Below, one piece after another: positions 1 to 64,000 of a stretch of 64,000 bases of DNA. The translations under genes and the position numbers were made by a program. How positions within the stretch are numbered: position 1 is the stretch's first letter; each line of letters starts with the position of its first letter. The notes under the pieces were generated by a model. It had not been told where the DNA came from. It ran no database searches and saw only the letters and a list, made by a program, of their open reading frames with translations. The stretch is taken from the NCBI GenBank assembly GCA_023249375.1, contig JAHFCT010000004.1, positions 1 to 64,000 of the forward strand, written 5' to 3'. Source of the stretch: Gemmatimonadota bacterium. GTDB taxonomy: Bacteria > Gemmatimonadota > Gemmatimonadetes > Gemmatimonadales > Gemmatimonadaceae.

Positions 1-522
1 AGTTGGCGCTGCCTGGGCGGAGGTCGGTGCGGGCTGCAGCGAGGCCGCAGCGGCCGGCGGCTGGGCTGCCGCCGGCGGCGCTGCGGCAGGCGGCGTCTGG
101 GTCGGCGCCGCCGGCTGGATCGGCGCTGCGGCGGGGACGCCAGCCGGAACGGCGCTTGGTTGCGCGACTGGCACCGCGGCTGTTGGCGCGGACGGCGCGG
201 GTGCCGCCGTCCCCGACGGCAGTGCCGAGCGTTGCAGCAGCGTGGCGCGATGGGCCAGCATGGCCTTGATCACGGTGGAAGAGACCTTCCCCTGCATCAG
301 GTCCATCAGGCCGTTCGTCGACAAATCGAAATCGACCGTGGAGGCCTGGATCTTGGCGATGATCACATCATCGGGGAGGCCGGCGGAGGCCATCGAAATA
401 ATGCTCTTGTTCGTGAGGGTCTCACCGGCGGTCCCCGCAGCCTGCGCCGACAGGTTCGTCGTGGCGGCGGAGAGCAACAGCACCAGCAGCACAATGCGAG
501 CAAGAAAAGGGCGTCCAGACAT
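1..522 (-). CDS. Secreted Pro/Ala-rich protein (3' end beyond window)
   Basis: The frame opens at ATG 522-520 and runs off the left edge, giving 174 visible residues. An SD-like GAGAGG lies about 8 nt upstream. Residues 1-29 are a signal peptide (hydrophobic LARIVLLVLLLSA core, probable cut after SAQA). Next comes a short conserved block, LTNKSIISMASAGLPDDVI ... FDLSTNGLMDLM, which resembles a repeat seen in secreted proteins of Acidobacteria and Gemmatimonadota. From about residue 95 the protein is Pro/Ala/Gln low complexity, probably disordered. Function is unknown. It is divergent from the kinase at 683 and has its own candidate promoter. The reading frame and signal peptide are clear; the family link is from memory. 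Confidence 0.75.
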   Translation of the reverse strand, partial: MSGRPFLARIVLLVLLLSAATTNLSAQAAGTAGETLTNKSIISMASAGLPDDVIIAKIQASTVDFDLSTNGLMDLMQGKVSSTVIKAMLAHRATLLQRSALPSGTAAPAPSAPTAAVPVAQPSAVPAGVPAAAPIQPAAPTQTPPAAAPPAAAQPPAAAASLQPAPTSAQAAPT

Positions 523-580
523 AGGGCACCTCTCGTGGTGGCGGTCGGGCGACGCGAGTGGGTCCGCATCGGTTACTTCA

Positions 581-609
581 AGCATACGAATAGAGGTCGG
601 AGGCGGCAA
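581..609 (-). promoter_or_regulatory. Candidate promoter of the leftmost secreted protein
   Basis: On the minus strand TTGCCG (609-604) and TATGCT (586-581) are separated by exactly 17 nt. They lie about 60 nt upstream of the ATG at 522. The match to a housekeeping-type promoter is good but not confirmed. Confidence 0.45.
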
Positions 610-628
610 TCGGCAATCGCGGCATCGC

Positions 629-658
629 TTGCCGCTCGGTGAGAGTCCCTGCTAATTT
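629..658 (+). promoter_or_regulatory. Candidate promoter of the histidine kinase at 683
   Basis: TTGCCG (629-634), an 18-nt spacer and TAATTT (653-658) lie 25 nt upstream of the GTG start. The -10 fits the TANNTT pattern found before other units in this window. It forms a divergent pair with the minus-strand promoter at 581-609. Confidence 0.45.
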
Positions 659-682
659 GAGCATCTGCGAACGGTCGTCGTC

Positions 683-2152
683 GTGGCGCAGTTCACAGGG
701 TCTGGAACCGACGAGCCACACGGGAGAGACGTGCAGCAAACGCTGAACCCGAACTCCGTCGTGTTCGCGCAGGCCATGCTTGCCGCGATCACGCTCACGT
801 ACGGCTCGGCGTTCATCGGCCTCTGGCTGCAGTACCGCCGCGAGGCGATGCGGGCCTTCGCGCTGGCGTGGCTCGGACTCGGCTGCTACTCCTCGCTCGA
901 AGTCGCGAAGACGCTGCAGTTTGGAGGGCAGCCGTTTCTTACCGCCACGGGCGGCGTGGCGTTGCGCTATGTGCTGGAAATCGCGTCCACGTTCACGGCG
1001 ATGGCGCTGGTGAACGCGTCGTACGCCGTGGTGGATCCGGCGCGGCCGCGCGCGCGGTTGGTCTTTCTCGGCGCGGTGATCAGCGCCGTGCTCGCCGTGG
1101 CGATCGCGCTCGACAAGGATGTGAGTTCAGCCGTTTCACTCGTGCCGCTGGGGGCGCTCGCCTCGGCGCTGTGGGTCGCCACGCGAGCAGGCGTCTCCGT
1201 TGGCCGGCCGCCGATGATGATGGCGCTCGGCCTGTTAATGCTCCGTCCCGCCTTTGGCCTGATGGCAGTTGACTGGACGCCCGGATCACAGCCGGCGTGG
1301 TATACGGCGCTGCAACTGGCGGTGACCATCACCTCGGGGTTCTTTGCCACCGTGGCGGTGTTCGCCATCGAGCGCGAGGCGGCGCTGCTGGAGCGTGTGC
1401 GGCTCGAGCGCGGGCTTGCCCAGTCGCAGCGCATGGACTCGATGGGACGCATGGCCTCGAGCGTCGCCCACGACTTCAACAACATCCTGGCAACGGTGCA
1501 GGCCGCCTGCGATTCGGCGTCGGAGGCGGATAGCACCCTGGACGAGCGGCACGCCGCCGCGGCGGACATCACCGGCGCTGTGTCGCGCGGCTCCGCGCTC
1601 ACGCATACGCTGCTCTCCTTCACGCGTCCGCAGGTCGCCAGCGTGCAGGTTTTCAATGTGGCCGAGCGGCTCCGCGCGCTCGTGCCGATGCTCGAGCGCC
1701 TCGCTGGCCACCAAACCATGGTGACCTGCGCGATCTCGGACACCATGCACCTGGGGACGAATGCGATCCACGCGGATGCGGTGCTCTTCGATCAAGTGTT
1801 GCTCAACCTGACCGCGAATGCGCGTGATGCGATGCCCAACGGTGGGATGCTGGCTATTCGCTGCGACGCGGCGAACGCCCCGCTGGTGCCCGGGGAGGGG
1901 CGCGTGCTGCAAGGGCGCTACGTGCGCCTGACGGTCACTGACACCGGCGTCGGGATGGCGCGCGAAACGGCTGAGCGCATCTTCGAGCCGTTCTTTACGA
2001 CCAAGGAACCGGGCAAGGGCACCGGGCTTGGACTCGCGACGGTCTTTTCTTTCGTGCGGCAGGCCGAGGGCGAGATCAGCGTCGAGAGCGCACTGGGGAA
2101 GGGCGCGACATTCACTCTGCTATTGCCGGTGGATACCGCGGTCAGCGCGTAG
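683..2152 (+). CDS. Membrane-bound sensor histidine kinase (NtrB-like)
   Basis: 489 aa from GTG 683; an in-frame ATG at 776 is a weaker alternative. Residues about 25-230 hold roughly seven hydrophobic segments, a 7TM-type sensory region with no periplasmic domain. The kinase core follows: H-box VAHDFNN with phospho-acceptor His263, N-box NLTANARDAMPNGG near 375-388, DTGVGMA near 420, FEPFFTTK near 434 and GKGTGLGLA near 445. It should autophosphorylate on His263 using ATP and pass phosphate to a response regulator. There is no receiver domain and no regulator beside it, so the partner is elsewhere. The signal sensed cannot be read from the sequence. Confidence 0.88.
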   Translation: MAQFTGSGTDEPHGRDVQQTLNPNSVVFAQAMLAAITLTYGSAFIGLWLQYRREAMRAFALAWLGLGCYSSLEVAKTLQFGGQPFLTATGGVALRYVLEIASTFTAMALVNASYAVVDPARPRARLVFLGAVISAVLAVAIALDKDVSSAVSLVPLGALASALWVATRAGVSVGRPPMMMALGLLMLRPAFGLMAVDWTPGSQPAWYTALQLAVTITSGFFATVAVFAIEREAALLERVRLERGLAQSQRMDSMGRMASSVAHDFNNILATVQAACDSASEADSTLDERHAAAADITGAVSRGSALTHTLLSFTRPQVASVQVFNVAERLRALVPMLERLAGHQTMVTCAISDTMHLGTNAIHADAVLFDQVLLNLTANARDAMPNGGMLAIRCDAANAPLVPGEGRVLQGRYVRLTVTDTGVGMARETAERIFEPFFTTKEPGKGTGLGLATVFSFVRQAEGEISVESALGKGATFTLLLPVDTAVSA

Positions 2153-2175
2153 CCGCACGCGCCATCGCGGCGGTC

Positions 2176-3066
2176 CTACTCCCCCGCCTTCACCTCATCC
2201 CACAGCGCGTCCAGCGCCTCGAGTCCCGCGGTCTTCACGTCGATGCCGCGTGCCTCGGCCAGACGTTCGATGCCCTCGAATCGGCGCTGGAACTTGCCGT
2301 TCGCCTTGTCGAGCGCAAGCGCGGGATGCACGCCGCACTTGCGGCAGAGATTGACCACGGCGAACAGCAGGTCGCCCAGCTCACCCTCGAGCGCTTCGTG
2401 GCGCGGATCGCCGCTGGGCACGCCGTGCGTGTCGAACTCGTGGCCATCGCGCTCAATGATCTCGGCCACTTCGGCCAGTTCCTCGCGCACCTTGTCCGAC
2501 GGTCCCTGCGTGTCCGGCCAGTCGAAGCCCACGCCGGCAGCGCGTTCCTGCAGGCGGTGCGCCCGGTGCAGGCTGGGCAGCCCCTGCGGCAGCCCCTCGG
2601 CGAGCGATTTTCGCCCGCGCGATTTCATTTTTTCCCACGGCTCGCGTTTCGAGTCATCGGCGAGCTGCATGGGGCGGCCCGTAGTGGTCGCGTCGCCGGC
2701 GGTGAGTGGTCTGCCTCCCCCCCCGGTCTGCCGTCCGCCGTCCTCGGCCTGCCGGCTTCCGTCGGCGTAGAGCCATGGATGCCGCTTCACCATCTTCGCC
2801 ACCAGCGATCCCGAGATGTCCCGGACATCAAACGCCCCGCGATCTTCGGCGATCAGCGCGTGAAAGAGCACCTGCAGCAGGACGTCGCCGAGTTCGCTGC
2901 ACATCGCCGCGTCATCGCCCTGCAGCAGCGCGTCGTCGAGCTCGTGCATCTCCTCGTTGAGGTAGGGGCGCAGCGACTCGTGCGTCTGCGCCTTGTCCCA
3001 GGCGTCGCGTGTGCGCAGGTCGCGCATGATGGCCAGCGCGTCGTCGAGCGTCTTCTTTTCTTGCAT
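2176..3066 (-). CDS. mazG: MazG nucleoside triphosphate pyrophosphohydrolase with an internal insertion
   Basis: Hydrolyses NTPs/dNTPs to NMP and PPi, a house-cleaning role. The ATG at 3066 is chosen because GAGGGGGG sits just before it; an upstream TTG at 3102 would overlap alr. Two MazG domains are visible: residues about 8-100 with EEMHEL and ELGDVLLQ, and about 170-275 with EELAEV and EGELGDLLFAVVN. The linker phrase RHPWLYADG and the later EPWEKMK match the family. Between them, about residues 104-142, lies a Gly/Arg/Thr-rich stretch with no counterpart in E. coli MazG. At DNA level it is CTGCC/CCGTC-rich, like the second dispersed repeat family. It stays in frame, so the enzyme is probably functional. 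It is divergent from alr. Confidence 0.92.
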   Translation of the reverse strand: MQEKKTLDDALAIMRDLRTRDAWDKAQTHESLRPYLNEEMHELDDALLQGDDAAMCSELGDVLLQVLFHALIAEDRGAFDVRDISGSLVAKMVKRHPWLYADGSRQAEDGGRQTGGGGRPLTAGDATTTGRPMQLADDSKREPWEKMKSRGRKSLAEGLPQGLPSLHRAHRLQERAAGVGFDWPDTQGPSDKVREELAEVAEIIERDGHEFDTHGVPSGDPRHEALEGELGDLLFAVVNLCRKCGVHPALALDKANGKFQRRFEGIERLAEARGIDVKTAGLEALDALWDEVKAGE

Positions 3067-3090
3067 CGCCCCCCTCACGGCCGCTAACTT
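3061..3090 (+). promoter_or_regulatory. Candidate promoter of the alr train
   Basis: TTGCAT (3061-3066), an 18-nt spacer and TAACTT (3085-3090) end 11 nt before the alr ATG. Transcription would start almost at the start codon and give a very short leader. It overlaps the mazG start on the other strand. Confidence 0.35.
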
Positions 3091-3101
3091 TACAGGCTGC
3101 A

Positions 3102-4202
3102 ATGACTACGGAATCTACTGCGACGCAGACGACGCGCGCCTGGGTCGACATCGACCTTGGCGCGCTGGTGCGCAATGGGGCGGCGCTCTGGCGCCACGCC
3201 GGCGTGCCGCTTGTCCCGATGGTCAAGGCCGACGCCTACGGCCTCGGCGCCGTGGCGTGCGCCCGCGCCCTCGAAAAACTCGACCCGCACGGCTTTGGCG
3301 TGGCCACCGTGCGCGAGGCCGAAGAGCTGCGCGCCGCGGGCATCCGCCGACGCATTTACGTCTTCTCGCCCCTCCTGCCCGCGGACTTTGCCGCGGCGCG
3401 CGCGGCGCGCGCCGTCCCGACGTTCGGTGATCCGGCAGCCATCGCCGCGTGGGTGGAAAGCGGCGGTGGCACCTGGCATCTCGCCATCGACACCGGCATG
3501 CATCGCGCGGGGGTTCGCTGGGACTGCATCGGCGACGTCGTCGATCTCGTGCGCGACCATCCGCCCGAAGGCGCTTTTACGCATTTCCACTCGGCGGAGC
3601 GCAACGATGGCTCGTGGGAGGCGCAGGAGGCGCGCTTCCGCAAGGCGCTCGGCGCACTGCCCGAAAAACCGGTGCTGGTCCACGCGCAGAACAGCGCGGG
3701 GATTGTGCGGCGCACGCCGTCCACGTGGAGCTTCGTGCGGCCCGGCGTCTTCCTGTACGGCGTGGGGAGCGGCGACGGCGCGGCATTGAAGCCCGAGCCC
3801 GTGGTGCACGTGCGGGCCCGCATTCTCGAGCTGCATGACCTGCACGACGGCGACACCGTCAGTTACACGGCGAGTTGGCGCGCGGTGGGCGAACGTCGTG
3901 TCGCGACGCTTGGCATCGGTTACGCCGACGGGTACCGCCGCGCGCTCGGCAACAAGGGACCCGCGTTGCTCAATGGCGCCCGCACCTGCGTCGCCGGCGT
4001 CGTCACGATGGACATGACGATGATCGACGTCACGGACATCGCCTGTCGCCCGGGGGACGTCGTGACGCTCATTGGCCGCGATGGCGGGCAGCTCATCACC
4101 GTTGAGGAAATCGCCGACTGCGCCGACTTCATGTCGCCCTACGAGATGTTGACCGGCCTGCGCCAGCGGCTGCCTCGCGTCTATCACGAGGCGATGCCGT
4201 GA
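3102..4202 (+). CDS. alr: Alanine racemase
   Basis: PLP enzyme interconverting L- and D-alanine for peptidoglycan synthesis. 366 aa, normal length. The PLP lysine is Lys42 in MVKADAYGLG. The C-terminal domain carries VSYTASW, which supplies the second catalytic base (Tyr), then GIGYADGYRRAL and VTMDMTMIDVT. It is the first gene of an overlapping plus-strand train: its TGA overlaps the GTG of deoB. The association with nucleoside-salvage genes looks positional rather than functional. Confidence 0.96.
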   Translation: MTTESTATQTTRAWVDIDLGALVRNGAALWRHAGVPLVPMVKADAYGLGAVACARALEKLDPHGFGVATVREAEELRAAGIRRRIYVFSPLLPADFAAARAARAVPTFGDPAAIAAWVESGGGTWHLAIDTGMHRAGVRWDCIGDVVDLVRDHPPEGAFTHFHSAERNDGSWEAQEARFRKALGALPEKPVLVHAQNSAGIVRRTPSTWSFVRPGVFLYGVGSGDGAALKPEPVVHVRARILELHDLHDGDTVSYTASWRAVGERRVATLGIGYADGYRRALGNKGPALLNGARTCVAGVVTMDMTMIDVTDIACRPGDVVTLIGRDGGQLITVEEIADCADFMSPYEMLTGLRQRLPRVYHEAMP

Positions 4203-5362
4203 CGCGCCGCGCCTGCATCCTGGTGCTCGATGGCGTTGGCATCGGGGAAGCGGCTGACGCCGACGAGTACGGGGACGAAGGGTCTCACACGCTGGCCAAC
4301 ACGGCGCGTTATGTGGGCGGGTTCGAGCTGCCCAATTTCCAGCGGGCGGGCCTTGGAAATCTGGCGCCGATCGCCGGATTGGCGATCGAGCCGCACCCGA
4401 CCGCGGCGCACGGAGTGCTGTGCCCCAAGTCGAAGGGCAAGGACAGCACCACCGGGCATTGGGAGCTGGCAGGCGTGCATCTCGCGAAGCCGTTCCCGAC
4501 GTACCCGCACGGCTTTCCCCAAGACGTGCTCGACGAGTTCAGTCGCCTCACGCGGCGAGCGTGCCTCGGGAACACGGTCGGCAGCGGCACGGCGATGCTC
4601 GACCAGTTCGGCGCCGAGCACGTTCGTACGGGGGCATGGATCGTCTACACCTCGGCCGACTCGGTCTTTCAGGTGGCGGCCCACGAGGGCGTCGTGCCGC
4701 TCTCGGAGTTGCACGCGGCCTGCCAGACGGCGCGCGAGATGCTGGTCCCGCCACACAACGTGTCACGCGTGATCGCGCGCCCGTTCGTGGGTGCCGATGG
4801 CGCCTGGGTGCGCACGAAGAATCGCCGCGATTTTTCGGTGGAATCGCCCGATGAGACGCTGCTCGACGCGCTGGCTGCGGCCGGTATTTCGCGGACGGGG
4901 GTAGGGAAGGTGGACGATTTGTTCGCCCGCCGCGGCCTCGAAGGCGGCCACACCGGGTCAAACGCCGAGGGAATCGACCGAATTTGCGATTGGCTGGCGC
5001 GTGGCGATGGGTTCTGCTTCGCCAACCTTGTAGATTTCGACCAGGCATTCGGGCACCGAAACGATGCTCCGGGGTTCTATGGAGCGTTGCGCGAGTTCGA
5101 CACTGCCCTGCCTGACCTGACAAGCGCCCTGCGAGAGGATGACCTGCTGTTCATAACCGCTGATCACGGCAACGACCCAACGACGCCCTCCACCGACCAC
5201 GCCCGGGAGAATGTTCCCGTGCTGGTGCTCGGTCCGCGGGTGCGTCCCGTGGCGCTTGGCCTGCGGCCCACCTTCTCGGATCTTGGCGCTACGGTGGCCG
5301 AGTGGATGGGGCTCGCGTTTCGCGGGCGGGGCACCTCGTTCCTCTCGTCGGTCGTCGGCTGA
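4199..5362 (+). CDS. deoB: Phosphopentomutase
   Basis: Interconverts ribose- or deoxyribose-5-phosphate and the 1-phosphate, linking nucleoside breakdown to the pentose pathway. 387 aa, alkaline-phosphatase superfamily. Visible features are metal-binding Asp11 in LVLDGVGIGEA, the phospho-Thr region DSTTGHWEL (82-90), DFDQAFGHRND, TADHGNDP and TDHARENVPVL, which supply the two-Mn site. GTG start overlaps the alr stop (GTGA) and its own stop overlaps the cdd start (TGATG), so translation is probably coupled. Confidence 0.96.
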   Translation: MTRRACILVLDGVGIGEAADADEYGDEGSHTLANTARYVGGFELPNFQRAGLGNLAPIAGLAIEPHPTAAHGVLCPKSKGKDSTTGHWELAGVHLAKPFPTYPHGFPQDVLDEFSRLTRRACLGNTVGSGTAMLDQFGAEHVRTGAWIVYTSADSVFQVAAHEGVVPLSELHAACQTAREMLVPPHNVSRVIARPFVGADGAWVRTKNRRDFSVESPDETLLDALAAAGISRTGVGKVDDLFARRGLEGGHTGSNAEGIDRICDWLARGDGFCFANLVDFDQAFGHRNDAPGFYGALREFDTALPDLTSALREDDLLFITADHGNDPTTPSTDHARENVPVLVLGPRVRPVALGLRPTFSDLGATVAEWMGLAFRGRGTSFLSSVVG

Positions 5363-5772
5363 TGGCTGACCCCCAAGCGCTCGCCGCGCTGCGCGCGGCG
5401 GCCTTTGCCGCCATGCCGCAGGCGTATGCGCCGTACTCGAAGTTCCGGGTTGGGGCGGCGCTGCTGACGACCGACGGCGAAATCATCGCCGGCTGCAACG
5501 TCGAGAATGCGGCGTACCCGGCGGGCATCTGCGCCGAGCGCGTGGCGATGGGTGCGGCGGTGGTGCGCGGCTTTCGACACTTCACGCATGTGGTGGTAGC
5601 GACCGACGCCGGCACCCCGACGCCGCCCTGCGGCATGTGCCGTCAGGTGCTGCAAGAGCTGGCCCCCGACTGCCGCGTGATTAGCGTGACCAGCAGCGGT
5701 GCCGAAGCCGAATGGGCGCTTGCCGATCTGCTGCCGTATCCTTTTGAGCCCTCGTCGCTGCGAGACGAATGA
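5362..5772 (+). CDS. cdd: Cytidine deaminase
   Basis: Deaminates cytidine and deoxycytidine to uridine forms. 136 aa, typical of the small tetrameric class. The zinc site is visible: NVENAAYPAGICAERVAM (Cys-Ala-Glu, catalytic Glu) and PPCGMCRQVLQEL (PCxxC). The ATG at 5362 overlaps the deoB stop. Together with deoB this is a nucleoside-salvage pair. Confidence 0.96.
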   Translation: MADPQALAALRAAAFAAMPQAYAPYSKFRVGAALLTTDGEIIAGCNVENAAYPAGICAERVAMGAAVVRGFRHFTHVVVATDAGTPTPPCGMCRQVLQELAPDCRVISVTSSGAEAEWALADLLPYPFEPSSLRDE

Positions 5773-7055
5773 CCAGACCTTCCCTCCGTCGCGCGTTGTC
5801 GGTGCTGCTGTTGGCGTTTGCCGCGGCGGCGCTCGGCGCGTGCAACGAACATCTCGACGCCGGCAGCGCCTGCCCGTCGCTCTGCCCGGGACTCTCCGTG
5901 CCCATCAAGGACACGGTGCTGTCGCCCGTACTGGCGTTCGACACGACGCTGGTGGGGTATCCGTCGCTGGGCACGGAAGAAGGCATTCCGCTGGCTGCGC
6001 GCGGCGACACGCTCGACGTGCGCGGCGTGATTCGCTTCGATTCGCTGACGTCCGTCTTCGCGCCCGCGGGTGACACCGTACGGCCGGTGACGCGCGCCGA
6101 CACCGCCGTGCTTCGCATGCGCCTCAACCTCACCGGAAGCCGGCTGCCGGCGTGGGTGCGCTTCGAGCTGTATGACGTCGACACCACGGCGGATGACGCG
6201 GACCTCGGCGCGGTGCTCTCCCTCTTCCGCGCCGACCGGCTGATCACGTCGCGGACGCTCACCCGCGCCGAGATCACCGACTCGCTGGTTTTTCCGCTGA
6301 CGAGCGACTGGGTGATGAGCAAGATCAACTACGGCGCCAACATTCGCGTCGGGGTGAAGCTGGTGGGCGCGGGGCCGGCGTCGCTGCGTCTGCACACCAC
6401 CGAGACGGGACTGGCGCCGGACCTGCGCTACTACGCGTCGCCTGACACGCTCGCCGCACAGATCGTGGTGTCGCCGTACTCGAAGACCCCGCTGCAGCCG
6501 CCGAGCGTGGCCAACGACTTCCGCGACTACGCGATCGTGGCGCGCAACACGCTGCCAAGCGCTGGCGGCTCGGCGATTGCGACGGGCGGTGTGCCGGCGC
6601 GGCGTGCGTATCTGAAGTTCAATCTGCCCCAGTGGCTGCTCGACTCCACGACGATCGTGCGCGCGTCGCTGCAGTTGACGCAGATCCCGCAGCGCGGCTT
6701 CGACCCGTCCGACTCGGTGACGATCTTCGGGCAGGCCGTGTCGGCCACCGACCTGATCACGGACCTGTTCCGGGCGTCGCAGATCCTTGCGCCAGAGGGA
6801 ATGTTCGTCGTCGACACCATTCGCGTGGCGCCGGCGGACAGCGGCGTGCGGACGCTTGAGATGAATGCGCTGATGCGCGTCTGGCGGTCGTCAACGAATC
6901 TCGCCGAAGCGCCGCAGCGCGCCATCGTGCTGTTGCAGCGCGAAGAAGGACTGCATGGCTCCGAGGTGCGCTTCTTCAACGCGAAGGCGCCGGCGGCCGT
7001 TCGGCCGCGGCTTCGCATCAGCTACATCCCCCGCGTCGACTTCGGAGTGCCGTGA
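5769..7055 (+). CDS. Lipoprotein of unknown function
   Basis: 428 aa. The N-terminus is a lipoprotein signal (LLLAFAAAALGAC, lipidated Cys near residue 25). The rest is rich in Thr/Ser/Asp with beta-type stretches. Two similar-looking halves (about 55-190 and 245-415) each contain RVSLQLT/LRMRLNLT-like strands with Asp-rich loops, suggesting tandem extracellular beta domains; this is only a visual impression. ATG overlaps the cdd stop and its TGA overlaps the next start, so it is in the same train as the outer-membrane protein at 7055. I do not recognise the family. Confidence 0.72.
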   Translation: MTRPSLRRALSVLLLAFAAAALGACNEHLDAGSACPSLCPGLSVPIKDTVLSPVLAFDTTLVGYPSLGTEEGIPLAARGDTLDVRGVIRFDSLTSVFAPAGDTVRPVTRADTAVLRMRLNLTGSRLPAWVRFELYDVDTTADDADLGAVLSLFRADRLITSRTLTRAEITDSLVFPLTSDWVMSKINYGANIRVGVKLVGAGPASLRLHTTETGLAPDLRYYASPDTLAAQIVVSPYSKTPLQPPSVANDFRDYAIVARNTLPSAGGSAIATGGVPARRAYLKFNLPQWLLDSTTIVRASLQLTQIPQRGFDPSDSVTIFGQAVSATDLITDLFRASQILAPEGMFVVDTIRVAPADSGVRTLEMNALMRVWRSSTNLAEAPQRAIVLLQREEGLHGSEVRFFNAKAPAAVRPRLRISYIPRVDFGVP

Positions 7056-8182
7056 TGCGCCGCTACATTTTCACGGCCCTTCTGGCCACCGCGTCGGCCG
7101 CGCCACTGTTCGCGCAGGGCGCGCTGAGCATTCAGGGCTTTGGCTATCCCACCGGACAGACGAGCACGCGGGCCGCGGCTACCGCCGGTGCGCTCGGGGA
7201 GTCTGATCCCGGCTCGCCCATCAACCCGGCGGCCCTGCCGAATGCGGGGCGGTCGATCTTCAGCTTCCAGATCGACCCCGAGTTCCGGCAGGTGACGGTG
7301 AACGGACGGGCGGTCAACACCCGCACGGTGCGCTTTCCGGCCATCAGCGTCGGCACCAAGGCGGGGAGCCGGGGTTTTGTCGCGATGTCGTTCTCCACGC
7401 TGCTCGATCGCACGTGGGACGCGTCGTATCAGGACAGTGTCACCGTCGGCGGTGATCGCGTCGGCTCGACGGTTGCGGCGAAGGTGCGCGGTGCCATCAA
7501 CGACACGCGCGTGGCATATGCGCACATCTTCTCCGACAAGCTGCAGGCGGGCGTCGCGTTTCACGCGTACACCGGCGCCAACCATATCAACCTCAAGCGC
7601 AGCTTTAGCGACACGTCCACCTTTGGCGCGCTGGATCAGCTGACCACGCTCGCGTACGGCGGCAGCGCGGTCTCGGCGGGACTGGTGGCCATGCCGGTGC
7701 CGCATTTCGTGCTCGCCGCCTCGATGCGCTTGGGCGGTGCGATGCGCACGACGTACAACGATTCCACGGCGAGGAAGGGCAACGCGCCCAACCGCTACGG
7801 CTTGCAACTCACGTATGACGGCATCCCCGGCTCGCAGCTGGCGTTCCGGTACAATCACGAGCAGTGGACGCGCATGCAGTCGCTGCTCACCTCGGGGCTC
7901 GACGTGCACGATGCCAACGAGATCGCGGCCGGCGCCGAGATCGCGGGCCCCAAGATTGACGGCCTGCCGGCCATGATCCGGCTCGGCGCGCGCTCGCGCG
8001 ACTTGCCATTTGGATGGAATGGCCACGCGGTGTCGGAACGCACGTTCTCCGCTGGATCCGGCTTCACGGTTGCTCGCGGCTGGGCGACGATGGACATCAG
8101 CGTGCAGCGGTCGCAGCGCAAGACCGTCGGCATGAGCGAGACGGGGACGATTCTCAGCGTTGGGCTCACCGTCCGGCCGTAG
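7055..8182 (+). CDS. Probable outer-membrane beta-barrel protein
   Basis: 375 aa from ATG 7055; an in-frame GTG at 7052 is possible. There is a signal peptide MRRYIFTALLATASAAPLFAQ. The mature protein begins GALSIQGFGYPTGQTSTRAA and continues with alternating polar/hydrophobic strands ending in an aromatic/arginine-rich C-terminus (SVGLTVRP). The opening phrase about SPINPAAL recalls PorV/FadL-like barrels, but I cannot name a family. The TGATG junction with the preceding lipoprotein suggests the two act together at the cell surface. Confidence 0.68.
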   Translation: MRRYIFTALLATASAAPLFAQGALSIQGFGYPTGQTSTRAAATAGALGESDPGSPINPAALPNAGRSIFSFQIDPEFRQVTVNGRAVNTRTVRFPAISVGTKAGSRGFVAMSFSTLLDRTWDASYQDSVTVGGDRVGSTVAAKVRGAINDTRVAYAHIFSDKLQAGVAFHAYTGANHINLKRSFSDTSTFGALDQLTTLAYGGSAVSAGLVAMPVPHFVLAASMRLGGAMRTTYNDSTARKGNAPNRYGLQLTYDGIPGSQLAFRYNHEQWTRMQSLLTSGLDVHDANEIAAGAEIAGPKIDGLPAMIRLGARSRDLPFGWNGHAVSERTFSAGSGFTVARGWATMDISVQRSQRKTVGMSETGTILSVGLTVRP

Positions 8183-8186
8183 CGCG

Positions 8187-9347
8187 ATGCCGCCGGCCGG
8201 TGCGGATCTGCCCCCGCTCGTCCTCGTCGCCGACGACGTCGATGCCAACGCCGAACTGCTCGCTGATCAGCTGGCCGCCCTCGGTGTGCGCACCGTGGCG
8301 GCGCACGACGGGCCGAGCGCGCTCGCGGCGTGCTACGAGCATCACCCGGACCTCTGTATTCTCGACGTGTCGATGCCAGCCGGCGACTTGGGCGTCGACG
8401 ATCGCGACACCGGCTTCGAGGTCTGCCGCCGCCTGAAGCGCGACGCGCGCACGGCGCGCATTCCCGTCATCTTCGTCACCGCGCTGAACGACACGGCGGA
8501 CCGCGTGAAAGCCATCGAGGCGGGCGGTGATGACTTTCTGCTGAAGCCGCACAATCGCCTCGTGCTTGGCGCGCGCGTGCGGTCGCTCATCAAGCTCAAG
8601 AGCGCCACCGACGAACTCGAGCAGAGCTACCGCAAGCTGCGCGAACTGGCCAAGGTGCGCGACGACCTGATGAAGATGATCGTGCACGATCTCAAGACGC
8701 CGCTCACCAGCGTGCTGGCGACCCTCGAGATGCTGCGCGAGGGCGACTACGGCCCGATGGCCGAACGCCAATACAAGGCCGTGTCGGAGGCAGAGGGGAA
8801 GTCGGAAGACCTGCTGGGGCTCATCCAGGACCTGCTCGAGGTGTCACGCGTCGAGGAGACGCGCATCGCCATCTCGCCCGAGCCCATCGCGCCGGCCGCG
8901 TTCCTGTCGGAGCTGGTGATCGACTGGAATGCGCGATTCGCCGCCGAAGGGGCGACGATGGCGTATCAGGCGGCAGACGAAGCGCCCGTGTTCCAGGCCG
9001 ACAAGGCGCTGCTGCGGCGCGTGTTTGCCAATCTCGTGCAGAACGCGCTGTCGCACTCGGCGACGACGGTGCATGTGGAACTGGCGGCGGTGCGCGATCC
9101 GCAGGGGATACTGTTCACGGTGACCGACAACGGCCCCGGGATTCCCGCGGAGTTTCAGGAAGTGATCTTCCGCAAGTTCGAACAGGTGCGTTCGCCCAAC
9201 GCCCCGAAAACGCGAAGCTCCGGACTGGGGCTCGCGTTTTGTCGCCTGGCCGTTGACGCGCATGGCGGACGCATCTGGGTGCGATCGAAGGAGAGGGAAG
9301 GGAGCACGTTCTACATTCAGCTCCCGGTGGAGCCGAAGAGCGACTGA
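8187..9347 (+). CDS. Soluble REC-histidine kinase hybrid
   Basis: 386 aa from ATG 8187, four bases after the previous stop. Order of domains is unusual: an N-terminal receiver (about 12-145; acidic pair DD, phospho-Asp60 in CILDVSMP, later Lys in LLKPH), a short coiled-coil linker, then HisKA with His167 in MIVHDLKTPLTS and HATPase_c (NLVQNALSHS, DNGPGIP, RSSGLGLAFC). No transmembrane segment. The receiver probably gates the kinase in response to an upstream phosphotransfer protein. It ends the train that starts at alr. No partner is adjacent. Confidence 0.87.
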   Translation: MPPAGADLPPLVLVADDVDANAELLADQLAALGVRTVAAHDGPSALAACYEHHPDLCILDVSMPAGDLGVDDRDTGFEVCRRLKRDARTARIPVIFVTALNDTADRVKAIEAGGDDFLLKPHNRLVLGARVRSLIKLKSATDELEQSYRKLRELAKVRDDLMKMIVHDLKTPLTSVLATLEMLREGDYGPMAERQYKAVSEAEGKSEDLLGLIQDLLEVSRVEETRIAISPEPIAPAAFLSELVIDWNARFAAEGATMAYQAADEAPVFQADKALLRRVFANLVQNALSHSATTVHVELAAVRDPQGILFTVTDNGPGIPAEFQEVIFRKFEQVRSPNAPKTRSSGLGLAFCRLAVDAHGGRIWVRSKEREGSTFYIQLPVEPKSD

Positions 9348-9429
9348 GGAAAGCGGCTCGCGTCGATGCGCGGCCCCCTCCGCCAGGGGCCATCGAAATC
9401 CAGTTCCACGGTCGCCGTCCGCTATCTTG

Positions 9430-9445
9430 TCCGTGATCCCTGTCC
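9430..9445 (+). repeat. Single partial arm of dispersed repeat family 1
   Basis: TCCGTGATCCCTGTCC here is identical to positions 42157-42172. It lies 20 nt before the miaB start and points toward it, as in the other copies. A TATCTT hexamer (9423-9428) immediately precedes it. No SD is apparent before miaB. Confidence 0.6.
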
Positions 9446-9465
9446 GACATCTCTCCTCGTCCGCC

Positions 9466-10791
9466 ATGCCTTCTGTTTTCATTGAGACGTACGGCTGCCA
9501 GATGAACGTCAGCGATTCCGAGCTCATGCTCGGCAAGCTGGCGGCTGAAGGCTATACGGTCGTCGATGGACCGGAGGGCGCCGACGTCGTGCTGCTCAAC
9601 ACGTGCGCCATTCGTGAGCACGCCGAGACGCGCGTCATCGGCCGGCTGGGAGAGCTGCGGCGGTTCCTGAAGAAGGACGCCGTGCTCGGCGTCACCGGGT
9701 GCATGGCGCAGCGACTCGGCCCGCGTCTGCTCGAAAGCGATTCGCGAGTGTCGCTGGTGATCGGCCCTGATGGCTATCGCGCGTTGCCGGCGCTCATCGA
9801 GGGCGCGCGAAACGGCGAGCGAATGATCAGTACCGACTTCGACCTCGACGAGCACTACGAGGACGTGCAGGCGAGCCGCTTTGACGGCGTGAAGGCATGG
9901 ATCCCGGTGCAGCGGGGCTGCGATTATCGCTGCACGTACTGCATTGTGCCGTACACGCGTGGCAGCGAGCGCAGCCGCCAGCTCGAAGACGTGGTGCGCG
10001 AGACGGAATCAGTGGTGGCGCAGGGACTGACTGAAGTGGTGCTGCTCGGCCAGACGGTCAACTCGTACCACGACGGCGCGCGCGACTTTGCCGATCTGCT
10101 TCGCGCCGTCGGTGCCGTGCCCGGCCTGCGACGCCTGCGCTTCACGAGCCCGCACCCCAACGATTTCAGCGATGGCGTGATCGCCGCGATGGCCGACGTC
10201 GGCACCGTGTGCGAGCACGTGCACTTGCCGATGCAGAGCGGCAGCAGCCGCACGCTCAAGCGCATGCTGCGCCGCTACTCGCGCGAGGAGTATTTCGACT
10301 GCGTCGCGCGCCTGCGCGCGGCCATGCCGGGACTGGGGCTCACGACGGACATCATTGTCGGATTCCCGGGCGAAACGGACGACGATTTCCACGAGACGCT
10401 GAGCGCGGTGCGCGAGGTCGGCTTTGACGACGCGTTCATGTTCAAGTTCTCGGCGCGTGAAGGGACGCCGGCCACGCGGATGCCGCCCGAGCTGACGGTG
10501 CCTGACGACGTGGTGGACGCGCGCTTCGATGAACTGCTCAAGACGGTGCGCGGCATCTCGCGCGACCGCAACTTCCGCCGCGTCGGCGAGCGCTGCGAAG
10601 TGCTGGTGGAAAAGGAAGCGCGTAAGGGCGAGCTGATGCAGGCGCGGTCGCGCGACTTCAAGACGGTGCTGATTCCGGGCGACCGATCGCTGATCGGCCA
10701 GTACTTCCATGTCGAACTGACGGGGACGACGGGGTCGACGTTTACAGGACAAGTGGTGAGAGAGCGGAAGGCGCTGCCGATGAGTGGGTAG
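9466..10791 (+). CDS. miaB: tRNA-2-methylthio-N6-isopentenyladenosine(37) synthase
   Basis: Radical-SAM methylthiotransferase that adds CH3S to i6A37 of tRNAs. 441 aa from ATG 9466; longer upstream frames lack family sequence. The N-terminal UPF0004 domain supplies one Fe-S cluster (TYGCQMNVSDSE, NTCAIREHAE, GVTGCMAQR). The radical-SAM domain has RGCDYRCTYCIVPYTRG with the CxxxCxxC triad. A C-terminal TRAM domain (about 375-435) binds tRNA. It stands alone, with hairpins downstream. Confidence 0.96.
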   Translation: MPSVFIETYGCQMNVSDSELMLGKLAAEGYTVVDGPEGADVVLLNTCAIREHAETRVIGRLGELRRFLKKDAVLGVTGCMAQRLGPRLLESDSRVSLVIGPDGYRALPALIEGARNGERMISTDFDLDEHYEDVQASRFDGVKAWIPVQRGCDYRCTYCIVPYTRGSERSRQLEDVVRETESVVAQGLTEVVLLGQTVNSYHDGARDFADLLRAVGAVPGLRRLRFTSPHPNDFSDGVIAAMADVGTVCEHVHLPMQSGSSRTLKRMLRRYSREEYFDCVARLRAAMPGLGLTTDIIVGFPGETDDDFHETLSAVREVGFDDAFMFKFSAREGTPATRMPPELTVPDDVVDARFDELLKTVRGISRDRNFRRVGERCEVLVEKEARKGELMQARSRDFKTVLIPGDRSLIGQYFHVELTGTTGSTFTGQVVRERKALPMSG

Positions 10792-10815
10792 ACGATTCCC
10801 GAACTCGGATTGCGC

Positions 10816-10847
10816 ATGGGGATTGACGATCAGTCGTTAATCCCCAT
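10816..10847. terminator. 14-bp stem-loop after miaB
   Basis: ATGGGGATTGACGA and TCGTTAATCCCCAT pair with one G-U and a TCAG loop. It begins 24 nt after the miaB stop. There is no T-run immediately after the stem, so it may be an mRNA 3' end, a weak terminator or a protein-binding inverted repeat. Confidence 0.55.
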
Positions 10848-10935
10848 CTGCATCGGGTAGCCTTCCTTCTTGTCCGGGCTTCGTGATCCGGAATCAAACG
10901 CCGCGTGGTGCAACGGTCTGGTGACACGCACCGGC

Positions 10936-10971
10936 GCTCGAGGTTGGATGATGCCATCCACCGACTCGAGC
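10936..10971 (+). promoter_or_regulatory. Stem-loop covering a probable RBS and ATG upstream of comEC
   Basis: GCTCGAG (10936-10942) pairs with CTCGAGC (10965-10971), and GGATG (10946-10950) with CATCC (10955-10959). The stem contains GAGG (10940-10943), an SD-like sequence 7 nt before ATG 10951. If that ATG starts comEC, the hairpin would mask its ribosome-binding site. See the comEC entry for the frame problem. Confidence 0.4.
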
Positions 10972-11062
10972 ATCTCCCGTTCCCCTGATTGCCTGGGCCG
11001 CCGCGGCCTACGCCGCGGGTCTCATCACCGGACTGTCCGCCGACACCCTCGCCGCCGCCGCG

Positions 11063-13006
11063 GTGCCGGGCGCCGCGTTGGGCTTCGGCGCCGTCCTTGC
11101 GCTCGGACTGCGGCGCCCCGCGATGGGCGCGCTGCTACTGATCGGCGCGCTCGGCGTTGGCGTCGGCGGCAATGCGGCGCGCAGCGACCGCGAGTGCATG
11201 GCCCGCGAGCGCCAGCCCTTCAAGTGCCGCACCGCGTACGAGCCACCCGCGTTTCTCGCGCCGTTTCGCGACCGGGCCGGCGAAGCAATTGACACCTACT
11301 TCGCCAGCGACGCCGGGCTGGTGCGTGCGCTGCTGATTGCCGACACCAAGGATCTTGATCCGCAGATTCGCGACCGATACGCCGACGCGGGCATCGTGCA
11401 CATGCTCTCGATTTCCGGCCTGCACGTCGCGATCGTCTCGGGCGCGATGCTCCTGTTGCTCCAGGCCGCGCGGCTTCCCGCGGCGGCGGCGCGCTGGGCG
11501 GGACTCTCGCTCGTGCTGCTCTACGTGCTCATCATTGGCGCGCCGCCACCCGCGGTGCGAAGCGCGGTGATGATTGGTGCGCAGGTGGTGTCGCTCGCGC
11601 TGCAGCGCAACACGTCGCCCTGGGCCGCGCTGGCGTGGGGCGGCGGCATTCCGCTGTTCTACCAGCCGCGCACGGCCGTGGATCTCGGCTGGCAGCTGAG
11701 CGTCAGCGGCTTTGCCGCGCTGATCGCGGGACGCTCGGTCGCGGAGCGCGTGTTACCGCCTTCGCTCGAAGGATGGCGTCGCAAAATCGGCAGCGAACTC
11801 GTGGTCAGTGTCGTGGCGTCGTTTGCCACGGCGCCGCTGGTCGCGTGGCACTTCGGCCGCGTGAGCCTCGTCGCGCCGTTCGCGAACATCGCCGCGGGGC
11901 CGGTCATCAGCCTGCTGCAGCCGACGCTGTTCCTGGGACTGGCACTCGCCTGGTGGCCGTCGGCGGCATCGCTCGTCGCGGCGGCATCGTACCCGATGGT
12001 GCGCGCCTTTGACCTCGTCGCCGCGGCCGGCGCCGCGCTGCCGTGGGCGACGCTGCACGCGGCGCCTTCGCTCGTCACCGCCGTCGCGCTTGGCGTGGCG
12101 TGCGTTGCCGTGCTCGCCGCGTGCGTCAGCCACTTCTGGGAGCGAGCCGCACTCGCCGCGCTCGCGGCCGTGGCGACCGCGGCATTTGCTCCCGCGCCGA
12201 GCACCGGCGTGCTCGAAGTGCATATGATCGACGTCGGACAGGGCGACGCCATCGCCGTGCACACGCCGCGCGGCCGCTGGCTGCTGTTCGACGCGGGGCG
12301 CGGCGATGACAAGCGCGACGCCGGCAAGACAACCATCGTGCCGTATCTCAGAGCACGCGGTGGCCCGCTCGTGCTCTTCGTCCTGTCGCATCCGCACGCC
12401 GACCACGCCGGGGGCGCCAGTTCGGTGCTGCAGGCGATGCGCCCGGAGGCGTATCTCGACGCGGCCTTCGCGGGGGGCAGCACGCCGTATCGACTGTCGC
12501 TGGCCGCGGCGCAATCACTCGGTGTCACGTGGCGGCGGGCCCGCACCGGCGACGTCATCGACGTCGATGGCGTCCGTCTTCGTATTCTCGCGCCCGACAG
12601 CGCGTGGACGGTCGGACTCACCGATCCCAACCTCGCCAGCGTCGTCGTGCGTCTCGAATACGGCGGTGCGACGATGCTCTTCACCGGCGACGCCGAAGCC
12701 GCCGAGGAGAACTGGCTGATCGCGCGCGCGCCGGCGCTGCTGCGCGCCGACCTGCTCAAGGTGGGCCATCACGGCAGCGGCACGAGCACCGGCGAGGCGT
12801 GGGTCGCGGCGGTTCAGCCCCGCGCGGCGCTGGTCTCGGTCGCCGCCCGCAACTTCTACGGGCATCCCGATCCGGCGGTGATGCGCCGACTCAGCGCGTA
12901 TGGCGCGAGCGTGCTGCGCACCGACCAGCTCGGATCCATCGTCGCGACGACCGATGGTGACGGCTGGTCGATGCAGGCGGCCGGCGTGCGCTGGCGCCTG
13001 CGATGA
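11063..13006 (+). CDS. comEC: ComEC/Rec2-family DNA uptake channel (5' end uncertain)
   Basis: Inner-membrane channel that takes up single-stranded DNA in natural transformation. Visible from GTG 11063: 647 aa with the Competence domain (many TM segments; ISGLHVAIVSG and APPPAVRSAVMIG motifs) and a C-terminal metallo-beta-lactamase-like domain (HMIDVGQGDA, LSHPHADHAGG, KVGHHGSGTS). The frame is open further upstream to 10952 and encodes another hydrophobic segment (LIAWAAAAYAAGLITG) but has no ATG, GTG or TTG. ATG 10951, with GAGG 7 nt before it, is one frame away. Dropping one C from the CCCC run at 10982-10985 would join them. So the true start is probably 10951 with a frameshift or sequence error. 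Confidence 0.88.
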   Translation: MPGAALGFGAVLALGLRRPAMGALLLIGALGVGVGGNAARSDRECMARERQPFKCRTAYEPPAFLAPFRDRAGEAIDTYFASDAGLVRALLIADTKDLDPQIRDRYADAGIVHMLSISGLHVAIVSGAMLLLLQAARLPAAAARWAGLSLVLLYVLIIGAPPPAVRSAVMIGAQVVSLALQRNTSPWAALAWGGGIPLFYQPRTAVDLGWQLSVSGFAALIAGRSVAERVLPPSLEGWRRKIGSELVVSVVASFATAPLVAWHFGRVSLVAPFANIAAGPVISLLQPTLFLGLALAWWPSAASLVAAASYPMVRAFDLVAAAGAALPWATLHAAPSLVTAVALGVACVAVLAACVSHFWERAALAALAAVATAAFAPAPSTGVLEVHMIDVGQGDAIAVHTPRGRWLLFDAGRGDDKRDAGKTTIVPYLRARGGPLVLFVLSHPHADHAGGASSVLQAMRPEAYLDAAFAGGSTPYRLSLAAAQSLGVTWRRARTGDVIDVDGVRLRILAPDSAWTVGLTDPNLASVVVRLEYGGATMLFTGDAEAAEENWLIARAPALLRADLLKVGHHGSGTSTGEAWVAAVQPRAALVSVAARNFYGHPDPAVMRRLSAYGASVLRTDQLGSIVATTDGDGWSMQAAGVRWRLR

Positions 13007-13047
13007 GCACGGGCGAGCTTTCAGCCGTCACTCTTTGAGGGCTGGCC

Positions 13048-14064
13048 GTGATCTCGCATTCCGACACGTCGATCGTCACTATCGACCGGTTCATCATCGA
13101 GCAGGAAGCCCAGTTCCCAGAGGCGACCGGCGAACTTTCGGGCATCCTCTACGACCTGGCCGTCGCGGCCAAGATGATCAGCAGCAAGGTGCGCCGCGCC
13201 GGCCTCATCGACATCCTCGGCGCCGCGGGCTCCGAGAACGTGCAGGGCGAGCACCAGCAGAAACTCGACGTCATCGCCAACGCGATCATCATCAAGGCGA
13301 TGGATCACGGCGGCCGCCTCTGCGCCATGGCGTCGGAGGAAGAAGAGGGAATCATCGCGATTCCGCCGCAGTTCAAATGCGGCAAGTACGTGCTGCTGTT
13401 CGATCCGCTCGATGGCTCGTCCAACATCGACGTCAACGTACCGGTCGGCACCATCTTTTCGGTGCTGCGCCGCGTGACGCCGGGCACCGGTCACGGCGCG
13501 ACGGCCGACGTGCTGCAGGCCGGGATGAAGCAGGTGGCGGCGGGGTACGTGATCTACGGCTCGAGCACGATGCTCGTCTACTCCACCGGCCACGGCGTGC
13601 ACGGCTTCACGCTCGATCCCTCCATCGGCGAGTTCCTGCTTTCACACCCGGACATTCGGACTCCCGAACTCGGCAAGTACCTCTCCGTCAACGATTCATA
13701 CGAGCGCGACTGGAGCGAACCCGTGCGCGCGCTGATGCGCTACTATCGCGGACTCGACGGCAACCGTGAGCCGATGAACGTGCGCTACGTGGGCTCGCTG
13801 GTGGCCGATTTTCACCGCAACCTGCTGGGCGGCGGCGTCTTCGTCTATCCGTCGAACACGCAAAGCCCCAGCGGCAAGCTGCGGCTGCTCTACGAATGCA
13901 ATCCGCTCGCGTTCATCGCCGAGCAGGCGGGTGGCGCGGCGAGCGATGGCAAGCGCCGGCTGCTGGACGTCGTGCCCGCGGAGCTGCATCAGCGCTCGCC
14001 GCTGTTCCTCGGCAGCAAGATTGACGTCGAGACGGCGGCCCGCATGCTGCTGACGGATCGCTAG
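13048..14064 (+). CDS. fbp: Fructose-1,6-bisphosphatase, class I
   Basis: Gluconeogenic removal of the 1-phosphate from fructose-1,6-bisphosphate. 338 aa, normal length. GTG 13048 has GAGG about 9 nt upstream. Metal and substrate motifs are visible: SEEEEGI near 92-98, [20 protein letters not shown] near 118-137, and the C-terminal substrate loop [21 protein letters not shown]. Its TAG is followed directly by the ATG of the mutase at 14065, so the two are co-transcribed. Link between gluconeogenesis and propionyl-CoA use is plausible but inferred. Confidence 0.96.
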
Positions 14065-15630
14065 ATGGCGGACGTCGTTTCGCCCTCGGGCATTCCCATC
14101 GCCACCGTCTACGGGCCGGGCGACGCGTCGCCCGACACGGACATTGCGCTCGGCGCGCCGGGGCAGTTCCCGTTCACGCGCGGCGTGCAGCCCACGATGT
14201 ATCGCGGGCGCCTGTGGACCATGCGCCAATACGCGGGGTTCGGGACGGCCGCCGAGACGAACGCCCGGTTCAAGCTGCTGCTCGAAGCGGGACAGACGGG
14301 ACTGTCGGTCGCGTTCGACTTGCCGACGCAAATGGGTATTGACAGCGACAGCCCGCGCGCGCTGGGCGAGGTGGGCCGTGTGGGCGTTGCGATTGATACC
14401 GTGGAGGACATGCACGCGCTCCTGGCCGGCCTGCCGCTCGACAAGGTGAGCACCTCGATGACCATCAATGCGACGGCATCGACGCTGCTCGCGATGTACA
14501 TCGTCGTGGCGGAAGAGCGCGGGATCGCGCGCGACGCGCTGTCGGGGACCATTCAGAACGACATCCTCAAGGAATACGTCGCCCGCGGCACGTACGTGTA
14601 TCCCCCCAAGCCGTCGCTGGCGCTGATCGCCGAGACGTTTCGGTTCTGCGCCGCTGAAGTGCCGCAATGGAATCCCATCTCCATCTCGGGCTACCACATG
14701 CGCGAAGCGGGGGCGACGGCGGTGCAGGAGGTCGCGTTCACCTGTGCCAACGCGGTGGCGTACGTGCAGGCGGCGCTCGACGCGGGGCTGGCGATCGACG
14801 CGTTTGCGCCACGACTGTCGTTCTTTTTCGCCTGTCATAACGATCTCTTCGAGGAGGTCGCCAAGTTCCGCGCCGCGCGCCGCCTGTGGGCGCGGCTCAT
14901 GCGCGACCGCTTCGGCGCAAACGACGCGTCGTGCCGCATGCGCTTCCACACGCAGACCGGCGGCGTGACGCTCACCGCGCAGCAGCCGCTCAACAACGTG
15001 GTCCGCGTCGCCGTGCAGACGCTCGCCGCCGCGCTCGGCGGCACGCAGTCGCTGCACACCAATGGGTACGACGAGGCGCTGGCGCTGCCAACGGCCGAGG
15101 CGGCCACGCTCGCATTGCGCACGCAGCAGATCGTGGCCTTCGAGAGCGGCGTCGCCCAGACCGTTGATCCGCTGGCGGGCTCGTACTACGTCGAGTCGCT
15201 GACCAACGAGATCGAAGCACGCGCCCTCGACCTGATGGCGAAGGTGGAGGAACTCGGCGGTGCGGCGCGCGCCATCGAGGCCAGCTTTATGCAGGAAGAG
15301 ATCGGCAAGAGCGCCTACGCGCATCAGCTGAATGTCGAATCAGGACAGACCGTCGTCGTCGGCGTGAACAGGTTCGCCGATGGCGCGGCGCGTCCGGTGA
15401 TTCCCACGCCCGACTACCGCCAGCTCGAATCCGAGCAGAGGGCACGCGTCATTGCCGTGAAGGCGCAGCGCGATGGCGCGGCGGCCGCGAAGTGTCTGCA
15501 GGCGGTCGAGGACGCGGCGCGCAGCGGAGAGACGACGGTGATGCCGCTTCTCATCGACGCCGTGCGTGCCCGCGCGTCGGTGGGCGAGATCAGCGACGCG
15601 ATGGAACGCGTGTGGGGGAAGTATCGGTGA
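14065..15630 (+). CDS. Acyl-CoA mutase large subunit (methylmalonyl-CoA mutase type), no B12 domain
   Basis: 521 aa, TIM-barrel substrate-binding part of a B12-dependent acyl-CoA mutase. Motifs: [64 protein letters not shown] with the catalytic His, and [19 protein letters not shown]. It ends after VWGKYR and lacks the C-terminal cobalamin-binding domain (DxHxxG). The small subunit must therefore be encoded elsewhere, as in archaeal-type two-gene mutases. The reaction is probably succinyl-CoA/methylmalonyl-CoA, but isobutyryl- or other acyl-CoA mutases share this architecture, so the substrate is not settled. It abuts fbp. Confidence 0.9.
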
Positions 15631-15642
15631 CGAGCGAGGAGA

Positions 15643-15773
15643 GGGATCACGGATTGCGATCGATGATCGTGATTGTTGATCTGGATCGCGATGATCTCGG
15701 GCACCCGCCCGCTGTCCCATCGCGATCGGATTCCTGAATCGTCATCCTCCATCGCAATCCGTGATCCCCGTCC
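15643..15773. repeat. Palindromic copy of dispersed repeat family 1
   Basis: An 18-bp perfect inverted repeat: GGGATCACGGATTGCGAT (15643-15660) and its complement (15751-15768), 90 nt apart, with further imperfect symmetry inside. The right arm continues CGTCCTCAATCG and ends 10 nt before the GTG of the next gene. It fills the 152-nt gap after the mutase. The part from 15717 on is duplicated exactly at 16842. Confidence 0.8.
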
Positions 15774-15782
15774 TCAATCGCC

Positions 15783-16820
15783 GTGTATTCGAATTGCCTC
15801 TTCTGCCACGCTGACCTCGGAAGAAACGAGGCCGTCGAGAGTTTCCCCGTCGGCCGCCGCCTGGCCTATGACGTGGCCAACGGCCGCTTCTGGGTGATCT
15901 GCGCGGCGTGCAGGCGGTGGAACCTCTCGCCGCTCGAAGAACGTTGGGACGCGATGGACCAGTGCGAGCGGCTGTTCGAGCAGACGCGGCGCCGGATGAG
16001 CACCGACAACATCGGGCTCGCGCGTTTGAATGAAGGGACGGAATTGGTGCGCGTCGGCGCCGCGCTGCGCCCGGAGATGGCGGCGTGGCGGTTTGGCGAA
16101 CAACTCGCGGCGAGGCGGCGCAAGTACAGCTGGCTCATGGCGGGCGGCGCGGTGGCGACCGCCGGCCTCTACCTCGGCGTGAAGACGGCCGGCGCAGGTT
16201 TCCTCGACGGCGAGTGGGCTCGACAATCGGTGCAGAGAGCGTACGAGCGCGTGACGCGTCTTGTCCTGCCGATGCCGATGCCGATGCCGATGCCCATGCC
16301 AACGCCGTCCGCCTCGCCGGCCGCACCACGCATCGACGCGACACACGCCCGGAATGCTCGGCTTCAGTTTGAAGGCGAAGATCGAGGTCTTATTCTGACG
16401 GTGCCAACCGTTGCGGGCGTCAACGTGCGGTATGACGCCGAGGCTGCGACGCGTGTGCTCGCGAAGCTGCTCGCCAAGGTCAACGCGTCGGGCGGGCGAA
16501 AGGAAGACGAGAGGCTCGCGGTCGCCATGCTCGAGACGGCCGCGGCGCGCCGCGAACCGGACTTGTTCTCAAGCGTTGTCGAGGAGTACGCCGCCAAGTC
16601 GCTGCGGAAGAGAACACTCGGCAAGCTCGGGAGCACGCAGAGTCTGGCTCTAGAAATGGCTCTGAGCGAACAACAGGAACGCCAACTGCTGATCGGTGAG
16701 TTGATCGACCTGGAGTTTGCGTGGAAGGAAGCGGAGGAGCTTGCTCGCATCGCCGACACGCTGGTCCCGAGCTCCATCGAGCGCACACTCGCCAAGCTCA
16801 AAGCGCAGATGCGCGGGTAG
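15783..16820 (+). CDS. Zinc-ribbon membrane protein of unknown function, copy 1
   Basis: 345 aa from GTG 15783, which has no SD and follows the repeat directly. Residues 1-50 are a zinc-ribbon-like module with C5xxC8 and C40xxC43. Residues about 51-113 are charged and probably helical. A single TM segment lies about 117-140 (WLMAGGAVATAGLYLGVKTAG), then a Pro-Met run, then a mixed alpha/beta C-terminal region with a charged helical end (about 290-345). Topology: ribbon on one side of the membrane, C-terminal domain on the other. Its first 113 residues are identical to the tandem neighbour at 16908. I do not recognise a characterised family. Confidence 0.75.
   Translation: MYSNCLFCHADLGRNEAVESFPVGRRLAYDVANGRFWVICAACRRWNLSPLEERWDAMDQCERLFEQTRRRMSTDNIGLARLNEGTELVRVGAALRPEMAAWRFGEQLAARRRKYSWLMAGGAVATAGLYLGVKTAGAGFLDGEWARQSVQRAYERVTRLVLPMPMPMPMPMPTPSASPAAPRIDATHARNARLQFEGEDRGLILTVPTVAGVNVRYDAEAATRVLAKLLAKVNASGGRKEDERLAVAMLETAAARREPDLFSSVVEEYAAKSLRKRTLGKLGSTQSLALEMALSEQQERQLLIGELIDLEFAWKEAEELARIADTLVPSSIERTLAKLKAQMRG
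16269..16304 (+). repeat. Hexanucleotide microsatellite inside copy 1
   Basis: CCGATG is repeated four times, then CCCATG and CCAACG, encoding alternating Pro-Met. It keeps frame on expansion because the unit is 6 nt. The tandem paralogue has no such run. Confidence 0.85.
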
Positions 16821-16841
16821 TTCACCTGCACGGGCTGCGCA

Positions 16842-16898
16842 CCATCGCGATCGGATTCCTGAATCGTCATCCTCCATCGCAATCCGTGATCCCCGTCC
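16842..16898. repeat. Right half of family 1 element, duplicated with copy 2
   Basis: Identical to 15717-15773. Only the half nearest the gene is present; the left arm of the palindrome is missing. It ends 10 nt before the GTG at 16908, the same spacing as in copy 1. Confidence 0.85.
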
Positions 16899-16907
16899 TC
16901 AATCGCC

Positions 16908-17975
16908 GTGTATTCGAATTGCCTCTTCTGCCACGCTGACCTCGGAAGAAACGAGGCCGTCGAGAGTTTCCCCGTCGGCCGCCGCCTGGCCTATGACGTG
17001 GCCAACGGCCGCTTCTGGGTGATCTGCGCGGCGTGCAGGCGGTGGAACCTCTCGCCGCTCGAAGAACGTTGGGACGCGATGGACCAGTGCGAGCGGCTGT
17101 TCGAGCAGACGCGGCGCCGGATGAGCACCGACAACATCGGGCTCGCGCGCTTGAATGAAGGGACGGAATTGGTGCGCGTCGGCGCTGCGCTGCGCCCGGA
17201 GATGGCGGCGTGGCGGTTTGGCGAACAATTGGCCGCGCGTCGACGCAGTTACCGATGGGTCATGGCGGGCAGCGTCGTCGCCACCGCGGGGCTTTACATC
17301 GGCGTCAAGACGGCAGGTATGGGATTTGTCGCCGGCAACTGGGCGTGGAAGCTGGTGCAGGGCGCGTACGAGCGCGCCACGCGCATCGTCATCCCGACAC
17401 CGGATGAGCGGCTGGTGGAGCCGAGCGTGCTCAACCGCCGGGTGACGGAAGTGGTCGGGCTCGCTCGGCCTGAGATCGTCACGCCGCGCATCGAGACCAA
17501 ACACGCGCGCGGCGCGACGCTGGCGCGCGCGGATTCGGCCTCCGGTTTTCTCGTGACGCTGTCCACGGTGGAAAAGGTGCAAGTGCGCTATGGCACGGTC
17601 GCCACCGAACGCGTGCTTCCGAAGCTGCTCGCGAAGATCAATCGGTCGGGTGGCAAGCCAGTCGACGAACGCATCGCCGTTGGGGTGCTTGAACGCGTGT
17701 CGGGCGATCACGTTCCCGACCTCTACACGGGGCTTATGAACGAGTGGGCACGCACGGACTTCATCAACAAGCCGCTCAAGGACTATGGCTGGCGCACGCT
17801 CGCGCTTGAGATGGCGCTCCAGGAGCAGCGCGAACGCGAACTGCTCGCGGGGGAGCTCTTGGATCTCGAACTGGCGTGGAAAGAAGCCGAGGAACTCGCC
17901 CGTATTGCCGACACCCTCGTGCCGTCGTCGATCGATCGCGCGCTGGCGAAGCTCAAGGCGCGAATGGACCGGTAG
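16908..17975 (+). CDS. Zinc-ribbon membrane protein of unknown function, copy 2
   Basis: 355 aa from GTG 16908. Same layout as copy 1: C5xxC8 and C40xxC43, a TM segment about 118-140 (WVMAGSVVATAGLYIGVKTAG), a linker, and a C-terminal region. Residues 1-113 are identical to copy 1, while the TM, linker and most of the C-terminal part have clearly diverged. Similarity rises again at the end (WKEAEELARIADTLVPSSI in both). At DNA level the near-identity starts at 16842 in the intergenic repeat and stops near 17229. Function unknown; probably the same kind of protein with a different ligand-facing part. Confidence 0.75.
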   Translation: MYSNCLFCHADLGRNEAVESFPVGRRLAYDVANGRFWVICAACRRWNLSPLEERWDAMDQCERLFEQTRRRMSTDNIGLARLNEGTELVRVGAALRPEMAAWRFGEQLAARRRSYRWVMAGSVVATAGLYIGVKTAGMGFVAGNWAWKLVQGAYERATRIVIPTPDERLVEPSVLNRRVTEVVGLARPEIVTPRIETKHARGATLARADSASGFLVTLSTVEKVQVRYGTVATERVLPKLLAKINRSGGKPVDERIAVGVLERVSGDHVPDLYTGLMNEWARTDFINKPLKDYGWRTLALEMALQEQRERELLAGELLDLELAWKEAEELARIADTLVPSSIDRALAKLKARMDR

Positions 17976-18110
17976 GGTGCACGACGAACCGGCAGCGGCG
18001 CATGCGCGGCGTCGTCCGTCGAGTCACGTTCGAGGTTCGATCCCATACCACTCAAGTGTGGCCCGTGCTAAGTTTCTAAGCTGATTCGTTTTAGCCCCCT
18101 CCACGCGCCC

Positions 18111-18593
18111 ATGCCCACGTACGAGTATCGTTGCGCCAACGGCCACGATTTTGAGGAGTTCGTGCTCAAGATGAGTGCGGCCAAGTCCGAGTTGCCTTGT
18201 CCGACCTGCGGATCGCGCGGTGAACGCCGCATGTCTGTCGGCGGCGGCCTGCTGTTCAAGGGCTCCGGCTTCTACATCACGGACTACGGCAAGGACGGCA
18301 AGAAATCGGCCGCATCGCCGAACGGCACCTCGTCCAAGAGCGACGGTGGCGCAAGCAACAGCGGTGCGAGCGACAGCGGCGCAAGCAACAGCGGCACGAG
18401 CAAGAGCGGTGCGAGCGGCAGCGGCGCGAGTGATGGCGCGAGAGGCGACTCGGCCAAGCGCGACAGCGCGAAGAGCGATGGCGCGAAGAGCGATGGCGCC
18501 GGCAGGGACGCTTCCAAGGCCGAGACAGCCAAGTCCTCAGACGCCAAGCCGTCGGGTGGATCCCCTGCGAAGCCTTCCAAGGGCTCCGAATGA
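18111..18593 (+). CDS. FmdB-type zinc ribbon protein with long Ser/Gly/Ala tail
   Basis: 160 aa. Residues 1-60 are an FmdB-family ribbon: MPTYEYRC, CPTCGS (two Cys pairs), then GGGLLFKGSGFYITDY. The usual family length is about 70-110 aa. Here residues from about 68 form a long disordered tail of five-residue units (GASNS, GASDS, GTSKS and so on) followed by Lys/Asp/Ser units. Role of FmdB ribbons is unclear; some are annotated as regulators. A TAAGTT hexamer at 18069-18074 may be a -10. The TGA overlaps the argS ATG, making this the first gene of the long train to 33983. Confidence 0.85.
   Translation: MPTYEYRCANGHDFEEFVLKMSAAKSELPCPTCGSRGERRMSVGGGLLFKGSGFYITDYGKDGKKSAASPNGTSSKSDGGASNSGASDSGASNSGTSKSGASGSGASDGARGDSAKRDSAKSDGAKSDGAGRDASKAETAKSSDAKPSGGSPAKPSKGSE
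18348..18437 (+). repeat. Six 15-nt units in the FmdB-like gene
   Basis: In-frame units encode Gly-Ala/Thr-Ser-X-Ser/Gly. A second, looser set of 15-nt units (AKRDS, AKSDG, AKSDG) follows. Expansion or contraction would not disturb the frame. Confidence 0.8.
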
Positions 18594-20287
18594 CCGCAGA
18601 TGAACTGCTGCGCACGGCACTCACGCGCGCGGCCATGGCTATCGGCGCCCCCGACACTGTCACGCCGGCGCTCGAGCGCCCGCGCGATCCGGCGCACGGC
18701 GACTGGGCCACCAATCTCGCCATGACGCTCGCCAAGCCGCTCAGCAAGAAGCCGCGCGACGTTGCCGAGTTGCTCGTCGCACAGCTCGATCTCGCCGCGG
18801 CCGGCGTCGCCGAGACCTCCATCGCCGGACCGGGCTTCATCAACTTCCGCCTCGATCCCGGCGCGCACGCGCGTCCGCTCGCCGACATCCTCGCGCAGGC
18901 CGTCGCGTATGGCCGTACCGACGCCGGGCACGGTGCGCCGGTTAATGTTGAGTTTGTCTCGGCCAACCCGACGGGCCCGCTGCATGTTGGCCACGGGCGG
19001 CAGGCGGCGCTGGGAGACGCCATCAGCGCGTTGCTCGAAGGCGCGGGCTACGCCGTCTCGCGCGAGTTCTACTACAACGATGCCGGCGTGCAGATTGAAA
19101 ATCTCGCCAAGTCGCTGTGGGTGCGCGTCGCGCAGCAGGCCGGCATCGACGCGGCGATTCCCGAGGGTGGCTACAACGGCGATTACATCAAGGAAATCGC
19201 CGAACGGTACGTAGCCGAGCATGGCCTGCCTGACACTGCGACGCTCACCGCCGGCGCTGCGGCCGTTGCCAACGCCGCGCGCCCCGACGACGTCGCGCTC
19301 TTCGACGGGATGCGCCGCTTTGCCGTCGCCGCGCTGCGCGCCGAGCAGGACCTCGACCTCAAGGCCTTCGGCGTGAAGTTCGACGTCTACTATCTGGAGT
19401 CATCGCTCTACACCGACGGCAAGGTCGAAGAAACCGTCGGCATGCTCACCAAGGGCGGCCACACGTTCGAAGACGATGGCGCGCTCTGGCTGCGCACCAC
19501 CGACTTCAGCGACGACAAGGATCGCGTGATGCGCAAGCGTGATGGCACGTACACGTATTTTGTGCCCGACGTCGCGTATCACGTCACCAAATGGCAGCGC
19601 GGCTTCACGCGCGCCATCAACGTACAGGGCGCCGACCACCATGGCACCACGGCACGCGTGCGCGCCGGGCTGCAGGCGCTCGAGGTTGGCGTTCCCAAGG
19701 GCTACCCGGAGTACGTGCTGCACCAGATGGTCACGGTGATGCGCGGCGGCGAGGAAGTGAAGATCTCCAAGCGCGCCGGCAGTTACGTCACGGTGCGCGA
19801 TCTGATCGACGAAGTGGGCCGCGATGCGGTGCGGTACTTCTTCCTGATGCGAAAGGGCGACAGTCAGCTGGTCTTCGACGTCGATCTCGCGCGCTCGCAG
19901 TCGGAAGAAAATCCGGTCTACTACATCCAGATGGCGCACGCGCGCCTCAGCGGCATCTTCCGCGTCGGCGAGATCGACACCGCGTCCATCACGGCCGACG
20001 GCGTGCACTGGGAATGCCTGGCCGAGGAAGCGGAACGCGACCTCATCACGTCGCTGCTCGACTATCCGCGCCTCGTGGCGGGCGCGGCCGACTCGCTCGA
20101 GCCGCATCGCGTGGCCGCGTGGTTGCTGGAAACGGCGCGGCAGGTGCACCTGTGGTACCACAAGCATCACGTGCTCGGCGAGCCCGAGCACATTTTGCGC
20201 GCGCGGCTCGTGCTGGCCAAGGCCGCGCGTCAGGTGCTCGCCAATGGACTCGGCTTGCTCGGAATCTCCGCTCCCGAACGCATGTAG
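18590..20287 (+). CDS. argS: Arginyl-tRNA synthetase
   Basis: Charges tRNA-Arg. 565 aa, class I. The N-terminal Add-1 domain precedes the catalytic core. HIGH motif is LHVGHGRQAALGD after FVSANPTGP; the KMSKS-like loop is VKISKRAGSYVTV. The C-terminal DALR anticodon-binding domain contains YIQMAHARLSGI and ends near LLGISAPERM. ATG overlaps the TGA of the previous gene. A 69-nt gap separates it from the kinase at 20357. Confidence 0.96.
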   Translation: MTADELLRTALTRAAMAIGAPDTVTPALERPRDPAHGDWATNLAMTLAKPLSKKPRDVAELLVAQLDLAAAGVAETSIAGPGFINFRLDPGAHARPLADILAQAVAYGRTDAGHGAPVNVEFVSANPTGPLHVGHGRQAALGDAISALLEGAGYAVSREFYYNDAGVQIENLAKSLWVRVAQQAGIDAAIPEGGYNGDYIKEIAERYVAEHGLPDTATLTAGAAAVANAARPDDVALFDGMRRFAVAALRAEQDLDLKAFGVKFDVYYLESSLYTDGKVEETVGMLTKGGHTFEDDGALWLRTTDFSDDKDRVMRKRDGTYTYFVPDVAYHVTKWQRGFTRAINVQGADHHGTTARVRAGLQALEVGVPKGYPEYVLHQMVTVMRGGEEVKISKRAGSYVTVRDLIDEVGRDAVRYFFLMRKGDSQLVFDVDLARSQSEENPVYYIQMAHARLSGIFRVGEIDTASITADGVHWECLAEEAERDLITSLLDYPRLVAGAADSLEPHRVAAWLLETARQVHLWYHKHHVLGEPEHILRARLVLAKAARQVLANGLGLLGISAPERM

Positions 20288-20356
20288 CGTTCGGCGTCCC
20301 CCGGCTTCTTCGCTCACGCTGCCCCCGCACGAAACCTCCGCACTCCGAACCCCGAA

Positions 20357-21274
20357 ATGTCCCTTCTCGTCGTCGGTTCCGTCGCGCTCGATTCAGTGGA
20401 AACGCCCTTTGGCAAGGCTGACGAAGTCCTGGGTGGCTCGGCCACGTACTTCTCTGCGTCGGCCAGCCATCAATGCCCGGTGCAGCTCGTCGGTGTCATC
20501 GGCGACGACTATCCCGTGGAGCGCCTCGAGGCGCTGCGCGAGCGTGGCATCGACCTCGCCGGCCTTGAAAGCGCCGAGGGCGAGTCGTTTCGCTGGCGCG
20601 GGCGCTACCGCCACGATCTCAACTCGGCGGAGACGCTCGAAACACGGCTCGGCGTCTTCTCGCATTTCCGCCCAAAGCTGCCGGATCAGTTCAAGAGCGC
20701 GCAGTACGTCTTCCTCGCCAACATCGATCCGCGCCTCCAGCTGCAGGTGCTCGAGCAGGTGTCGAAGCCCAAGTTCGTGGCGTGCGACACGATGAATTTC
20801 TGGATCGAGTCGCGCCGTGGCGACCTGATGGAACTGCTCAAGCACGTGGACCTGATCACGCTCAACGACGGCGAGGCGCGTCAGCTCACCGAGCAGTCCA
20901 ACCTCGTGCAGGCCGCGCGCTGGATTCTCGCCAAGGGCCCCAAGACGGTGCTGATCAAGAAAGGCGAACACGGCGCGTTCATGTTCACGAAGGACGAGAT
21001 TTTCTACGCACCGGCCTATCCGCTCGAGGCGGTGTTCGACCCGACGGGCGCTGGCGACTCGTTCGCCGGCGGCTTCATGGGCTATCTGGCACGCACCAAC
21101 GACCTCAGCGCGGCGAACCTGCGCCGTGCCGTCGTGATCGGATCCGCCATGGGATCGTTCGTGGTCGAGGCGTTCTCCATCACGCGCCTGCTCTCGGTGA
21201 CGCGCGACGACATCGACCGCCGCGTTTCCGATTTCCATCGCCTCGTTTCGTTTGATCAGGACATGCCCTCGTGA
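20357..21274 (+). CDS. PfkB-family sugar/nucleoside kinase
   Basis: 305 aa ribokinase-fold kinase. N-terminal GGSATYFSAS is the first PfkB signature region and DPTGAGDSFAGGF the second, with catalytic Asp in GAGD. Residues LITLNDGEARQLT are typical of the family. Substrate is not evident; fructokinase, ribokinase or adenosine-kinase-like activities are possible. Its stop overlaps the GTG of purM, which weakly suggests a nucleoside or ribose role. The 69-nt leader ends in CCGCACTCCGAACCCCGAA before ATG and has no clear SD. Confidence 0.85.
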   Translation: MSLLVVGSVALDSVETPFGKADEVLGGSATYFSASASHQCPVQLVGVIGDDYPVERLEALRERGIDLAGLESAEGESFRWRGRYRHDLNSAETLETRLGVFSHFRPKLPDQFKSAQYVFLANIDPRLQLQVLEQVSKPKFVACDTMNFWIESRRGDLMELLKHVDLITLNDGEARQLTEQSNLVQAARWILAKGPKTVLIKKGEHGAFMFTKDEIFYAPAYPLEAVFDPTGAGDSFAGGFMGYLARTNDLSAANLRRAVVIGSAMGSFVVEAFSITRLLSVTRDDIDRRVSDFHRLVSFDQDMPS

Positions 21275-22308
21275 GCGGCGAAGGGCTCACGTACGCGGGC
21301 GCCGGCGTCGATATCGACGCGGCAGAGTCGTCCAAGCATCGCATCAAGGCGCTGGTCGAGAGCACGTTCACGGCCGGCGCGCGCGGCGCGTTCGGCGGCT
21401 TTGGCGGCATGTTCCGCGTGCCGAGTGGCGCGCGCGCGCCATTGCTCGTGTCGAGCGCCGACGGCGTTGGCACCAAGATCAAGCTTGCGATTGAGGCGGG
21501 GCGGCACGACACCATCGGCCACTGCCTCGTGAACCACTGCGTCAACGACATCCTCGTGCAGGGCGCCGAGCCGCTCTTCTTCCTCGATTATGTCGCGTTC
21601 GGCAAGCTGCTCCCCGAGGTGGTGGAACAGGTGGTGGCGGGCGTCGCCGCCGGCTGCCGCGAGAACGGCTGCTCACTGGTGGGCGGCGAAACGGCGGAGA
21701 TGCCCGGCTTGTACACGCCGCCGGACTATGACCTCGCCGGCTTCATCGTCGGCTGGGTCGAAGAAGACCAGGTCATTTCCCGCGATCGCGTGCGCGACGG
21801 CGACGTGCTCGTCGGGCTCGCTTCGAGCGGATTGCACACCAATGGCTTTTCGCTGGCGCGTCGCATCGTGATGGAACGACTGAAGCTGGCGCCTGACGAC
21901 ACGTTCCCTGGCGACACGCGCTCCACCGCCGACGTGATGCTCGCCGTGCACCGTTCGTACCTCAAGGCATTGGCGCCGGTCCGTAGCGCAATCCATGCGA
22001 TGGCGCACATTACAGGAGGGGGACTGCCGGGGAATCTCGACCGGTCGCTCCCGCCGGCACTCGATGCCGAAGTGGATACGGGTTCGTGGGATGTGCCGAA
22101 CGTCTTCCGCCGGCTGGCGGAAGCGGGCGGGGTGTCACGTGACGAGATGTTCCGCGCCTTCAACATGGGCGTCGGGATGGTGGTGATCACCGATGAGCAG
22201 GGCGCGGCCACGGTGCGCGCAAGCGCGATGGCCGCGGGCGTCGAAAGCTGGATGCTGGGTCGCGTTGTCCCGGGTTCGGGACGTGTCATCCTCAAGGGAG
22301 GCAAGTGA
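21271..22308 (+). CDS. purM: Phosphoribosylformylglycinamidine cyclo-ligase (AIR synthase)
   Basis: ATP-dependent ring closure of FGAM to AIR, fifth step of purine synthesis. 345 aa. Motifs: TYAGAGVDIDAAE at the N-terminus, SADGVGTKIKLA, LVNHCVNDILVQGAEPLFFLDY, GGETAEMPG and ITGGGLPGNLDR. GTG 21271 overlaps the kinase TGA. No other pur gene is in the window. Followed directly by an outer-membrane-type protein. Confidence 0.96.
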   Translation: MSGEGLTYAGAGVDIDAAESSKHRIKALVESTFTAGARGAFGGFGGMFRVPSGARAPLLVSSADGVGTKIKLAIEAGRHDTIGHCLVNHCVNDILVQGAEPLFFLDYVAFGKLLPEVVEQVVAGVAAGCRENGCSLVGGETAEMPGLYTPPDYDLAGFIVGWVEEDQVISRDRVRDGDVLVGLASSGLHTNGFSLARRIVMERLKLAPDDTFPGDTRSTADVMLAVHRSYLKALAPVRSAIHAMAHITGGGLPGNLDRSLPPALDAEVDTGSWDVPNVFRRLAEAGGVSRDEMFRAFNMGVGMVVITDEQGAATVRASAMAAGVESWMLGRVVPGSGRVILKGGK

Positions 22309-22310
22309 GC

Positions 22311-23309
22311 ATGCGATTTCAACGTGCGATGGTGGCGGCGGGTGCAGCGGTGGTCGCGGTGAGCGCGACGGCACAGGCACAGTGCACCACGTTTACGGCA
22401 GACGCCTGCCGAAAGACCCAGGACATCTTCAACTTCCTCACGCCGCAGATTTCGACGGCACTGGCGGGCGGCAGCACGACACTCGGCCAGGGCGGCGTGC
22501 TCGGCGGCATGGGGCACTTCACGCTGGCGCTGCGCGCCAGTGCGGTGCAGGGCTCCACGCCAAAGGCCGGCAGCGTCGCGTTCAGCACGTCCGGCGCGCA
22601 GGCGTCGTCGTACCCGGGCAAGGACCAGCTCATGCCCATGGCGTCGATCGACGGAGCGCTGGGTGTGTACGAGGGATTCAACCTTGGCGTGACCAAGGTC
22701 GGCGGCGTGGACCTGTTGCTCAGCCTGACGTATCTGCCGAAGCCGGGCGACAGCAACTCGGGCGACACGAAGATCGATCTGCCGGGCGGGAGCACGAAGA
22801 TGGGCTTCGGCGCGCGGCTGGGGCTGCTGCAGGAGTCGATTCTCATCCCGGGCGTTTCGTTCTCGTACATCAAGCGCGACCTGCCGGTGATCTCCGTTTC
22901 GGGCGCGTCCAACGTCACGGCGAGCGGCACGAGCGCGCCCGGTTCGTTTGCACTCAACGACCTGACACTCAAGACGTCGAGCTGGCGCGTGAGTGCGTCA
23001 AAGACGTTCCTGATCTTCGGTCTCGAAGGCGGCTTTGGCGGCGATACGTACGACAACTCGGCGACCGCGAGCGTGACGGTCAACGCCGCGGCGCCGGTGG
23101 GCACGCAACACGCCAGCACGGTCATTGCCAACAAGATGTCGCGCACCAACATCTACGCCGGACTGAGCATCAATTTCTTCATCGGCAAACTGGTTGGCGA
23201 AGTCGGCCAGGTGAGTGGCGGGTCGCTGCCGGCCGCCATCAACAACTTTGGCTCTGACGCCGCGGCCGGCCGCAGCTACTTCTCGGTGGGTCTTCGCACC
23301 GGATTCTGA
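22311..23309 (+). CDS. Secreted, probable outer-membrane protein
   Basis: 332 aa from ATG 22311; GTG 22305 overlapping the purM stop is equally possible. Signal peptide ends near SATAQAQ. The mature part begins CTTFTADACRKTQDIFNFL (a Cys pair) and continues with Gly/Ser-rich strands and a C-terminal YFSVGLRTGF, an aromatic end typical of barrels. It sits between purM and ribD with overlaps on both sides, so its position looks like insertion into a housekeeping train. I do not recognise the family. Confidence 0.65.
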   Translation: MRFQRAMVAAGAAVVAVSATAQAQCTTFTADACRKTQDIFNFLTPQISTALAGGSTTLGQGGVLGGMGHFTLALRASAVQGSTPKAGSVAFSTSGAQASSYPGKDQLMPMASIDGALGVYEGFNLGVTKVGGVDLLLSLTYLPKPGDSNSGDTKIDLPGGSTKMGFGARLGLLQESILIPGVSFSYIKRDLPVISVSGASNVTASGTSAPGSFALNDLTLKTSSWRVSASKTFLIFGLEGGFGGDTYDNSATASVTVNAAAPVGTQHASTVIANKMSRTNIYAGLSINFFIGKLVGEVGQVSGGSLPAAINNFGSDAAAGRSYFSVGLRTGF

Positions 23310-24412
23310 TGACTGATTCCGCCGGCGCCTGGGGCGCCCGCGAGCGCGCGTGGATGAAGCGCGCGCTCGCGCTCGCAGCGCGAGGATGGGGGCAGACGGC
23401 GCCGAACCCAATGGTCGGCGCCGTTATCGTCCGTGACGGCGCCGTAGTGGGGGCCGGATACCACGCGCGGTACGGCGAGCCGCACGCCGAGGCGGTCGCG
23501 CTGGCGCAGGCCGGTGCGTTGGCGCGCGGCGCCGACCTGTACTGCACGCTCGAGCCGTGCAATGCGCACGGCAAACAGCCGCCCTGCGCCGATGCGCTCA
23601 TCGCCGCCGGTGTTCGTCGCGTGGTCGCGGCGATTCCCGATCCGAACGAGACAAAGGGCGGAGGCGCGGCGAAGCTGCGCGCCGCCGGCATCGCGGTCGA
23701 ATTCGGGCTCGGCGAAGCCGAGGCGCGCGAACTCAACCAGCCGTTCCTACACTGGGCCGGCGGCGCCTCACGCCCGTGGATCACGCTCAAGCTTGCCGTC
23801 TCGATGGATGGCGCCATCGCCGCCGCCGACCGCGAACGCGGGTGGCTGACCGGCGAGAAGGCGCGCAAACAGGTGCATCGACTGCGCGCCGGCGCCGATG
23901 CCATCGCCGTGGGTATCGGCACTGCGCTCGCCGATGATCCGGCGCTCACAGTGCGGGGCGTCCGGAAGCCGCGCCTTGCTCCGCTGCGTGTGGTATTTGA
24001 CCGGCAAGCGCGGCTGCCACTCACGAGCCAGCTGGCGAAGACGGCCAAGCGGCTGCCGACCGTGATCGTAACCGAGAATGCCGCGGCGCCCGCCGCCATG
24101 GCGCTCGCCAAGAAGGGCGTTGCGTCCATCTCCGCGTCCGACCTGCCGGCCGCCCTGGAGGCCCTCCACGCACGAGGGGTGCATCACCTGCTGGTGGAGG
24201 GTGGATCGGCCATTACCGGTGCTCTATTGGGGGGCAATCTGGTCGACCGGCTGGTTATCTTTCAGGCACCCGTGATACTGGGCGCGGGGGCGCTGGGGGC
24301 GTTTTCGTCGGTACCCTCCGTCGCTACCCAAAGCCTCTCACACTGGCGCGTCGTCGAACGCCTCATCTTCGATGATGATGTCATGACCGTCCTCGCTCCA
24401 CCCGCTGTTTGA
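23309..24412 (+). CDS. ribD: Bifunctional riboflavin deaminase/reductase
   Basis: Deaminates then reduces the pyrimidine intermediate in riboflavin synthesis. 367 aa. N-terminal deaminase zinc site: PHAEAVAL and CTLEPCNAHGKQPPCADAL (HAE, PCxxxxxxxxC). C-terminal reductase domain begins RPWITLKLAVSMDGAIAA and contains HHLLVEGGSAITGALL. First gene of the rib cluster; its ATG overlaps the previous TGA. No FMN riboswitch is visible upstream, so the cluster is probably read through from the train. Confidence 0.95.
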   Translation: MTDSAGAWGARERAWMKRALALAARGWGQTAPNPMVGAVIVRDGAVVGAGYHARYGEPHAEAVALAQAGALARGADLYCTLEPCNAHGKQPPCADALIAAGVRRVVAAIPDPNETKGGGAAKLRAAGIAVEFGLGEAEARELNQPFLHWAGGASRPWITLKLAVSMDGAIAAADRERGWLTGEKARKQVHRLRAGADAIAVGIGTALADDPALTVRGVRKPRLAPLRVVFDRQARLPLTSQLAKTAKRLPTVIVTENAAAPAAMALAKKGVASISASDLPAALEALHARGVHHLLVEGGSAITGALLGGNLVDRLVIFQAPVILGAGALGAFSSVPSVATQSLSHWRVVERLIFDDDVMTVLAPPAV

Positions 24413-24415
24413 ACG

Positions 24416-24463
24416 GCCGTCTGGCGTCTCGCCACCGGCCACCGACACCCGACCACCGTCTCG
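24416..24463. repeat. Family 2 (CTGCCRTC-like) degenerate repeat before ribE
   Basis: The 54-nt ribD-ribE gap is made of C/T-rich CCGTCTGGCGTCTC and CCACCG units ending directly before the ribE ATG. It resembles the clearer copies at 25052 and 50594 only loosely. Confidence 0.35.
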
Positions 24464-24466
24464 CAC

Positions 24467-25087
24467 ATGTTCACCGGCATCATCACCGACGTCGCCACGA
24501 TTCTGCGGGCGACCCCCACGCCCGCCGGGCGCGAGTTCGTCGTGCGCTCGGTGTACGATGGGCTGTCGGACGGCGAGAGCATTGCCTGCGATGGCGTCTG
24601 TCTCACGTTGCGCGAGTCGGCGGCGGGATCGTTCACTGTCGCCGCCGTCGTCACAACGCTCGAGCGCACCACGCTCGGCGCGTGGACCGAAGGGCGTCGC
24701 ATCAACACCGAGCGCGCGATGTCGCTCGGCGACCGTCTCGGTGGGCACATGGTCGCCGGTCACGTGGACACCGTCGCGCGCGTGACCAGCGTGGCCACCA
24801 AGGGCGACGCGCTGCTCGTCGATCTTTCCATCGGCGCCGAGTGGATGCCGCTCATGGTGCCGCACGGTTCCATCGCCGTGAATGGCGTCAGCCTGACCGT
24901 CAACGAACTCATCGACGGCGGCGTCCAGATCTCGCTCATCGACTACACCCTGCGGCACACGATGCTCGGCGACCTGCGCGCCGGCGACCGCGTCAACATC
25001 GAAGCCGACCTGGTGGGCAAGTTCGTGCAGCAACTGGCAGCGCCGCATCTGCCGTCTGCCGTCCACCGTCTACCATCATCGGTCTAG
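24467..25087 (+). CDS. ribE: Riboflavin synthase, alpha chain
   Basis: Dismutates two lumazines to riboflavin. 206 aa, two lumazine-binding barrels: MFTGIITDVA ... ACDGVCLTL in the first, GGHMVAGHVDTVARV ... VNGVSLTVNEL in the second. The last ~17 residues (APHLPSAVHRLPSSV) are not family-like and are encoded by a CTGCCGTC/CCACCGTC repeat, so the natural C-terminus appears extended by the repeat. Two bases separate its stop from ribBA. Confidence 0.95.
   Translation: MFTGIITDVATILRATPTPAGREFVVRSVYDGLSDGESIACDGVCLTLRESAAGSFTVAAVVTTLERTTLGAWTEGRRINTERAMSLGDRLGGHMVAGHVDTVARVTSVATKGDALLVDLSIGAEWMPLMVPHGSIAVNGVSLTVNELIDGGVQISLIDYTLRHTMLGDLRAGDRVNIEADLVGKFVQQLAAPHLPSAVHRLPSSV
25052..25085. repeat. 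Family 2 repeat overlapping the ribE 3' end
   Basis: CATCTGCCGTCTGCCGTCC then ACCGTCTACCATCATC: tandem CTGCC/CTACC units. They encode the odd tail of ribE and stop just before the ribBA ATG at 25090. Confidence 0.6.
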
Positions 25088-25089
25088 GC

Positions 25090-26292
25090 ATGCCGTTCGC
25101 CACCATAGAACAAGCACTCGACGATCTTCGCGCCGGCAAGTTCATTGTCGTGGCCGACGACGAAGACCGTGAGAATGAAGGCGATCTCATTCTCGCCGCC
25201 GAGTTTGTCACGCCCGAAAAAGTCAACTTCCTGATGGGCGCCAAGGGCATGATTTGCGTGGCGCTCAGTCCGGAGCGTGTCGCGCAGCTCGAGTTGCCGA
25301 TGATGGGCAGCGAGAACACCGACGCCCTGCGCACCGCCTACACCGTGACCATCGACGCCGTGCGGCGCTACGGCGTGACGACAGGGATTAGCGCCTCTGA
25401 TCAGTCTGCGACCATCCGCCGCTGCGCTGATCCGCAGGCGGTGTCGTCGGACTTCCGCCGTCCGGGGCACGTGCATCCGCTGCGCGCCCGCGAGGGCGGC
25501 GTGCTCCAGCGCGTAGGGCACACCGAAACCGCGGTCGACCTCATGCGCCTGGCGGGGCTGCAGCCCGCCGGTGCGATCTGCGAGATCCTCAACGAGGACG
25601 GCTCGACGTCCAAGCGGCCGCAGCTGGTTGCCTTCTGCCAGAAGCACGGCCTCACGTTCATCACCGTCGCGCAGCTCGTGGCGCATCGACTGCGCACCGA
25701 ACGGCTGGTGCATCGCGTCGCCGAGGCGCGGCTCCCCACCGAGTTCGGCGAGTTCAAGATCATCGGCTATCGCAACGACGTCGATGACCGTGAACACGTG
25801 GCGCTCGTCAGGGGCGAGGTGGCGCAGGGCGAGGACGTGCTGGTGCGCATGCACTCCAAGTGCCTCACCGGCGACACGTTCCATTCGCTGCGCTGCGACT
25901 GCCGCTGGCAGCTGCATGAAGCGATGCAGCTTGTGGCCGAAGCGGGGCGCGGCGTGATTGTCTATCTCGATCAGGAAGGGCGCGGCATCGGCCTGCTCAA
26001 CAAGCTCAAGGCATACGAGCTGCAGGACATGGGAGCTGACACGGTAGAAGCCAACGAACGGCTTGGCTTTGCCCCCGATCTACGGAACTACGGCATTGGC
26101 GCGCAGATCCTGCTCGATCTCGGTTTGCTCTCCATCCGGCCGATTACCAACAATCCCAAGAAGCTGGTGGGCCTCGAAGGCTACGGCCTCCGCCTCGGCG
26201 AGCGCGTTCCCATTGTCTCGCCGCCGACCTCCGAAAACGCAAACTATCTCGAAACCAAGGTGCGGAAGCTCGGGCACCTGCGAGCCCTCTGA
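25090..26292 (+). CDS. ribBA: Bifunctional DHBP synthase / GTP cyclohydrolase II
   Basis: Supplies both precursors of riboflavin: 3,4-dihydroxy-2-butanone-4-phosphate from ribulose-5-phosphate, and the pyrimidine from GTP. 400 aa from ATG 25090. RibB half (1-205): DDEDRENEGDLI, TTGISASD, RRPGHVHPLRAREGGVLQR. RibA half (about 210-400): HSKCLTGDTFHSLRCDC (zinc Cys residues), YLDQEGRGIGLLNK, TNNPKKL. A long frame extends upstream of 25090 but shows no family sequence. ATG of ribH overlaps its TGA. Confidence 0.96.
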   Translation: MPFATIEQALDDLRAGKFIVVADDEDRENEGDLILAAEFVTPEKVNFLMGAKGMICVALSPERVAQLELPMMGSENTDALRTAYTVTIDAVRRYGVTTGISASDQSATIRRCADPQAVSSDFRRPGHVHPLRAREGGVLQRVGHTETAVDLMRLAGLQPAGAICEILNEDGSTSKRPQLVAFCQKHGLTFITVAQLVAHRLRTERLVHRVAEARLPTEFGEFKIIGYRNDVDDREHVALVRGEVAQGEDVLVRMHSKCLTGDTFHSLRCDCRWQLHEAMQLVAEAGRGVIVYLDQEGRGIGLLNKLKAYELQDMGADTVEANERLGFAPDLRNYGIGAQILLDLGLLSIRPITNNPKKLVGLEGYGLRLGERVPIVSPPTSENANYLETKVRKLGHLRAL

Positions 26293-26783
26293 TGGCCGAG
26301 TTCGAAGGAACCCCCACCGGGCTGGGACGCCGGTTCGCCGTCGTTGGCAGCCGATTCAACGACAGCATCACACAGCCGCTGGTTGACGGCGCGCTCGATT
26401 GCCTCGTGCGCCACGGTGCGCGAGCCGATGACGTCGACGTCGTGTGGGTACCCGGCGCGTGGGAGCTGCCGAGCGCGGTGGCGCGTCTGCTCATGACCGA
26501 GCGCTACGACGCGGTGGTCGTCTGCGGCGCGGTCATTCGCGGCGAGACGCCGCACTTCGATTTTGTCGCCGGCGAGTCATCGCGCGCGCTTTCGCTGCTG
26601 CAGGGCGAGTACGGCGTGCCCATCGGCTTCGGGCTGCTCACGACGAACACCGTCGAGCAGGCGCAGGCCCGCGCCGGTGGCGATCACGGCAACAAGGGAT
26701 GGGACGCGGCGATGGCGGCCATGCAGATGGCGGACCTCTTTGCCCTGCTCGATTCCGGCGAAGACGTCGAGGACGACAGCTGA
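26292..26783 (+). CDS. ribH: 6,7-dimethyl-8-ribityllumazine synthase
   Basis: Condenses the RibA/RibD product with the RibB product to lumazine. 163 aa. Motifs: VVGSRFNDSIT, VPGAWELPSA, CGAVIRGETPHFDFVAGES with catalytic His, GFGLLTTNT and NKGWDAAMAAMQM. It has a short acidic tail (DSGEDVEDDS). Overlaps both neighbours by stop/start bases, completing ribD-E-BA-H. Confidence 0.96.
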   Translation: MAEFEGTPTGLGRRFAVVGSRFNDSITQPLVDGALDCLVRHGARADDVDVVWVPGAWELPSAVARLLMTERYDAVVVCGAVIRGETPHFDFVAGESSRALSLLQGEYGVPIGFGLLTTNTVEQAQARAGGDHGNKGWDAAMAAMQMADLFALLDSGEDVEDDS

Positions 26784-27196
26784 TGGCGCGCCTCGAAACC
26801 CGCGGTCGCGCCCGCGCCCTCCAGGCGCTGTACGCCTGGGATCTGCGCGATGGACAGCCGCTCGACCGCATGGCGTCGATGCTGTGGGATGACCTGCTGG
26901 TCGCACCCGAGGAACGCACCTTCGCCGATGCGCTGCTGCGCATCGTGCAGGCGCAGGTTGCCGAGCTTGACGCCGAACTCGGTGAGGTGACCACGAACTG
27001 GCGCATCGAACGCCTCGGCGCCATCGAGCGCTGCGTGCTGCGCCTCGCCGCCGCGGAACTGGTGCAGGGGAGCACGCCGCCGCGGGTGGTGCTGCAGGAA
27101 GCGGTGCGTCTGGCCGAGCGCTTCGGCAGCGCGCAGAGTGCGCGTTTTGTGAACGGCGTGCTCGATGCGCTGGCGCGACGCATGGGGCGGCTCTAG
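26783..27196 (+). CDS. nusB: Transcription antitermination factor NusB
   Basis: All-helical RNA-binding protein of the rRNA antitermination complex. 137 aa from ATG 26783. Family phrases: RGRARALQALYAWD, NWRIERLGAIERCVLRLAAAEL, RVVLQEAVRLAERFGSAQSARFVNGVLDALARR. ribH-nusB linkage is common in bacteria. Its TAG overlaps the next GTG. Confidence 0.95.
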   Translation: MARLETRGRARALQALYAWDLRDGQPLDRMASMLWDDLLVAPEERTFADALLRIVQAQVAELDAELGEVTTNWRIERLGAIERCVLRLAAAELVQGSTPPRVVLQEAVRLAERFGSAQSARFVNGVLDALARRMGRL

Positions 27197-28302
27197 TGCG
27201 CCTGCTGGTGGTCAACTGGCAGGACCGTGAGAACCCGCTGGCCGGCGGCGCGGAAATTCATTTGCACGAGATCTTCGAACGGCTAGCGGCGCGCGGCCAC
27301 GACGTCACGATGCTCTGCGGCGGCTGGCTCAACTGTCCGCCGCGCGCAAACCTGGCCGGCATCGACGTGCATCGCACGGGCATTCGCCAGACGTTCGCGC
27401 TCAAGGCGTGGGCGTACTACCGGCGGCATCTGGCCGCACGGCCGTTCGACGTGCTGATCGAGGACATCAACAAGATGCCGCTCTACACGCCGCTCTGGGG
27501 CGCCGCGCGCGTCGTGGCCTGCGTGCCGCACTTGTTTGGCGGCACCGCGTTCCAGGAACTGGCCGCGCCCCTTGCCGCTGCGGTCTGGCTGTCGGAGCGG
27601 CCCATTCCGTTCGTGTATCGCAACACGCCGTTCGAGGCGATCAGCGAAAGCACGGCGGATGATCTGGCGGCGCGAGGCATCGCGCGCGGCCACGTGCGCG
27701 TCATTTATCCCGGCGCGTCGTGCGAGCACTACACCCCCGACGCGGCGCAGCGTTCGCCGACGCCCGTCTTCGCCTACCTCGGCCGGCTCAAGAAATACAA
27801 GGGCGTCGATCTTGTCATTCGCGCCTTTGCGCGAGTGGCCGACCAGCGCGCCGTGCTCGAGATCGCGGGGGAGGGTGACTTCCGTCCGGCGCTCGAGGCG
27901 CTGGCGGCGTCGCTTGACCTATCCGCGCGCGTGCGGTTTCTTGGCTTTGTGAGTGAAGCCGACAAGCTGGCGTTGCTGCGGCGCGCGTGGGCCACGGCGT
28001 TTGCATCACCCAAGGAGGGCTGGGGGCTGACGAACATCGAAGCCTCCGCCTGCGGAACGCCCGTGGTGGCGTCCAACTCGCCCGGCATCCGAGAATCGGT
28101 GCGTCACGGCGAGACCGGCTTCCTAGTGCCGCACGGCGACGTCGAGGCCATGGCCGCCGCGCTGCAACGGCTCTGCGAGTCGCCGGCGCTGGTGGCGCGG
28201 CTCGGGGCCAGCGGGCGCACGTTCGCGGAATCATTTACGTGGGACCGTGCCGCCGACGAGACGGCGGCGCATCTTCATCAGGTGAGCCACACCGGAGGAT
28301 AG
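27196..28302 (+). CDS. Family 4 glycosyltransferase (GT-B fold)
   Basis: 368 aa. N-terminal acceptor domain has NPLAGGAEIHLHEIF, the usual GGxE opening. The C-terminal nucleotide-sugar domain has YLGRLKKYKGVDLVIRAF, GEGDFRPALE and the ExxxxxxxE motif in SPKEGWGLTNIEASACGTPVV. Retaining GT4 enzyme, probably for a surface glycan or glycolipid; donor and acceptor are unknown. GTG at 27196 overlaps the nusB stop. Confidence 0.88.
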   Translation: MRLLVVNWQDRENPLAGGAEIHLHEIFERLAARGHDVTMLCGGWLNCPPRANLAGIDVHRTGIRQTFALKAWAYYRRHLAARPFDVLIEDINKMPLYTPLWGAARVVACVPHLFGGTAFQELAAPLAAAVWLSERPIPFVYRNTPFEAISESTADDLAARGIARGHVRVIYPGASCEHYTPDAAQRSPTPVFAYLGRLKKYKGVDLVIRAFARVADQRAVLEIAGEGDFRPALEALAASLDLSARVRFLGFVSEADKLALLRRAWATAFASPKEGWGLTNIEASACGTPVVASNSPGIRESVRHGETGFLVPHGDVEAMAAALQRLCESPALVARLGASGRTFAESFTWDRAADETAAHLHQVSHTGG

Positions 28303-28306
28303 CGTC

Positions 28307-28612
28307 GTGCACATGGTCTTTTCGCACCGAGGAATCGCACTCACGCAGTCCATGCTCAAGAAGGCCGAGCGGGCTGTGCTGACGGCGGCGGAGCGCATTC
28401 CGCGCGCCACGGGAGCAGTCGTGCGTTTCGAGGAAGATGGCCCCGAGCGGCGCGTCGAAATCGTGTTCACGGCACCGCGCGGTACGCGCGTGGTGGCGAG
28501 CGCCGCCGGCCGCTACTGGGGACCGGCGCTCAATGCGGCGCTCACCAAGCTCGTGCGCCAGGCGTCCAAGGAGCGTCGCACGCCGCAGCGCCGCACCGTC
28601 GCCAAGGACTGA
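28307..28612 (+). CDS. hpf: Short ribosome hibernation promoting factor
   Basis: 101 aa, HPF/RaiA beta-alpha fold. GTG 28307 is preferred to ATG 28313 because GGAGG (28294-28298) is 8 nt before it. Sequence is divergent but holds the family pattern (short strand, helix MLKKAERAVLTAAERI, strands AVVRFEEDG and RRVEIVFTA, last helix). It lacks the C-terminal dimerisation domain of long HPF. Position before hprK and PTS genes matches the rpoN-hpf-pts order of many Gram-negatives. Confidence 0.8.
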   Translation: MHMVFSHRGIALTQSMLKKAERAVLTAAERIPRATGAVVRFEEDGPERRVEIVFTAPRGTRVVASAAGRYWGPALNAALTKLVRQASKERRTPQRRTVAKD

Positions 28613-28616
28613 TCCG

Positions 28617-29585
28617 ATGCCGCTGACCGTTCGCGGGCTCGTGGAGCGCATGGGCGAGGCGTTGCATCTCACGGTGCTCGGCAGTCCCGACGGGCTCGCG
28701 CGCGAGATCCCCTCGTCCGACGCGTCGGGGCCGGGGCTCGTGCTCGCCGGGTACACCGGCCGTTTTGTGCACCAGCGCGTGCAGGTGCTCGGGGAAACGG
28801 AAGTCAGCTACTTGCGGTCGCTCGACGAGGACAAGCGGCGGGAAATCCTGCGCACGTACTTTGGCTATCCGCTGCCCTGCGTGATGATCACCAAGGGGCT
28901 GGTGCTCCCCGACGGCATGGAAGACGAGGCGCGGCGCGCCGGCGTCTCGATCCTTGTCTCCACGCTCAAGACCAACGACTTCTACCGGCTCATCACGCCG
29001 TTCCTCGAGAAGGAGTTCTCGCCCGCCATCTCGCTGCACGGTTCGCTCGCGGACGTCTTCGGCGTCGGCCTGCTGTTTACCGGCGAGAGCGGCATCGGCA
29101 AGTCCGAGTGCGTGCTGGATCTCGTCGAGCGCGGCCATCGTTTGGTCGCCGACGATCTGGTGCTGGCGCGCCGCAAGGGCGTGGACGTCATCATCGGCCG
29201 CGGACACGAGCTGCAGCGCCACTTCATGGAGATCCGCGGCGTCGGTCTGATTGACGTCAGTGCGATCTTCGGCATTCACTCCGTGCGCCAGCAGAAGCGC
29301 ATCGAAGTCGTCGTCGATCTCGTGGTCTGGGACAAGACGCTGCAGGTGGACCGTACCGGGCTCGACGGCCAGACCGTCAACATTCTCGGCGTCGATCTGC
29401 CCAAGATCACCGTGCCGCTGAACCCCGGGAAGAACATCACCGTGATTTCAGAAGTCATCGCGATGAATCATCTGCTCCGCTACACGGGCGTGGACGCGGC
29501 GCATTCGTTTAACGAACGGCTCAAGGACAAGATGCTTCGCAAGACGGCCGATCTGGGCAAATACCTGCTTGACGACGATGAGTGA
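28617..29585 (+). CDS. hprK: HPr kinase/phosphorylase
   Basis: ATP-dependent kinase and phosphorylase of HPr Ser46. 322 aa from ATG 28617. N-terminal domain 1-130; then HGSLADVFG with catalytic His141, Walker-type loop GESGIGKS (156-163), and signature MEIRGVGLIDVSAIFGI. Its substrate is encoded at 31907 with Ser46 present. The last 8 nt overlap the EIIA gene. Confidence 0.95.
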   Translation: MPLTVRGLVERMGEALHLTVLGSPDGLAREIPSSDASGPGLVLAGYTGRFVHQRVQVLGETEVSYLRSLDEDKRREILRTYFGYPLPCVMITKGLVLPDGMEDEARRAGVSILVSTLKTNDFYRLITPFLEKEFSPAISLHGSLADVFGVGLLFTGESGIGKSECVLDLVERGHRLVADDLVLARRKGVDVIIGRGHELQRHFMEIRGVGLIDVSAIFGIHSVRQQKRIEVVVDLVVWDKTLQVDRTGLDGQTVNILGVDLPKITVPLNPGKNITVISEVIAMNHLLRYTGVDAAHSFNERLKDKMLRKTADLGKYLLDDDE

Positions 29586-29979
29586 CGGCACGTTCGCCAT
29601 CATCGCGGCACACGGCGACCTCGCCGAGGGGCTGGTCAGCGCCGTCTCGCGCGTCGCTGGCGCGGCCGCCGCGGCCAAGTTGATGCCGTTCAGCAACGCG
29701 ACGCTCGGCGGCACCGAACTCGCGGACTCGCTGCGCCAGGCGGTGGAGACATCGGGCGCGCGCGTGATCTTCACCGATCTGCCCGCCGGCAGCTGCACCA
29801 TCGCTGCCCGCCGCATTGCGCACGAGCGGCCGGACCTCGCCGTGGTCTGCGGCGTCAACCTGGCGATGCTGTTGTCGTTCGCGCTGTCGCCCGTGGGCGG
29901 CGCGGCCGCGTGGGAACTGGCGGTGGAGAAGGGCCGCGCCGCCATTCGCGTCGCCGAGGAGGGCGCGGGTGGCCATTGA
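29578..29979 (+). CDS. PTS EIIA component, mannose family
   Basis: 133 aa from ATG 29578 inside the hprK end. Phosphorylated His is His12 in FAIIAAHGDLAEGL. The middle has FTDLPAGSCTIAARR and VVCGVNLAMLL, typical of the mannose/sorbose EIIA fold. Accepts phosphate from HPr and passes it to EIIB. As a stand-alone domain it could also act as a regulator. Confidence 0.9.
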   Translation: MSDGTFAIIAAHGDLAEGLVSAVSRVAGAAAAAKLMPFSNATLGGTELADSLRQAVETSGARVIFTDLPAGSCTIAARRIAHERPDLAVVCGVNLAMLLSFALSPVGGAAAWELAVEKGRAAIRVAEEGAGGH

Positions 29980-30457
29980 GGTCTATCGCATCGATGACCG
30001 CCTGGTGCACGGGCAGGTCGTCGTGGGATGGGGCCAGCCGCTTGCCCTCGGCTTCATCGTGCTCGTCGACAATCTCGTCGCCGAGAGCGAGTGGGAGCAG
30101 GACCTCTACCGCATGGGCGTGCCGCCAGAAATGACGGTTCATTTCGAGTCGACCACGAGCGCGATGGAGCACCTGCGGGAGTACCGGCTGCGCCCCGAGC
30201 ACGGGCTGCTGCTCACGGGCGACACCGCGACCATGCGCGCGCTCGTCGAGGGGGGCGCCTCGATTGGCGCGGTGAACGTCGGCGGACTGCATCATCGCGC
30301 CGGTCGGTCGCCGCGCATGCGCTATGTCTTCCTCGATCCCACGGAGGAGTCGGATCTGCGTGCCATCGCCGCGTGCGGTGTCGACGTCTCGGCGCAGGAT
30401 GTGCCCAGCGCGCTGCCCGTTCCGCTCGATGATCTGCTGACGCGGAGCGGCGGATGA
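29969..30457 (+). CDS. PTS EIIB component, mannose/sorbose family
   Basis: 162 aa from GTG 29969, overlapping EIIA by 11 nt. Active-site His is in YRIDDRLVHGQVVVGW. The rest (GAVNVGGLHHRAG, YVFLDPTEESDLRAI, GVDVSAQDVPS) follows the family. Transfers phosphate to the sugar bound by EIIC/EIID. Confidence 0.93.
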   Translation: MAIEVYRIDDRLVHGQVVVGWGQPLALGFIVLVDNLVAESEWEQDLYRMGVPPEMTVHFESTTSAMEHLREYRLRPEHGLLLTGDTATMRALVEGGASIGAVNVGGLHHRAGRSPRMRYVFLDPTEESDLRAIAACGVDVSAQDVPSALPVPLDDLLTRSGG

Positions 30458-31152
30458 CCGACGTCGGCACGCTCGCGCTTCTCACGATGCTTGGCGCCGT
30501 GGTCGGGCTCGACTTCGTGTCGTTCCCGCAGGCGATGCTCGCGCGCCCCATCGTGGCCTCGACGCTCGCCGGCGCGCTCTGCGGTGATGCGGGCGCGGGC
30601 CTGATGGTGGGCGTGCTGCTCGAGTGCTTTGCGCTTGAGACGATGCCGTTCGGTGCATCGCGTTATCCCGAATGGGGACCCGCGTCGGTGGCCGCGGGCG
30701 CCATGGCATCGCTCAACCCGGGTGACGTGCACGCGCCGTCGCGCCTCATTCCGTTTGCCGTGCTGGCTGGACTCGCCTGTGCGTTCGTTGGCGGACAGAC
30801 CCTCGTGTGGCTGCGGCGCTTCAACCTCACCGTGGCGGCGCGATATCGTGACGAACTCGCGGCCGGCGATGCGGCCGCCGTGGTCGCCGTGCAATGGACC
30901 GGACTCGTCGTCGACTTCGGGCGCGCCGGCGCCGTCACGGCCCTCTACGTGATGGTGCTCTTCCCGCTGCGGAACGCGCTCGCCGGCATGCTGCACCCGG
31001 AGATGGATCCGATCGCCGTCGCCATCGTCGGCTCGATCGGCGTCGGCGTTGCGGGCGGTGCGGTGTGGAAGGTCGTGCATAACACCAAGGGCTATCAGTG
31101 GTGGCTGCTCGCCGGCCTGCTCATCGGCGGCACTGTGGCGGTGGTCATATGA
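30454..31152 (+). CDS. PTS EIIC component, mannose/sorbose family
   Basis: 232 aa, somewhat short for the family. Mostly hydrophobic with about six to seven membrane segments; family phrases are QAMLARPIVASTLAGALCGD and GVLLECFALETMPFGASRYPEWG. Forms the sugar channel with EIID. ATG overlaps EIIB and its TGA overlaps EIID. Confidence 0.92.
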   Translation: MTDVGTLALLTMLGAVVGLDFVSFPQAMLARPIVASTLAGALCGDAGAGLMVGVLLECFALETMPFGASRYPEWGPASVAAGAMASLNPGDVHAPSRLIPFAVLAGLACAFVGGQTLVWLRRFNLTVAARYRDELAAGDAAAVVAVQWTGLVVDFGRAGAVTALYVMVLFPLRNALAGMLHPEMDPIAVAIVGSIGVGVAGGAVWKVVHNTKGYQWWLLAGLLIGGTVAVVI

Positions 31153-31907
31153 GCGCTGCGCCTACGCTCCCCGCGTTCACCTGGCTGCGCGTGTTCGCGC
31201 GGCTCTTCGCGGTGCAGGGGAGCTACAACTACGAAGTGATGATCGGCAACGGCATCGCCTATGCCGCGGAGCCGGCGTTTCGCCTGCTGCCGGGCGGGCG
31301 CGGCGGACCGGCGTACCAGGCCGCGCTCGCGCGTCACAGCCGCTACTTCAATTCCCACCCGTACCTCGCCGCGCTGGCCGTGGGTGCGCTGGTCCGGGCC
31401 GAACTCGATGGCGAAGACCCGGTGCGTATCGAGCGATTCCGCACCGCGTGCTGCGGGCCGCTCGGCGCGGCCGGCGATCGCCTCGTCTGGGCGGGATGGT
31501 TGCCGTTCTGCTCGGCGCTAGCGCTCCTCGCCTACGGCGCGGGTATCTCGGCAACTGGCGTCGTTGCGCTCTTTGTGGGAACTTACAACGTCGGTCACGT
31601 GGCCCTGCGCGCTTGGGGGTTGCGAGCAGGGTATCGCGAGGGGCTCAAGGTCGCCGCGGCGCTCGGGAGCCCCGTGTTGCGCCAGGGTCCGCTGCACGTG
31701 GCGCGCGGCGTGGCGCTCGTCGGCGGCGCTGCGCTGCCGCTGACGCTTCATCGCGTGCGCGCCGATCATCCGTTCTCGATCGGCATTGAGCTGGCGCTCG
31801 CGGCCGGCCTGGCGGCGGCGCTGAGCCGCTGGCAAGGCCGCATCGACGGCTGGCGGGTCGGCGTCGCGCTGCTCGTCCTGTTTCTCCTCTACTCGGTGGT
31901 GCGCTGA
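31149..31907 (+). CDS. PTS EIID component, mannose/sorbose family
   Basis: 252 aa from ATG 31149. N-terminal SYNYEVMIGNGIAYAAEPAFRLL and FNSHPYLAALAVGALVRAELDGE are characteristic of EIID. Membrane segments lie mainly in the second half (about 100-140 and 175-250). The C-terminal part is reduced relative to enteric ManZ. Overlaps EIIC and HPr by stop/start bases. Confidence 0.9.
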   Translation: MSAAPTLPAFTWLRVFARLFAVQGSYNYEVMIGNGIAYAAEPAFRLLPGGRGGPAYQAALARHSRYFNSHPYLAALAVGALVRAELDGEDPVRIERFRTACCGPLGAAGDRLVWAGWLPFCSALALLAYGAGISATGVVALFVGTYNVGHVALRAWGLRAGYREGLKVAAALGSPVLRQGPLHVARGVALVGGAALPLTLHRVRADHPFSIGIELALAAGLAAALSRWQGRIDGWRVGVALLVLFLLYSVVR

Positions 31908-32173
31908 TGGTCGAACGCTCGGTCCAGGTGAAGAACGCCCACGGTATCCACGCCCGTCCGGCGGCGGAAATCGTGAAGGTCGCCGCCCGGTTCGCGTCGT
32001 CCATCACCATCGTGCGCGATGATCTCGAGGTGAACGGAAAGAGCATCATGGGCGTCATGATGCTCGCCGCGGAGTGCGGGGCCACCATCATCATTCGCGC
32101 CGTCGGCGACGATGCTGAGGCGGCCTGCGACGCGCTCGTGGCGCTCGTCAACACGAAGTTCGGGGAAACGTGA
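31907..32173 (+). CDS. ptsH: Phosphocarrier protein HPr
   Basis: 88 aa. Catalytic His15 in NAHGIHARPAAEIV and regulatory Ser46 in NGKSIMGVMML are both present, so it fits HprK control as well as phosphotransfer. Last visible family motif is GDDAEAACDALVALV. ATG overlaps the EIID stop; ptsI follows after one base. Confidence 0.96.
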   Translation: MVERSVQVKNAHGIHARPAAEIVKVAARFASSITIVRDDLEVNGKSIMGVMMLAAECGATIIIRAVGDDAEAACDALVALVNTKFGET

Positions 32174-32174
32174 C

Positions 32175-33983
32175 GTGACCCTGGTCCTGAGCGGCGTTCC
32201 CGCGTCGGCCGGCATCGTCATCGGACCGGTGCATCTGCTGCGCTGGGAGGTGCCCGAGGTCGTCCCGCGCACCGTCGAGGCGCACGAAGTCGATGCCGAG
32301 ATCGCGCGGCTGCACGCGGCGTGCGATCAGGCCATCGAGCGGCTGCGCGCGGTGCGCGACCGCGTCGAGGAACACGCCGGCGCCGAGGAAGCGGCGATCT
32401 TCGACGTGCAGATCTCCATCTGCGGCGACGCCGACCTGCGCTCAAGCGTCGAGACGCTCATTCGCCAGGGCTTCGCCGCCGAGAAGGCGTTTGACCTCGT
32501 CCTCCTCGAATGGCGCGAGCACTTCGGCCGCTCAACCAACGCGTTGATGCGCGAACGCGTCAGCGATCTGCTCGACGTGCAGATTCGCGTGCTGTCACTG
32601 CTGCTCGACCTCCCCGATCACGATCCCGTGGGCCTGCCCAAGGGAAGCAACGCCATTCTGCTGACGCACGATCTCACGCCGTCGCTCACGGTGCAGTTCG
32701 ACCGCGACGCCATTGCCGCGATCGCCACCGACGCCGGCACCGGCACGTCGCATGTCGCCATCCTCGCGCGGTCGCTGGGCCTGCCGGCGGTCGTTGGCCT
32801 GCGCGATGCCACGGCGCGACTCGAACCCGGCACCGTCGCCATCGTGGATGGCACGCACGGCCTGCTCATTTTCAATCCGTCCGAAGAGCGCATCGCCGAG
32901 TACCGCGAACGCGCCCGCGTCGAGCAGGAAGAGGCGCGCGCACTGCAGCGCTATGCGCGAGCCGAGTCCGTCACCGTTGACGGCGTGCGCATCACGCTGC
33001 GCGCCAATGTCGACATGCCCGACGAAGCGGCCGCCGGCGCCACCAGCGGCGCCGAGGGCGTCGGCTTGATGCGCACCGAGTTTCTCGTCGTCGGGCGCGC
33101 CGCGATGCCCGACGAGGACGAGCAGTACGAGGCGTACAGCCGCGTCCTGCGCGCCTTTGCGCCGCATCCCGTCGTCATCCGCACGTACGACATCGGCGGC
33201 GACAAGCTTCCCGTGGGCGGCTTCCCGCACGAGGCCAATCCGTTCCTCGGCTGGCGCGCCATCCGCATGTGTCTCGATGAGCCGGAGCTCTTCCGCACGC
33301 AGTTGCGCGCGCTGCTGCGCGCGGCCGTGCACGGCGACCTCAAGATCATGCTCCCGCTCATCGTCTCGGTCGCCGAGGTGCGGCAGGCGCGCGCGCTGAT
33401 GAACGAGGCCGCCGCGGAACTGGTGGCCCGCGGCGTGCCGCACCGTGCCGACGTGCCGCTCGGCGTGATGATCGAGACGCCCGCTGCCGTGCTCACCGCC
33501 GACGCGCTCGCCAAGGAAACCGCGTTCTTCTCGATCGGCACCAACGATCTCGTGCAGTACACGTTGGCGGTGGACCGCGGCAACATTCAGCTCGTCAATC
33601 GCTTCACCGCGCTGCACCCCGCGGTGCTTCGCTTGATCAAGCGCACGCAGGATGACGGCGCGGCCGCCGGCATCGAAGTGTCAGTGTGCGGCGAGATGGC
33701 GTCGCAGCCGCTGATGGCCTTTGCGCTGCTCGGCCTCGGCATTCGCCAGCTCAGCGTCGCCCCGCGGTCGGTGGCGGCGGTCAAGCATCTCATTCGCACC
33801 GTCCGTGCGTCCGCGGCCGCCGCGGCGATGGCACTGGCGCTCGATGCGGGTACCGCCGAGGACGCCGAGAAGATCCTCAAGTCGCGTCTGCTCGCCGAGT
33901 TGCGGCATGGCGGCGAAGCGGCCGACGGGTTGCTCGCACTCGTCGACTCCCATATTGTTCCAGATCAAGCGGACACTCACTAG
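32175..33983 (+). CDS. ptsI: PTS enzyme I (phosphoenolpyruvate-protein phosphotransferase)
   Basis: 602 aa from GTG 32175. Phospho-His193 lies in GTGTSHVAILARSLGLPAVVG; the usual family text is GGRTSH, so GTG here is a mild variant. The C-terminal PEP-binding barrel has GVGLMRTEFL, RTYDIGGDKLP, FLGWRAIR, SIGTNDLVQYT and the active Cys in SVCGEMAS. It ends the long train and is followed by a hairpin. Confidence 0.96.
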   Translation: MTLVLSGVPASAGIVIGPVHLLRWEVPEVVPRTVEAHEVDAEIARLHAACDQAIERLRAVRDRVEEHAGAEEAAIFDVQISICGDADLRSSVETLIRQGFAAEKAFDLVLLEWREHFGRSTNALMRERVSDLLDVQIRVLSLLLDLPDHDPVGLPKGSNAILLTHDLTPSLTVQFDRDAIAAIATDAGTGTSHVAILARSLGLPAVVGLRDATARLEPGTVAIVDGTHGLLIFNPSEERIAEYRERARVEQEEARALQRYARAESVTVDGVRITLRANVDMPDEAAAGATSGAEGVGLMRTEFLVVGRAAMPDEDEQYEAYSRVLRAFAPHPVVIRTYDIGGDKLPVGGFPHEANPFLGWRAIRMCLDEPELFRTQLRALLRAAVHGDLKIMLPLIVSVAEVRQARALMNEAAAELVARGVPHRADVPLGVMIETPAAVLTADALAKETAFFSIGTNDLVQYTLAVDRGNIQLVNRFTALHPAVLRLIKRTQDDGAAAGIEVSVCGEMASQPLMAFALLGLGIRQLSVAPRSVAAVKHLIRTVRASAAAAAMALALDAGTAEDAEKILKSRLLAELRHGGEAADGLLALVDSHIVPDQADTH

Positions 33984-34007
33984 AGCGGCCGGCAATCGCC
34001 GGCCGTT
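33984..34007. terminator. Stem-loop after ptsI
   Basis: A 10-bp stem (AGCGGCCGGC with GCCGGCCGTT, one G-U) and AATC loop starts one base after the ptsI stop. No T-run follows. It probably ends or stabilises the long upstream transcript. It lies 25 nt before metK. Confidence 0.6.
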
Positions 34008-34031
34008 CGCGCCTCTCATCGACTCGGTCCC

Positions 34032-35210
34032 GTGCTTCACCGCCATCTCTTTACCTCCGAATCCGTCACCGAAGGGCACCCCGACAAGGTCGCCGACCAG
34101 ATCTCCGATGCGGTGCTCGACGCGCTGCTTGCGCGCGACCCGCAGTCGCGCGTTGCGTGCGAGACGATGGTCACCACCGGCCTCGCGACGATCTTCGGCG
34201 AAGTGACGACGGACGCGTGGGTTGACCTGCGCGGTCTTGTGCGCGAGACGATCAAGGACATCGGATACACGGAGGCGGGCATCGGCTTTGACGCCGATTC
34301 GTGCGCCGTGCTCAACGCACTCGGCCAGCAGTCGCGCGACATCGGGCAGGGCGTGGACACCGGCGGCGCCGGCGACCAGGGGATGATGTTCGGGTATGCG
34401 TGCGACGAAACCGAGGAGCTGATGCCGCTCCCCATTCTGCTCGCGCACAAGCTGACGCACGCGCTGGCCGACCGCCGCAAGGACGGCACGCTCAACTGGC
34501 TGCGCCCCGACGGCAAGTCGCAGGTGTCGGTCGTGTACGAGGACGGCCGTCCGGTCGAAGTGGATACCGTCGTCATCTCCACGCAGCACGCCGACACCGT
34601 GAAGAACAAGGCGATTCACGAAGCGGTGCGCCACGACATTATCGAAGCGGTGATTCCGCCCGAGTTCCGCTCGCGCAAGATGAAGGTGCACATCAACCCG
34701 ACCGGCCGGTTCGTGGTCGGCGGCCCGCAGGGCGACGCCGGGCTCACCGGGCGCAAGATCATCGTCGACACCTATGGCGGCATGGGTCGTCACGGCGGCG
34801 GTGCGTTCTCCGGCAAGGATCCGTCAAAGGTTGATCGCTCCGGTGCCTACGCCGCGCGCTGGGTGGCCAAGAACATCGTCGCTGCCAAGCTCGCGTCGAA
34901 GTGCGAGGTGCAAGTGGCCTACGCCATCGGCGTGGCACAGCCGGTGTCGGTGATGGTCGACACCTTCGGCACGGCGACGGTGCCTGAGACGGCCATCATG
35001 AAGGCGGTGACGTCCGTGTTCGATCTCACCCCGCGCGGCATCATCACCGCGCTTGACCTGCGCAAGCCGATCTACGGCCCGACGGCGTCGTACGGCCACT
35101 TTGGGCGCGCACCGTCCAAGGCGGAGCGCTATGGCAAGAAGGTGTCGCTGTTCAATTGGGAGCGCACCGACAAGGTCGCCGAGCTCAAGCGCGCCGTTCG
35201 CGCGCGCTAA
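34032..35210 (+). CDS. metK: S-adenosylmethionine synthetase
   Basis: Makes SAM from methionine and ATP. 392 aa from GTG 34032. Motifs: [32 protein letters not shown], and [16 protein letters not shown]. Full length. No SAM riboswitch fits in the 48-nt gap upstream. A perfect hairpin follows. Confidence 0.97.
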
Positions 35211-35214
35211 TGCG

Positions 35215-35237
35215 CGCTCGCGCCCGGGGCGCGAGCG
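35215..35237. terminator. Perfect 10-bp hairpin after metK
   Basis: CGCTCGCGCC and GGCGCGAGCG with a CGG loop, starting 5 nt after the stop. No T-run; the SD of the next gene (GGGGAGG) follows at once, so it may also act as a leader structure of that gene. Confidence 0.5.
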
Positions 35238-35247
35238 GGGAGGATCC

Positions 35248-35748
35248 GTGATTCCGGTGACGGTGGCCAAGCTGGGGCTCGACAGTGCGTCCAACACGTA
35301 CGTCGTGCTCCTGCAGGAGCGCGACGGCGAGCGCGTGCTCCCCATCTGGATCGGGCGGCCGGAGGCGGAGTCCATCGCCCTGCAGATGAATGGCGTGAAA
35401 CGCGAGCGGCCGATGACGCACGACCTCTGCCGCTCCCTCATCAACGGGCTGGGCGCCACACTGCGCCGCGTGCAGGTGACGCGCGTGCAGGATGCGACGT
35501 TCTACGCCGAACTGCATCTCGCGCGCGGTGGCTCGCCGGTGATTGTCGATGCGCGGCCGAGCGACGCCATTGCCATCGCGCTGCGGCTCGACGCGCCCAT
35601 CTACGTGAACGAAGCACTGCTCGGCGGCGACCTCGAGGAAGGGCTGGCCGAGCACGCCGGCCGTGATGATGAGTCGCTTTCGGCCGAGCAGCTGCAGCGG
35701 TATCTCGAGCAGATGCGTCCTGAGGACTTTGGCAAGTTCTCGTTCTGA
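35248..35748 (+). CDS. DUF151 (bifunctional nuclease family) protein
   Basis: 166 aa from GTG 35248 with GGGGAGG about 5 nt upstream. Family text: VLLQERDGERVLPIWIGRPEAESIAL, RPMTHDLCRSLI, ATFYAELHLARGG, DARPSDAIAIALRLDAPIYVNE. Members have been described as bifunctional nucleases in plants and as conserved in bacteria; the bacterial role is unclear. The C-terminal tail is acidic. Probably co-transcribed with the next gene. Confidence 0.88.
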   Translation: MIPVTVAKLGLDSASNTYVVLLQERDGERVLPIWIGRPEAESIALQMNGVKRERPMTHDLCRSLINGLGATLRRVQVTRVQDATFYAELHLARGGSPVIVDARPSDAIAIALRLDAPIYVNEALLGGDLEEGLAEHAGRDDESLSAEQLQRYLEQMRPEDFGKFSF

Positions 35749-35749
35749 T

Positions 35750-37042
35750 ATGATGGTGCGGACGGCGGCCATCGTCTGCGTGGCGTGGGTGCTTCCGGCC
35801 GCGGGGCTCGCGCAGGCCAAGCCGGCGTCGCCGCCACTCGTGGACAGCGCGCACAGCAGCACGCACAGCAGCGCGCACAGCAGCACGCACAGCAGCGCGC
35901 ACAACAGCGCGCACAACAGCGCGAAAGGCAGCGCGAGCAGCAGCGCACCACCGGCCGTCTCCGGCGAATCGCGCGCGGTGAGCGGGCGCGTATTGCGCGG
36001 CGCGCGCGACGCCGTCAAGCCGATGGCCGGCGCGTGGGTCGTCCTCCATCGCGTGGGCACGGACCACGCCGCACCGCTCGATTCGGTACGCACGGACGGC
36101 GCGGGCCGATACGCGTTTCACTATCGCACATCAGGGGACGCGAGTGCGGTCTATTTTGCGTCCAGCTCCTACGGCGGCATCGCGTACTTCTCGTCGCCGT
36201 TCCGGACCAAGGACGTTCGCGGTGAGGATGCCGAGCTTGTCGTGCACGACACGACGAGCGCCGCGGTGCCCATTCATGTGCGGGCGCGCCATCTGGTGCT
36301 GTCGCCGCCTGGCGAAGGCAAACGGCGCACGGTCTTCGAGATCTTCGAACTCTCAAACGACTCGACGGTCACGCGCATCGCGGCCGGCGAGACCGGCGCG
36401 GTCTGGCAGAGCCTGCTGCTCGACGGCGCGCGCGACGCGCGCGCCGGGCAGAGCGATTTTTCGCCGGGCGCGCTGCGATTCGAGCAGGGACGCGCGCGGC
36501 TCACGGCGCCGTTCGCTCCCGGACTCAAGCAGCTGTCGTTCACGTACACGGTGCCCGCGGCGACGGAGTTCTCATTCCCGCTCGATGCGCCCGCCGATGT
36601 GCTCGAGGTGCTGGTCGAAGATGCGCTGGCTCACGCTGAAGGCGGCGGCATCGCCTCGAAGGGACCGGCGACCGTGAGCGGCCGCACCTTTGCGCGTTTC
36701 CTCGGGCAGGACGCGCCGGCTGGTGCGGTCGTTCGCATCACCGCACCGGGTGAAGCGGGGGCATCGGGAAGCCAGCTGCGCGTCTTCGCCATCATGGCGG
36801 CGCTGGGAACCCTGCTGCTCGTCGGACTGGCGCGCGCGATGTGGCGCCGGCAGGGAGGCGCCCGCGCGCCAGACGCATCGGCCACCGTCGCGGAGCTGCG
36901 GGCGCGCCTCGCCGCGCTCGACGAGGTCTTTGTGAATATCGAAAAGCCCAGTGCCGAGCAGAAAGCCGACCATTGGGAGCAGCGCGCGATTCTCGCGAAG
37001 CGCATCACCGATGCCGTAGCGCGCGAGCAAGGGCTGGCATAG
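35750..37042 (+). CDS. Repeat-rich envelope protein with C-terminal TM segment
   Basis: 430 aa from ATG 35750, overlapping the previous TGA region. Signal peptide ends near GLAQA. Residues about 34-65 are a His/Ser/Thr/Ala repeat (AHSSTHSS). Then a beta-sandwich that looks like a carboxypeptidase-regulatory type domain (RAVSGRVLRGARDAV ... AGRYAFHYR, about 75-150), a second beta region to about 330, a TM helix near 340-365 (VFAIMAALGTLLLVGLARAM) and a cytoplasmic helical tail (about 375-430). Anchored with its bulk in the periplasm. Function unknown; the His-rich stretch could bind metal. Confidence 0.72.
   Translation: MMVRTAAIVCVAWVLPAAGLAQAKPASPPLVDSAHSSTHSSAHSSTHSSAHNSAHNSAKGSASSSAPPAVSGESRAVSGRVLRGARDAVKPMAGAWVVLHRVGTDHAAPLDSVRTDGAGRYAFHYRTSGDASAVYFASSSYGGIAYFSSPFRTKDVRGEDAELVVHDTTSAAVPIHVRARHLVLSPPGEGKRRTVFEIFELSNDSTVTRIAAGETGAVWQSLLLDGARDARAGQSDFSPGALRFEQGRARLTAPFAPGLKQLSFTYTVPAATEFSFPLDAPADVLEVLVEDALAHAEGGGIASKGPATVSGRTFARFLGQDAPAGAVVRITAPGEAGASGSQLRVFAIMAALGTLLLVGLARAMWRRQGGARAPDASATVAELRARLAALDEVFVNIEKPSAEQKADHWEQRAILAKRITDAVAREQGLA
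35850..35945 (+). repeat. Eight 12-nt tandem units
   Basis: Unit CGCACAGCAGCR; the first six units are near-perfect and the last two degenerate. It encodes His-Ser/Asn-Ser-Ala/Thr repeats in the protein at 35750. Confidence 0.9.
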
Positions 37043-37054
37043 CTTTACCGGAAC

Positions 37055-37212
37055 AATCGATGTCATGACGGATGCGGGTCACGGAAGCCGGTGTAAGTCC
37101 GGCGCGGCCCCGCCACTGTAACGGGCGCAGTTCGCCTCGCTCACACACCCACTGGCCGCAATGCCGGGAAGGGGAGCGAGGGCCCGGAGCCAGGAGACGC
37201 CCTGCGTCCGTG
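37055..37212 (+). ncRNA. Cobalamin riboswitch
   Basis: Conserved core is clear: GGAAGCCGGTGTAAGTCCGG (37083-37102) followed by CGCGGCCCCGCCACTGTAAC, and the B12-box-type end AGCCAGGAGACGCCCTGCG (37188-37206). The order matches the class I/II cobalamin element. A TAGCTT hexamer at 37040-37045 may be the -10 of the transcript. The element lies about 130 nt upstream of the btuF start and should switch off the btu operon when adenosyl- or other cobalamin is plentiful. The whole 302-nt gap is leader plus this element. Confidence 0.93.
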
Positions 37213-37344
37213 CCACACCAGTTGCCTCGGGGGAGGCCACGTGGCGGCGCGCGCACTGCTTGTGCGCTCGGCGTGCTGGGCTCGTTCCCCGGGTGGAGCG
37301 AGCCCGCTGTGTTTTCTATCCTGAGTCATCGGCGAATCGAGATC

Positions 37345-38262
37345 GTGAGGCGCCTCCGACGCACGCTGGCCGTGTGCCTCGGCGTCGCGTTTGCCGCGAA
37401 CGCATGCGGCGCGCCCTCGGCGGAGCATCGCCAAAGCGCTGCGCTTCACTCCTCCGCCTTCATAGATGATTTCGGCGACACACTGCGCTTGGCGCGTCCG
37501 GCCGAGCGCATCGTCTCGCTTAATCCCGTCACGACCGAGGCGCTGTTCGCCATTGGCGCCGGCGCTCGCCTCGTTGGCCGCACACACTGGGACGGCGCGC
37601 CCGCCGCGGCGCGCAGTGTCCCCGATCTCGGCGACGGCCTCAAGCCGAACGTCGAAGCGGTGCTCGCCGTGCGCCCCGATCTCGTGGTCCTCTATGCGGC
37701 CGATGCAAACCGAGGAGCGGCGTCCTCGTTTCATCGCGCTGGTGTGCCGACGCTGACGGTGCGCACCGATCGTCTCGCCGATTTTGCGCGAGTGCTGCGC
37801 GCGCTCGGCGGCGCCACCGGCGACAGCGCCGCGGCAGCAATCGTCGCCGACTCCGTGCAGCGCTCGCTCGACGCCGTGCGGGCGATGCCCGCGCCAGCCG
37901 TTCCCATGACGGTGTTCTGGCACGCGTGGGATGCCCCCGTCATCACCATCGGCGCGGGGAGTTATCTCGACGAACTCGTGGTGATTGCCGGCGCGCGCAA
38001 TGTCTTCGCCGACTTGCCGCAGCCGTCGCCGCAGGTCACGCTCGAGAGCGTCGCGCAGCGCAATCCCGGCTTCGTGCTGGCGGGGCCGCAGGCGGCGCGA
38101 AAGATCCTCGCGGATCCGCGATGGCTCGCCGTGCCCGCCGTGCGAGCGCGGCGTGTGCTCGTCGTCGACACCGCGCTCGTCGGGCGACCGGGCGTGCGCA
38201 TGGGTGAGGCGGCGAAGTCGCTGCGACTCCTGTTCGATTCCGCCACGCGCGGCCGCCGATGA
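37345..38262 (+). CDS. btuF: Cobalamin-type periplasmic binding protein
   Basis: 305 aa from GTG 37345; GTG 37309 is an alternative. The signal has a lipoprotein-like end (FAANAC), so it is probably anchored in the periplasm. The class III binding-protein fold shows in RIVSLNPVTTEALFAIGAGARLVGRTHWDG, NVEAVLAVRPDLVVL, and the C-terminal LAGPQAARKIL. Delivers B12 to BtuCD. Riboswitch upstream and btuB downstream support cobalamin rather than iron-siderophore as ligand. ATGA overlap with btuC. Confidence 0.9.
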   Translation: MRRLRRTLAVCLGVAFAANACGAPSAEHRQSAALHSSAFIDDFGDTLRLARPAERIVSLNPVTTEALFAIGAGARLVGRTHWDGAPAAARSVPDLGDGLKPNVEAVLAVRPDLVVLYAADANRGAASSFHRAGVPTLTVRTDRLADFARVLRALGGATGDSAAAAIVADSVQRSLDAVRAMPAPAVPMTVFWHAWDAPVITIGAGSYLDELVVIAGARNVFADLPQPSPQVTLESVAQRNPGFVLAGPQAARKILADPRWLAVPAVRARRVLVVDTALVGRPGVRMGEAAKSLRLLFDSATRGRR

Positions 38263-39233
38263 GCGGCGGGCGTTGGACCCTCGTGATGGGTGCGCTCGCG
38301 CTTGCCGTTGTGCTTGGTCTCGCGCTGGGGCCGGTGCCCATTACCCTCGGCGACGTGCTGCGTGCCCTCGACGGCGCGGGTGATGCACAGGTGATCGCCA
38401 TTGTGCGCGACCTGCGGCTTTCTCGCGTCGTGCTGGCGATGATCACCGGCGCAGGACTGGGAATGAGCGGCGCCGCCCTGCAGGGCACGCTGCGCAATGC
38501 GCTCGCGGAGCCGTACCTCCTCGGTGTCTCCGGCGGCGCGGCCGTGGGCGCGGTGTTCGCGGTCGTCGCCGGGGTCACGGCCGCCGTCGCGCTCCCGGTG
38601 GCGGCGTTTGCGGGCGCGGCCGCGGCGGTGGCGCTGGTGCTGCTCATCGCGCGTGCGGCGAGCGGACGCGCCGATCCCCGCATTCTGCTGATGGCCGGCG
38701 TCGTCGTCGGTGCGTTTGCCAACGCCATCATCATGGTGTTGATGGCCGGAGCCGGCGAAGGCACGCTGCGCAACGCGCTTTGGTGGATGATGGGCTCCGT
38801 CTCTGGCGCCGATTGGCCATCGATTCGCTGGCTGTCGCTCTACGCGCTGGTCGCCTCCGTGGCACTCGTGGCGGTGGCGCGTGACATCGACCTGCTCGCA
38901 CTCGGCGAAGATGCCGCCGCCGGCCTGGGTGTCCATGTCGCCGCGGCGACGCGTCGCATCTTCCTGCTTTCCGCGCTGCTGGCGGCCATCACGGTGGCGG
39001 GGGCGGGGCTCGTCGGGTTTGTGGGACTCGTCGTCCCGGCCATTGCCCGCGCCCTCGGCGTTCGTCGCGCGCGCGAGGTGCTCGTGGCCTCGGCCATCAT
39101 CGGGGCCGCGCTGGTCGTCGGCGCCGACGTCGTCGCGCGCACGGTGCGGGCGCCCGCCGAACTTCCACTGGGTGCCGTCACCGCGATCATTGGCGTGCCG
39201 TTCTTCCTGCTGCGACTGCGGAGGGCATCATGA
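38259..39233 (+). CDS. btuC: Cobalamin ABC transporter permease (FecCD type)
   Basis: 324 aa with about nine to ten TM segments. Family text: VPITLGDVLRAL, LRLSRVVLAMITGAGLGMSGAALQGTLRNALAEPYLLGVSGGA, GSVSGADWPSIRW, and GFVGLVVPAIARAL. Dimer forms the membrane channel. Overlaps btuF and btuD by 4 nt. Confidence 0.94.
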   Translation: MSGGRWTLVMGALALAVVLGLALGPVPITLGDVLRALDGAGDAQVIAIVRDLRLSRVVLAMITGAGLGMSGAALQGTLRNALAEPYLLGVSGGAAVGAVFAVVAGVTAAVALPVAAFAGAAAAVALVLLIARAASGRADPRILLMAGVVVGAFANAIIMVLMAGAGEGTLRNALWWMMGSVSGADWPSIRWLSLYALVASVALVAVARDIDLLALGEDAAAGLGVHVAAATRRIFLLSALLAAITVAGAGLVGFVGLVVPAIARALGVRRAREVLVASAIIGAALVVGADVVARTVRAPAELPLGAVTAIIGVPFFLLRLRRAS

Positions 39234-40009
39234 TCTCCGTGGCAAACGTCGTGGTTCGGTACCCCGGAGCGGCGGTGAACGCGCTCGACGGCGCGACCTT
39301 TGAGGCGCTGTCAGGGAGCATCACCGCCGTGGTCGGGCCAAACGGCAGCGGCAAGAGCACCGTGGTGCGCGCGCTCATTGGGCAGGTGCCGATGGTCTCC
39401 GGTTCGGCGCGCGTGGGCACGTGCGATGTCGCGGCCGCCGACCGCCGCGCACTCGCGCGCACGCTCGCCGTCGTCACGCAGCGCGAGGAGCCCGCGTTCC
39501 CGCTCGCGGTGCGCGATTACGTGATGCTCGGGCGCTATCCGCACCACGGGGCCTGGAGTGCACTGGGCGAAAGTGACGCCGCGATTGCCGAGGCGGCGAT
39601 GCAGCGCACCGGCGCGCGCGTGCTCGCCGAACGCCGCACCGATACGCTCTCGGGTGGCGAGTGGCAGCGCGTGCGCCTCGCCCGCGCACTGGCGCAGGGC
39701 GGGGATGCGCTCGTGCTCGACGAGCCCGGGACGTTCCTCGATGTCGCACACGAGATGTCGGCCTTCGAACTGCTCGACGACTTGGCACGAGAGGGCCGCA
39801 CCGTGCTGCTCGTGAGTCACCAGCTCAACCTCGTGGCGCGTTTTGCCGCGCACATCGTCGTGCTCCATCATGGCCGTGTCGTGGCCGCGGGCACGCCCAA
39901 CGACGTCATGCGCGGCGATGTGCTGGAGCCAGTGTACGAGTGGCCGCTCGTCGTGGCGCGCGATCCTGCGGTGGGCGCGCCCGTGCTCGTGCCGCTCAGG
40001 CGACGATAG
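39230..40009 (+). CDS. btuD: Cobalamin ABC transporter ATPase
   Basis: 259 aa. Walker A GPNGSGKST, Q-loop VTQREEPAFP, signature LSGGEWQRVRLARAL, Walker B DALVLDEPG, switch His in LLVSHQLN. Powers BtuC. ATG overlaps btuC stop. A 125-nt gap with a family 2 repeat separates it from btuB. Confidence 0.95.
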   Translation: MISVANVVVRYPGAAVNALDGATFEALSGSITAVVGPNGSGKSTVVRALIGQVPMVSGSARVGTCDVAAADRRALARTLAVVTQREEPAFPLAVRDYVMLGRYPHHGAWSALGESDAAIAEAAMQRTGARVLAERRTDTLSGGEWQRVRLARALAQGGDALVLDEPGTFLDVAHEMSAFELLDDLAREGRTVLLVSHQLNLVARFAAHIVVLHHGRVVAAGTPNDVMRGDVLEPVYEWPLVVARDPAVGAPVLVPLRRR

Positions 40010-40077
40010 CGGCACGTGACGGACACCAGCGCCACCGGCGATCCGCGCGTGCTTGTTCAGAACTCAGCGTGCCGCAC

Positions 40078-40130
40078 TCATCTGCCATCGTCAGTCTGCG
40101 ATCGCCACCGTCCACCATTCATCATCTGTC
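40078..40130. repeat. Family 2 repeat before btuB
   Basis: CATCTGCCATCGTCAGTCTG and CCACCGTCCACCATTCATC units directly before the btuB ATG; no clear SD. The rest of the 125-nt btuD-btuB gap shows nothing else. Confidence 0.5.
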
Positions 40131-40134
40131 CTTC

Positions 40135-42066
40135 ATGCGCCCCCTGATCCTGCTCGCGCTTCCCGTCGCTCTCGCCAACGCGCAGTCCGGCATCTCCGCG
40201 CTCGGCCCCGTCGTCATCACGGCCACGCGGGTGGAATCGCCCGTTCGCGCCCCCGCCACGACCACGGTGCTCAGCGGTGACTCGCTGCGGGCTCGCGGCA
40301 TCACGCATCTCGCGGACGCGCTGCGTGCGGTCCCGGGCATCAGCGTCGTCACCAGCTCTTCATACGGCTCGCAGGCCTCGCTCTTCATGCGCGGCGGGCA
40401 GAGCAACTATGTGCGGGTGCTGCTCGATGGCGTGCCGCTCAATGAGCCGGGTGGCGCCGTCGACCTCGCCGCCTTCACCCTCGACAACATCGACCGCGTC
40501 GAAGTGGTGCGCGGACCGGCCAGCGTGCTCTATGGCGAGGACGCCGTCACCGGCGTCATCCAGTTGATTTCGCGGCGCGGCGCAACCGGAACCCGCGGCG
40601 CGCTCTCACTCGACGGCGGTTCGTACGGCCAGCGCGATGTCACGATGTCGGGCGCCGTTGGCAGCGACCGCGCCGCGCTCAGCGCCTCGCTCGCGGATCG
40701 CGCCGCGCAAGGCACGCTGCCGTACAACAACGCGTACAGCAACCGTGTGGCGGCACTGTCGCTGCGGCTCACTCCGGATGCGCGCACCGACGCGTCGCTC
40801 TCGGCGCGCTGGCAGGCATCGACCTACCAGTATCCCACCGAGTCCGACGGCCGCATTGGCGACCGGAACGCCGAGAACACCACGCATCGCCTGATGCTTG
40901 GCCTTGCCGGTCGCCGTGTCATCAGCGATCGCGTCGCGGCGTCGTGGACGCTCGCGTCGAGTGAACATGACCCGCGCAGCAACGACGGCGCCGACACGCC
41001 CGCCGACACGCTCGGCTTCTACGGCTTCTTCTCGCGCGGCACGGTGACGCGGCAGTCGGCCGACGTTCGCGTGAGCGCCCGCGCGGGCGCCGCGCAGCTG
41101 TTCACGCTGGGCGGCGAGGTGTCACGCGATCACGAACGCTCCTCCACGCGCTCACTGAGCCAGTACGGCGAAGACGATGGCGAGTTCACCGCGTCGCGCC
41201 GCGACCGCGCCCTCTATGTTCAGGGCGTGGGTGCGGTGTCCGCGCGCGGCAGCTATCAACTGGGCGCGCGCCTCGACGACAACAGCGCCTTCGGTACGTT
41301 TCGCACCGTGCGCCTCGGGGCCGCGTGGCAGCTCTCGCCGGCGTGGCGTGTGCGCGGCGCGATGGGCTCGGCATTTCGCGCGCCATCGTTCTTTGAGAAC
41401 TTCGCCACGGGCTACGTGCTCGGAAACGCCGGACTCGTCCCCGAACGCACGCAGAGCAGGGAACTGGCGCTCGAGCGCGTTGGACCGGTGCTCACGTTCA
41501 CGGTGACGGCGTACCAGCAGCGGTTCCGCGATCTCATCCAGTACACTGGCAAGCCGTCAACGCCGACTGACCCCAACTACTTCAACGTCGCCGGTGCCAA
41601 TGCCGATGGCGTCGAAACGGAGGCCGCGTGGGCGTTCTCCTCAAGCCTGCGGGCGAGGATGACGTATTCCTACACGCGCACCAGAGTCACCGATGCGGGC
41701 TTCGACAGCGGCAGCGGCGCGACGTTCGTGCTCGGCCAGCCGCTCACGCGGCGCCCTGCACGTGCAGCGCGCGTGGAGCTCGGGCGAACCATCGGCAATC
41801 GCGCGAATGCCAGCGTGGCGGCGGCGTACACCGGCCGCGCACAGGATCGTGATTACTCGGCGTATCCCGCGGTCCCGGTCGTGCTCCCGCCACACACGCT
41901 GGTCGAACTGTCTGTCAACGCTCGCCTGTCGTCGCTCGATGCACGCGTTCCGGTCACCGCGCGGCTCCGCATCGATAACCTGACGAACGCCGCCTACGAC
42001 GGCATTTTCGGCTTCCGGGCCCCCGGCCGCGCCATTCGCGCCGGCCTCACCCTCGGCCGCCCCTAG
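40135..42066 (+). CDS. btuB: TonB-dependent receptor, BtuB-like
   Basis: 643 aa from ATG 40135. Signal peptide ends near ANAQ. TonB box VVITATRV near 27-34, plug domain to about 150 (RGGQSNYVRVLLDGVPLNEP, VEVVRGPASVLYGEDAVTGVI), then the 22-strand barrel. The barrel end has TARLRIDNLTNAAYDGIFGF and closes with GLTLGRP. Brings cobalamin across the outer membrane. Placement after btuFCD and behind a B12 riboswitch supports the ligand. Confidence 0.9.
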   Translation: MRPLILLALPVALANAQSGISALGPVVITATRVESPVRAPATTTVLSGDSLRARGITHLADALRAVPGISVVTSSSYGSQASLFMRGGQSNYVRVLLDGVPLNEPGGAVDLAAFTLDNIDRVEVVRGPASVLYGEDAVTGVIQLISRRGATGTRGALSLDGGSYGQRDVTMSGAVGSDRAALSASLADRAAQGTLPYNNAYSNRVAALSLRLTPDARTDASLSARWQASTYQYPTESDGRIGDRNAENTTHRLMLGLAGRRVISDRVAASWTLASSEHDPRSNDGADTPADTLGFYGFFSRGTVTRQSADVRVSARAGAAQLFTLGGEVSRDHERSSTRSLSQYGEDDGEFTASRRDRALYVQGVGAVSARGSYQLGARLDDNSAFGTFRTVRLGAAWQLSPAWRVRGAMGSAFRAPSFFENFATGYVLGNAGLVPERTQSRELALERVGPVLTFTVTAYQQRFRDLIQYTGKPSTPTDPNYFNVAGANADGVETEAAWAFSSSLRARMTYSYTRTRVTDAGFDSGSGATFVLGQPLTRRPARAARVELGRTIGNRANASVAAAYTGRAQDRDYSAYPAVPVVLPPHTLVELSVNARLSSLDARVPVTARLRIDNLTNAAYDGIFGFRAPGRAIRAGLTLGRP

Positions 42067-42117
42067 CACTCCCTATCTTAGAGGGGCGCGCCCAGCATCC
42101 ATCGTACGCGCCGCTCA

Positions 42118-42172
42118 ATCGAAATCCAATTCCAAAATCGAAATCCTGCATCGAAATCCGTGATCCCTGTCC
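42118..42172. repeat. Family 1 repeat before recO
   Basis: ATCGAAATCC occurs three times (42118, 42137, 42150). The last runs on as CGTGATCCCTGTCC to form a 23-nt arm that is the exact complement of 51894-51916. It points to recO and ends 15 nt before its GTG. A TATCTT hexamer (42074-42079) lies upstream. Confidence 0.8.
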
Positions 42173-42187
42173 TCAATCGTCGTCCGT

Positions 42188-42949
42188 GTGCCTTTAGTTA
42201 CGACTGAAGCCATCGTCCTCCACGCTTTCGACTACCGCGAGACGTCGCGCATTGTGCGACTCATCACGCGGGAGTTCGGAATCGTGTCGGCGATTGCGCG
42301 CGGCGCACGGCGGCCGCGCAGCAAGTTCGGCGCGGCGCTGGATCTCTTTGCGGGCGGCGAGGCGCAGCTGGTCACGACGCCGGGACGCGACTTGCACATC
42401 CTGCAGGCGTTCGAGGCCACGCGCTCGCGTCCCGCGCTCGCCGAGTCGCTCGACCGCTTCGCGGCGGCCGCAGCGCTCGCCGAGCTGCTGCTGCGATTTG
42501 CGCCGGAGCAGGAAGATCCAGGCCTGCTCGATGCGTTCACCGACGCCATTGACGCCCTTGGCCTCGCGCCGCCGGGTGAAGCGGCGCCCGTGGCGCTGGG
42601 CGGCGCGTGGTGTCTCATCGCCGAGCTTGGTTTCGCGCCGGCGCTCGATGAATGCGCGTCGTGCCACGCCGCGCTCGATCCGGCGGCAACGGTGAGTTTT
42701 CACCACCGGGCGGGCGGCGCCCTCTGCGCGTCGTGCGCGCGTCAGGCGCCGGGTTCTCGCACGCTGCCCCCCGGCGCGCGCGATGCGCTGCGCGGCTGGC
42801 TCGGCCGTCAGGGCTCGCCGCCGCTCGACGAACCGACGCTGCGCGCGCATCAACGCCTGCTGCGCGAGTTCCTCGAGGAGCACCTCACCGATGGCGGTCG
42901 TCCGTTGCGCGCACTGCTCGCGTGGGAGCGTCACGAGGTCGACGCGTGA
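42188..42949 (+). CDS. recO: DNA repair protein RecO
   Basis: Helps load RecA with RecF/RecR. 253 aa from GTG 42188. N-terminal OB fold: [38 protein letters not shown] zinc site lies in the C-terminal part: [10 protein letters not shown] ... CASCARQ. Stop overlaps the selB GTG. Confidence 0.93.
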
Positions 42950-44847
42950 TCCTCGGCACCGCGGGGCACATCGACCACGGCAAGACCGCGCTCGTGCGCG
43001 CGCTCACCGGCGTCGATACCGACCGCCTGCCAGAGGAGAAACGCCGCGGCATCACCATCGAGCTCGGTTTTGCGCCGCTCGAACTTGATGGCGTTGGCAT
43101 CGTGGGCATCGTCGATGTGCCGGGGCACGAGGCGTTTGTGCGCACGATGCTCGCCGGCGCGGCGGGCGTGGACCTGGCGCTGCTCGTCGTCGCGGCCGAT
43201 GAAGGCGTGATGCCGCAGACGCGCGAACATCTCGCCATCCTCGGTGCGCTCGGCATTCGGGGCGCCGTCGTCGCGCTCACCAAGTGTGACCTCGTCGATG
43301 ATGAGATGCGCGCGCTCGCCGCCGACGATGTGGCGTCGCTGCTGCAGGGGACGGCGCTCGACGGCGCGCCGATCGTCGCGGTGTCGGCGCGCACCGGTGA
43401 AGGACTCGACGCACTGCGGCAGGCGCTCAGCCTCGCGGCCGCCGCGGTGCCCGCGCGCGACGCTGGGGACTTGTTTCGCATGCCCGTCGATCGCGTATTC
43501 ACGGTGAAGGGCACGGGCACCGTCGTGACCGGCACGGCGTGGAGCGGCACGGTGCGACGCGATGATGTCGTGCGCGCGTTCCCGGGCGGCGCCGATCTGC
43601 GTGTGCGCGGCGTTGAGACGCATGGTCACACGGCGGAATCGGGACGGGCCGGACAGCGCGTGGCGCTCGCGCTTGCCGGGGCGGAACGCGAGGCGTTGGC
43701 GCGCGGCGCGGTGCTCGTCAGCGCGTCGGACGCGTGGGCCGCCACTGACCGCATGCGAGCCGACGTTGCGCTCTTCGAGGATGCGAACATCGTGCTGTCG
43801 GCGCGCACGCGCGTGCGCCTGCACCTCGGCACGACCGACGTTGGCGCGCGCATCGTGGCGCGCGGCGGGCCGGTGCGCCCCGGCACCACCGCATCGGTGC
43901 GTCTGGTGTTCGACGAGCCGCTCGTCGCACGAGGCGGCGATCGCTTTGTCCTTCGCTCGGCGTCTCCCGTGGCCACGATCGGCGGCGGCATCATCACCGA
44001 TCCGCAGCCGCCGTTCCGCAGAACGCCCCCGTTTGACGCCGCGTCGGCCACCGCCGAGCAGCGTCTGCGCTGGATGGTGGCGGAAGAGGCGATGCGCGGA
44101 CTCGAGGTGGCATCGCTTCCCATGCGATTGGGAATGGCGCCGAGCGAATGCGAAGCCGTCATCGGTCGCTTGTCGCCCGATGTCTGCGTGATCGAGCGTC
44201 GTCTCACCGACCTTGCACGACTCGAGCGCGCCGCCGAGCTGTTGCTCGCGGCCGTCAACGCGGGGCACTCGTCGCGGCCGCTCGACCGGGGAATTCCATT
44301 GCAGCCGCTGCGAGCCAAGCTCGGCGTCGGCTCAGAGTTGGCCGAGTGGGTGATTCGGGACGCTGTGGACCGCGGGCTCATCGCGATCGCCGACGGCGTC
44401 GTGGCGCGCGCCGGTTGGTCGCCGCAGTTCACGGCCGAAGATCGCGCCACACTCTCGGCCATTGAGGCGATGCTCAGCGCCGCCGGGCGCGAGGGGCCTT
44501 CAGCTGCCGAGATTGCCGCGGTCGCCGGTCCGCGCACGCCAGCCTTGCTTCGTGTGCTCGGGCGCGAGGGACGCGTGGTGCAGCTCGGCGAGCAGCGTTA
44601 TTTGTCGCCTGCGGCCTGGCGCGACGCGCTGCTCGCGCTCAGGACGGCCACGCAGGAAGCACGCGAGTACGGAGCAGGAGAGATTCGGGAAATCTTCGGA
44701 ATTAGCAGGAAGTTCGCCATCCCGCTCATCGAGGCCTGCGACCGCGCGGGGGTCTGCACGCGGGTCGGCGAAGGCCGACGGTTCCACTGGGACCACCTGA
44801 ACCAGGCCATTGCCTTGTTCCTTGACAGTCGCCCGGAAACGCCCTAA
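42946..44847 (+). CDS. selB: Selenocysteine-specific elongation factor
   Basis: Brings Sec-tRNA to UGA codons at SECIS elements. 633 aa from GTG 42946. GTPase motifs: [34 protein letters not shown]. Then EF-Tu-like domains II/III and C-terminal winged-helix repeats (about 375-633) that bind SECIS RNA. No selA, selD or tRNA-Sec is in the window. The promoter of the next gene lies in its last 26 bases. Confidence 0.94.
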
Positions 44848-44850
44848 CTT
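44822..44850 (+). promoter_or_regulatory. Strong candidate promoter for the PNPFNP protein
   Basis: TTGACA (44822-44827), exactly 17 nt, then TAACTT (44845-44850). It is the best promoter match seen in the window. It overlaps the selB stop codon and predicts a 70-75 nt leader. Confidence 0.7.
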
Positions 44851-44929
44851 GACGATGGCCAATCACATCCACACCCAATCCTAGAGGAGATACAGCAACC
44901 GACCCTGCATTGTCAGAAAAGGAGTTACA

Positions 44930-45373
44930 ATGAGGTTTCGTTGGGCAGCACTCGCAGTGGTGCTGACCCTTACCCTCACGCCACAGCTTGGTAAGGCTCA
45001 GGGTTCGTCCCCGGGTACCTCCAAGCGACCTGCAGTAACGCTAGGACAGAACTTTCCAAACCCGTTCAACCCAGAGACGCGGATCCCGTTCGAGATTGGT
45101 TGTTCGAACGATCCCAGCCAGCAGTTCAAGGTCTCTGTCAGCATCCTCAACGTGTTGGCGCAGTTCGTTGCGGTGCCGGTGCTTCAGGGCGGAACGGGCA
45201 ATGTGGCAGGGGGTCAGCCGCTGCAAAACGTATTGTTGACGTGCGGTCAGTACACCGCGTACTGGAACGGCAACTACCGCAATACGAGCAATGAAGTGGC
45301 CTCGGGCATCTACATGTATGTCATCGAGGTCGACGGTCTCAAGATCGTCAAGAAGATGCTCGTCACGAAGTAG
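44930..45373 (+). CDS. Small secreted stand-alone PNPFNP/T9SS-CTD-like protein
   Basis: 147 aa. Signal peptide to about residue 24 (LVLTLTLTPQLGKAQ region). Mature part begins with LGQNFPNPFNPETRIPFEI (39-57) and ends YWNGNYRNTS ... VASGIYMYVIEVDGLKIVKKMLVTK, the layout of a type A T9SS/FlgD-like C-terminal sorting domain. Normally this is the last ~90 residues of a large protein; here it is nearly the whole protein. Two Cys (58 and 105) could form a disulfide. AAAAGGAG lies 5 nt before ATG. It has its own promoter and terminator, and its codons are visibly less GC-biased than neighbours, which suggests high expression or transfer. Confidence 0.88.
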   Translation: MRFRWAALAVVLTLTLTPQLGKAQGSSPGTSKRPAVTLGQNFPNPFNPETRIPFEIGCSNDPSQQFKVSVSILNVLAQFVAVPVLQGGTGNVAGGQPLQNVLLTCGQYTAYWNGNYRNTSNEVASGIYMYVIEVDGLKIVKKMLVTK

Positions 45374-45381
45374 ACATTCAG

Positions 45382-45422
45382 GGCCGCCCGGGAGACCATC
45401 CACCTCCCGGGCGGCCTTTTTT
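45382..45422 (+). terminator. Rho-independent terminator
   Basis: A perfect 13-bp stem (GGCCGCCCGGGAG / CTCCCGGGCGGCC), 9-nt loop and six T residues (45417-45422). It is the clearest intrinsic terminator in the window and isolates the small secreted gene from clpB. Confidence 0.95.
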
Positions 45423-45520
45423 CGTGGCGGCGCGTTGCTGTGCCGCCGCCGTGGATGCACCTTCATCGCATCGTGCATCCGCGCACGACATCTCCCTCTC
45501 CAGCTGTCCGTGAGCCGTTG

Positions 45521-48106
45521 ATGCTGAGCCCCGATCGCCTGACCGTCAAATCCGCGGACGCCATGAACGACGCGCTGGGCCACGCGCGGCGACTCGGCAA
45601 CCCGCTTGTCTACGATGCGCATCTGCTCGCCGCACTGCTGGAGCAGGACGAGAGCATCGTGGTACCGGTGTTGCAGAAGCTAGGCGTCAGCGTGCCGGCG
45701 CTGAAGGAGTCGCTCGAGCGTGAGATCGCGCGCTATCCCAAGCAGAGCGGCGCCAACCCGTCGCTCGCGCGCGAGCTCAACGCGGTGCTCGACCAGGCCG
45801 AACTCGATGCCAAGGCGCTCGGCGACGAATACGTCTCCACCGAGCACCTGCTGCTGGCCCTGACCGCCGCGAAGGGCACCGAGAGCCGGGCCGCGCTCAG
45901 CGCCGTGGGCGCCACGCGCGAGGCCGTGCTCGAAGCCATCGAGGCCGTGCGCGGTTCACATCGGGTCACTGACCAGACGCCGGAAAACCAGTACCAGGCG
46001 CTGCAGCGCTTCACGCGCGACCTCACCGATGCCGCGCGCAAGGGCAAGCTGGATCCGGTGATCGGGCGCGACGAAGAGATTCGCCGCGTCATGCAGGTGC
46101 TCTCGCGGCGCACCAAGAACAACCCGGTGCTGATCGGCGAACCCGGCGTGGGCAAGACGGCCATCGCCGAAGGACTCGCGCAGCGCATCGTGAATGGCGA
46201 CGTCCCCGAGTCGCTCAAGAACAAGCGGCTGGTGGCGCTCGATCTTGGCGCGCTCATTGCCGGCGCCAAGTTCCGCGGCGAATTCGAGGAGCGGCTCAAA
46301 GCGGTCCTCAAGGAGATCACGACGAGCGAGGGACAGTTCGTCGTCTTCATCGACGAGATGCACACACTGGTCGGCGCGGGCAGGGCCGAGGGGTCGATGG
46401 ACGCCGGCAACATGCTCAAGCCGATGCTGGCGCGCGGCGAGCTGCGCGTCGTCGGTGCCACCACGCTCGATGAATACCGCAAGCACGTGGAAAAGGACCC
46501 CGCGCTCGAGCGCCGCTTTCAGCCTGTCTTCGTTGGCGAGCCGAGCGTCGAGAGCAGCATCGCCATCCTGCGCGGGCTCAAGGAGCGCTACGAGAGCCAT
46601 CACGGGGTGCGCATCACCGACGGCGCCATCGTCGCCGCCGCGACCTTGAGCCATCGCTACATCGGCGACCGCTTTCTCCCCGACAAGGCCATCGACCTGG
46701 TGGACGAAGCGGCCTCACGCCTGCGGATCGAAATCGATTCGCTGCCGCAGGAGATCGACGTCGTCGAGCGCCGCATCGTGCAGCTCGAAATCGAACGGCA
46801 GGCTTTGGCCAAGGAAAAGGACAAGGCCTCGGTCGAGCGTCGCAAGACGCTCGAAAAGGAACTCGCCGAGCAGCGTGAGCAGAGCGCGTCGATGAAAGCG
46901 CAGTGGCAGCTCGAGAAGGACGCGCTCGGCGGCGTGGGCAAGCTGAAGCAGCAGATCGAAGAGGCACGCGGTGAGGCGGATCGCGCGACGCGAGCCGGCG
47001 ACCTCGGCAAGGCGGCCGAGATCACCTACGGGCGCATTCCGCAGCTCGACAGGCAGCTCAAGGAGATCGAGACGCGCATCACGGAGCAGCGGCAGGGCGG
47101 TACGCGCTTTCTCAAGGAGGAAGTGACCGCCGAGGACATCGCGGAGATTGTCGCCAAGTGGACGGGCATTCCCGTGACGAGGATGATGGAGAGCGAGAAG
47201 GAGCGGCTCACCAAGCTCGATCAGGAGCTGTCGCGCCGCGTGGTCGGGCAAGCGGAGGCTGTGCACGCGGTGGCCGACGCCGTGCGCCGTTCGCGCGCCG
47301 GCCTGCAGGACCCCAACCGTCCCATCGGCTCATTCATTTTCCTCGGCCCGACGGGCGTGGGCAAGACGGAGACCGCGCGCGCGCTCGCCGAGTTCCTGTT
47401 CGATGACGAGACGGCGATGGTGCGCATCGACATGTCGGAGTACATGGAGAAGCACGCCGTGGCGCGGCTCATTGGCGCGCCGCCGGGCTACGTGGGTTAC
47501 GAGGAAGGCGGCCAGCTCACCGAGGCGGTGCGGCGCCGACCGTACGCGGTCATCCTGTTCGATGAAATCGAAAAGGCGCACGCGGACGTGTTCAACATCC
47601 TCCTGCAGATTCTCGACGACGGGCGGCTGACGGATTCGCAGGGGCGCACGGTGGATTTCCGCAACTCCGTCATCATCATGACGTCGAACCTCGGTTCGCA
47701 GTGGATTCTCGAGACGGGCACGGCCGACTGGGCGCTGGTGGAGACGCAGGTGACGCAGGCGCTGCGCACGCACTTCAAGCCCGAGTTCCTCAACCGCGTT
47801 GATGACATCATCATCTTTCACCCGCTCGGCGAGGGCGAGATTGGCCATATCGTGGAGTTGCAACTGGCGCGGTTCGACAAGCTGCTTGCCGACAAGAAGC
47901 TGACGCTGCGGCTGACGCCGGCGGCGCGCGCACTGATTGCGCGCGAGGGGTATGATCCCGCGTTCGGAGCGCGGCCGCTCAAGCGCGCGATGCAGCGGCT
48001 GTTGCAGAATCCGCTGGCCATGGCGCTGCTGCAGGGCGAGTACGCCGAAGGCGACACGATCACGGTCGACGCGAACGGCGACGGGTTGCGGTTCGAGAAG
48101 CAGTGA
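45521..48106 (+). CDS. clpB: ClpB disaggregase
   Basis: Hexameric AAA+ unfoldase that rescues aggregated proteins with DnaK. 861 aa from ATG 45521. N-domain 1-145, NBD1 Walker A GEPGVGKT (206-213) and [12 protein letters not shown], coiled-coil middle domain about 400-525 (the mark of ClpB versus ClpC/A), NBD2 Walker A GPTGVGKT (609-616), [11 protein letters not shown]. No heat-shock promoter or CIRCE element is apparent in the 98 nt after the terminator. Its TGA overlaps the next GTG. Confidence 0.96.
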
Positions 48107-49083
48107 ACCGGACCCTGGCGCACGCGGCGGTGGCACTCGCCGTTCTGGCGGGCGGATTCGCCGTGGCGTGCGACCGGCCGGTGCCGGAGGAGCCCAGTCC
48201 GCTCGGCACGGGCAAGGTCGGCGACGTGCACTCGGATCCCGGCGGTTGGATTGAGTACACCATTGGAGACGCGCCGCTCGTGCTGTCGGCGCCGCACGGG
48301 GGCTCGCTGACGCCGGCGTTCATTCCCGATCGCACCTGCGCCGAGTGCCTGATCGGTGCGGACGTCGGCGTCGAGGATCTGGCGCGGCGCGTGGGCGCGC
48401 AGTTCTACGCGCGCACCGGGCGGCGTCCGCACATGGTGATCAACAAGCTGTTGCGTGGCAAGCTCGACCCGAATCGCAGCGTCGAGGAAGCCACCGGCGG
48501 CAACGCCGTGACGATCCCACTCTGGAAGGCTTACCACGCGTTTCTCGACACCGCCAACGCGCGCGTCGCGGCGGAGAACCACCGCGGGCTGCTGCTTGAT
48601 TTGCACGGTCACTCGCACGCGATCGAGCGCATCGAACTGGGCTACCTGGTGACGTCGGGCGATTTGCAGCGCTCGGACGCCGCGCTGTCGGCGTCGGGGG
48701 CGGTGGCCCGCTCGGGGATCACACGCCTGGCGTCCGACAACGCGGGCCACCTCGGGGCCGCGGCGCTCCTCCGCGGCCCGTCGAGCCTCGGGGCGTTGCT
48801 CGGGCAGAACGGTTATCCGTCGGTGCCGTCACCGAGCATTCCGGCGCCCGCGCCCGCCGACGAGTTCTATGACGGCGGCTATATCGTGGATCACCACGGT
48901 TCCTCGCGGGGCGGGCCAGTGGATGCCGTGCAGATCGAAGCCTGGAAAGTCGGCGTGCGCGATACGCCCGAGAACCGCGAGCGATATGCGGCGGCGATCG
49001 TGGCTTCGGTGATCGAGTACCTGAAGCTGCACTACGGTTGGGTGCCGGCGGTCGCGACATCCACGGGAACCTCGGCGCGCTAG
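48103..49083 (+). CDS. N-formylglutamate-amidohydrolase-like lipoprotein, copy 1
   Basis: 326 aa from GTG 48103. Lipoprotein signal with Cys near residue 23 (GGFAVAC). Zinc-hydrolase motifs of the FGase superfamily: [34 protein letters not shown] and [10 protein letters not shown] CxxC pair (RTCAEC) follows PHGG. Substrate unknown; N-formylglutamate is unlikely to be the certain one for a surface lipoprotein. Tandem with a homologue at 49093, probably by duplication. Confidence 0.75.
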
Positions 49084-49092
49084 ATTCCACAC

Positions 49093-50554
<1,462 letters not shown>

Positions 50555-50567
50555 CTGGTGATGTTGA

Positions 50568-50597
50568 AGAGCCCGGCGAATCTCTCCGCCGGGCTCT
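50568..50597. terminator. Bidirectional stem-loop between tadA and namZ
   Basis: Perfect 11-bp stem (AGAGCCCGGCG / CGCCGGGCTCT) with an 8-nt loop, between convergent genes. It follows tadA by 14 nt and lies 34 nt beyond the stop of the minus-strand gene. Confidence 0.75.
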
Positions 50598-50636
50598 CTA
50601 CCGTCTACCATCTGCCATCTACCATCTGTCTCACTT
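50594..50636. repeat. Family 2 repeat at the 3' ends of tadA and namZ
   Basis: CTCTACCGTCTACCATCTGC then CATCTACCATCTGTCTCAC: five or so CTACC/CTGCC units. It is the cleanest copy and here lies downstream of both genes. Confidence 0.65.
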
Positions 50637-51848
50637 ATAGATCCAGTACTTCTTGGCTTCGGCGTTCCAGTCCGCGGACTCCTTGGCGAAGACCGGCAGC
50701 AGCGCTTCGATCCCGCCGTCCTTCTCCACCGCCTCGCGCAGGCGCGTGCTTCCCGAGAGCCGGTCGATGGAACCCTTGCGCCACTCCCACTTGTCCTTGT
50801 GCCGCACGTAGATGGCGCGGAGCAGATAGGCGCCCACGTTTACCGGCACGACGGCATCGCGATTGGTGACCTTCACGTGGATCATCGGGATCGTCTGGCC
50901 GCCGAACTTGTAGCCGGGCTCGACGGCGCGCGAAATCGAATCAAACGTCACGCCGGGGATCTTCTTGGCGTTGAGTTCGGCGGCGATGGCGCCGGCGTCG
51001 TTCAGCCAGGCTGCGCCGACCTGCGAAAATGGATCATCCGTGCCGCGCCCTTCGGTGGCGTTGACGCCTTCGAAGAAGACGGTGCCGGTGTACAGCAGGT
51101 TGGCGTCGTTGGTCCGCAGGTTGGGTGACGGGTTGACCCACGGCAGGCCGGTGTCCTCGTAGTACATCGAACGCTTGTAGCCCTGCATCGGCACCACTTT
51201 CACATCCGCCTTGAACTTGCCGCTCCCGACGAGATAGCGAAGCAGTTCGCCCGGCGTGAGGCCGTAGCGCAGGGAGACGGGGTAGAGGCCCACGCCCGAT
51301 TTGAATGCCGTGTCGAGAATGCCGCCATCGACGCGGTCGGCGCGGATCGGATTTGGCCGGTCGAGGATGATGACCGGCACGCCGGCCTCGCCCGCGGCCT
51401 TGGCGGCCGAAGCCATCGTCCACTGGTACGTGTAGACGCGCGCGCCGACATCCTGAATGTCGTAGAGCAGGACGTCAATCGTCTTGAACTGTTCCGGCGT
51501 CGGCACGTGCTGATCGCCGTAGAGCGAATAGATGGGCACGCCGGTGGCCGAATCGACGGACGAGGAGATCTTCTCTCCCGCCTTGGCCGCGCCGCGGATG
51601 CCGTGCTCCGGCCCGAACAGCGCGGTGAGTTTCACGCCAGGCGCCTTGAACAGCGCGTCGATCGTGCTGGTGCCGTCGGGCAGGCGGCCGCTGTGGTTGG
51701 TGAGGAGGCCGACGCGCTTGCCGCTGATGAGATGCAGCGAGTCCTTGAGGAGGACTTCAAGCCCCGACTTGATGCGGGGCTGCGCGAGGGCAGGAGAGGA
51801 CGTTGCCGCGAGCGCGGCGAGGATGAAGAGTCGGCGGAAGTTGGTCAT
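50631..51848 (-). CDS. namZ: Secreted DUF1343 exo-beta-N-acetylmuramidase (NamZ type)
   Basis: 405 aa. Signal peptide ends near SPALA. Motifs of DUF1343/NamZ: GKRVGLLTNHSGR, LFGPEHGIRG with catalytic-site Glu/His, YDIQDVGARVYTYQWTM, ILDRPNPI, NLRTNDANLLYTGTVFFEG and NATEGRGTDDPF. Such enzymes release MurNAc from peptidoglycan fragments; the activity here is inferred from similarity. Convergent with tadA. Confidence 0.87.
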   Translation of the reverse strand: MTNFRRLFILAALAATSSPALAQPRIKSGLEVLLKDSLHLISGKRVGLLTNHSGRLPDGTSTIDALFKAPGVKLTALFGPEHGIRGAAKAGEKISSSVDSATGVPIYSLYGDQHVPTPEQFKTIDVLLYDIQDVGARVYTYQWTMASAAKAAGEAGVPVIILDRPNPIRADRVDGGILDTAFKSGVGLYPVSLRYGLTPGELLRYLVGSGKFKADVKVVPMQGYKRSMYYEDTGLPWVNPSPNLRTNDANLLYTGTVFFEGVNATEGRGTDDPFSQVGAAWLNDAGAIAAELNAKKIPGVTFDSISRAVEPGYKFGGQTIPMIHVKVTNRDAVVPVNVGAYLLRAIYVRHKDKWEWRKGSIDRLSGSTRLREAVEKDGGIEALLPVFAKESADWNAEAKKYWIYK

Positions 51849-51893
51849 GCTTTTAAGGTGGCATTCCGGGACATGGGCGGCAACTTCGATTCA

Positions 51894-52013
51894 GGACAGG
51901 GATCACGGATTTCGATTTAGGACTTGGATGGAGGATTTCGATTGCGATGATCGGTGCGATCGAAATCGAATTCGCGAATCGAGATCCGAGATCGAAATCC
52001 GTGATCTTTGTCC
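51894..52013. repeat. Palindromic copy of family 1 repeat before tRNA-Ser(CGA)
   Basis: Left arm 51894-51916 and right arm 51991-52013 (23 nt each) are inverted with two mismatches. The left arm is the exact complement of 42150-42172. Inner sequence is rich in TTCGATT/AATCGAA. The nearest right-hand feature is a tRNA 53 nt away. A 9-bp hairpin (52020-52045) follows. Confidence 0.85.
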
Positions 52014-52065
52014 AAAATCTCAGTTGACCGTGCCTCGTCAACTGAATATTCTTCAAGGCTCGCTT

Positions 52066-52152
52066 GGACAGGTGGCCGAGTGGTTGAAGGCACCGGTCTC
52101 GAAAACCGGCGTACCGGCAACGGTACCGTGAGTTCGAATCTCACCCTGTCCG
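52066..52152 (+). tRNA. tRNA-Ser(CGA)
   Basis: 87 nt, CCA not encoded. Acceptor GGACAGG pairs with CCTGTCC; discriminator G. D-arm GCCGAGTGGTTGAAGGC, anticodon loop CTCGAAA (anticodon CGA), long variable arm of class II type, T-loop TTCGAAT. Reads UCG. Confidence 0.96.
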
Positions 52153-52221
52153 CTCGAAGTGGACGCCCACGCGTCGGTGCCCGCACCGGCGCGTTGTCGT
52201 AGCTGACCCCGCAGAGCAATC

Positions 52222-52280
52222 GCCATCGGAATCCGGAATCCCGATCCTCGATCGGTATCCGAGATCCGTGATCCTCAATC
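52222..52280. repeat. Degenerate family 1 repeat before tRNA-Ser(GGA)
   Basis: ATCGGAATCC and ATCCGTGATCCTCAATCG are family 1 words with a 6-nt deletion of CTGTCC. It ends just 7-8 nt before the tRNA and points toward it. The other 70 nt between the two tRNAs show no gene. Confidence 0.6.
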
Positions 52281-52287
52281 GTAGTTC

Positions 52288-52375
52288 GGACAGGTGGCCG
52301 AGTGGTTTAAGGCGCACGCCTGGAAAGTGTGTGTACGTCAAAAGCGTACCGTGGGTTCGAATCCCACCCTGTCCG
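52288..52375 (+). tRNA. tRNA-Ser(GGA)
   Basis: 88 nt, CCA not encoded. Same acceptor as the neighbour (GGACAGG/CCTGTCC, discriminator G). Anticodon loop CTGGAAA (GGA), long variable arm, T-loop TTCGAAT. Reads UCC/UCU. The 135 nt after it contain only low-complexity GC-rich sequence. Confidence 0.96.
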
Positions 52376-52510
52376 TTGGACCCGTCGCCCCGTCTCGGCC
52401 GCACCGGCCAAGGCGGGGCGATGCGTTTCGCGAGGCGATGCGCCCGTCGCTTGAGCGCCCAAAGCGGCCTGCGTCCTGCGCCGCTGCCCGCGACACCGTA
52501 AACTCAATTC

Positions 52511-55279
52511 ATGCCTACCACGCCCCGTGATTCTCTCCGGCGCCTCGCGATCATTCTCGCGGCCGTCTTCTTTGTCCTGCTCGCTGCCCCCGCGCTCTCC
52601 GGATTCGCCACCGACTTTCTCTGGTTCCGCGAGATCGGCTTCTCCTCGGTCTTTCTCGTCTCGTATAGCTGGCGCGGCACGCTCTTCGGGCTCGGCGCGC
52701 TCACCGCGTTCGCCGTGCTGTACGGCAACCTCCGCCTCGCGCGCGGCGGCGCGTTTCGGCATCAGCCGGTGCTCGCGCACCTGCACGACGGCGTGCAGGT
52801 GGACGCCACGACGCTGCTGCCGCGCCTCCTCGAGATCGGCGCCGTGATCGTTTCGCTGATCATTGGCGCCGCGTTCGCCTCGGGCTGGCTCACGCTGCTC
52901 AAGGCGGTGCACGGCGCGAGCGTCGGCACCGTGGATCCGCTCTTTGGCCGCGACATCGGCTTCTACCTGTTCACGCTTCCGGCCGTCTCGATGGTGCTCG
53001 AGTCCTTGAGCACGCTCATTGGCCTCTCGCTCGTGATTGCCGGCATTACCCACGTGCTCCGAGGCGCGCTCGTCTTCACCGATCGTCCCGTGCACATTGA
53101 CGGTCCGGCGACGCGGCACCTGGGCACGCTGCTCGCGTTGTTCTTCGTCCTCGGCGCGGTGCACCTCTGGATCGTGGGCAGCGCGGAGCTGCTCTACTCG
53201 AACACTGGCCCGCTGTTCGGTGCGAGTTACACCGACGTACACTTCCGCCTGCCGGGCATTCGCATCGGCGCATTCGCCGGGCTGGCCGCCGCGGGCGTGA
53301 TCATCTACGGGATGACCCGCGGGAAGCTGGTCTGGCACACCGTGCTCGCGACCGTTGGCTGGATCGTCGTGAACGTCACGGCGCGCGGCCTGGTGCCGGC
53401 GACGGTGCAGAAGTTCGTCGTCGCGCCCAACGAACTCGTGCGCGAAACGCCGTACCTGCAGCACCACATCGACTTCACGAGGCGCGCGTGGCGGCTCGAC
53501 AGCGTCGAGACGCGCGAGCTGACCGGCGACGCCAAGCTGACGATGGCGGGAATCAAGGCCAACGCGGCCACCATCGGCAACGTGCGGCTCTGGGAGCGCG
53601 ACCTGCTCAAGCAGACGTTCTCGCAGTTGCAGGAGATCCGCACGTACTACGATTTCACCTCGGTGGCCGACGACCGCTACACGCTCGACGGCAAGTACCG
53701 CCAGGTGCACCTGTCGGCGCGCGAACTGAACACGACGATGCTGCCGACGCGCTCGTTCATCAACGAGCGGCTGACGTTCACGCACGGGCTTGGCGTCACC
53801 ATGGCGCCGGTGAACGAAGTGACCAACGAAGGACTGCCGGTGCTCTTCATCAAGGACGTGCCGCCGGTCAGCTCCGTCTCGCTGAAGGTGACGCGTCCGC
53901 AGATCTACTACGGCGAGCTGACGAACAGCTATGTCTTCGTCGGCACGGGGCAGAAGGAGTTCGATTATCCCGCAGGTGAAGCCAACGTCTACTCGCCGTA
54001 TACCGGGCGCGGCGGAGTGGCCGTGGGTTCGTTCCTGCGCCGATTGCTGTTCGCGTGGGACTTCGGGTCGCTCAAGATCCTGCTCAGCGACGACATCGTG
54101 GGGAAGGCGCGCGTCCTGTACCGGCGCAATATCACGGCCAGGGCACAGGCGGCGCTCCCGTTCGTGGACTTCGACGCCGAACCGTACCTGGTGGTGAACG
54201 ACGCGGGCGAACTGAAGTGGATTCTCGATGCCTACACCACGAGCGAAGACTACCCGTACGCGCAGCGTATCGAGAGCGGCGTCAATTACATGCGCAACAG
54301 CGTGAAGGTGGTGATTGACGCGTACGACGGCACCGTGGACGCGTACATCGCGGATCCGGGCGACGCCGTGATTCGAACCTACGCGCAGATCTTCCCCGGC
54401 ATTCTCAAGCCGTTGAGCGCGATGCCGGCCGATCTCCGCCGGCACGTCCGCTATCCAGGCGAACTGTTCCGCGCGCAGACGGCGCTGCACGCCACCTATC
54501 ACATGGTCTCGCCCGAGACGTTCTACCACAAGGAAGACCAGTGGCAGTTCCCGGTGGTGGGGGACAAGGCGCGCCAGGCCACGGGCTTCATGCGGCACAT
54601 CATCCTCCGCCTGCCTGGCGAATCGGATGAAGAGTTCATCTACATGATGCCCTTCACACCGCGCGGCAAGGACAACATGGCGGCGTGGATGGTGGCGCGC
54701 ATGGACGGCGAACACTACGGCCAGCTGGTGGTCTACCGGTTCCCCAAGCAGAGCCTGGTGTACGGCCCCACGCAGATTGCCAACCGGATCAATCAGGACA
54801 CCGACATCTCGCGGCAGATCACGCTCTGGGACCAGAAGGGGAGCGAGGTGATTCGCGGCGAGCTGCTGGTGATCCCCATCGGCGAGTCGCTCATCTACGT
54901 GCAGCCGGTCTATCTGCGCGCCGAGGGCGGGACGATTCCCGAGCTGAAGCGTGTGGTGGTGGCGTACGAGAATCAGGTGGTGATGGAGGAAACGCTGGAG
55001 CGCGGGTTGGCGCAGCTTTTCGGCGGCAGCGCGTCGGCGATCACCAGCGCGGTGGAAGGGCCGGCGTCCGCGAGCGCGGCAACCGCCGGTGCGCCGAGCG
55101 CCGCCGGCGCGAGGGCACCGGCCGCGGCGAACCCGGCCGTCGCCGCGCTGGTGCGCGAGGCGGCGCAGCTCTACGAACGCGCGATCGCCGCGCAGCGCAT
55201 CGGTGACTGGGCCGAGTATGGCAAGCAGATCGAGCGGCTCGGCGCGGTGCTCAAGGAGCTGAAGGCGAAGTCACCGTAG
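52511..55279 (+). CDS. UPF0182 family large membrane protein
   Basis: 922 aa. ATG 52511 follows a TAAACT hexamer by about 7 nt, so the transcript may be nearly leaderless. Seven N-terminal TM segments (about 10-310), then a large extracytoplasmic domain (about 315-850) with conserved text such as NPAVAALVREAAQLYERA near the end and GTVDAYIADPGDAVIRTYAQIFPG. An Ala/Gly/Pro linker (about 845-880) precedes the C-terminal helical domain. Widespread family of unknown function. A very long antisense frame here is a codon-bias shadow. Confidence 0.9.
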   Translation: MPTTPRDSLRRLAIILAAVFFVLLAAPALSGFATDFLWFREIGFSSVFLVSYSWRGTLFGLGALTAFAVLYGNLRLARGGAFRHQPVLAHLHDGVQVDATTLLPRLLEIGAVIVSLIIGAAFASGWLTLLKAVHGASVGTVDPLFGRDIGFYLFTLPAVSMVLESLSTLIGLSLVIAGITHVLRGALVFTDRPVHIDGPATRHLGTLLALFFVLGAVHLWIVGSAELLYSNTGPLFGASYTDVHFRLPGIRIGAFAGLAAAGVIIYGMTRGKLVWHTVLATVGWIVVNVTARGLVPATVQKFVVAPNELVRETPYLQHHIDFTRRAWRLDSVETRELTGDAKLTMAGIKANAATIGNVRLWERDLLKQTFSQLQEIRTYYDFTSVADDRYTLDGKYRQVHLSARELNTTMLPTRSFINERLTFTHGLGVTMAPVNEVTNEGLPVLFIKDVPPVSSVSLKVTRPQIYYGELTNSYVFVGTGQKEFDYPAGEANVYSPYTGRGGVAVGSFLRRLLFAWDFGSLKILLSDDIVGKARVLYRRNITARAQAALPFVDFDAEPYLVVNDAGELKWILDAYTTSEDYPYAQRIESGVNYMRNSVKVVIDAYDGTVDAYIADPGDAVIRTYAQIFPGILKPLSAMPADLRRHVRYPGELFRAQTALHATYHMVSPETFYHKEDQWQFPVVGDKARQATGFMRHIILRLPGESDEEFIYMMPFTPRGKDNMAAWMVARMDGEHYGQLVVYRFPKQSLVYGPTQIANRINQDTDISRQITLWDQKGSEVIRGELLVIPIGESLIYVQPVYLRAEGGTIPELKRVVVAYENQVVMEETLERGLAQLFGGSASAITSAVEGPASASAATAGAPSAAGARAPAAANPAVAALVREAAQLYERAIAAQRIGDWAEYGKQIERLGAVLKELKAKSP

Positions 55280-55389
55280 CCAGCACAACGTGGCGCGTCT
55301 TGGCGGCCCCTTGGCGCGTGGCGAGATTATCGGCGTCAGCGTCCGCACGGGCGGCCCGTCCGCCTGACTCACTCGTTTCGGAGAGCAGC

Positions 55390-58062
55390 ATGCGGTTTTC
55401 ATCGTTCGGCTCAGCGTTCGTCAGGGGTGCCGCGATAGTCGCGCTCGCCACGCCGTGCGCGCGGCTTCTCGCGCAGCAGCCCGCGGTGCCCACGCCCGAG
55501 TCGGCGTTTGGCTTCAGTGTCGGCGCGGATTTCAAGCTCGTGACGTACGAGGAATCGGTCCACTACTTCCAGCAGCTCGCCGCGTCGAGCAACCGCATCA
55601 AGCTGCTCGAGGTGGGCAAGACGTCGCTGGGGCGTCCGTGGACGCTGGCGATCATCTCGTCGCCGGAGAACCTCGCCAAGCTCGACCGCCTGCGCGCCGT
55701 CGCGCAGCAACTCGCGCACCCGGCTTCGCTCACCGACGCGCAGGCCCGCGCGCTGGCCAAAGAGGGAAAGGTCTTCGTCGACATCAGCGGCGGCCTGCAT
55801 GCGTCGGAGATCGCCGGCTCGCAGCACACCATCCAGCTGGCGTACGACCTGCTGTCGCGCAATGACGAGCGCACGCGGGCGCTGCTCGACAACACCGTGC
55901 TGATGCTCTGGCCGTCGCTTAATCCCGACGGGCAGGACATTGTCGTGAACTGGTACCGCAAGCAGGTGGGGACGCCCTACGAGGTGGCGCCGCTCGACGA
56001 GCTGTATCAGAAGTACATCGGGCACGACAACAACCGCGACGCATACATGCTGAACGTCGTGGAGTCGCGCGTGATCGCCCGCACCTGGCGCCAGTGGGAG
56101 CCGCAGATCATCTACGTGCAGCACCAGACCGCTCCGTTTCCGACGCGCATCTGGCTGCCGCCCTTCGCCGAACCCATCGCGCCGCGCGTGAACGCACTGA
56201 TGTCGCGCGAGGTGAACACGATTGGCATGACCATCGCGCAGGCCCTCGAGACCAACGGGCAGGTGGGCGCGACGCACATGGGCAAGGGCTTTGACGCGTG
56301 GTATCCGGGCTACATCGACTACATGCCGATGCTGCAGAACATCGCCGCGTTCTGGACGGAGACGGCGCTCTTCGAGTACGCCACGCCGAAGCTCTATACC
56401 ATCGACGAGTTCCCGCGCGAGTATCGCGACCTGCGGCCCCAGTCGCTTTACCCGAGCCCGTGGCCGGGCGGATGGTGGCGCCTCAAGGACGCCGTGTCGT
56501 ACATGGAGACGGCGTCGCTCGCCGTCATCGACTACGCGAGCAAGTATCGCGAGGAGCTGCAGTGGAACCGGTATCAGGCGGGGCGCAACGCCATCGCGCG
56601 CTATGCCAAGGAGCCGCCGTACGCGTACATCGTGCCGCAGGCTCAGCGCGACCCGGGGGCGGCGGTGGCGCTGCTCAAGCGCCTGGCCTTCCTCGGCGTG
56701 CGCGTTGAGGAGCTGTCGCGCGACGCCACGCACGCGGGCATCCGCTATGCCAAGGGAAGCTGGGTGATTCCGATGAATCAGGAGTACGCGGAGTTGGTGC
56801 GGCAGCTCTTCGAGGTGCAGCAGTATCCGGATCTTCGCGAAGGGGACGCGCCGGAGCCGCCGTACGACGCCGCCGGATGGACGCTGCCGTATCTCGCCGA
56901 TGTGCGCATTTCGGAGGCGCGCGTACCGTTGTCGGCGGAGTTCCGCGCGGCCATGCAGCCGGTGCAGGGCAAGCCAACGGACGTGGCCGCGGCGGAGGCG
57001 CCGCTCTCTACGAACGCCGTGGCCGCGGGCATCACGCCGCCGCCGGCACGCATCGGAGGTGCGGGCGAAGCACTCGCCGTCGATCCGGCGCAGAACGATG
57101 CATTCCGGCTGATCAACCGCGCGCTTGCGGCGGGCGGTGCGGTGCACGCCGAGGGCGGAAAGTACGTGGTGTCGGGCATCGCGCCGGCGCGACTCGAAGG
57201 GTGGGCCAGTGACCTGTCGCTGCGTGCCGAACGGCGCGTCGGGGCGGGAGCGGGCGGCGCCGTCGGCTCCAAGCGCATCGCGCTGTTCCGGGCGCTCTCG
57301 CCGAGCATGGACGAAGGCTGGACGGAGTGGCTGCTCGATCAATTTGAGTTCGCGTACACCGTGATCACCAACACCGACGTGCTGGCCGGCAATCTCAACG
57401 AACGCTTTGACGTCATCCTCTTCGCATCAGACCGCTCGCGCAGTCTCACCGCGGGCTTCGCGCCGGGGAGCGTGCCGCCGAGCATCGAGGGCGGGCTTGG
57501 CGATGCCGGCGTGCGGGCGCTCGACGCGTTCGTGCGCGCGGGCGGCACCGTGGTGGCGGTGAATCAGAGCGCGCTCTTCGCCATCGACGCGCTGCATCTG
57601 CCCGTCAAGAACATGGCGCAGGCGCTTCAGCCCAAGGACTTCTTTGCGAGCGGATCGATTCTCGAGGTGATCACGGATCCGTCGCAGCCCGTGATGGCGG
57701 GGATGCCGGACCGCGCGAAGGTCTTCTTCGATCGCGGTCCGATCTTCTCGACGCTCGACGGCTTTGAGGGTGCCGTGCTGGCAAAGTACGCGCGGGATGG
57801 TTCGCCGCTCCTCTCGGGTTACCTGCTTGGCGAGAAGTTCCTGCAAGGCAACGCTGCCGCGCTGGACGTCAAGCACGAGCGCGGGCACGTGGTGCTCCTC
57901 GGGTTCCGCCCGCAGTGGCGAGGTCAGACCATCGGCACGTTCCGCGTGCTGTTGAATGCCGCGTTCTACGGCCGTGACGTGGCGGAGCATGCCAAGCCCT
58001 CGGCGGGCTTCGCGGGCACGCCGAAGGCCGCACCGGTCGAGGGCGGGAAGAGAGCGCCGTAG
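55390..58062 (+). CDS. Secreted M14-family zinc carboxypeptidase-like protein
   Basis: 890 aa from ATG 55390, far longer than classical carboxypeptidases (~300-400). Signal peptide ends near LLAQ. Zinc ligands: His137 and Glu140 in GGLHASE, and His245 in YVQHQTAPFP; the LNPDG and DNNRD phrases lie between them. The M14 domain covers about 45-400; residues about 400-890 form additional domains with a late class-I-glutamine-amidotransferase-like look (VRAGGTVVAVNQSA, GHVVLLGFRPQWRGQT). Likely acts on peptides outside the cytoplasm. Substrate unknown. Confidence 0.86.
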   Translation: MRFSSFGSAFVRGAAIVALATPCARLLAQQPAVPTPESAFGFSVGADFKLVTYEESVHYFQQLAASSNRIKLLEVGKTSLGRPWTLAIISSPENLAKLDRLRAVAQQLAHPASLTDAQARALAKEGKVFVDISGGLHASEIAGSQHTIQLAYDLLSRNDERTRALLDNTVLMLWPSLNPDGQDIVVNWYRKQVGTPYEVAPLDELYQKYIGHDNNRDAYMLNVVESRVIARTWRQWEPQIIYVQHQTAPFPTRIWLPPFAEPIAPRVNALMSREVNTIGMTIAQALETNGQVGATHMGKGFDAWYPGYIDYMPMLQNIAAFWTETALFEYATPKLYTIDEFPREYRDLRPQSLYPSPWPGGWWRLKDAVSYMETASLAVIDYASKYREELQWNRYQAGRNAIARYAKEPPYAYIVPQAQRDPGAAVALLKRLAFLGVRVEELSRDATHAGIRYAKGSWVIPMNQEYAELVRQLFEVQQYPDLREGDAPEPPYDAAGWTLPYLADVRISEARVPLSAEFRAAMQPVQGKPTDVAAAEAPLSTNAVAAGITPPPARIGGAGEALAVDPAQNDAFRLINRALAAGGAVHAEGGKYVVSGIAPARLEGWASDLSLRAERRVGAGAGGAVGSKRIALFRALSPSMDEGWTEWLLDQFEFAYTVITNTDVLAGNLNERFDVILFASDRSRSLTAGFAPGSVPPSIEGGLGDAGVRALDAFVRAGGTVVAVNQSALFAIDALHLPVKNMAQALQPKDFFASGSILEVITDPSQPVMAGMPDRAKVFFDRGPIFSTLDGFEGAVLAKYARDGSPLLSGYLLGEKFLQGNAAALDVKHERGHVVLLGFRPQWRGQTIGTFRVLLNAAFYGRDVAEHAKPSAGFAGTPKAAPVEGGKRAP

Positions 58063-58088
58063 CCGCCGATCGCCGGGTTGAACGGCCT

Positions 58089-58125
58089 GGGGCCGCTGGC
58101 TGCGAAGCACGCGGCCAGCGGCCCT
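58089..58125. terminator. Stem-loop after the M14 peptidase gene
   Basis: An 11-bp stem GGGCCGCTGGC / GCCAGCGGCCC (plus one G-U) with a 13-nt loop, 27 nt after the stop. A C/T-rich run follows; no T-run. Rest of the 167-nt gap shows no gene. Confidence 0.55.
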
Positions 58126-58229
58126 CCCCTTGTCTCCCACCATAGAGCGGCCGATGCTTATCGAAGGCCAGTTCCGCGACTGGCGCTGTGTTTCGTTAAG
58201 CGATGCCGAGACCGAATCCAGAGATTCCC

Positions 58230-59396
58230 ATGAACGCGATTTCCAGTCCCTTATTTGCGAAACGATGCCTCGGCGCGGCGCTCGCGTTGACGCTTGCGTC
58301 GTGTGGACACCCGAAGGAGAAGGAAATCCGCATCGGCCTCCTGCACATCAGCGAGGGGCAGGGCGCCGTCGAGTCGGGCGCTCCGTCGCTGCTGGGCGCG
58401 GACATGGCGGTCGATGAGCTCAACGCCGAAGGCGGCGTGCTCATCGGCGGCACGCGATATCGCGTGCGGCTCCTCAAGCGCGGTTACGTGAGCGGACCCG
58501 ACGCCGCGGCCAGTGCGGCGCGTGAAGTGATCAACCTCGACAGTGCGGACGCGCTGGTGGGGCCACAGCTGAGTTCGCATGCGCTGACCGCGGCGACGGT
58601 GGCCGAGCTGGCCGGCGTGCCGATGATCACGCCCATGGCCTCGAATCCGAACGTGACGAAGGGCAAGACCTTCGTCTTCCGACTCGCCTTCCTCGATGCG
58701 TTCCAGGGGCAGCTGCTTGCCGGATACGCGGCGGACAAACTGCACCTCCGTCGCGCGAGCATCCTGTACGATGCGACCAGCGCGTACGGTCACGATATCG
58801 CCGACTTGTTCCGGCAGACGTTCGAGTCGCGCGGCGGGAAGGTGGTCGCGACGGAGACGTTCGTCTCCGATGGCGGCTTTGATTATCGGCCACAGTTGCG
58901 GCGGATCCTCGCCAAGTCGCCCGACGCGCTGCTGCTCCCCAACTATGCGCGCCAGGACTCGTTTCAGGTGCGTCAGGCGCGGGAACTCGGTTTCCGCGGA
59001 CGCTTCCTGGGGTCGGACAACTGGGACCCCGTGAGCGTTGCGCACATTCCTGAGGCCTCCGGAACGGTCTTGGTGTCGCAGTGGGATGAACGCATTCCGC
59101 GCGAGGAAACGCAGGCGTTCCTCAAGCGCTACGCAAAGCGGTACCCCGGCGGCCGTCCGCGAACGACCGCGGCCAGCACCTACGACGCCGTTCGCGTGCT
59201 TGCCGACGCGGCGTCGCGCGCCGGCACGCTCGAAGGCAAGGCGTGGGCGAAGGCCATCGGCGGCACGCCGAGATTCGAGGGCGTGGTCGCCGTCTATCGC
59301 TTCGTCGGAACCGGGGATCCCAAACGCGGCGGCTCGGTGCTGTATCTCGGACCGCGCGGTGACTCACTGCTTGCGACGCAGGAACCGCCGGAGTGA
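58230..59396 (+). CDS. Branched-chain-amino-acid-type periplasmic binding lipoprotein
   Basis: 388 aa from ATG 58230; ATG 58203 is an alternative. Lipobox LTLASC. Type I periplasmic binding fold (ANF/LivJ): IRIGLLHISEGQGAVESG, GADMAVDELNAEGGVLIGG, ADALVGPQLSSHALTAATVAELAGVPMITPMA, and KTFVFRLAF. No permease or ATPase genes are near. The TGA overlaps the GTG of a periplasmic-sensing hybrid kinase, so it more likely presents a ligand to that kinase than feeds a transporter. Confidence 0.87.
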   Translation: MNAISSPLFAKRCLGAALALTLASCGHPKEKEIRIGLLHISEGQGAVESGAPSLLGADMAVDELNAEGGVLIGGTRYRVRLLKRGYVSGPDAAASAAREVINLDSADALVGPQLSSHALTAATVAELAGVPMITPMASNPNVTKGKTFVFRLAFLDAFQGQLLAGYAADKLHLRRASILYDATSAYGHDIADLFRQTFESRGGKVVATETFVSDGGFDYRPQLRRILAKSPDALLLPNYARQDSFQVRQARELGFRGRFLGSDNWDPVSVAHIPEASGTVLVSQWDERIPREETQAFLKRYAKRYPGGRPRTTAASTYDAVRVLADAASRAGTLEGKAWAKAIGGTPRFEGVVAVYRFVGTGDPKRGGSVLYLGPRGDSLLATQEPPE

Positions 59397-62143
59397 CGGC
59401 ACGGCTCACCCGCGGTTCCGGAAATCGCGCCGGCGCACGCGGCCTGCGTGACCGGCTGTCGGCACCGTGGCGGCGCAGCCTTCCGGTGCGCCTCGCGCTG
59501 TCCGTCATCGCCGTGGCGGGGTTCGCCGTGCTCGCGGTGGCCGCGGTCTCGTATGTCCGGGCGTCCACGGCGCTGCGCGAGCGCATCAATGAACGCATTC
59601 AGAGCATCGCCGACGACAAGGAACAGGATCTGAACGAGTGGATGATGTCGCAGCAGGCACTGCTCGTCTACCTCGCCCAGTCGCATCAGACGGTTGCCGA
59701 TGTCAGTGTGCTCATGCGTTCGCCCGATGAGCGGCTCCGGAGCAGGAGCCGCGAGGAAATCCGTGGCGAACTCGGGCGACTGCGCCGCGGGCCGATGGCC
59801 GCGGCGGAGGTGCAGCTCATCGGCATTCCCGGCGGTCCCGTCCTCATCTCCACGCGCCCGGCCAGCGAGGGCCGATATGTGGCCGAGGAGCAGTTCTACA
59901 CGGAGGGGAAGACACGCACCTTCACGCAGAACATTTATCCGTCGCCGGTCGATGGACAGCCGACGCTGACCATCTCGACGCCCATCCGCGCGGCCGACGG
60001 CGATTCCATCGCGGTGCTGGCCGCCCATCTCGACCTGAAGAAGCTCTACGACCTGCTCAAAGGCCAAACCGGGCCGGTGCCCGTGGAGACCTACGCGGTC
60101 AACCGGACGGGTGACATCGTCACGCCCGAGGTGTTCGACCGGTCTGCCTACGTGCGCGGTGTGCACAGTTTCGGCATCGAACGTGCGCTGAAGGGGGCGC
60201 ACGGCGCCGCCGAGTACCTCGACTACAAGGGCGAGCCCGTCCTCGGCGTGTATCGCTGGCTCGACAAGTACGAAATGGCGCTCCTCGTGGAAGTGCGCCG
60301 CGATGACGCGATGAAGTCCGCGCGCAGCCTGCTCATTTTCGCGCTGCTGTCGAGCTTCATCGTCCTCGTCACGCTCTCGGTCGGCGTCGTCTTCGCCACG
60401 CGGCGCGTCACGCAGCCCATGCTCGCCACCGCGGCGGCGGCCGAGCGAGTGGCGCACGGCGATTTCTCGGTGCGCGCTCCCGAGGGCACCGACGACGAGA
60501 TTGGCCAGCTCGCCCGCACCTTCAACAGCATGACGGGCAAGCTGCAGTCGCTCTACGGCGAGCTCAACCAGCAGGTGGCGAGCACGCACACCGCGCTGCG
60601 CGAGGCGGAAGCGAATCGCGCATTGCTGCAGGACATCGTGGACAATGCCTCGACGATGGTCTGCGTCGTTGATCTCGATGGTGGCCTTCGCCTGGCCAAC
60701 CGTTGCTTCGAACGCACGTTCAACGCGTCGCAACATACCGGCGCGGACCAGCCGCTGCGCCTCGCGGACGTCGTTGGCGCAGCGGCGCCGGACCTCCTGC
60801 GCGTCCTCGGCGATGCCCGCGTCGCGGGCCGTCTCGTCGAGCGCGAAGTGGTGATGCACGGCCGCGCCGAGGCGCACACCTGGCTGGTGGCGTGCTTCCC
60901 GCTGTTTGACGCGGCGCATGCGCCGTACGCGACGGGCGTCATCGCCACCGATCTCACCGAGCGCGCACGGCTTGAGGAGGAGCGCCGTCAGCTCGACGCG
61001 CGCACCCAGCACGCGCAGAAACTCGAGAGCCTCGGCATCATGGCGGGAGGCATCGCGCACGACTTCAACAACATCCTCGGTGCCATCCTCGGCAACGCCG
61101 ATCTCGCCATGGCGACCATCGACGATCGCGACGAGGTGCAGGCGTCGCTGGGGCAGATTTCCAGTGCGGCCCGGCGCGCCGCAGATCTGACGCGCCAGAT
61201 GCTGGCGTATGCCGGCAAGGCAAGTTTCCGCCGCGAGACGATCAACCTCAGCGAGATTGCCGTCGACATCGTCTCCCTGGTGCGCGTGGCGCAGTCGAAG
61301 AAGGTGACGTTCGAAGTCGTCGTCGATGCGGAGCCGGCGTGGATTGACGCCGATCCCGCGCAGCTCTCGCAGGTGATGCTGAACCTGGTGACCAATGCCG
61401 CGGAGTCGATCGGCGATGCCGAGGGCAAAGTCAGCGTGATCATTGAATCAGACGCGCCCGCGCCACCCGACGCGCCGGAGTCACCGCCTTCCACCGTGTG
61501 GCGCCGACTTGTCGTGCGAGACACCGGAGAGGGGATGAGCGAGGCCACGCGCGCGCGCATCTTCGAGCCGTTTTTCAGCACCAAGGAGTCCGGGCACGGA
61601 CTCGGGTTGTCGGCGGTGACGGGCATCGTGCGCGCCGCCGGCGGGGCGCTGCGCGTCGAGAGCACCATCAACCAGGGCTCGGTCTTCGAAGTGTCCCTGC
61701 CCGGCGTGCAGGTGTCGGAGCGCGAGACGGCGAGTGAGACGCTGCGCGCGCCGCGGAGCGCGACCGCGCGCCAGCGCGGCACGGTGCTCATCGTCGATGA
61801 CGAACCGTCGTTGCGCCGCGTCTGTGCGAAATCACTGGCGCAGGTGGGCTATCAGGTGATCGAGGCCGCCGACGGGCTGGAGGCGATGATCGAGTTCGAA
61901 CGCCACGCGGCCAGCGTCGATCTCATCGTGCTCGACCTCACCATGCCGGGCATGAACGGCGCCGAGGTGCTGCTCGCCGTGCGGCAAGCCAGCCACACCG
62001 TGCCGGTGATCGTCGCCAGCGGCTACGATGCGGCCGACAGCGCGGCGCGGCTGCCGTTCGACGCGCGCGTGCGATTTCTGCAGAAGCCGTTCGAGATGCC
62101 GGCGCTGGTGCAGCTGGTCGGCGAACTCACCATGCAAGGCTGA
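59393..62143 (+). CDS. Hybrid sensor histidine kinase with extracytoplasmic domain and C-terminal receiver
   Basis: 916 aa. TM1 about 35-57, a large periplasmic domain of dCache type (about 60-310), TM2 about 318-340, HAMP about 345-395, a PAS-like domain about 425-530, HisKA with His556 in GIMAGGIAHDFNN, HATPase_c (LNLVTNAAESI, DTGEGMS, FEPFFSTK, GHGLGLSAV) and a receiver with Asp848 in LIVLDLTMP. Overlaps the binding protein by 4 nt. Phosphorelay output is elsewhere. Confidence 0.9.
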   Translation: MTARLTRGSGNRAGARGLRDRLSAPWRRSLPVRLALSVIAVAGFAVLAVAAVSYVRASTALRERINERIQSIADDKEQDLNEWMMSQQALLVYLAQSHQTVADVSVLMRSPDERLRSRSREEIRGELGRLRRGPMAAAEVQLIGIPGGPVLISTRPASEGRYVAEEQFYTEGKTRTFTQNIYPSPVDGQPTLTISTPIRAADGDSIAVLAAHLDLKKLYDLLKGQTGPVPVETYAVNRTGDIVTPEVFDRSAYVRGVHSFGIERALKGAHGAAEYLDYKGEPVLGVYRWLDKYEMALLVEVRRDDAMKSARSLLIFALLSSFIVLVTLSVGVVFATRRVTQPMLATAAAAERVAHGDFSVRAPEGTDDEIGQLARTFNSMTGKLQSLYGELNQQVASTHTALREAEANRALLQDIVDNASTMVCVVDLDGGLRLANRCFERTFNASQHTGADQPLRLADVVGAAAPDLLRVLGDARVAGRLVEREVVMHGRAEAHTWLVACFPLFDAAHAPYATGVIATDLTERARLEEERRQLDARTQHAQKLESLGIMAGGIAHDFNNILGAILGNADLAMATIDDRDEVQASLGQISSAARRAADLTRQMLAYAGKASFRRETINLSEIAVDIVSLVRVAQSKKVTFEVVVDAEPAWIDADPAQLSQVMLNLVTNAAESIGDAEGKVSVIIESDAPAPPDAPESPPSTVWRRLVVRDTGEGMSEATRARIFEPFFSTKESGHGLGLSAVTGIVRAAGGALRVESTINQGSVFEVSLPGVQVSERETASETLRAPRSATARQRGTVLIVDDEPSLRRVCAKSLAQVGYQVIEAADGLEAMIEFERHAASVDLIVLDLTMPGMNGAEVLLAVRQASHTVPVIVASGYDAADSAARLPFDARVRFLQKPFEMPALVQLVGELTMQG

Positions 62144-62161
62144 CGGCACCGCGTTCGCGGT

Positions 62162-62839
62162 TTAATCCTCCGGCTCCGCGCATCGCTTGTCATCGTGCCC
62201 GATGGCATTCACGTGTGTGCTCACGCGATGCGCGGTCCACTCCGAGGGTTCCCACGCCGCCATCAGTGCGCGCGCCGCCTCGGTTTCCGTGCCTACGGAG
62301 AGCCACGCGGCGTAGCGCGACGGGTCGATGATCACGGGCATGCGCGAGTGAATCGGCGCCAGCAACGCGTTCGGTTCCGTCGTCAGCACCGTGCACGTTT
62401 CGATCGCTGCCTCATCCGTCGTGCCGCGCGGCTGCCACCGCTCCCAGAGTCCGGCCAGCGCGAACGCGCCGCCGTCGGCACGCCGGATAAACCACGGCTG
62501 CTTGCGCGCGCCGCCCTTCATCGCCTGCCACTCGTAGAATCCGTCGGCGGGAATCAGGCATCGCCGCTGCTTGAACGCCGCGCGAAACGCGGGCTTCTCG
62601 CTGGCTGATTCGGCGCGCGCGTTCGCCAGCCGGCCGCCGATCGCGGGATCTGCCGCCCAGAAAGGAATGAGCCCCCAGCGCAGCAGCGCCACTTCCGCCT
62701 CGGCGCCGGCGTGCCGCACCACCGCAATGGGACGCCCCGGGCCGAGGTTCCAGTGCGGCGGCAGCTGCGGGCCGCGGCGGACGCCAAACTGCGCCCAGTC
62801 GATGCGATCGCTCTTCGAGAGCGCGAAGCGTCCGCACAT
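62162..62839 (-). CDS. SRAP-domain DNA-protein crosslink protein (YedK/HMCES family)
   Basis: 225 aa. Catalytic Cys2 follows the initiator Met (MCGRFALS), Asn in NARAES, Glu in GFYEW and His in HSRMPVII, the conserved set that links covalently to abasic sites in single-stranded DNA. No SOS box was identified upstream. Starts 3 nt after the stop of the kinase on the same strand, so it is probably co-transcribed with it. Confidence 0.93.
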   Translation of the reverse strand: MCGRFALSKSDRIDWAQFGVRRGPQLPPHWNLGPGRPIAVVRHAGAEAEVALLRWGLIPFWAADPAIGGRLANARAESASEKPAFRAAFKQRRCLIPADGFYEWQAMKGGARKQPWFIRRADGGAFALAGLWERWQPRGTTDEAAIETCTVLTTEPNALLAPIHSRMPVIIDPSRYAAWLSVGTETEAARALMAAWEPSEWTAHRVSTHVNAIGHDDKRCAEPED

Positions 62840-62842
62840 CTC

Positions 62843-64000
62843 TCAGCTCGTGGTCAAGCGGCGCGGTGCGCTGCAGACGGTGTCGAGTCGCGCCAGCAGC
62901 GCGTTGATGTCGACGGGCTTGAGCAGCACGTCGTCCACCGAGAGCTGGTGCATGCGCGCCAGGTCGTCCTCCCGCACAAAGCCGGTGCAGAGCAGCACCG
63001 GCACGTCGGCATCGAGCGAGCGGATCCGCTCAAGCGTCTCCACACCGCTGAACGGGCCCGGCAGTTGCACGTCGAGCAGGATGGCGCGGATGCGGTCGCG
63101 GTGCACGCCGAATTGGGCGAGGGCGCGGGTGCCGTCGGCGGCCTCGAGCACCGTGAATCCCGAGAGCTCGAGCACCATGCGCAGCATCTCGCGCAGCGCC
63201 CGCTCGTCATCGACCAGCAGGATCACCGGCCGGTCGGTGTGCGCCGGCGTCTGTCGCGGCGGCACCGATGTCGCCGCCGGCCGGGTGACGATGGCCTCGG
63301 CCCGCTCGGCGAGGGCAGGGAAAAGCAGCCGCACGTGCGTGCCCTGTCCCTCCACGCTGTGCACGGAGATCGCGCCGCCGAGCTGGCGCGTCAGTCCGTA
63401 CACGAGCGGAAGGCCGAGCCCCGTGCCGTGGCCCGGTTCCTTGGTCGTGAAGAACGGCTCGAACAGCCGCGCCTTCACTTCATCGGACATGCCGGCGCCG
63501 GTGTCTACCACCGAGATCTCGACGTACGTGCCCGCCTGCGGCAGCGCGGCGTCGTGCGCCTGCGCGTTGTCGAAGTACAGGCGCTTGGCTTCAATGCGCA
63601 GCGATCCGCCGCTGGGCATCGCGTCGCGCGCATTGATGCAAAGGTTGAGCAGCGCCTGCTCAATCTCACCGGCGTCTCCGAGCACGGCGGGCACGTCGGG
63701 GGCGGTGAACGTGTCGATGACGATGCGAGGTTCGAACGTGCGGCGGCAGATGGAATCCACCGTCTCGATGGCATGGGCGATGTCGACGGCTTCGAGGCGC
63801 AGCGGATCGTGCCGGCTGAAGCTCAGCAGCTGGCGCGTGAGCTCCGCCGCGCGCGTGCCGGCATGTGCCACGCCGTCGAGCGCGGCGAGCGCCGGGTGGC
63901 CGACACCCACCAGCGTGCGCGCCGCCGCGACGCCGGTGAGCACGGCGCCCATCAGGTTGTTGAAATCGTGCGCAATGCCGCCGGCGAGCGACCCCACGGC
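62843..64000 (-). CDS. Hybrid sensor histidine kinase, N-terminus beyond the window
   Basis: Visible part is 386 codons. The frame runs off the right edge: the H-box GSLAGGIAHDFNN is at the very end, so the sensor region is missing. HATPase_c (NLCINARDAMPSGG, DTGAGMS, FEPFFTTKEPGHGTGLGL) and a C-terminal receiver (LLVDDERAL, phospho-Asp in ILLDVQLPG, Lys in LLKPVDI) follow. The GTG near 63997 is internal, not a start. Upstream of the SRAP gene in the same transcript. Confidence 0.9.
   Translation of the reverse strand, partial: AVGSLAGGIAHDFNNLMGAVLTGVAAARTLVGVGHPALAALDGVAHAGTRAAELTRQLLSFSRHDPLRLEAVDIAHAIETVDSICRRTFEPRIVIDTFTAPDVPAVLGDAGEIEQALLNLCINARDAMPSGGSLRIEAKRLYFDNAQAHDAALPQAGTYVEISVVDTGAGMSDEVKARLFEPFFTTKEPGHGTGLGLPLVYGLTRQLGGAISVHSVEGQGTHVRLLFPALAERAEAIVTRPAATSVPPRQTPAHTDRPVILLVDDERALREMLRMVLELSGFTVLEAADGTRALAQFGVHRDRIRAILLDVQLPGPFSGVETLERIRSLDADVPVLLCTGFVREDDLARMHQLSVDDVLLKPVDINALLARLDTVCSAPRRLTTS

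Follow-up and report, generated by a model that had tools for sequence, protein, structure and literature searches.

A young 5′ tract shared by two tandem genes with divergent C-terminal parts in a Gemmatimonadota bacterium

In the stretch of DNA that we analysed from a soil and water bacterium of the phylum Gemmatimonadota – 64,000 nucleotides, hereafter the window – two tandem genes, a and b, begin with almost the same sequence and continue as distant relatives (Table 1). The question raised by this locus is how one young 5′ end came to stand before two old C-terminal parts. Our reading, to which we give a probability of about 0.8, is that recent homologous recombination gave a and b the same young 5′ module, which comprises a repeat arm, the translation start and an N-terminal putative zinc-ribbon block and is joined to two old C-terminal parts. 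As gene conversion alone the case would be ordinary. Comparison with related genomes replaces an apparently isolated conversion with a set of comparable products – single-copy species carrying different C-terminal classes – and a possible tandem intermediate.

The near-identical tract and its edges

Compared pairwise, the two copies of the tract are 387 nt long and differ at two positions, 16025 (T/C) and 16061 (C/T), both third codon positions and both silent; the longest mismatch-free stretch is 308 nt. The first 66 nt are non-coding, lie upstream of the GTG start and are identical in both copies. The base preceding the tract is mismatched (C/A). At the other end 16104/17229 is the third mismatch, beyond which identity drops to approximately 0.7 and then to 0.5. 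Nucleotide identity stops at codon 107, while codons 108–113 differ silently and leave the residues unchanged; the proteins are identical over residues 1–113, and their C-terminal parts share 54% of their amino acids.

Table 1. Features of the locus (window coordinates)
Feature	Position	Strand	Remarks
Methylmalonyl-CoA mutase family gene (mut)	14065..15630	+	left neighbour, syntenic; PF01642
Imperfect palindromic element, ~147 bp	15636..15782	+	lies between mut and a; inverted left arm, 15636-15692; right arm, 15717-15782
Tract copy 1	15717..16103	+	right arm and codons 1-107 of gene a
Gene a, 345 aa	15783..16820	+	CxxC/CxxC N-terminal part, hydrophobic helix, divergent C-terminal part outside the b/G008/G009 class
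C-terminal part of a and the following 21 nt (16821-16841)	16104..16841	+	missing in relatives with one copy, should b be the resident allele
Tract copy 2	16842..17228	+	right arm and codons 1-107 of gene b
Single right arm	16842..16907	+	between genes a and b; identical to 15717-15782
Gene b, 355 aa	16908..17975	+	C-terminal part falls with that of the single gene in G008 and in G009
FmdB-type zinc-ribbon protein gene (fmdB)	18111..18593	+	right neighbour, syntenic; PF09723

Much of this geometry had been read correctly in the initial annotation: the two silent differences and the 66 intergenic nucleotides stand, as does the right end near the transmembrane segment. Some details shift. The tract, put at about 388 nt, is real and one nucleotide shorter, since 16104/17229 is already mismatched; the 113 identical residues hold for the protein, nucleotide identity ending earlier; and the diverged portion, put at three quarters of the genes, is closer to two thirds.

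The left edge of the tract coincides with that of an arm belonging to a dispersed palindromic repeat. We located the arms, which lie on opposite strands, with a profile built from genomic copies: a complete palindrome precedes gene a, only the right arm precedes gene b, and no arm follows gene b. Folded as RNA, 15636–15785 is predicted to form a strong hairpin (-82.2 kcal/mol, z -7.2). The tract had been thought to start inside the repeat element, and it does so precisely at the edge of the right arm. Because the edge falls at the arm's start, the two upstream regions are homologous no further than this point; the left edge is an end of homology and no free conversion breakpoint.

Could the tract be a collapsed or chimeric repeat of the assembly? 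The genome is a draft of 120 contigs, and an exact match of 308 nt can be a difficulty for short-read assembly. Yet the copies differ in their flanks on both sides, three mismatches are resolved within 80 nt, the frame is correct and both genes are intact, and the right edge matches a break seen in other genomes. We consider an artefact improbable.

The nature of the encoded protein is indicated in outline. Cysteines C5, C8, C40 and C43 are invariant and suggest a zinc ribbon in the N-terminal part. An AlphaFold model of modest confidence (pLDDT 67.6) places a long helix at residues 97–133, spanning the hydrophobic segment; after a linker and a small alpha/beta region comes another long helix at the C-terminus. 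Searches of Pfam, NCBIfam and PADLOC gave no family above cut-off; sequence matches to the PDB were at chance level and the model found no match at E < 0.5, and these absent matches ruled out naming the protein. Within the linker of gene a (16268–16302) lies a short (ATGCCG)n-like run encoding MPMPMPMPMP, where gene b and the congeners are unrelated in sequence. The FmdB-like neighbour, for its part, carries a long low-complexity Ser/Gly/Ala/Lys/Asp tail built from short repeats (18290–18590).

Silent sites and the age of the tract

Identity of this kind might be held by selection, through constraint on the protein or on the DNA or RNA of the first 387 nt, and the N-terminal part is indeed the most conserved part of the protein (77–88% amino-acid identity in the genus). 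Silent sites speak against this. Among degenerate codons encoding the same amino acid, a and b differ silently at 2 of 100 in codons 1–107 and at 71 of 124 thereafter; up to 75 codons in succession lack any silent difference, whereas the maximum in 100,000 shuffles was 39 and none was as long. In orthologues, 30–49% of such codons within codons 1–107 differ silently, against 2% between a and b. Expressed as synonymous distance, a/b dS is 0.027 over codons 1–107; over codons 1–113 the orthologues nearest to gene b, those of G008 and G009, stand at 0.72–0.78 from it (approximately 0.46–0.49 silent differences per synonymous site), and other congeners at 0.72–1.44. The non-coding arm tells the same way: the sequences upstream of the orthologous genes have diverged visibly, unlike the identical 66-nt arms of a and b.

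Since the silent sites of orthologues have diverged across codons 1–113, protein constraint cannot explain the identity of a and b. Selection for identity of the zinc ribbon, which the initial annotation had kept as an alternative, is ruled out by these sites, and we give constraint of any kind a negligible chance; the alignment of orthologues and the comparison of synonymous distances that it had proposed supply the answer. What the data support is recent homologous, non-reciprocal recombination as the source of the tract. The earlier diagnosis of recent gene conversion survives in that sense, with conversion between resident paralogues as one of two routes that fit.

A recent tandem duplication of the whole gene, followed by very fast divergence of one C-terminal part, would account for the layout: arm-gene-arm-gene is the product expected of unequal crossing-over between flanking arms. 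But silent divergence also jumps at codon 107, with dS over the C-terminal part reaching 1.65 between a and b, more than the 1.01 between b and G009. Fast protein evolution leaves silent divergence unraised, and recent duplication is therefore refuted as the whole story; we regard it as very improbable, in agreement with the original view that a plain duplication would not fit. The duplication itself may be old.

The locus in relatives and its C-terminal classes

The order comEC-fbp-mut-X-fmdB-argS-pfkB, in which X stands for the orthologous gene, is kept in nine congeners as far as their contigs reach. All nine carry a single X between mut and fmdB and none has a second copy; the tenth congener (G003) has no match to X. 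Repeat arms accompany the gene. An arm in the gap between mut and X was scored by the profile in seven of the nine (G001, G004, G005, G006, G008, G009 and G010), or eight if G002 is counted, where a short sequence is arm-like by eye and unscored; G007 has 36 nt in this gap. Downstream of X, arm-like sequence in direct orientation is found in all nine, weakly so in G006 (E 0.085), G009 (E 0.35) and G007. The single arm between a and b sits at the place of this downstream sequence.

Trees of the two parts of the gene tell different histories. The tree of the N-terminal part and tract pairs a with b (100/99); forcing b together with G008/G009 is rejected there (p 1.4e-5). In the C-terminal part, b groups with G008 and G009 to the exclusion of a (100/98 for protein, 93/97 for DNA, 95/96 in a 10-row protein set), and b, G008 and G009 have in common a one-residue deletion that a lacks. 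Gene a falls just outside this group with modest support (83/68), and a sister relationship of a and b in the C-terminal part is rejected only moderately (AU p 0.029, 0.033 and 0.055).

The same disagreement runs through the genus. The flanking genes place G008 and G005 as sisters (100/100), in accord with the unlinked gyrB (93/96), yet between their X genes identity is 95% in the N-terminal part and 54% in the C-terminal part. At the nucleotide level it is 0.89, then 0.55 past codon 110 and 0.80 past codon 326. The pairs G009/G001, G002/G010 and G002/G004 break at codons 112–117 and 324–327, and pairs of different class overall at 107–117 and 324–327; the same-class pairs b/G008, b/G009 and G005/G001 have no such breaks. 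Holding species pairs together in the C-terminal part is rejected for G008+G005 (p 8e-28), G009+G001 (p 4e-9) and G002+G010 (p 7e-6), and the C-terminal classes are in turn rejected as groupings of species by gyrB (p 0.013 and 1e-5). We used gyrB as the species marker, rpoB being without a match in the genome under study and RecA missing in G008. (The 95.9% complete draft has no match to PF00562, RNA polymerase beta, which the control genomes have, as do nine of the ten congeners; probably this is an assembly gap.)

The N-terminal part, by comparison, fits the species relationships across the genus, as expected of vertical inheritance. Conflict with the species tree behind a vertically inherited N-terminal part therefore means that the middle and C-terminal part either passed from one species to another or derives from the sorting of old paralogues. 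A variable middle is bounded by conserved 5′ and 3′ blocks, and between genes of different class the breaks lie at these blocks; break positions partly mark conservation, the N-terminal block and the C-terminal end being more conserved, and the tree conflicts are independent of that. The a/b break at codon 107 falls within the same set as the breaks between species; the pair would seem to show a single stage of exchange on a wider scale. The exchange of classes may also point to diversifying selection on the variable middle.

Routes to the pair and known parallels

Two routes could have produced the pair. By the first, which we favour at about even odds, the locus gained the C-terminal part of a second allele, and the resident arm and N-terminal part were used again in front of it. 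The incoming DNA would have been another allele, comprising the C-terminal part of a and its downstream arm. One end would have paired in the conserved N-terminal block near codon 107; at the other, the downstream arm would have paired with the resident upstream arm on the sister chromosome. In a single step the arm and N-terminal part would then be present twice, giving mut-palindrome-N-C(a)-arm-N-C(b)-fmdB. With b as the resident, comparison with single-copy loci leads us to infer that 16104–16841 is an insertion, and the genome does possess recA.

By the second route, to which we give somewhat less than even odds, a and b are an ancient tandem pair, kept here and lost in relatives, in which one gene recently received the 5′ part of the other, from the end of homology at the arm to codon 107: classical intragenomic conversion. 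The tract pattern and the phylogenetic conflict suit it, the tract being sharp, with a silent distance near zero inside and old outside, and the copies being sisters within it and, with the moderate C-terminal AU values of 0.03–0.055, not beyond. The position of a just outside b, G008 and G009 is what an old duplicate would show. As to prior residence of both copies, there is a single copy in nine congeners, and the lineage of a's C-terminal part is old. In other genera, tandem pairs of this zinc-ribbon family are frequent, with 17 loci in other genomes of the family (L058, L061 and L093–L107), and this too counts for conversion. Against it, the lack of a second copy in congeners demands losses in G008, G009 and others as well. 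Moreover, none of the 17 other pairs has a homogenised young tract: their N-terminal parts, although always more alike than the C-terminal parts (0.44–0.59), have nucleotide identities of 0.64–0.83.

Given nine single-copy congeners and the conflict of classes, acquisition of a second allele needs fewer events; and since different classes stand behind the same N-terminal block across species, acquisition with a re-used 5′ module is at least as likely as conversion. It has so far no source: among 148 family genomes there is no donor with a C-terminal part like that of a (best 58% identity), eight further genome-contig loci hold none nearer, and in its own genome this part matches genes a and b only, with no orphan tips. 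As to the direction of copying, the shared N-terminal part fits either source.

By either route, the 387-nt direct repeat would now permit deletion back to a single gene, and such deletion would offer single-copy species a way to switch C-terminal class. From here it is tempting to picture a genus-wide allele-switching locus, in which the middle and C-terminal module is exchanged behind a fixed N-terminal block, the flanking arms serve as the second region of homology, and a/b is an intermediate with two alleles, later to be reduced to a single gene. We offer this picture tentatively, with the odds against it. Were it true, it would point to diversifying selection on an uncharacterised membrane protein in a phylum that is common in the environment, and to dispersed palindromic repeats as sites of recombination.

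Recombination through conserved blocks is already known; here it is met in an uncharacterised zinc-ribbon membrane-protein family. Tandem non-identical paralogues in the esaG and tipC immunity arrays of type VII secretion (T7SS) recombine via conserved blocks, with changes in copy number and formation of mosaics; in tipC the blocks lie at the 5′ and 3′ ends (PMC9484751). The a/b locus resembles them in its conserved 5′ and 3′ blocks around a variable middle. It differs in that the database searches indicated no toxin or immunity function, its congeners are single-copy, classes are exchanged between species, and repeat arms flank the gene. In rhs genes, N-terminal core and variable C-terminus are decoupled and alternative C-termini join by homologous recombination (PMC2935791). 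Here too a conserved N-terminal part is decoupled from the C-terminal part, but orphan C-terminal tips are absent from the genome, a conserved C-terminal block is retained, and both genes are complete and encode a membrane protein (345 aa in a). The a/b case works like T7SS immunity and rhs recombination, but we claim membership in neither. For transformation merodiploids the proposed mechanism is that donor DNA pairs with its locus at one end and, through a repeat at the other, with a further copy of that repeat on the sister chromosome, giving tandem duplication, as demonstrated in pneumococcus for duplications of ~100–900 kb with IS861 remnants (PMC3784515); the a/b unit is ~1.1 kb with 65-bp arms, and for it the mechanism is inferred only.

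The element that supplies the arms invites comparison with REPINs, which are dispersed intergenic elements of two inverted arms in tens of copies (PMC3116915). It too has two inverted arms and many dispersed copies, but its arms measure ~65 bp, against 20–40 bp with a GTAG or CGTC tag in REPINs, and a search of its 95.9% complete genome with PF01797 (Y1_Tnp/RAYT transposase) gave no match; a RAYT transposase was accordingly rejected for it. With a total length of ~150 bp, the element has 83 matches in its own genome, both strands counted. Genome-wide, matches to the element query mostly begin at query base 1 to 3. Nine of the ten congeners searched have 2–24 matches and G003 has none; elsewhere in the window the element recurs at 42118–42179, 51887–52019 and 52219–52281.
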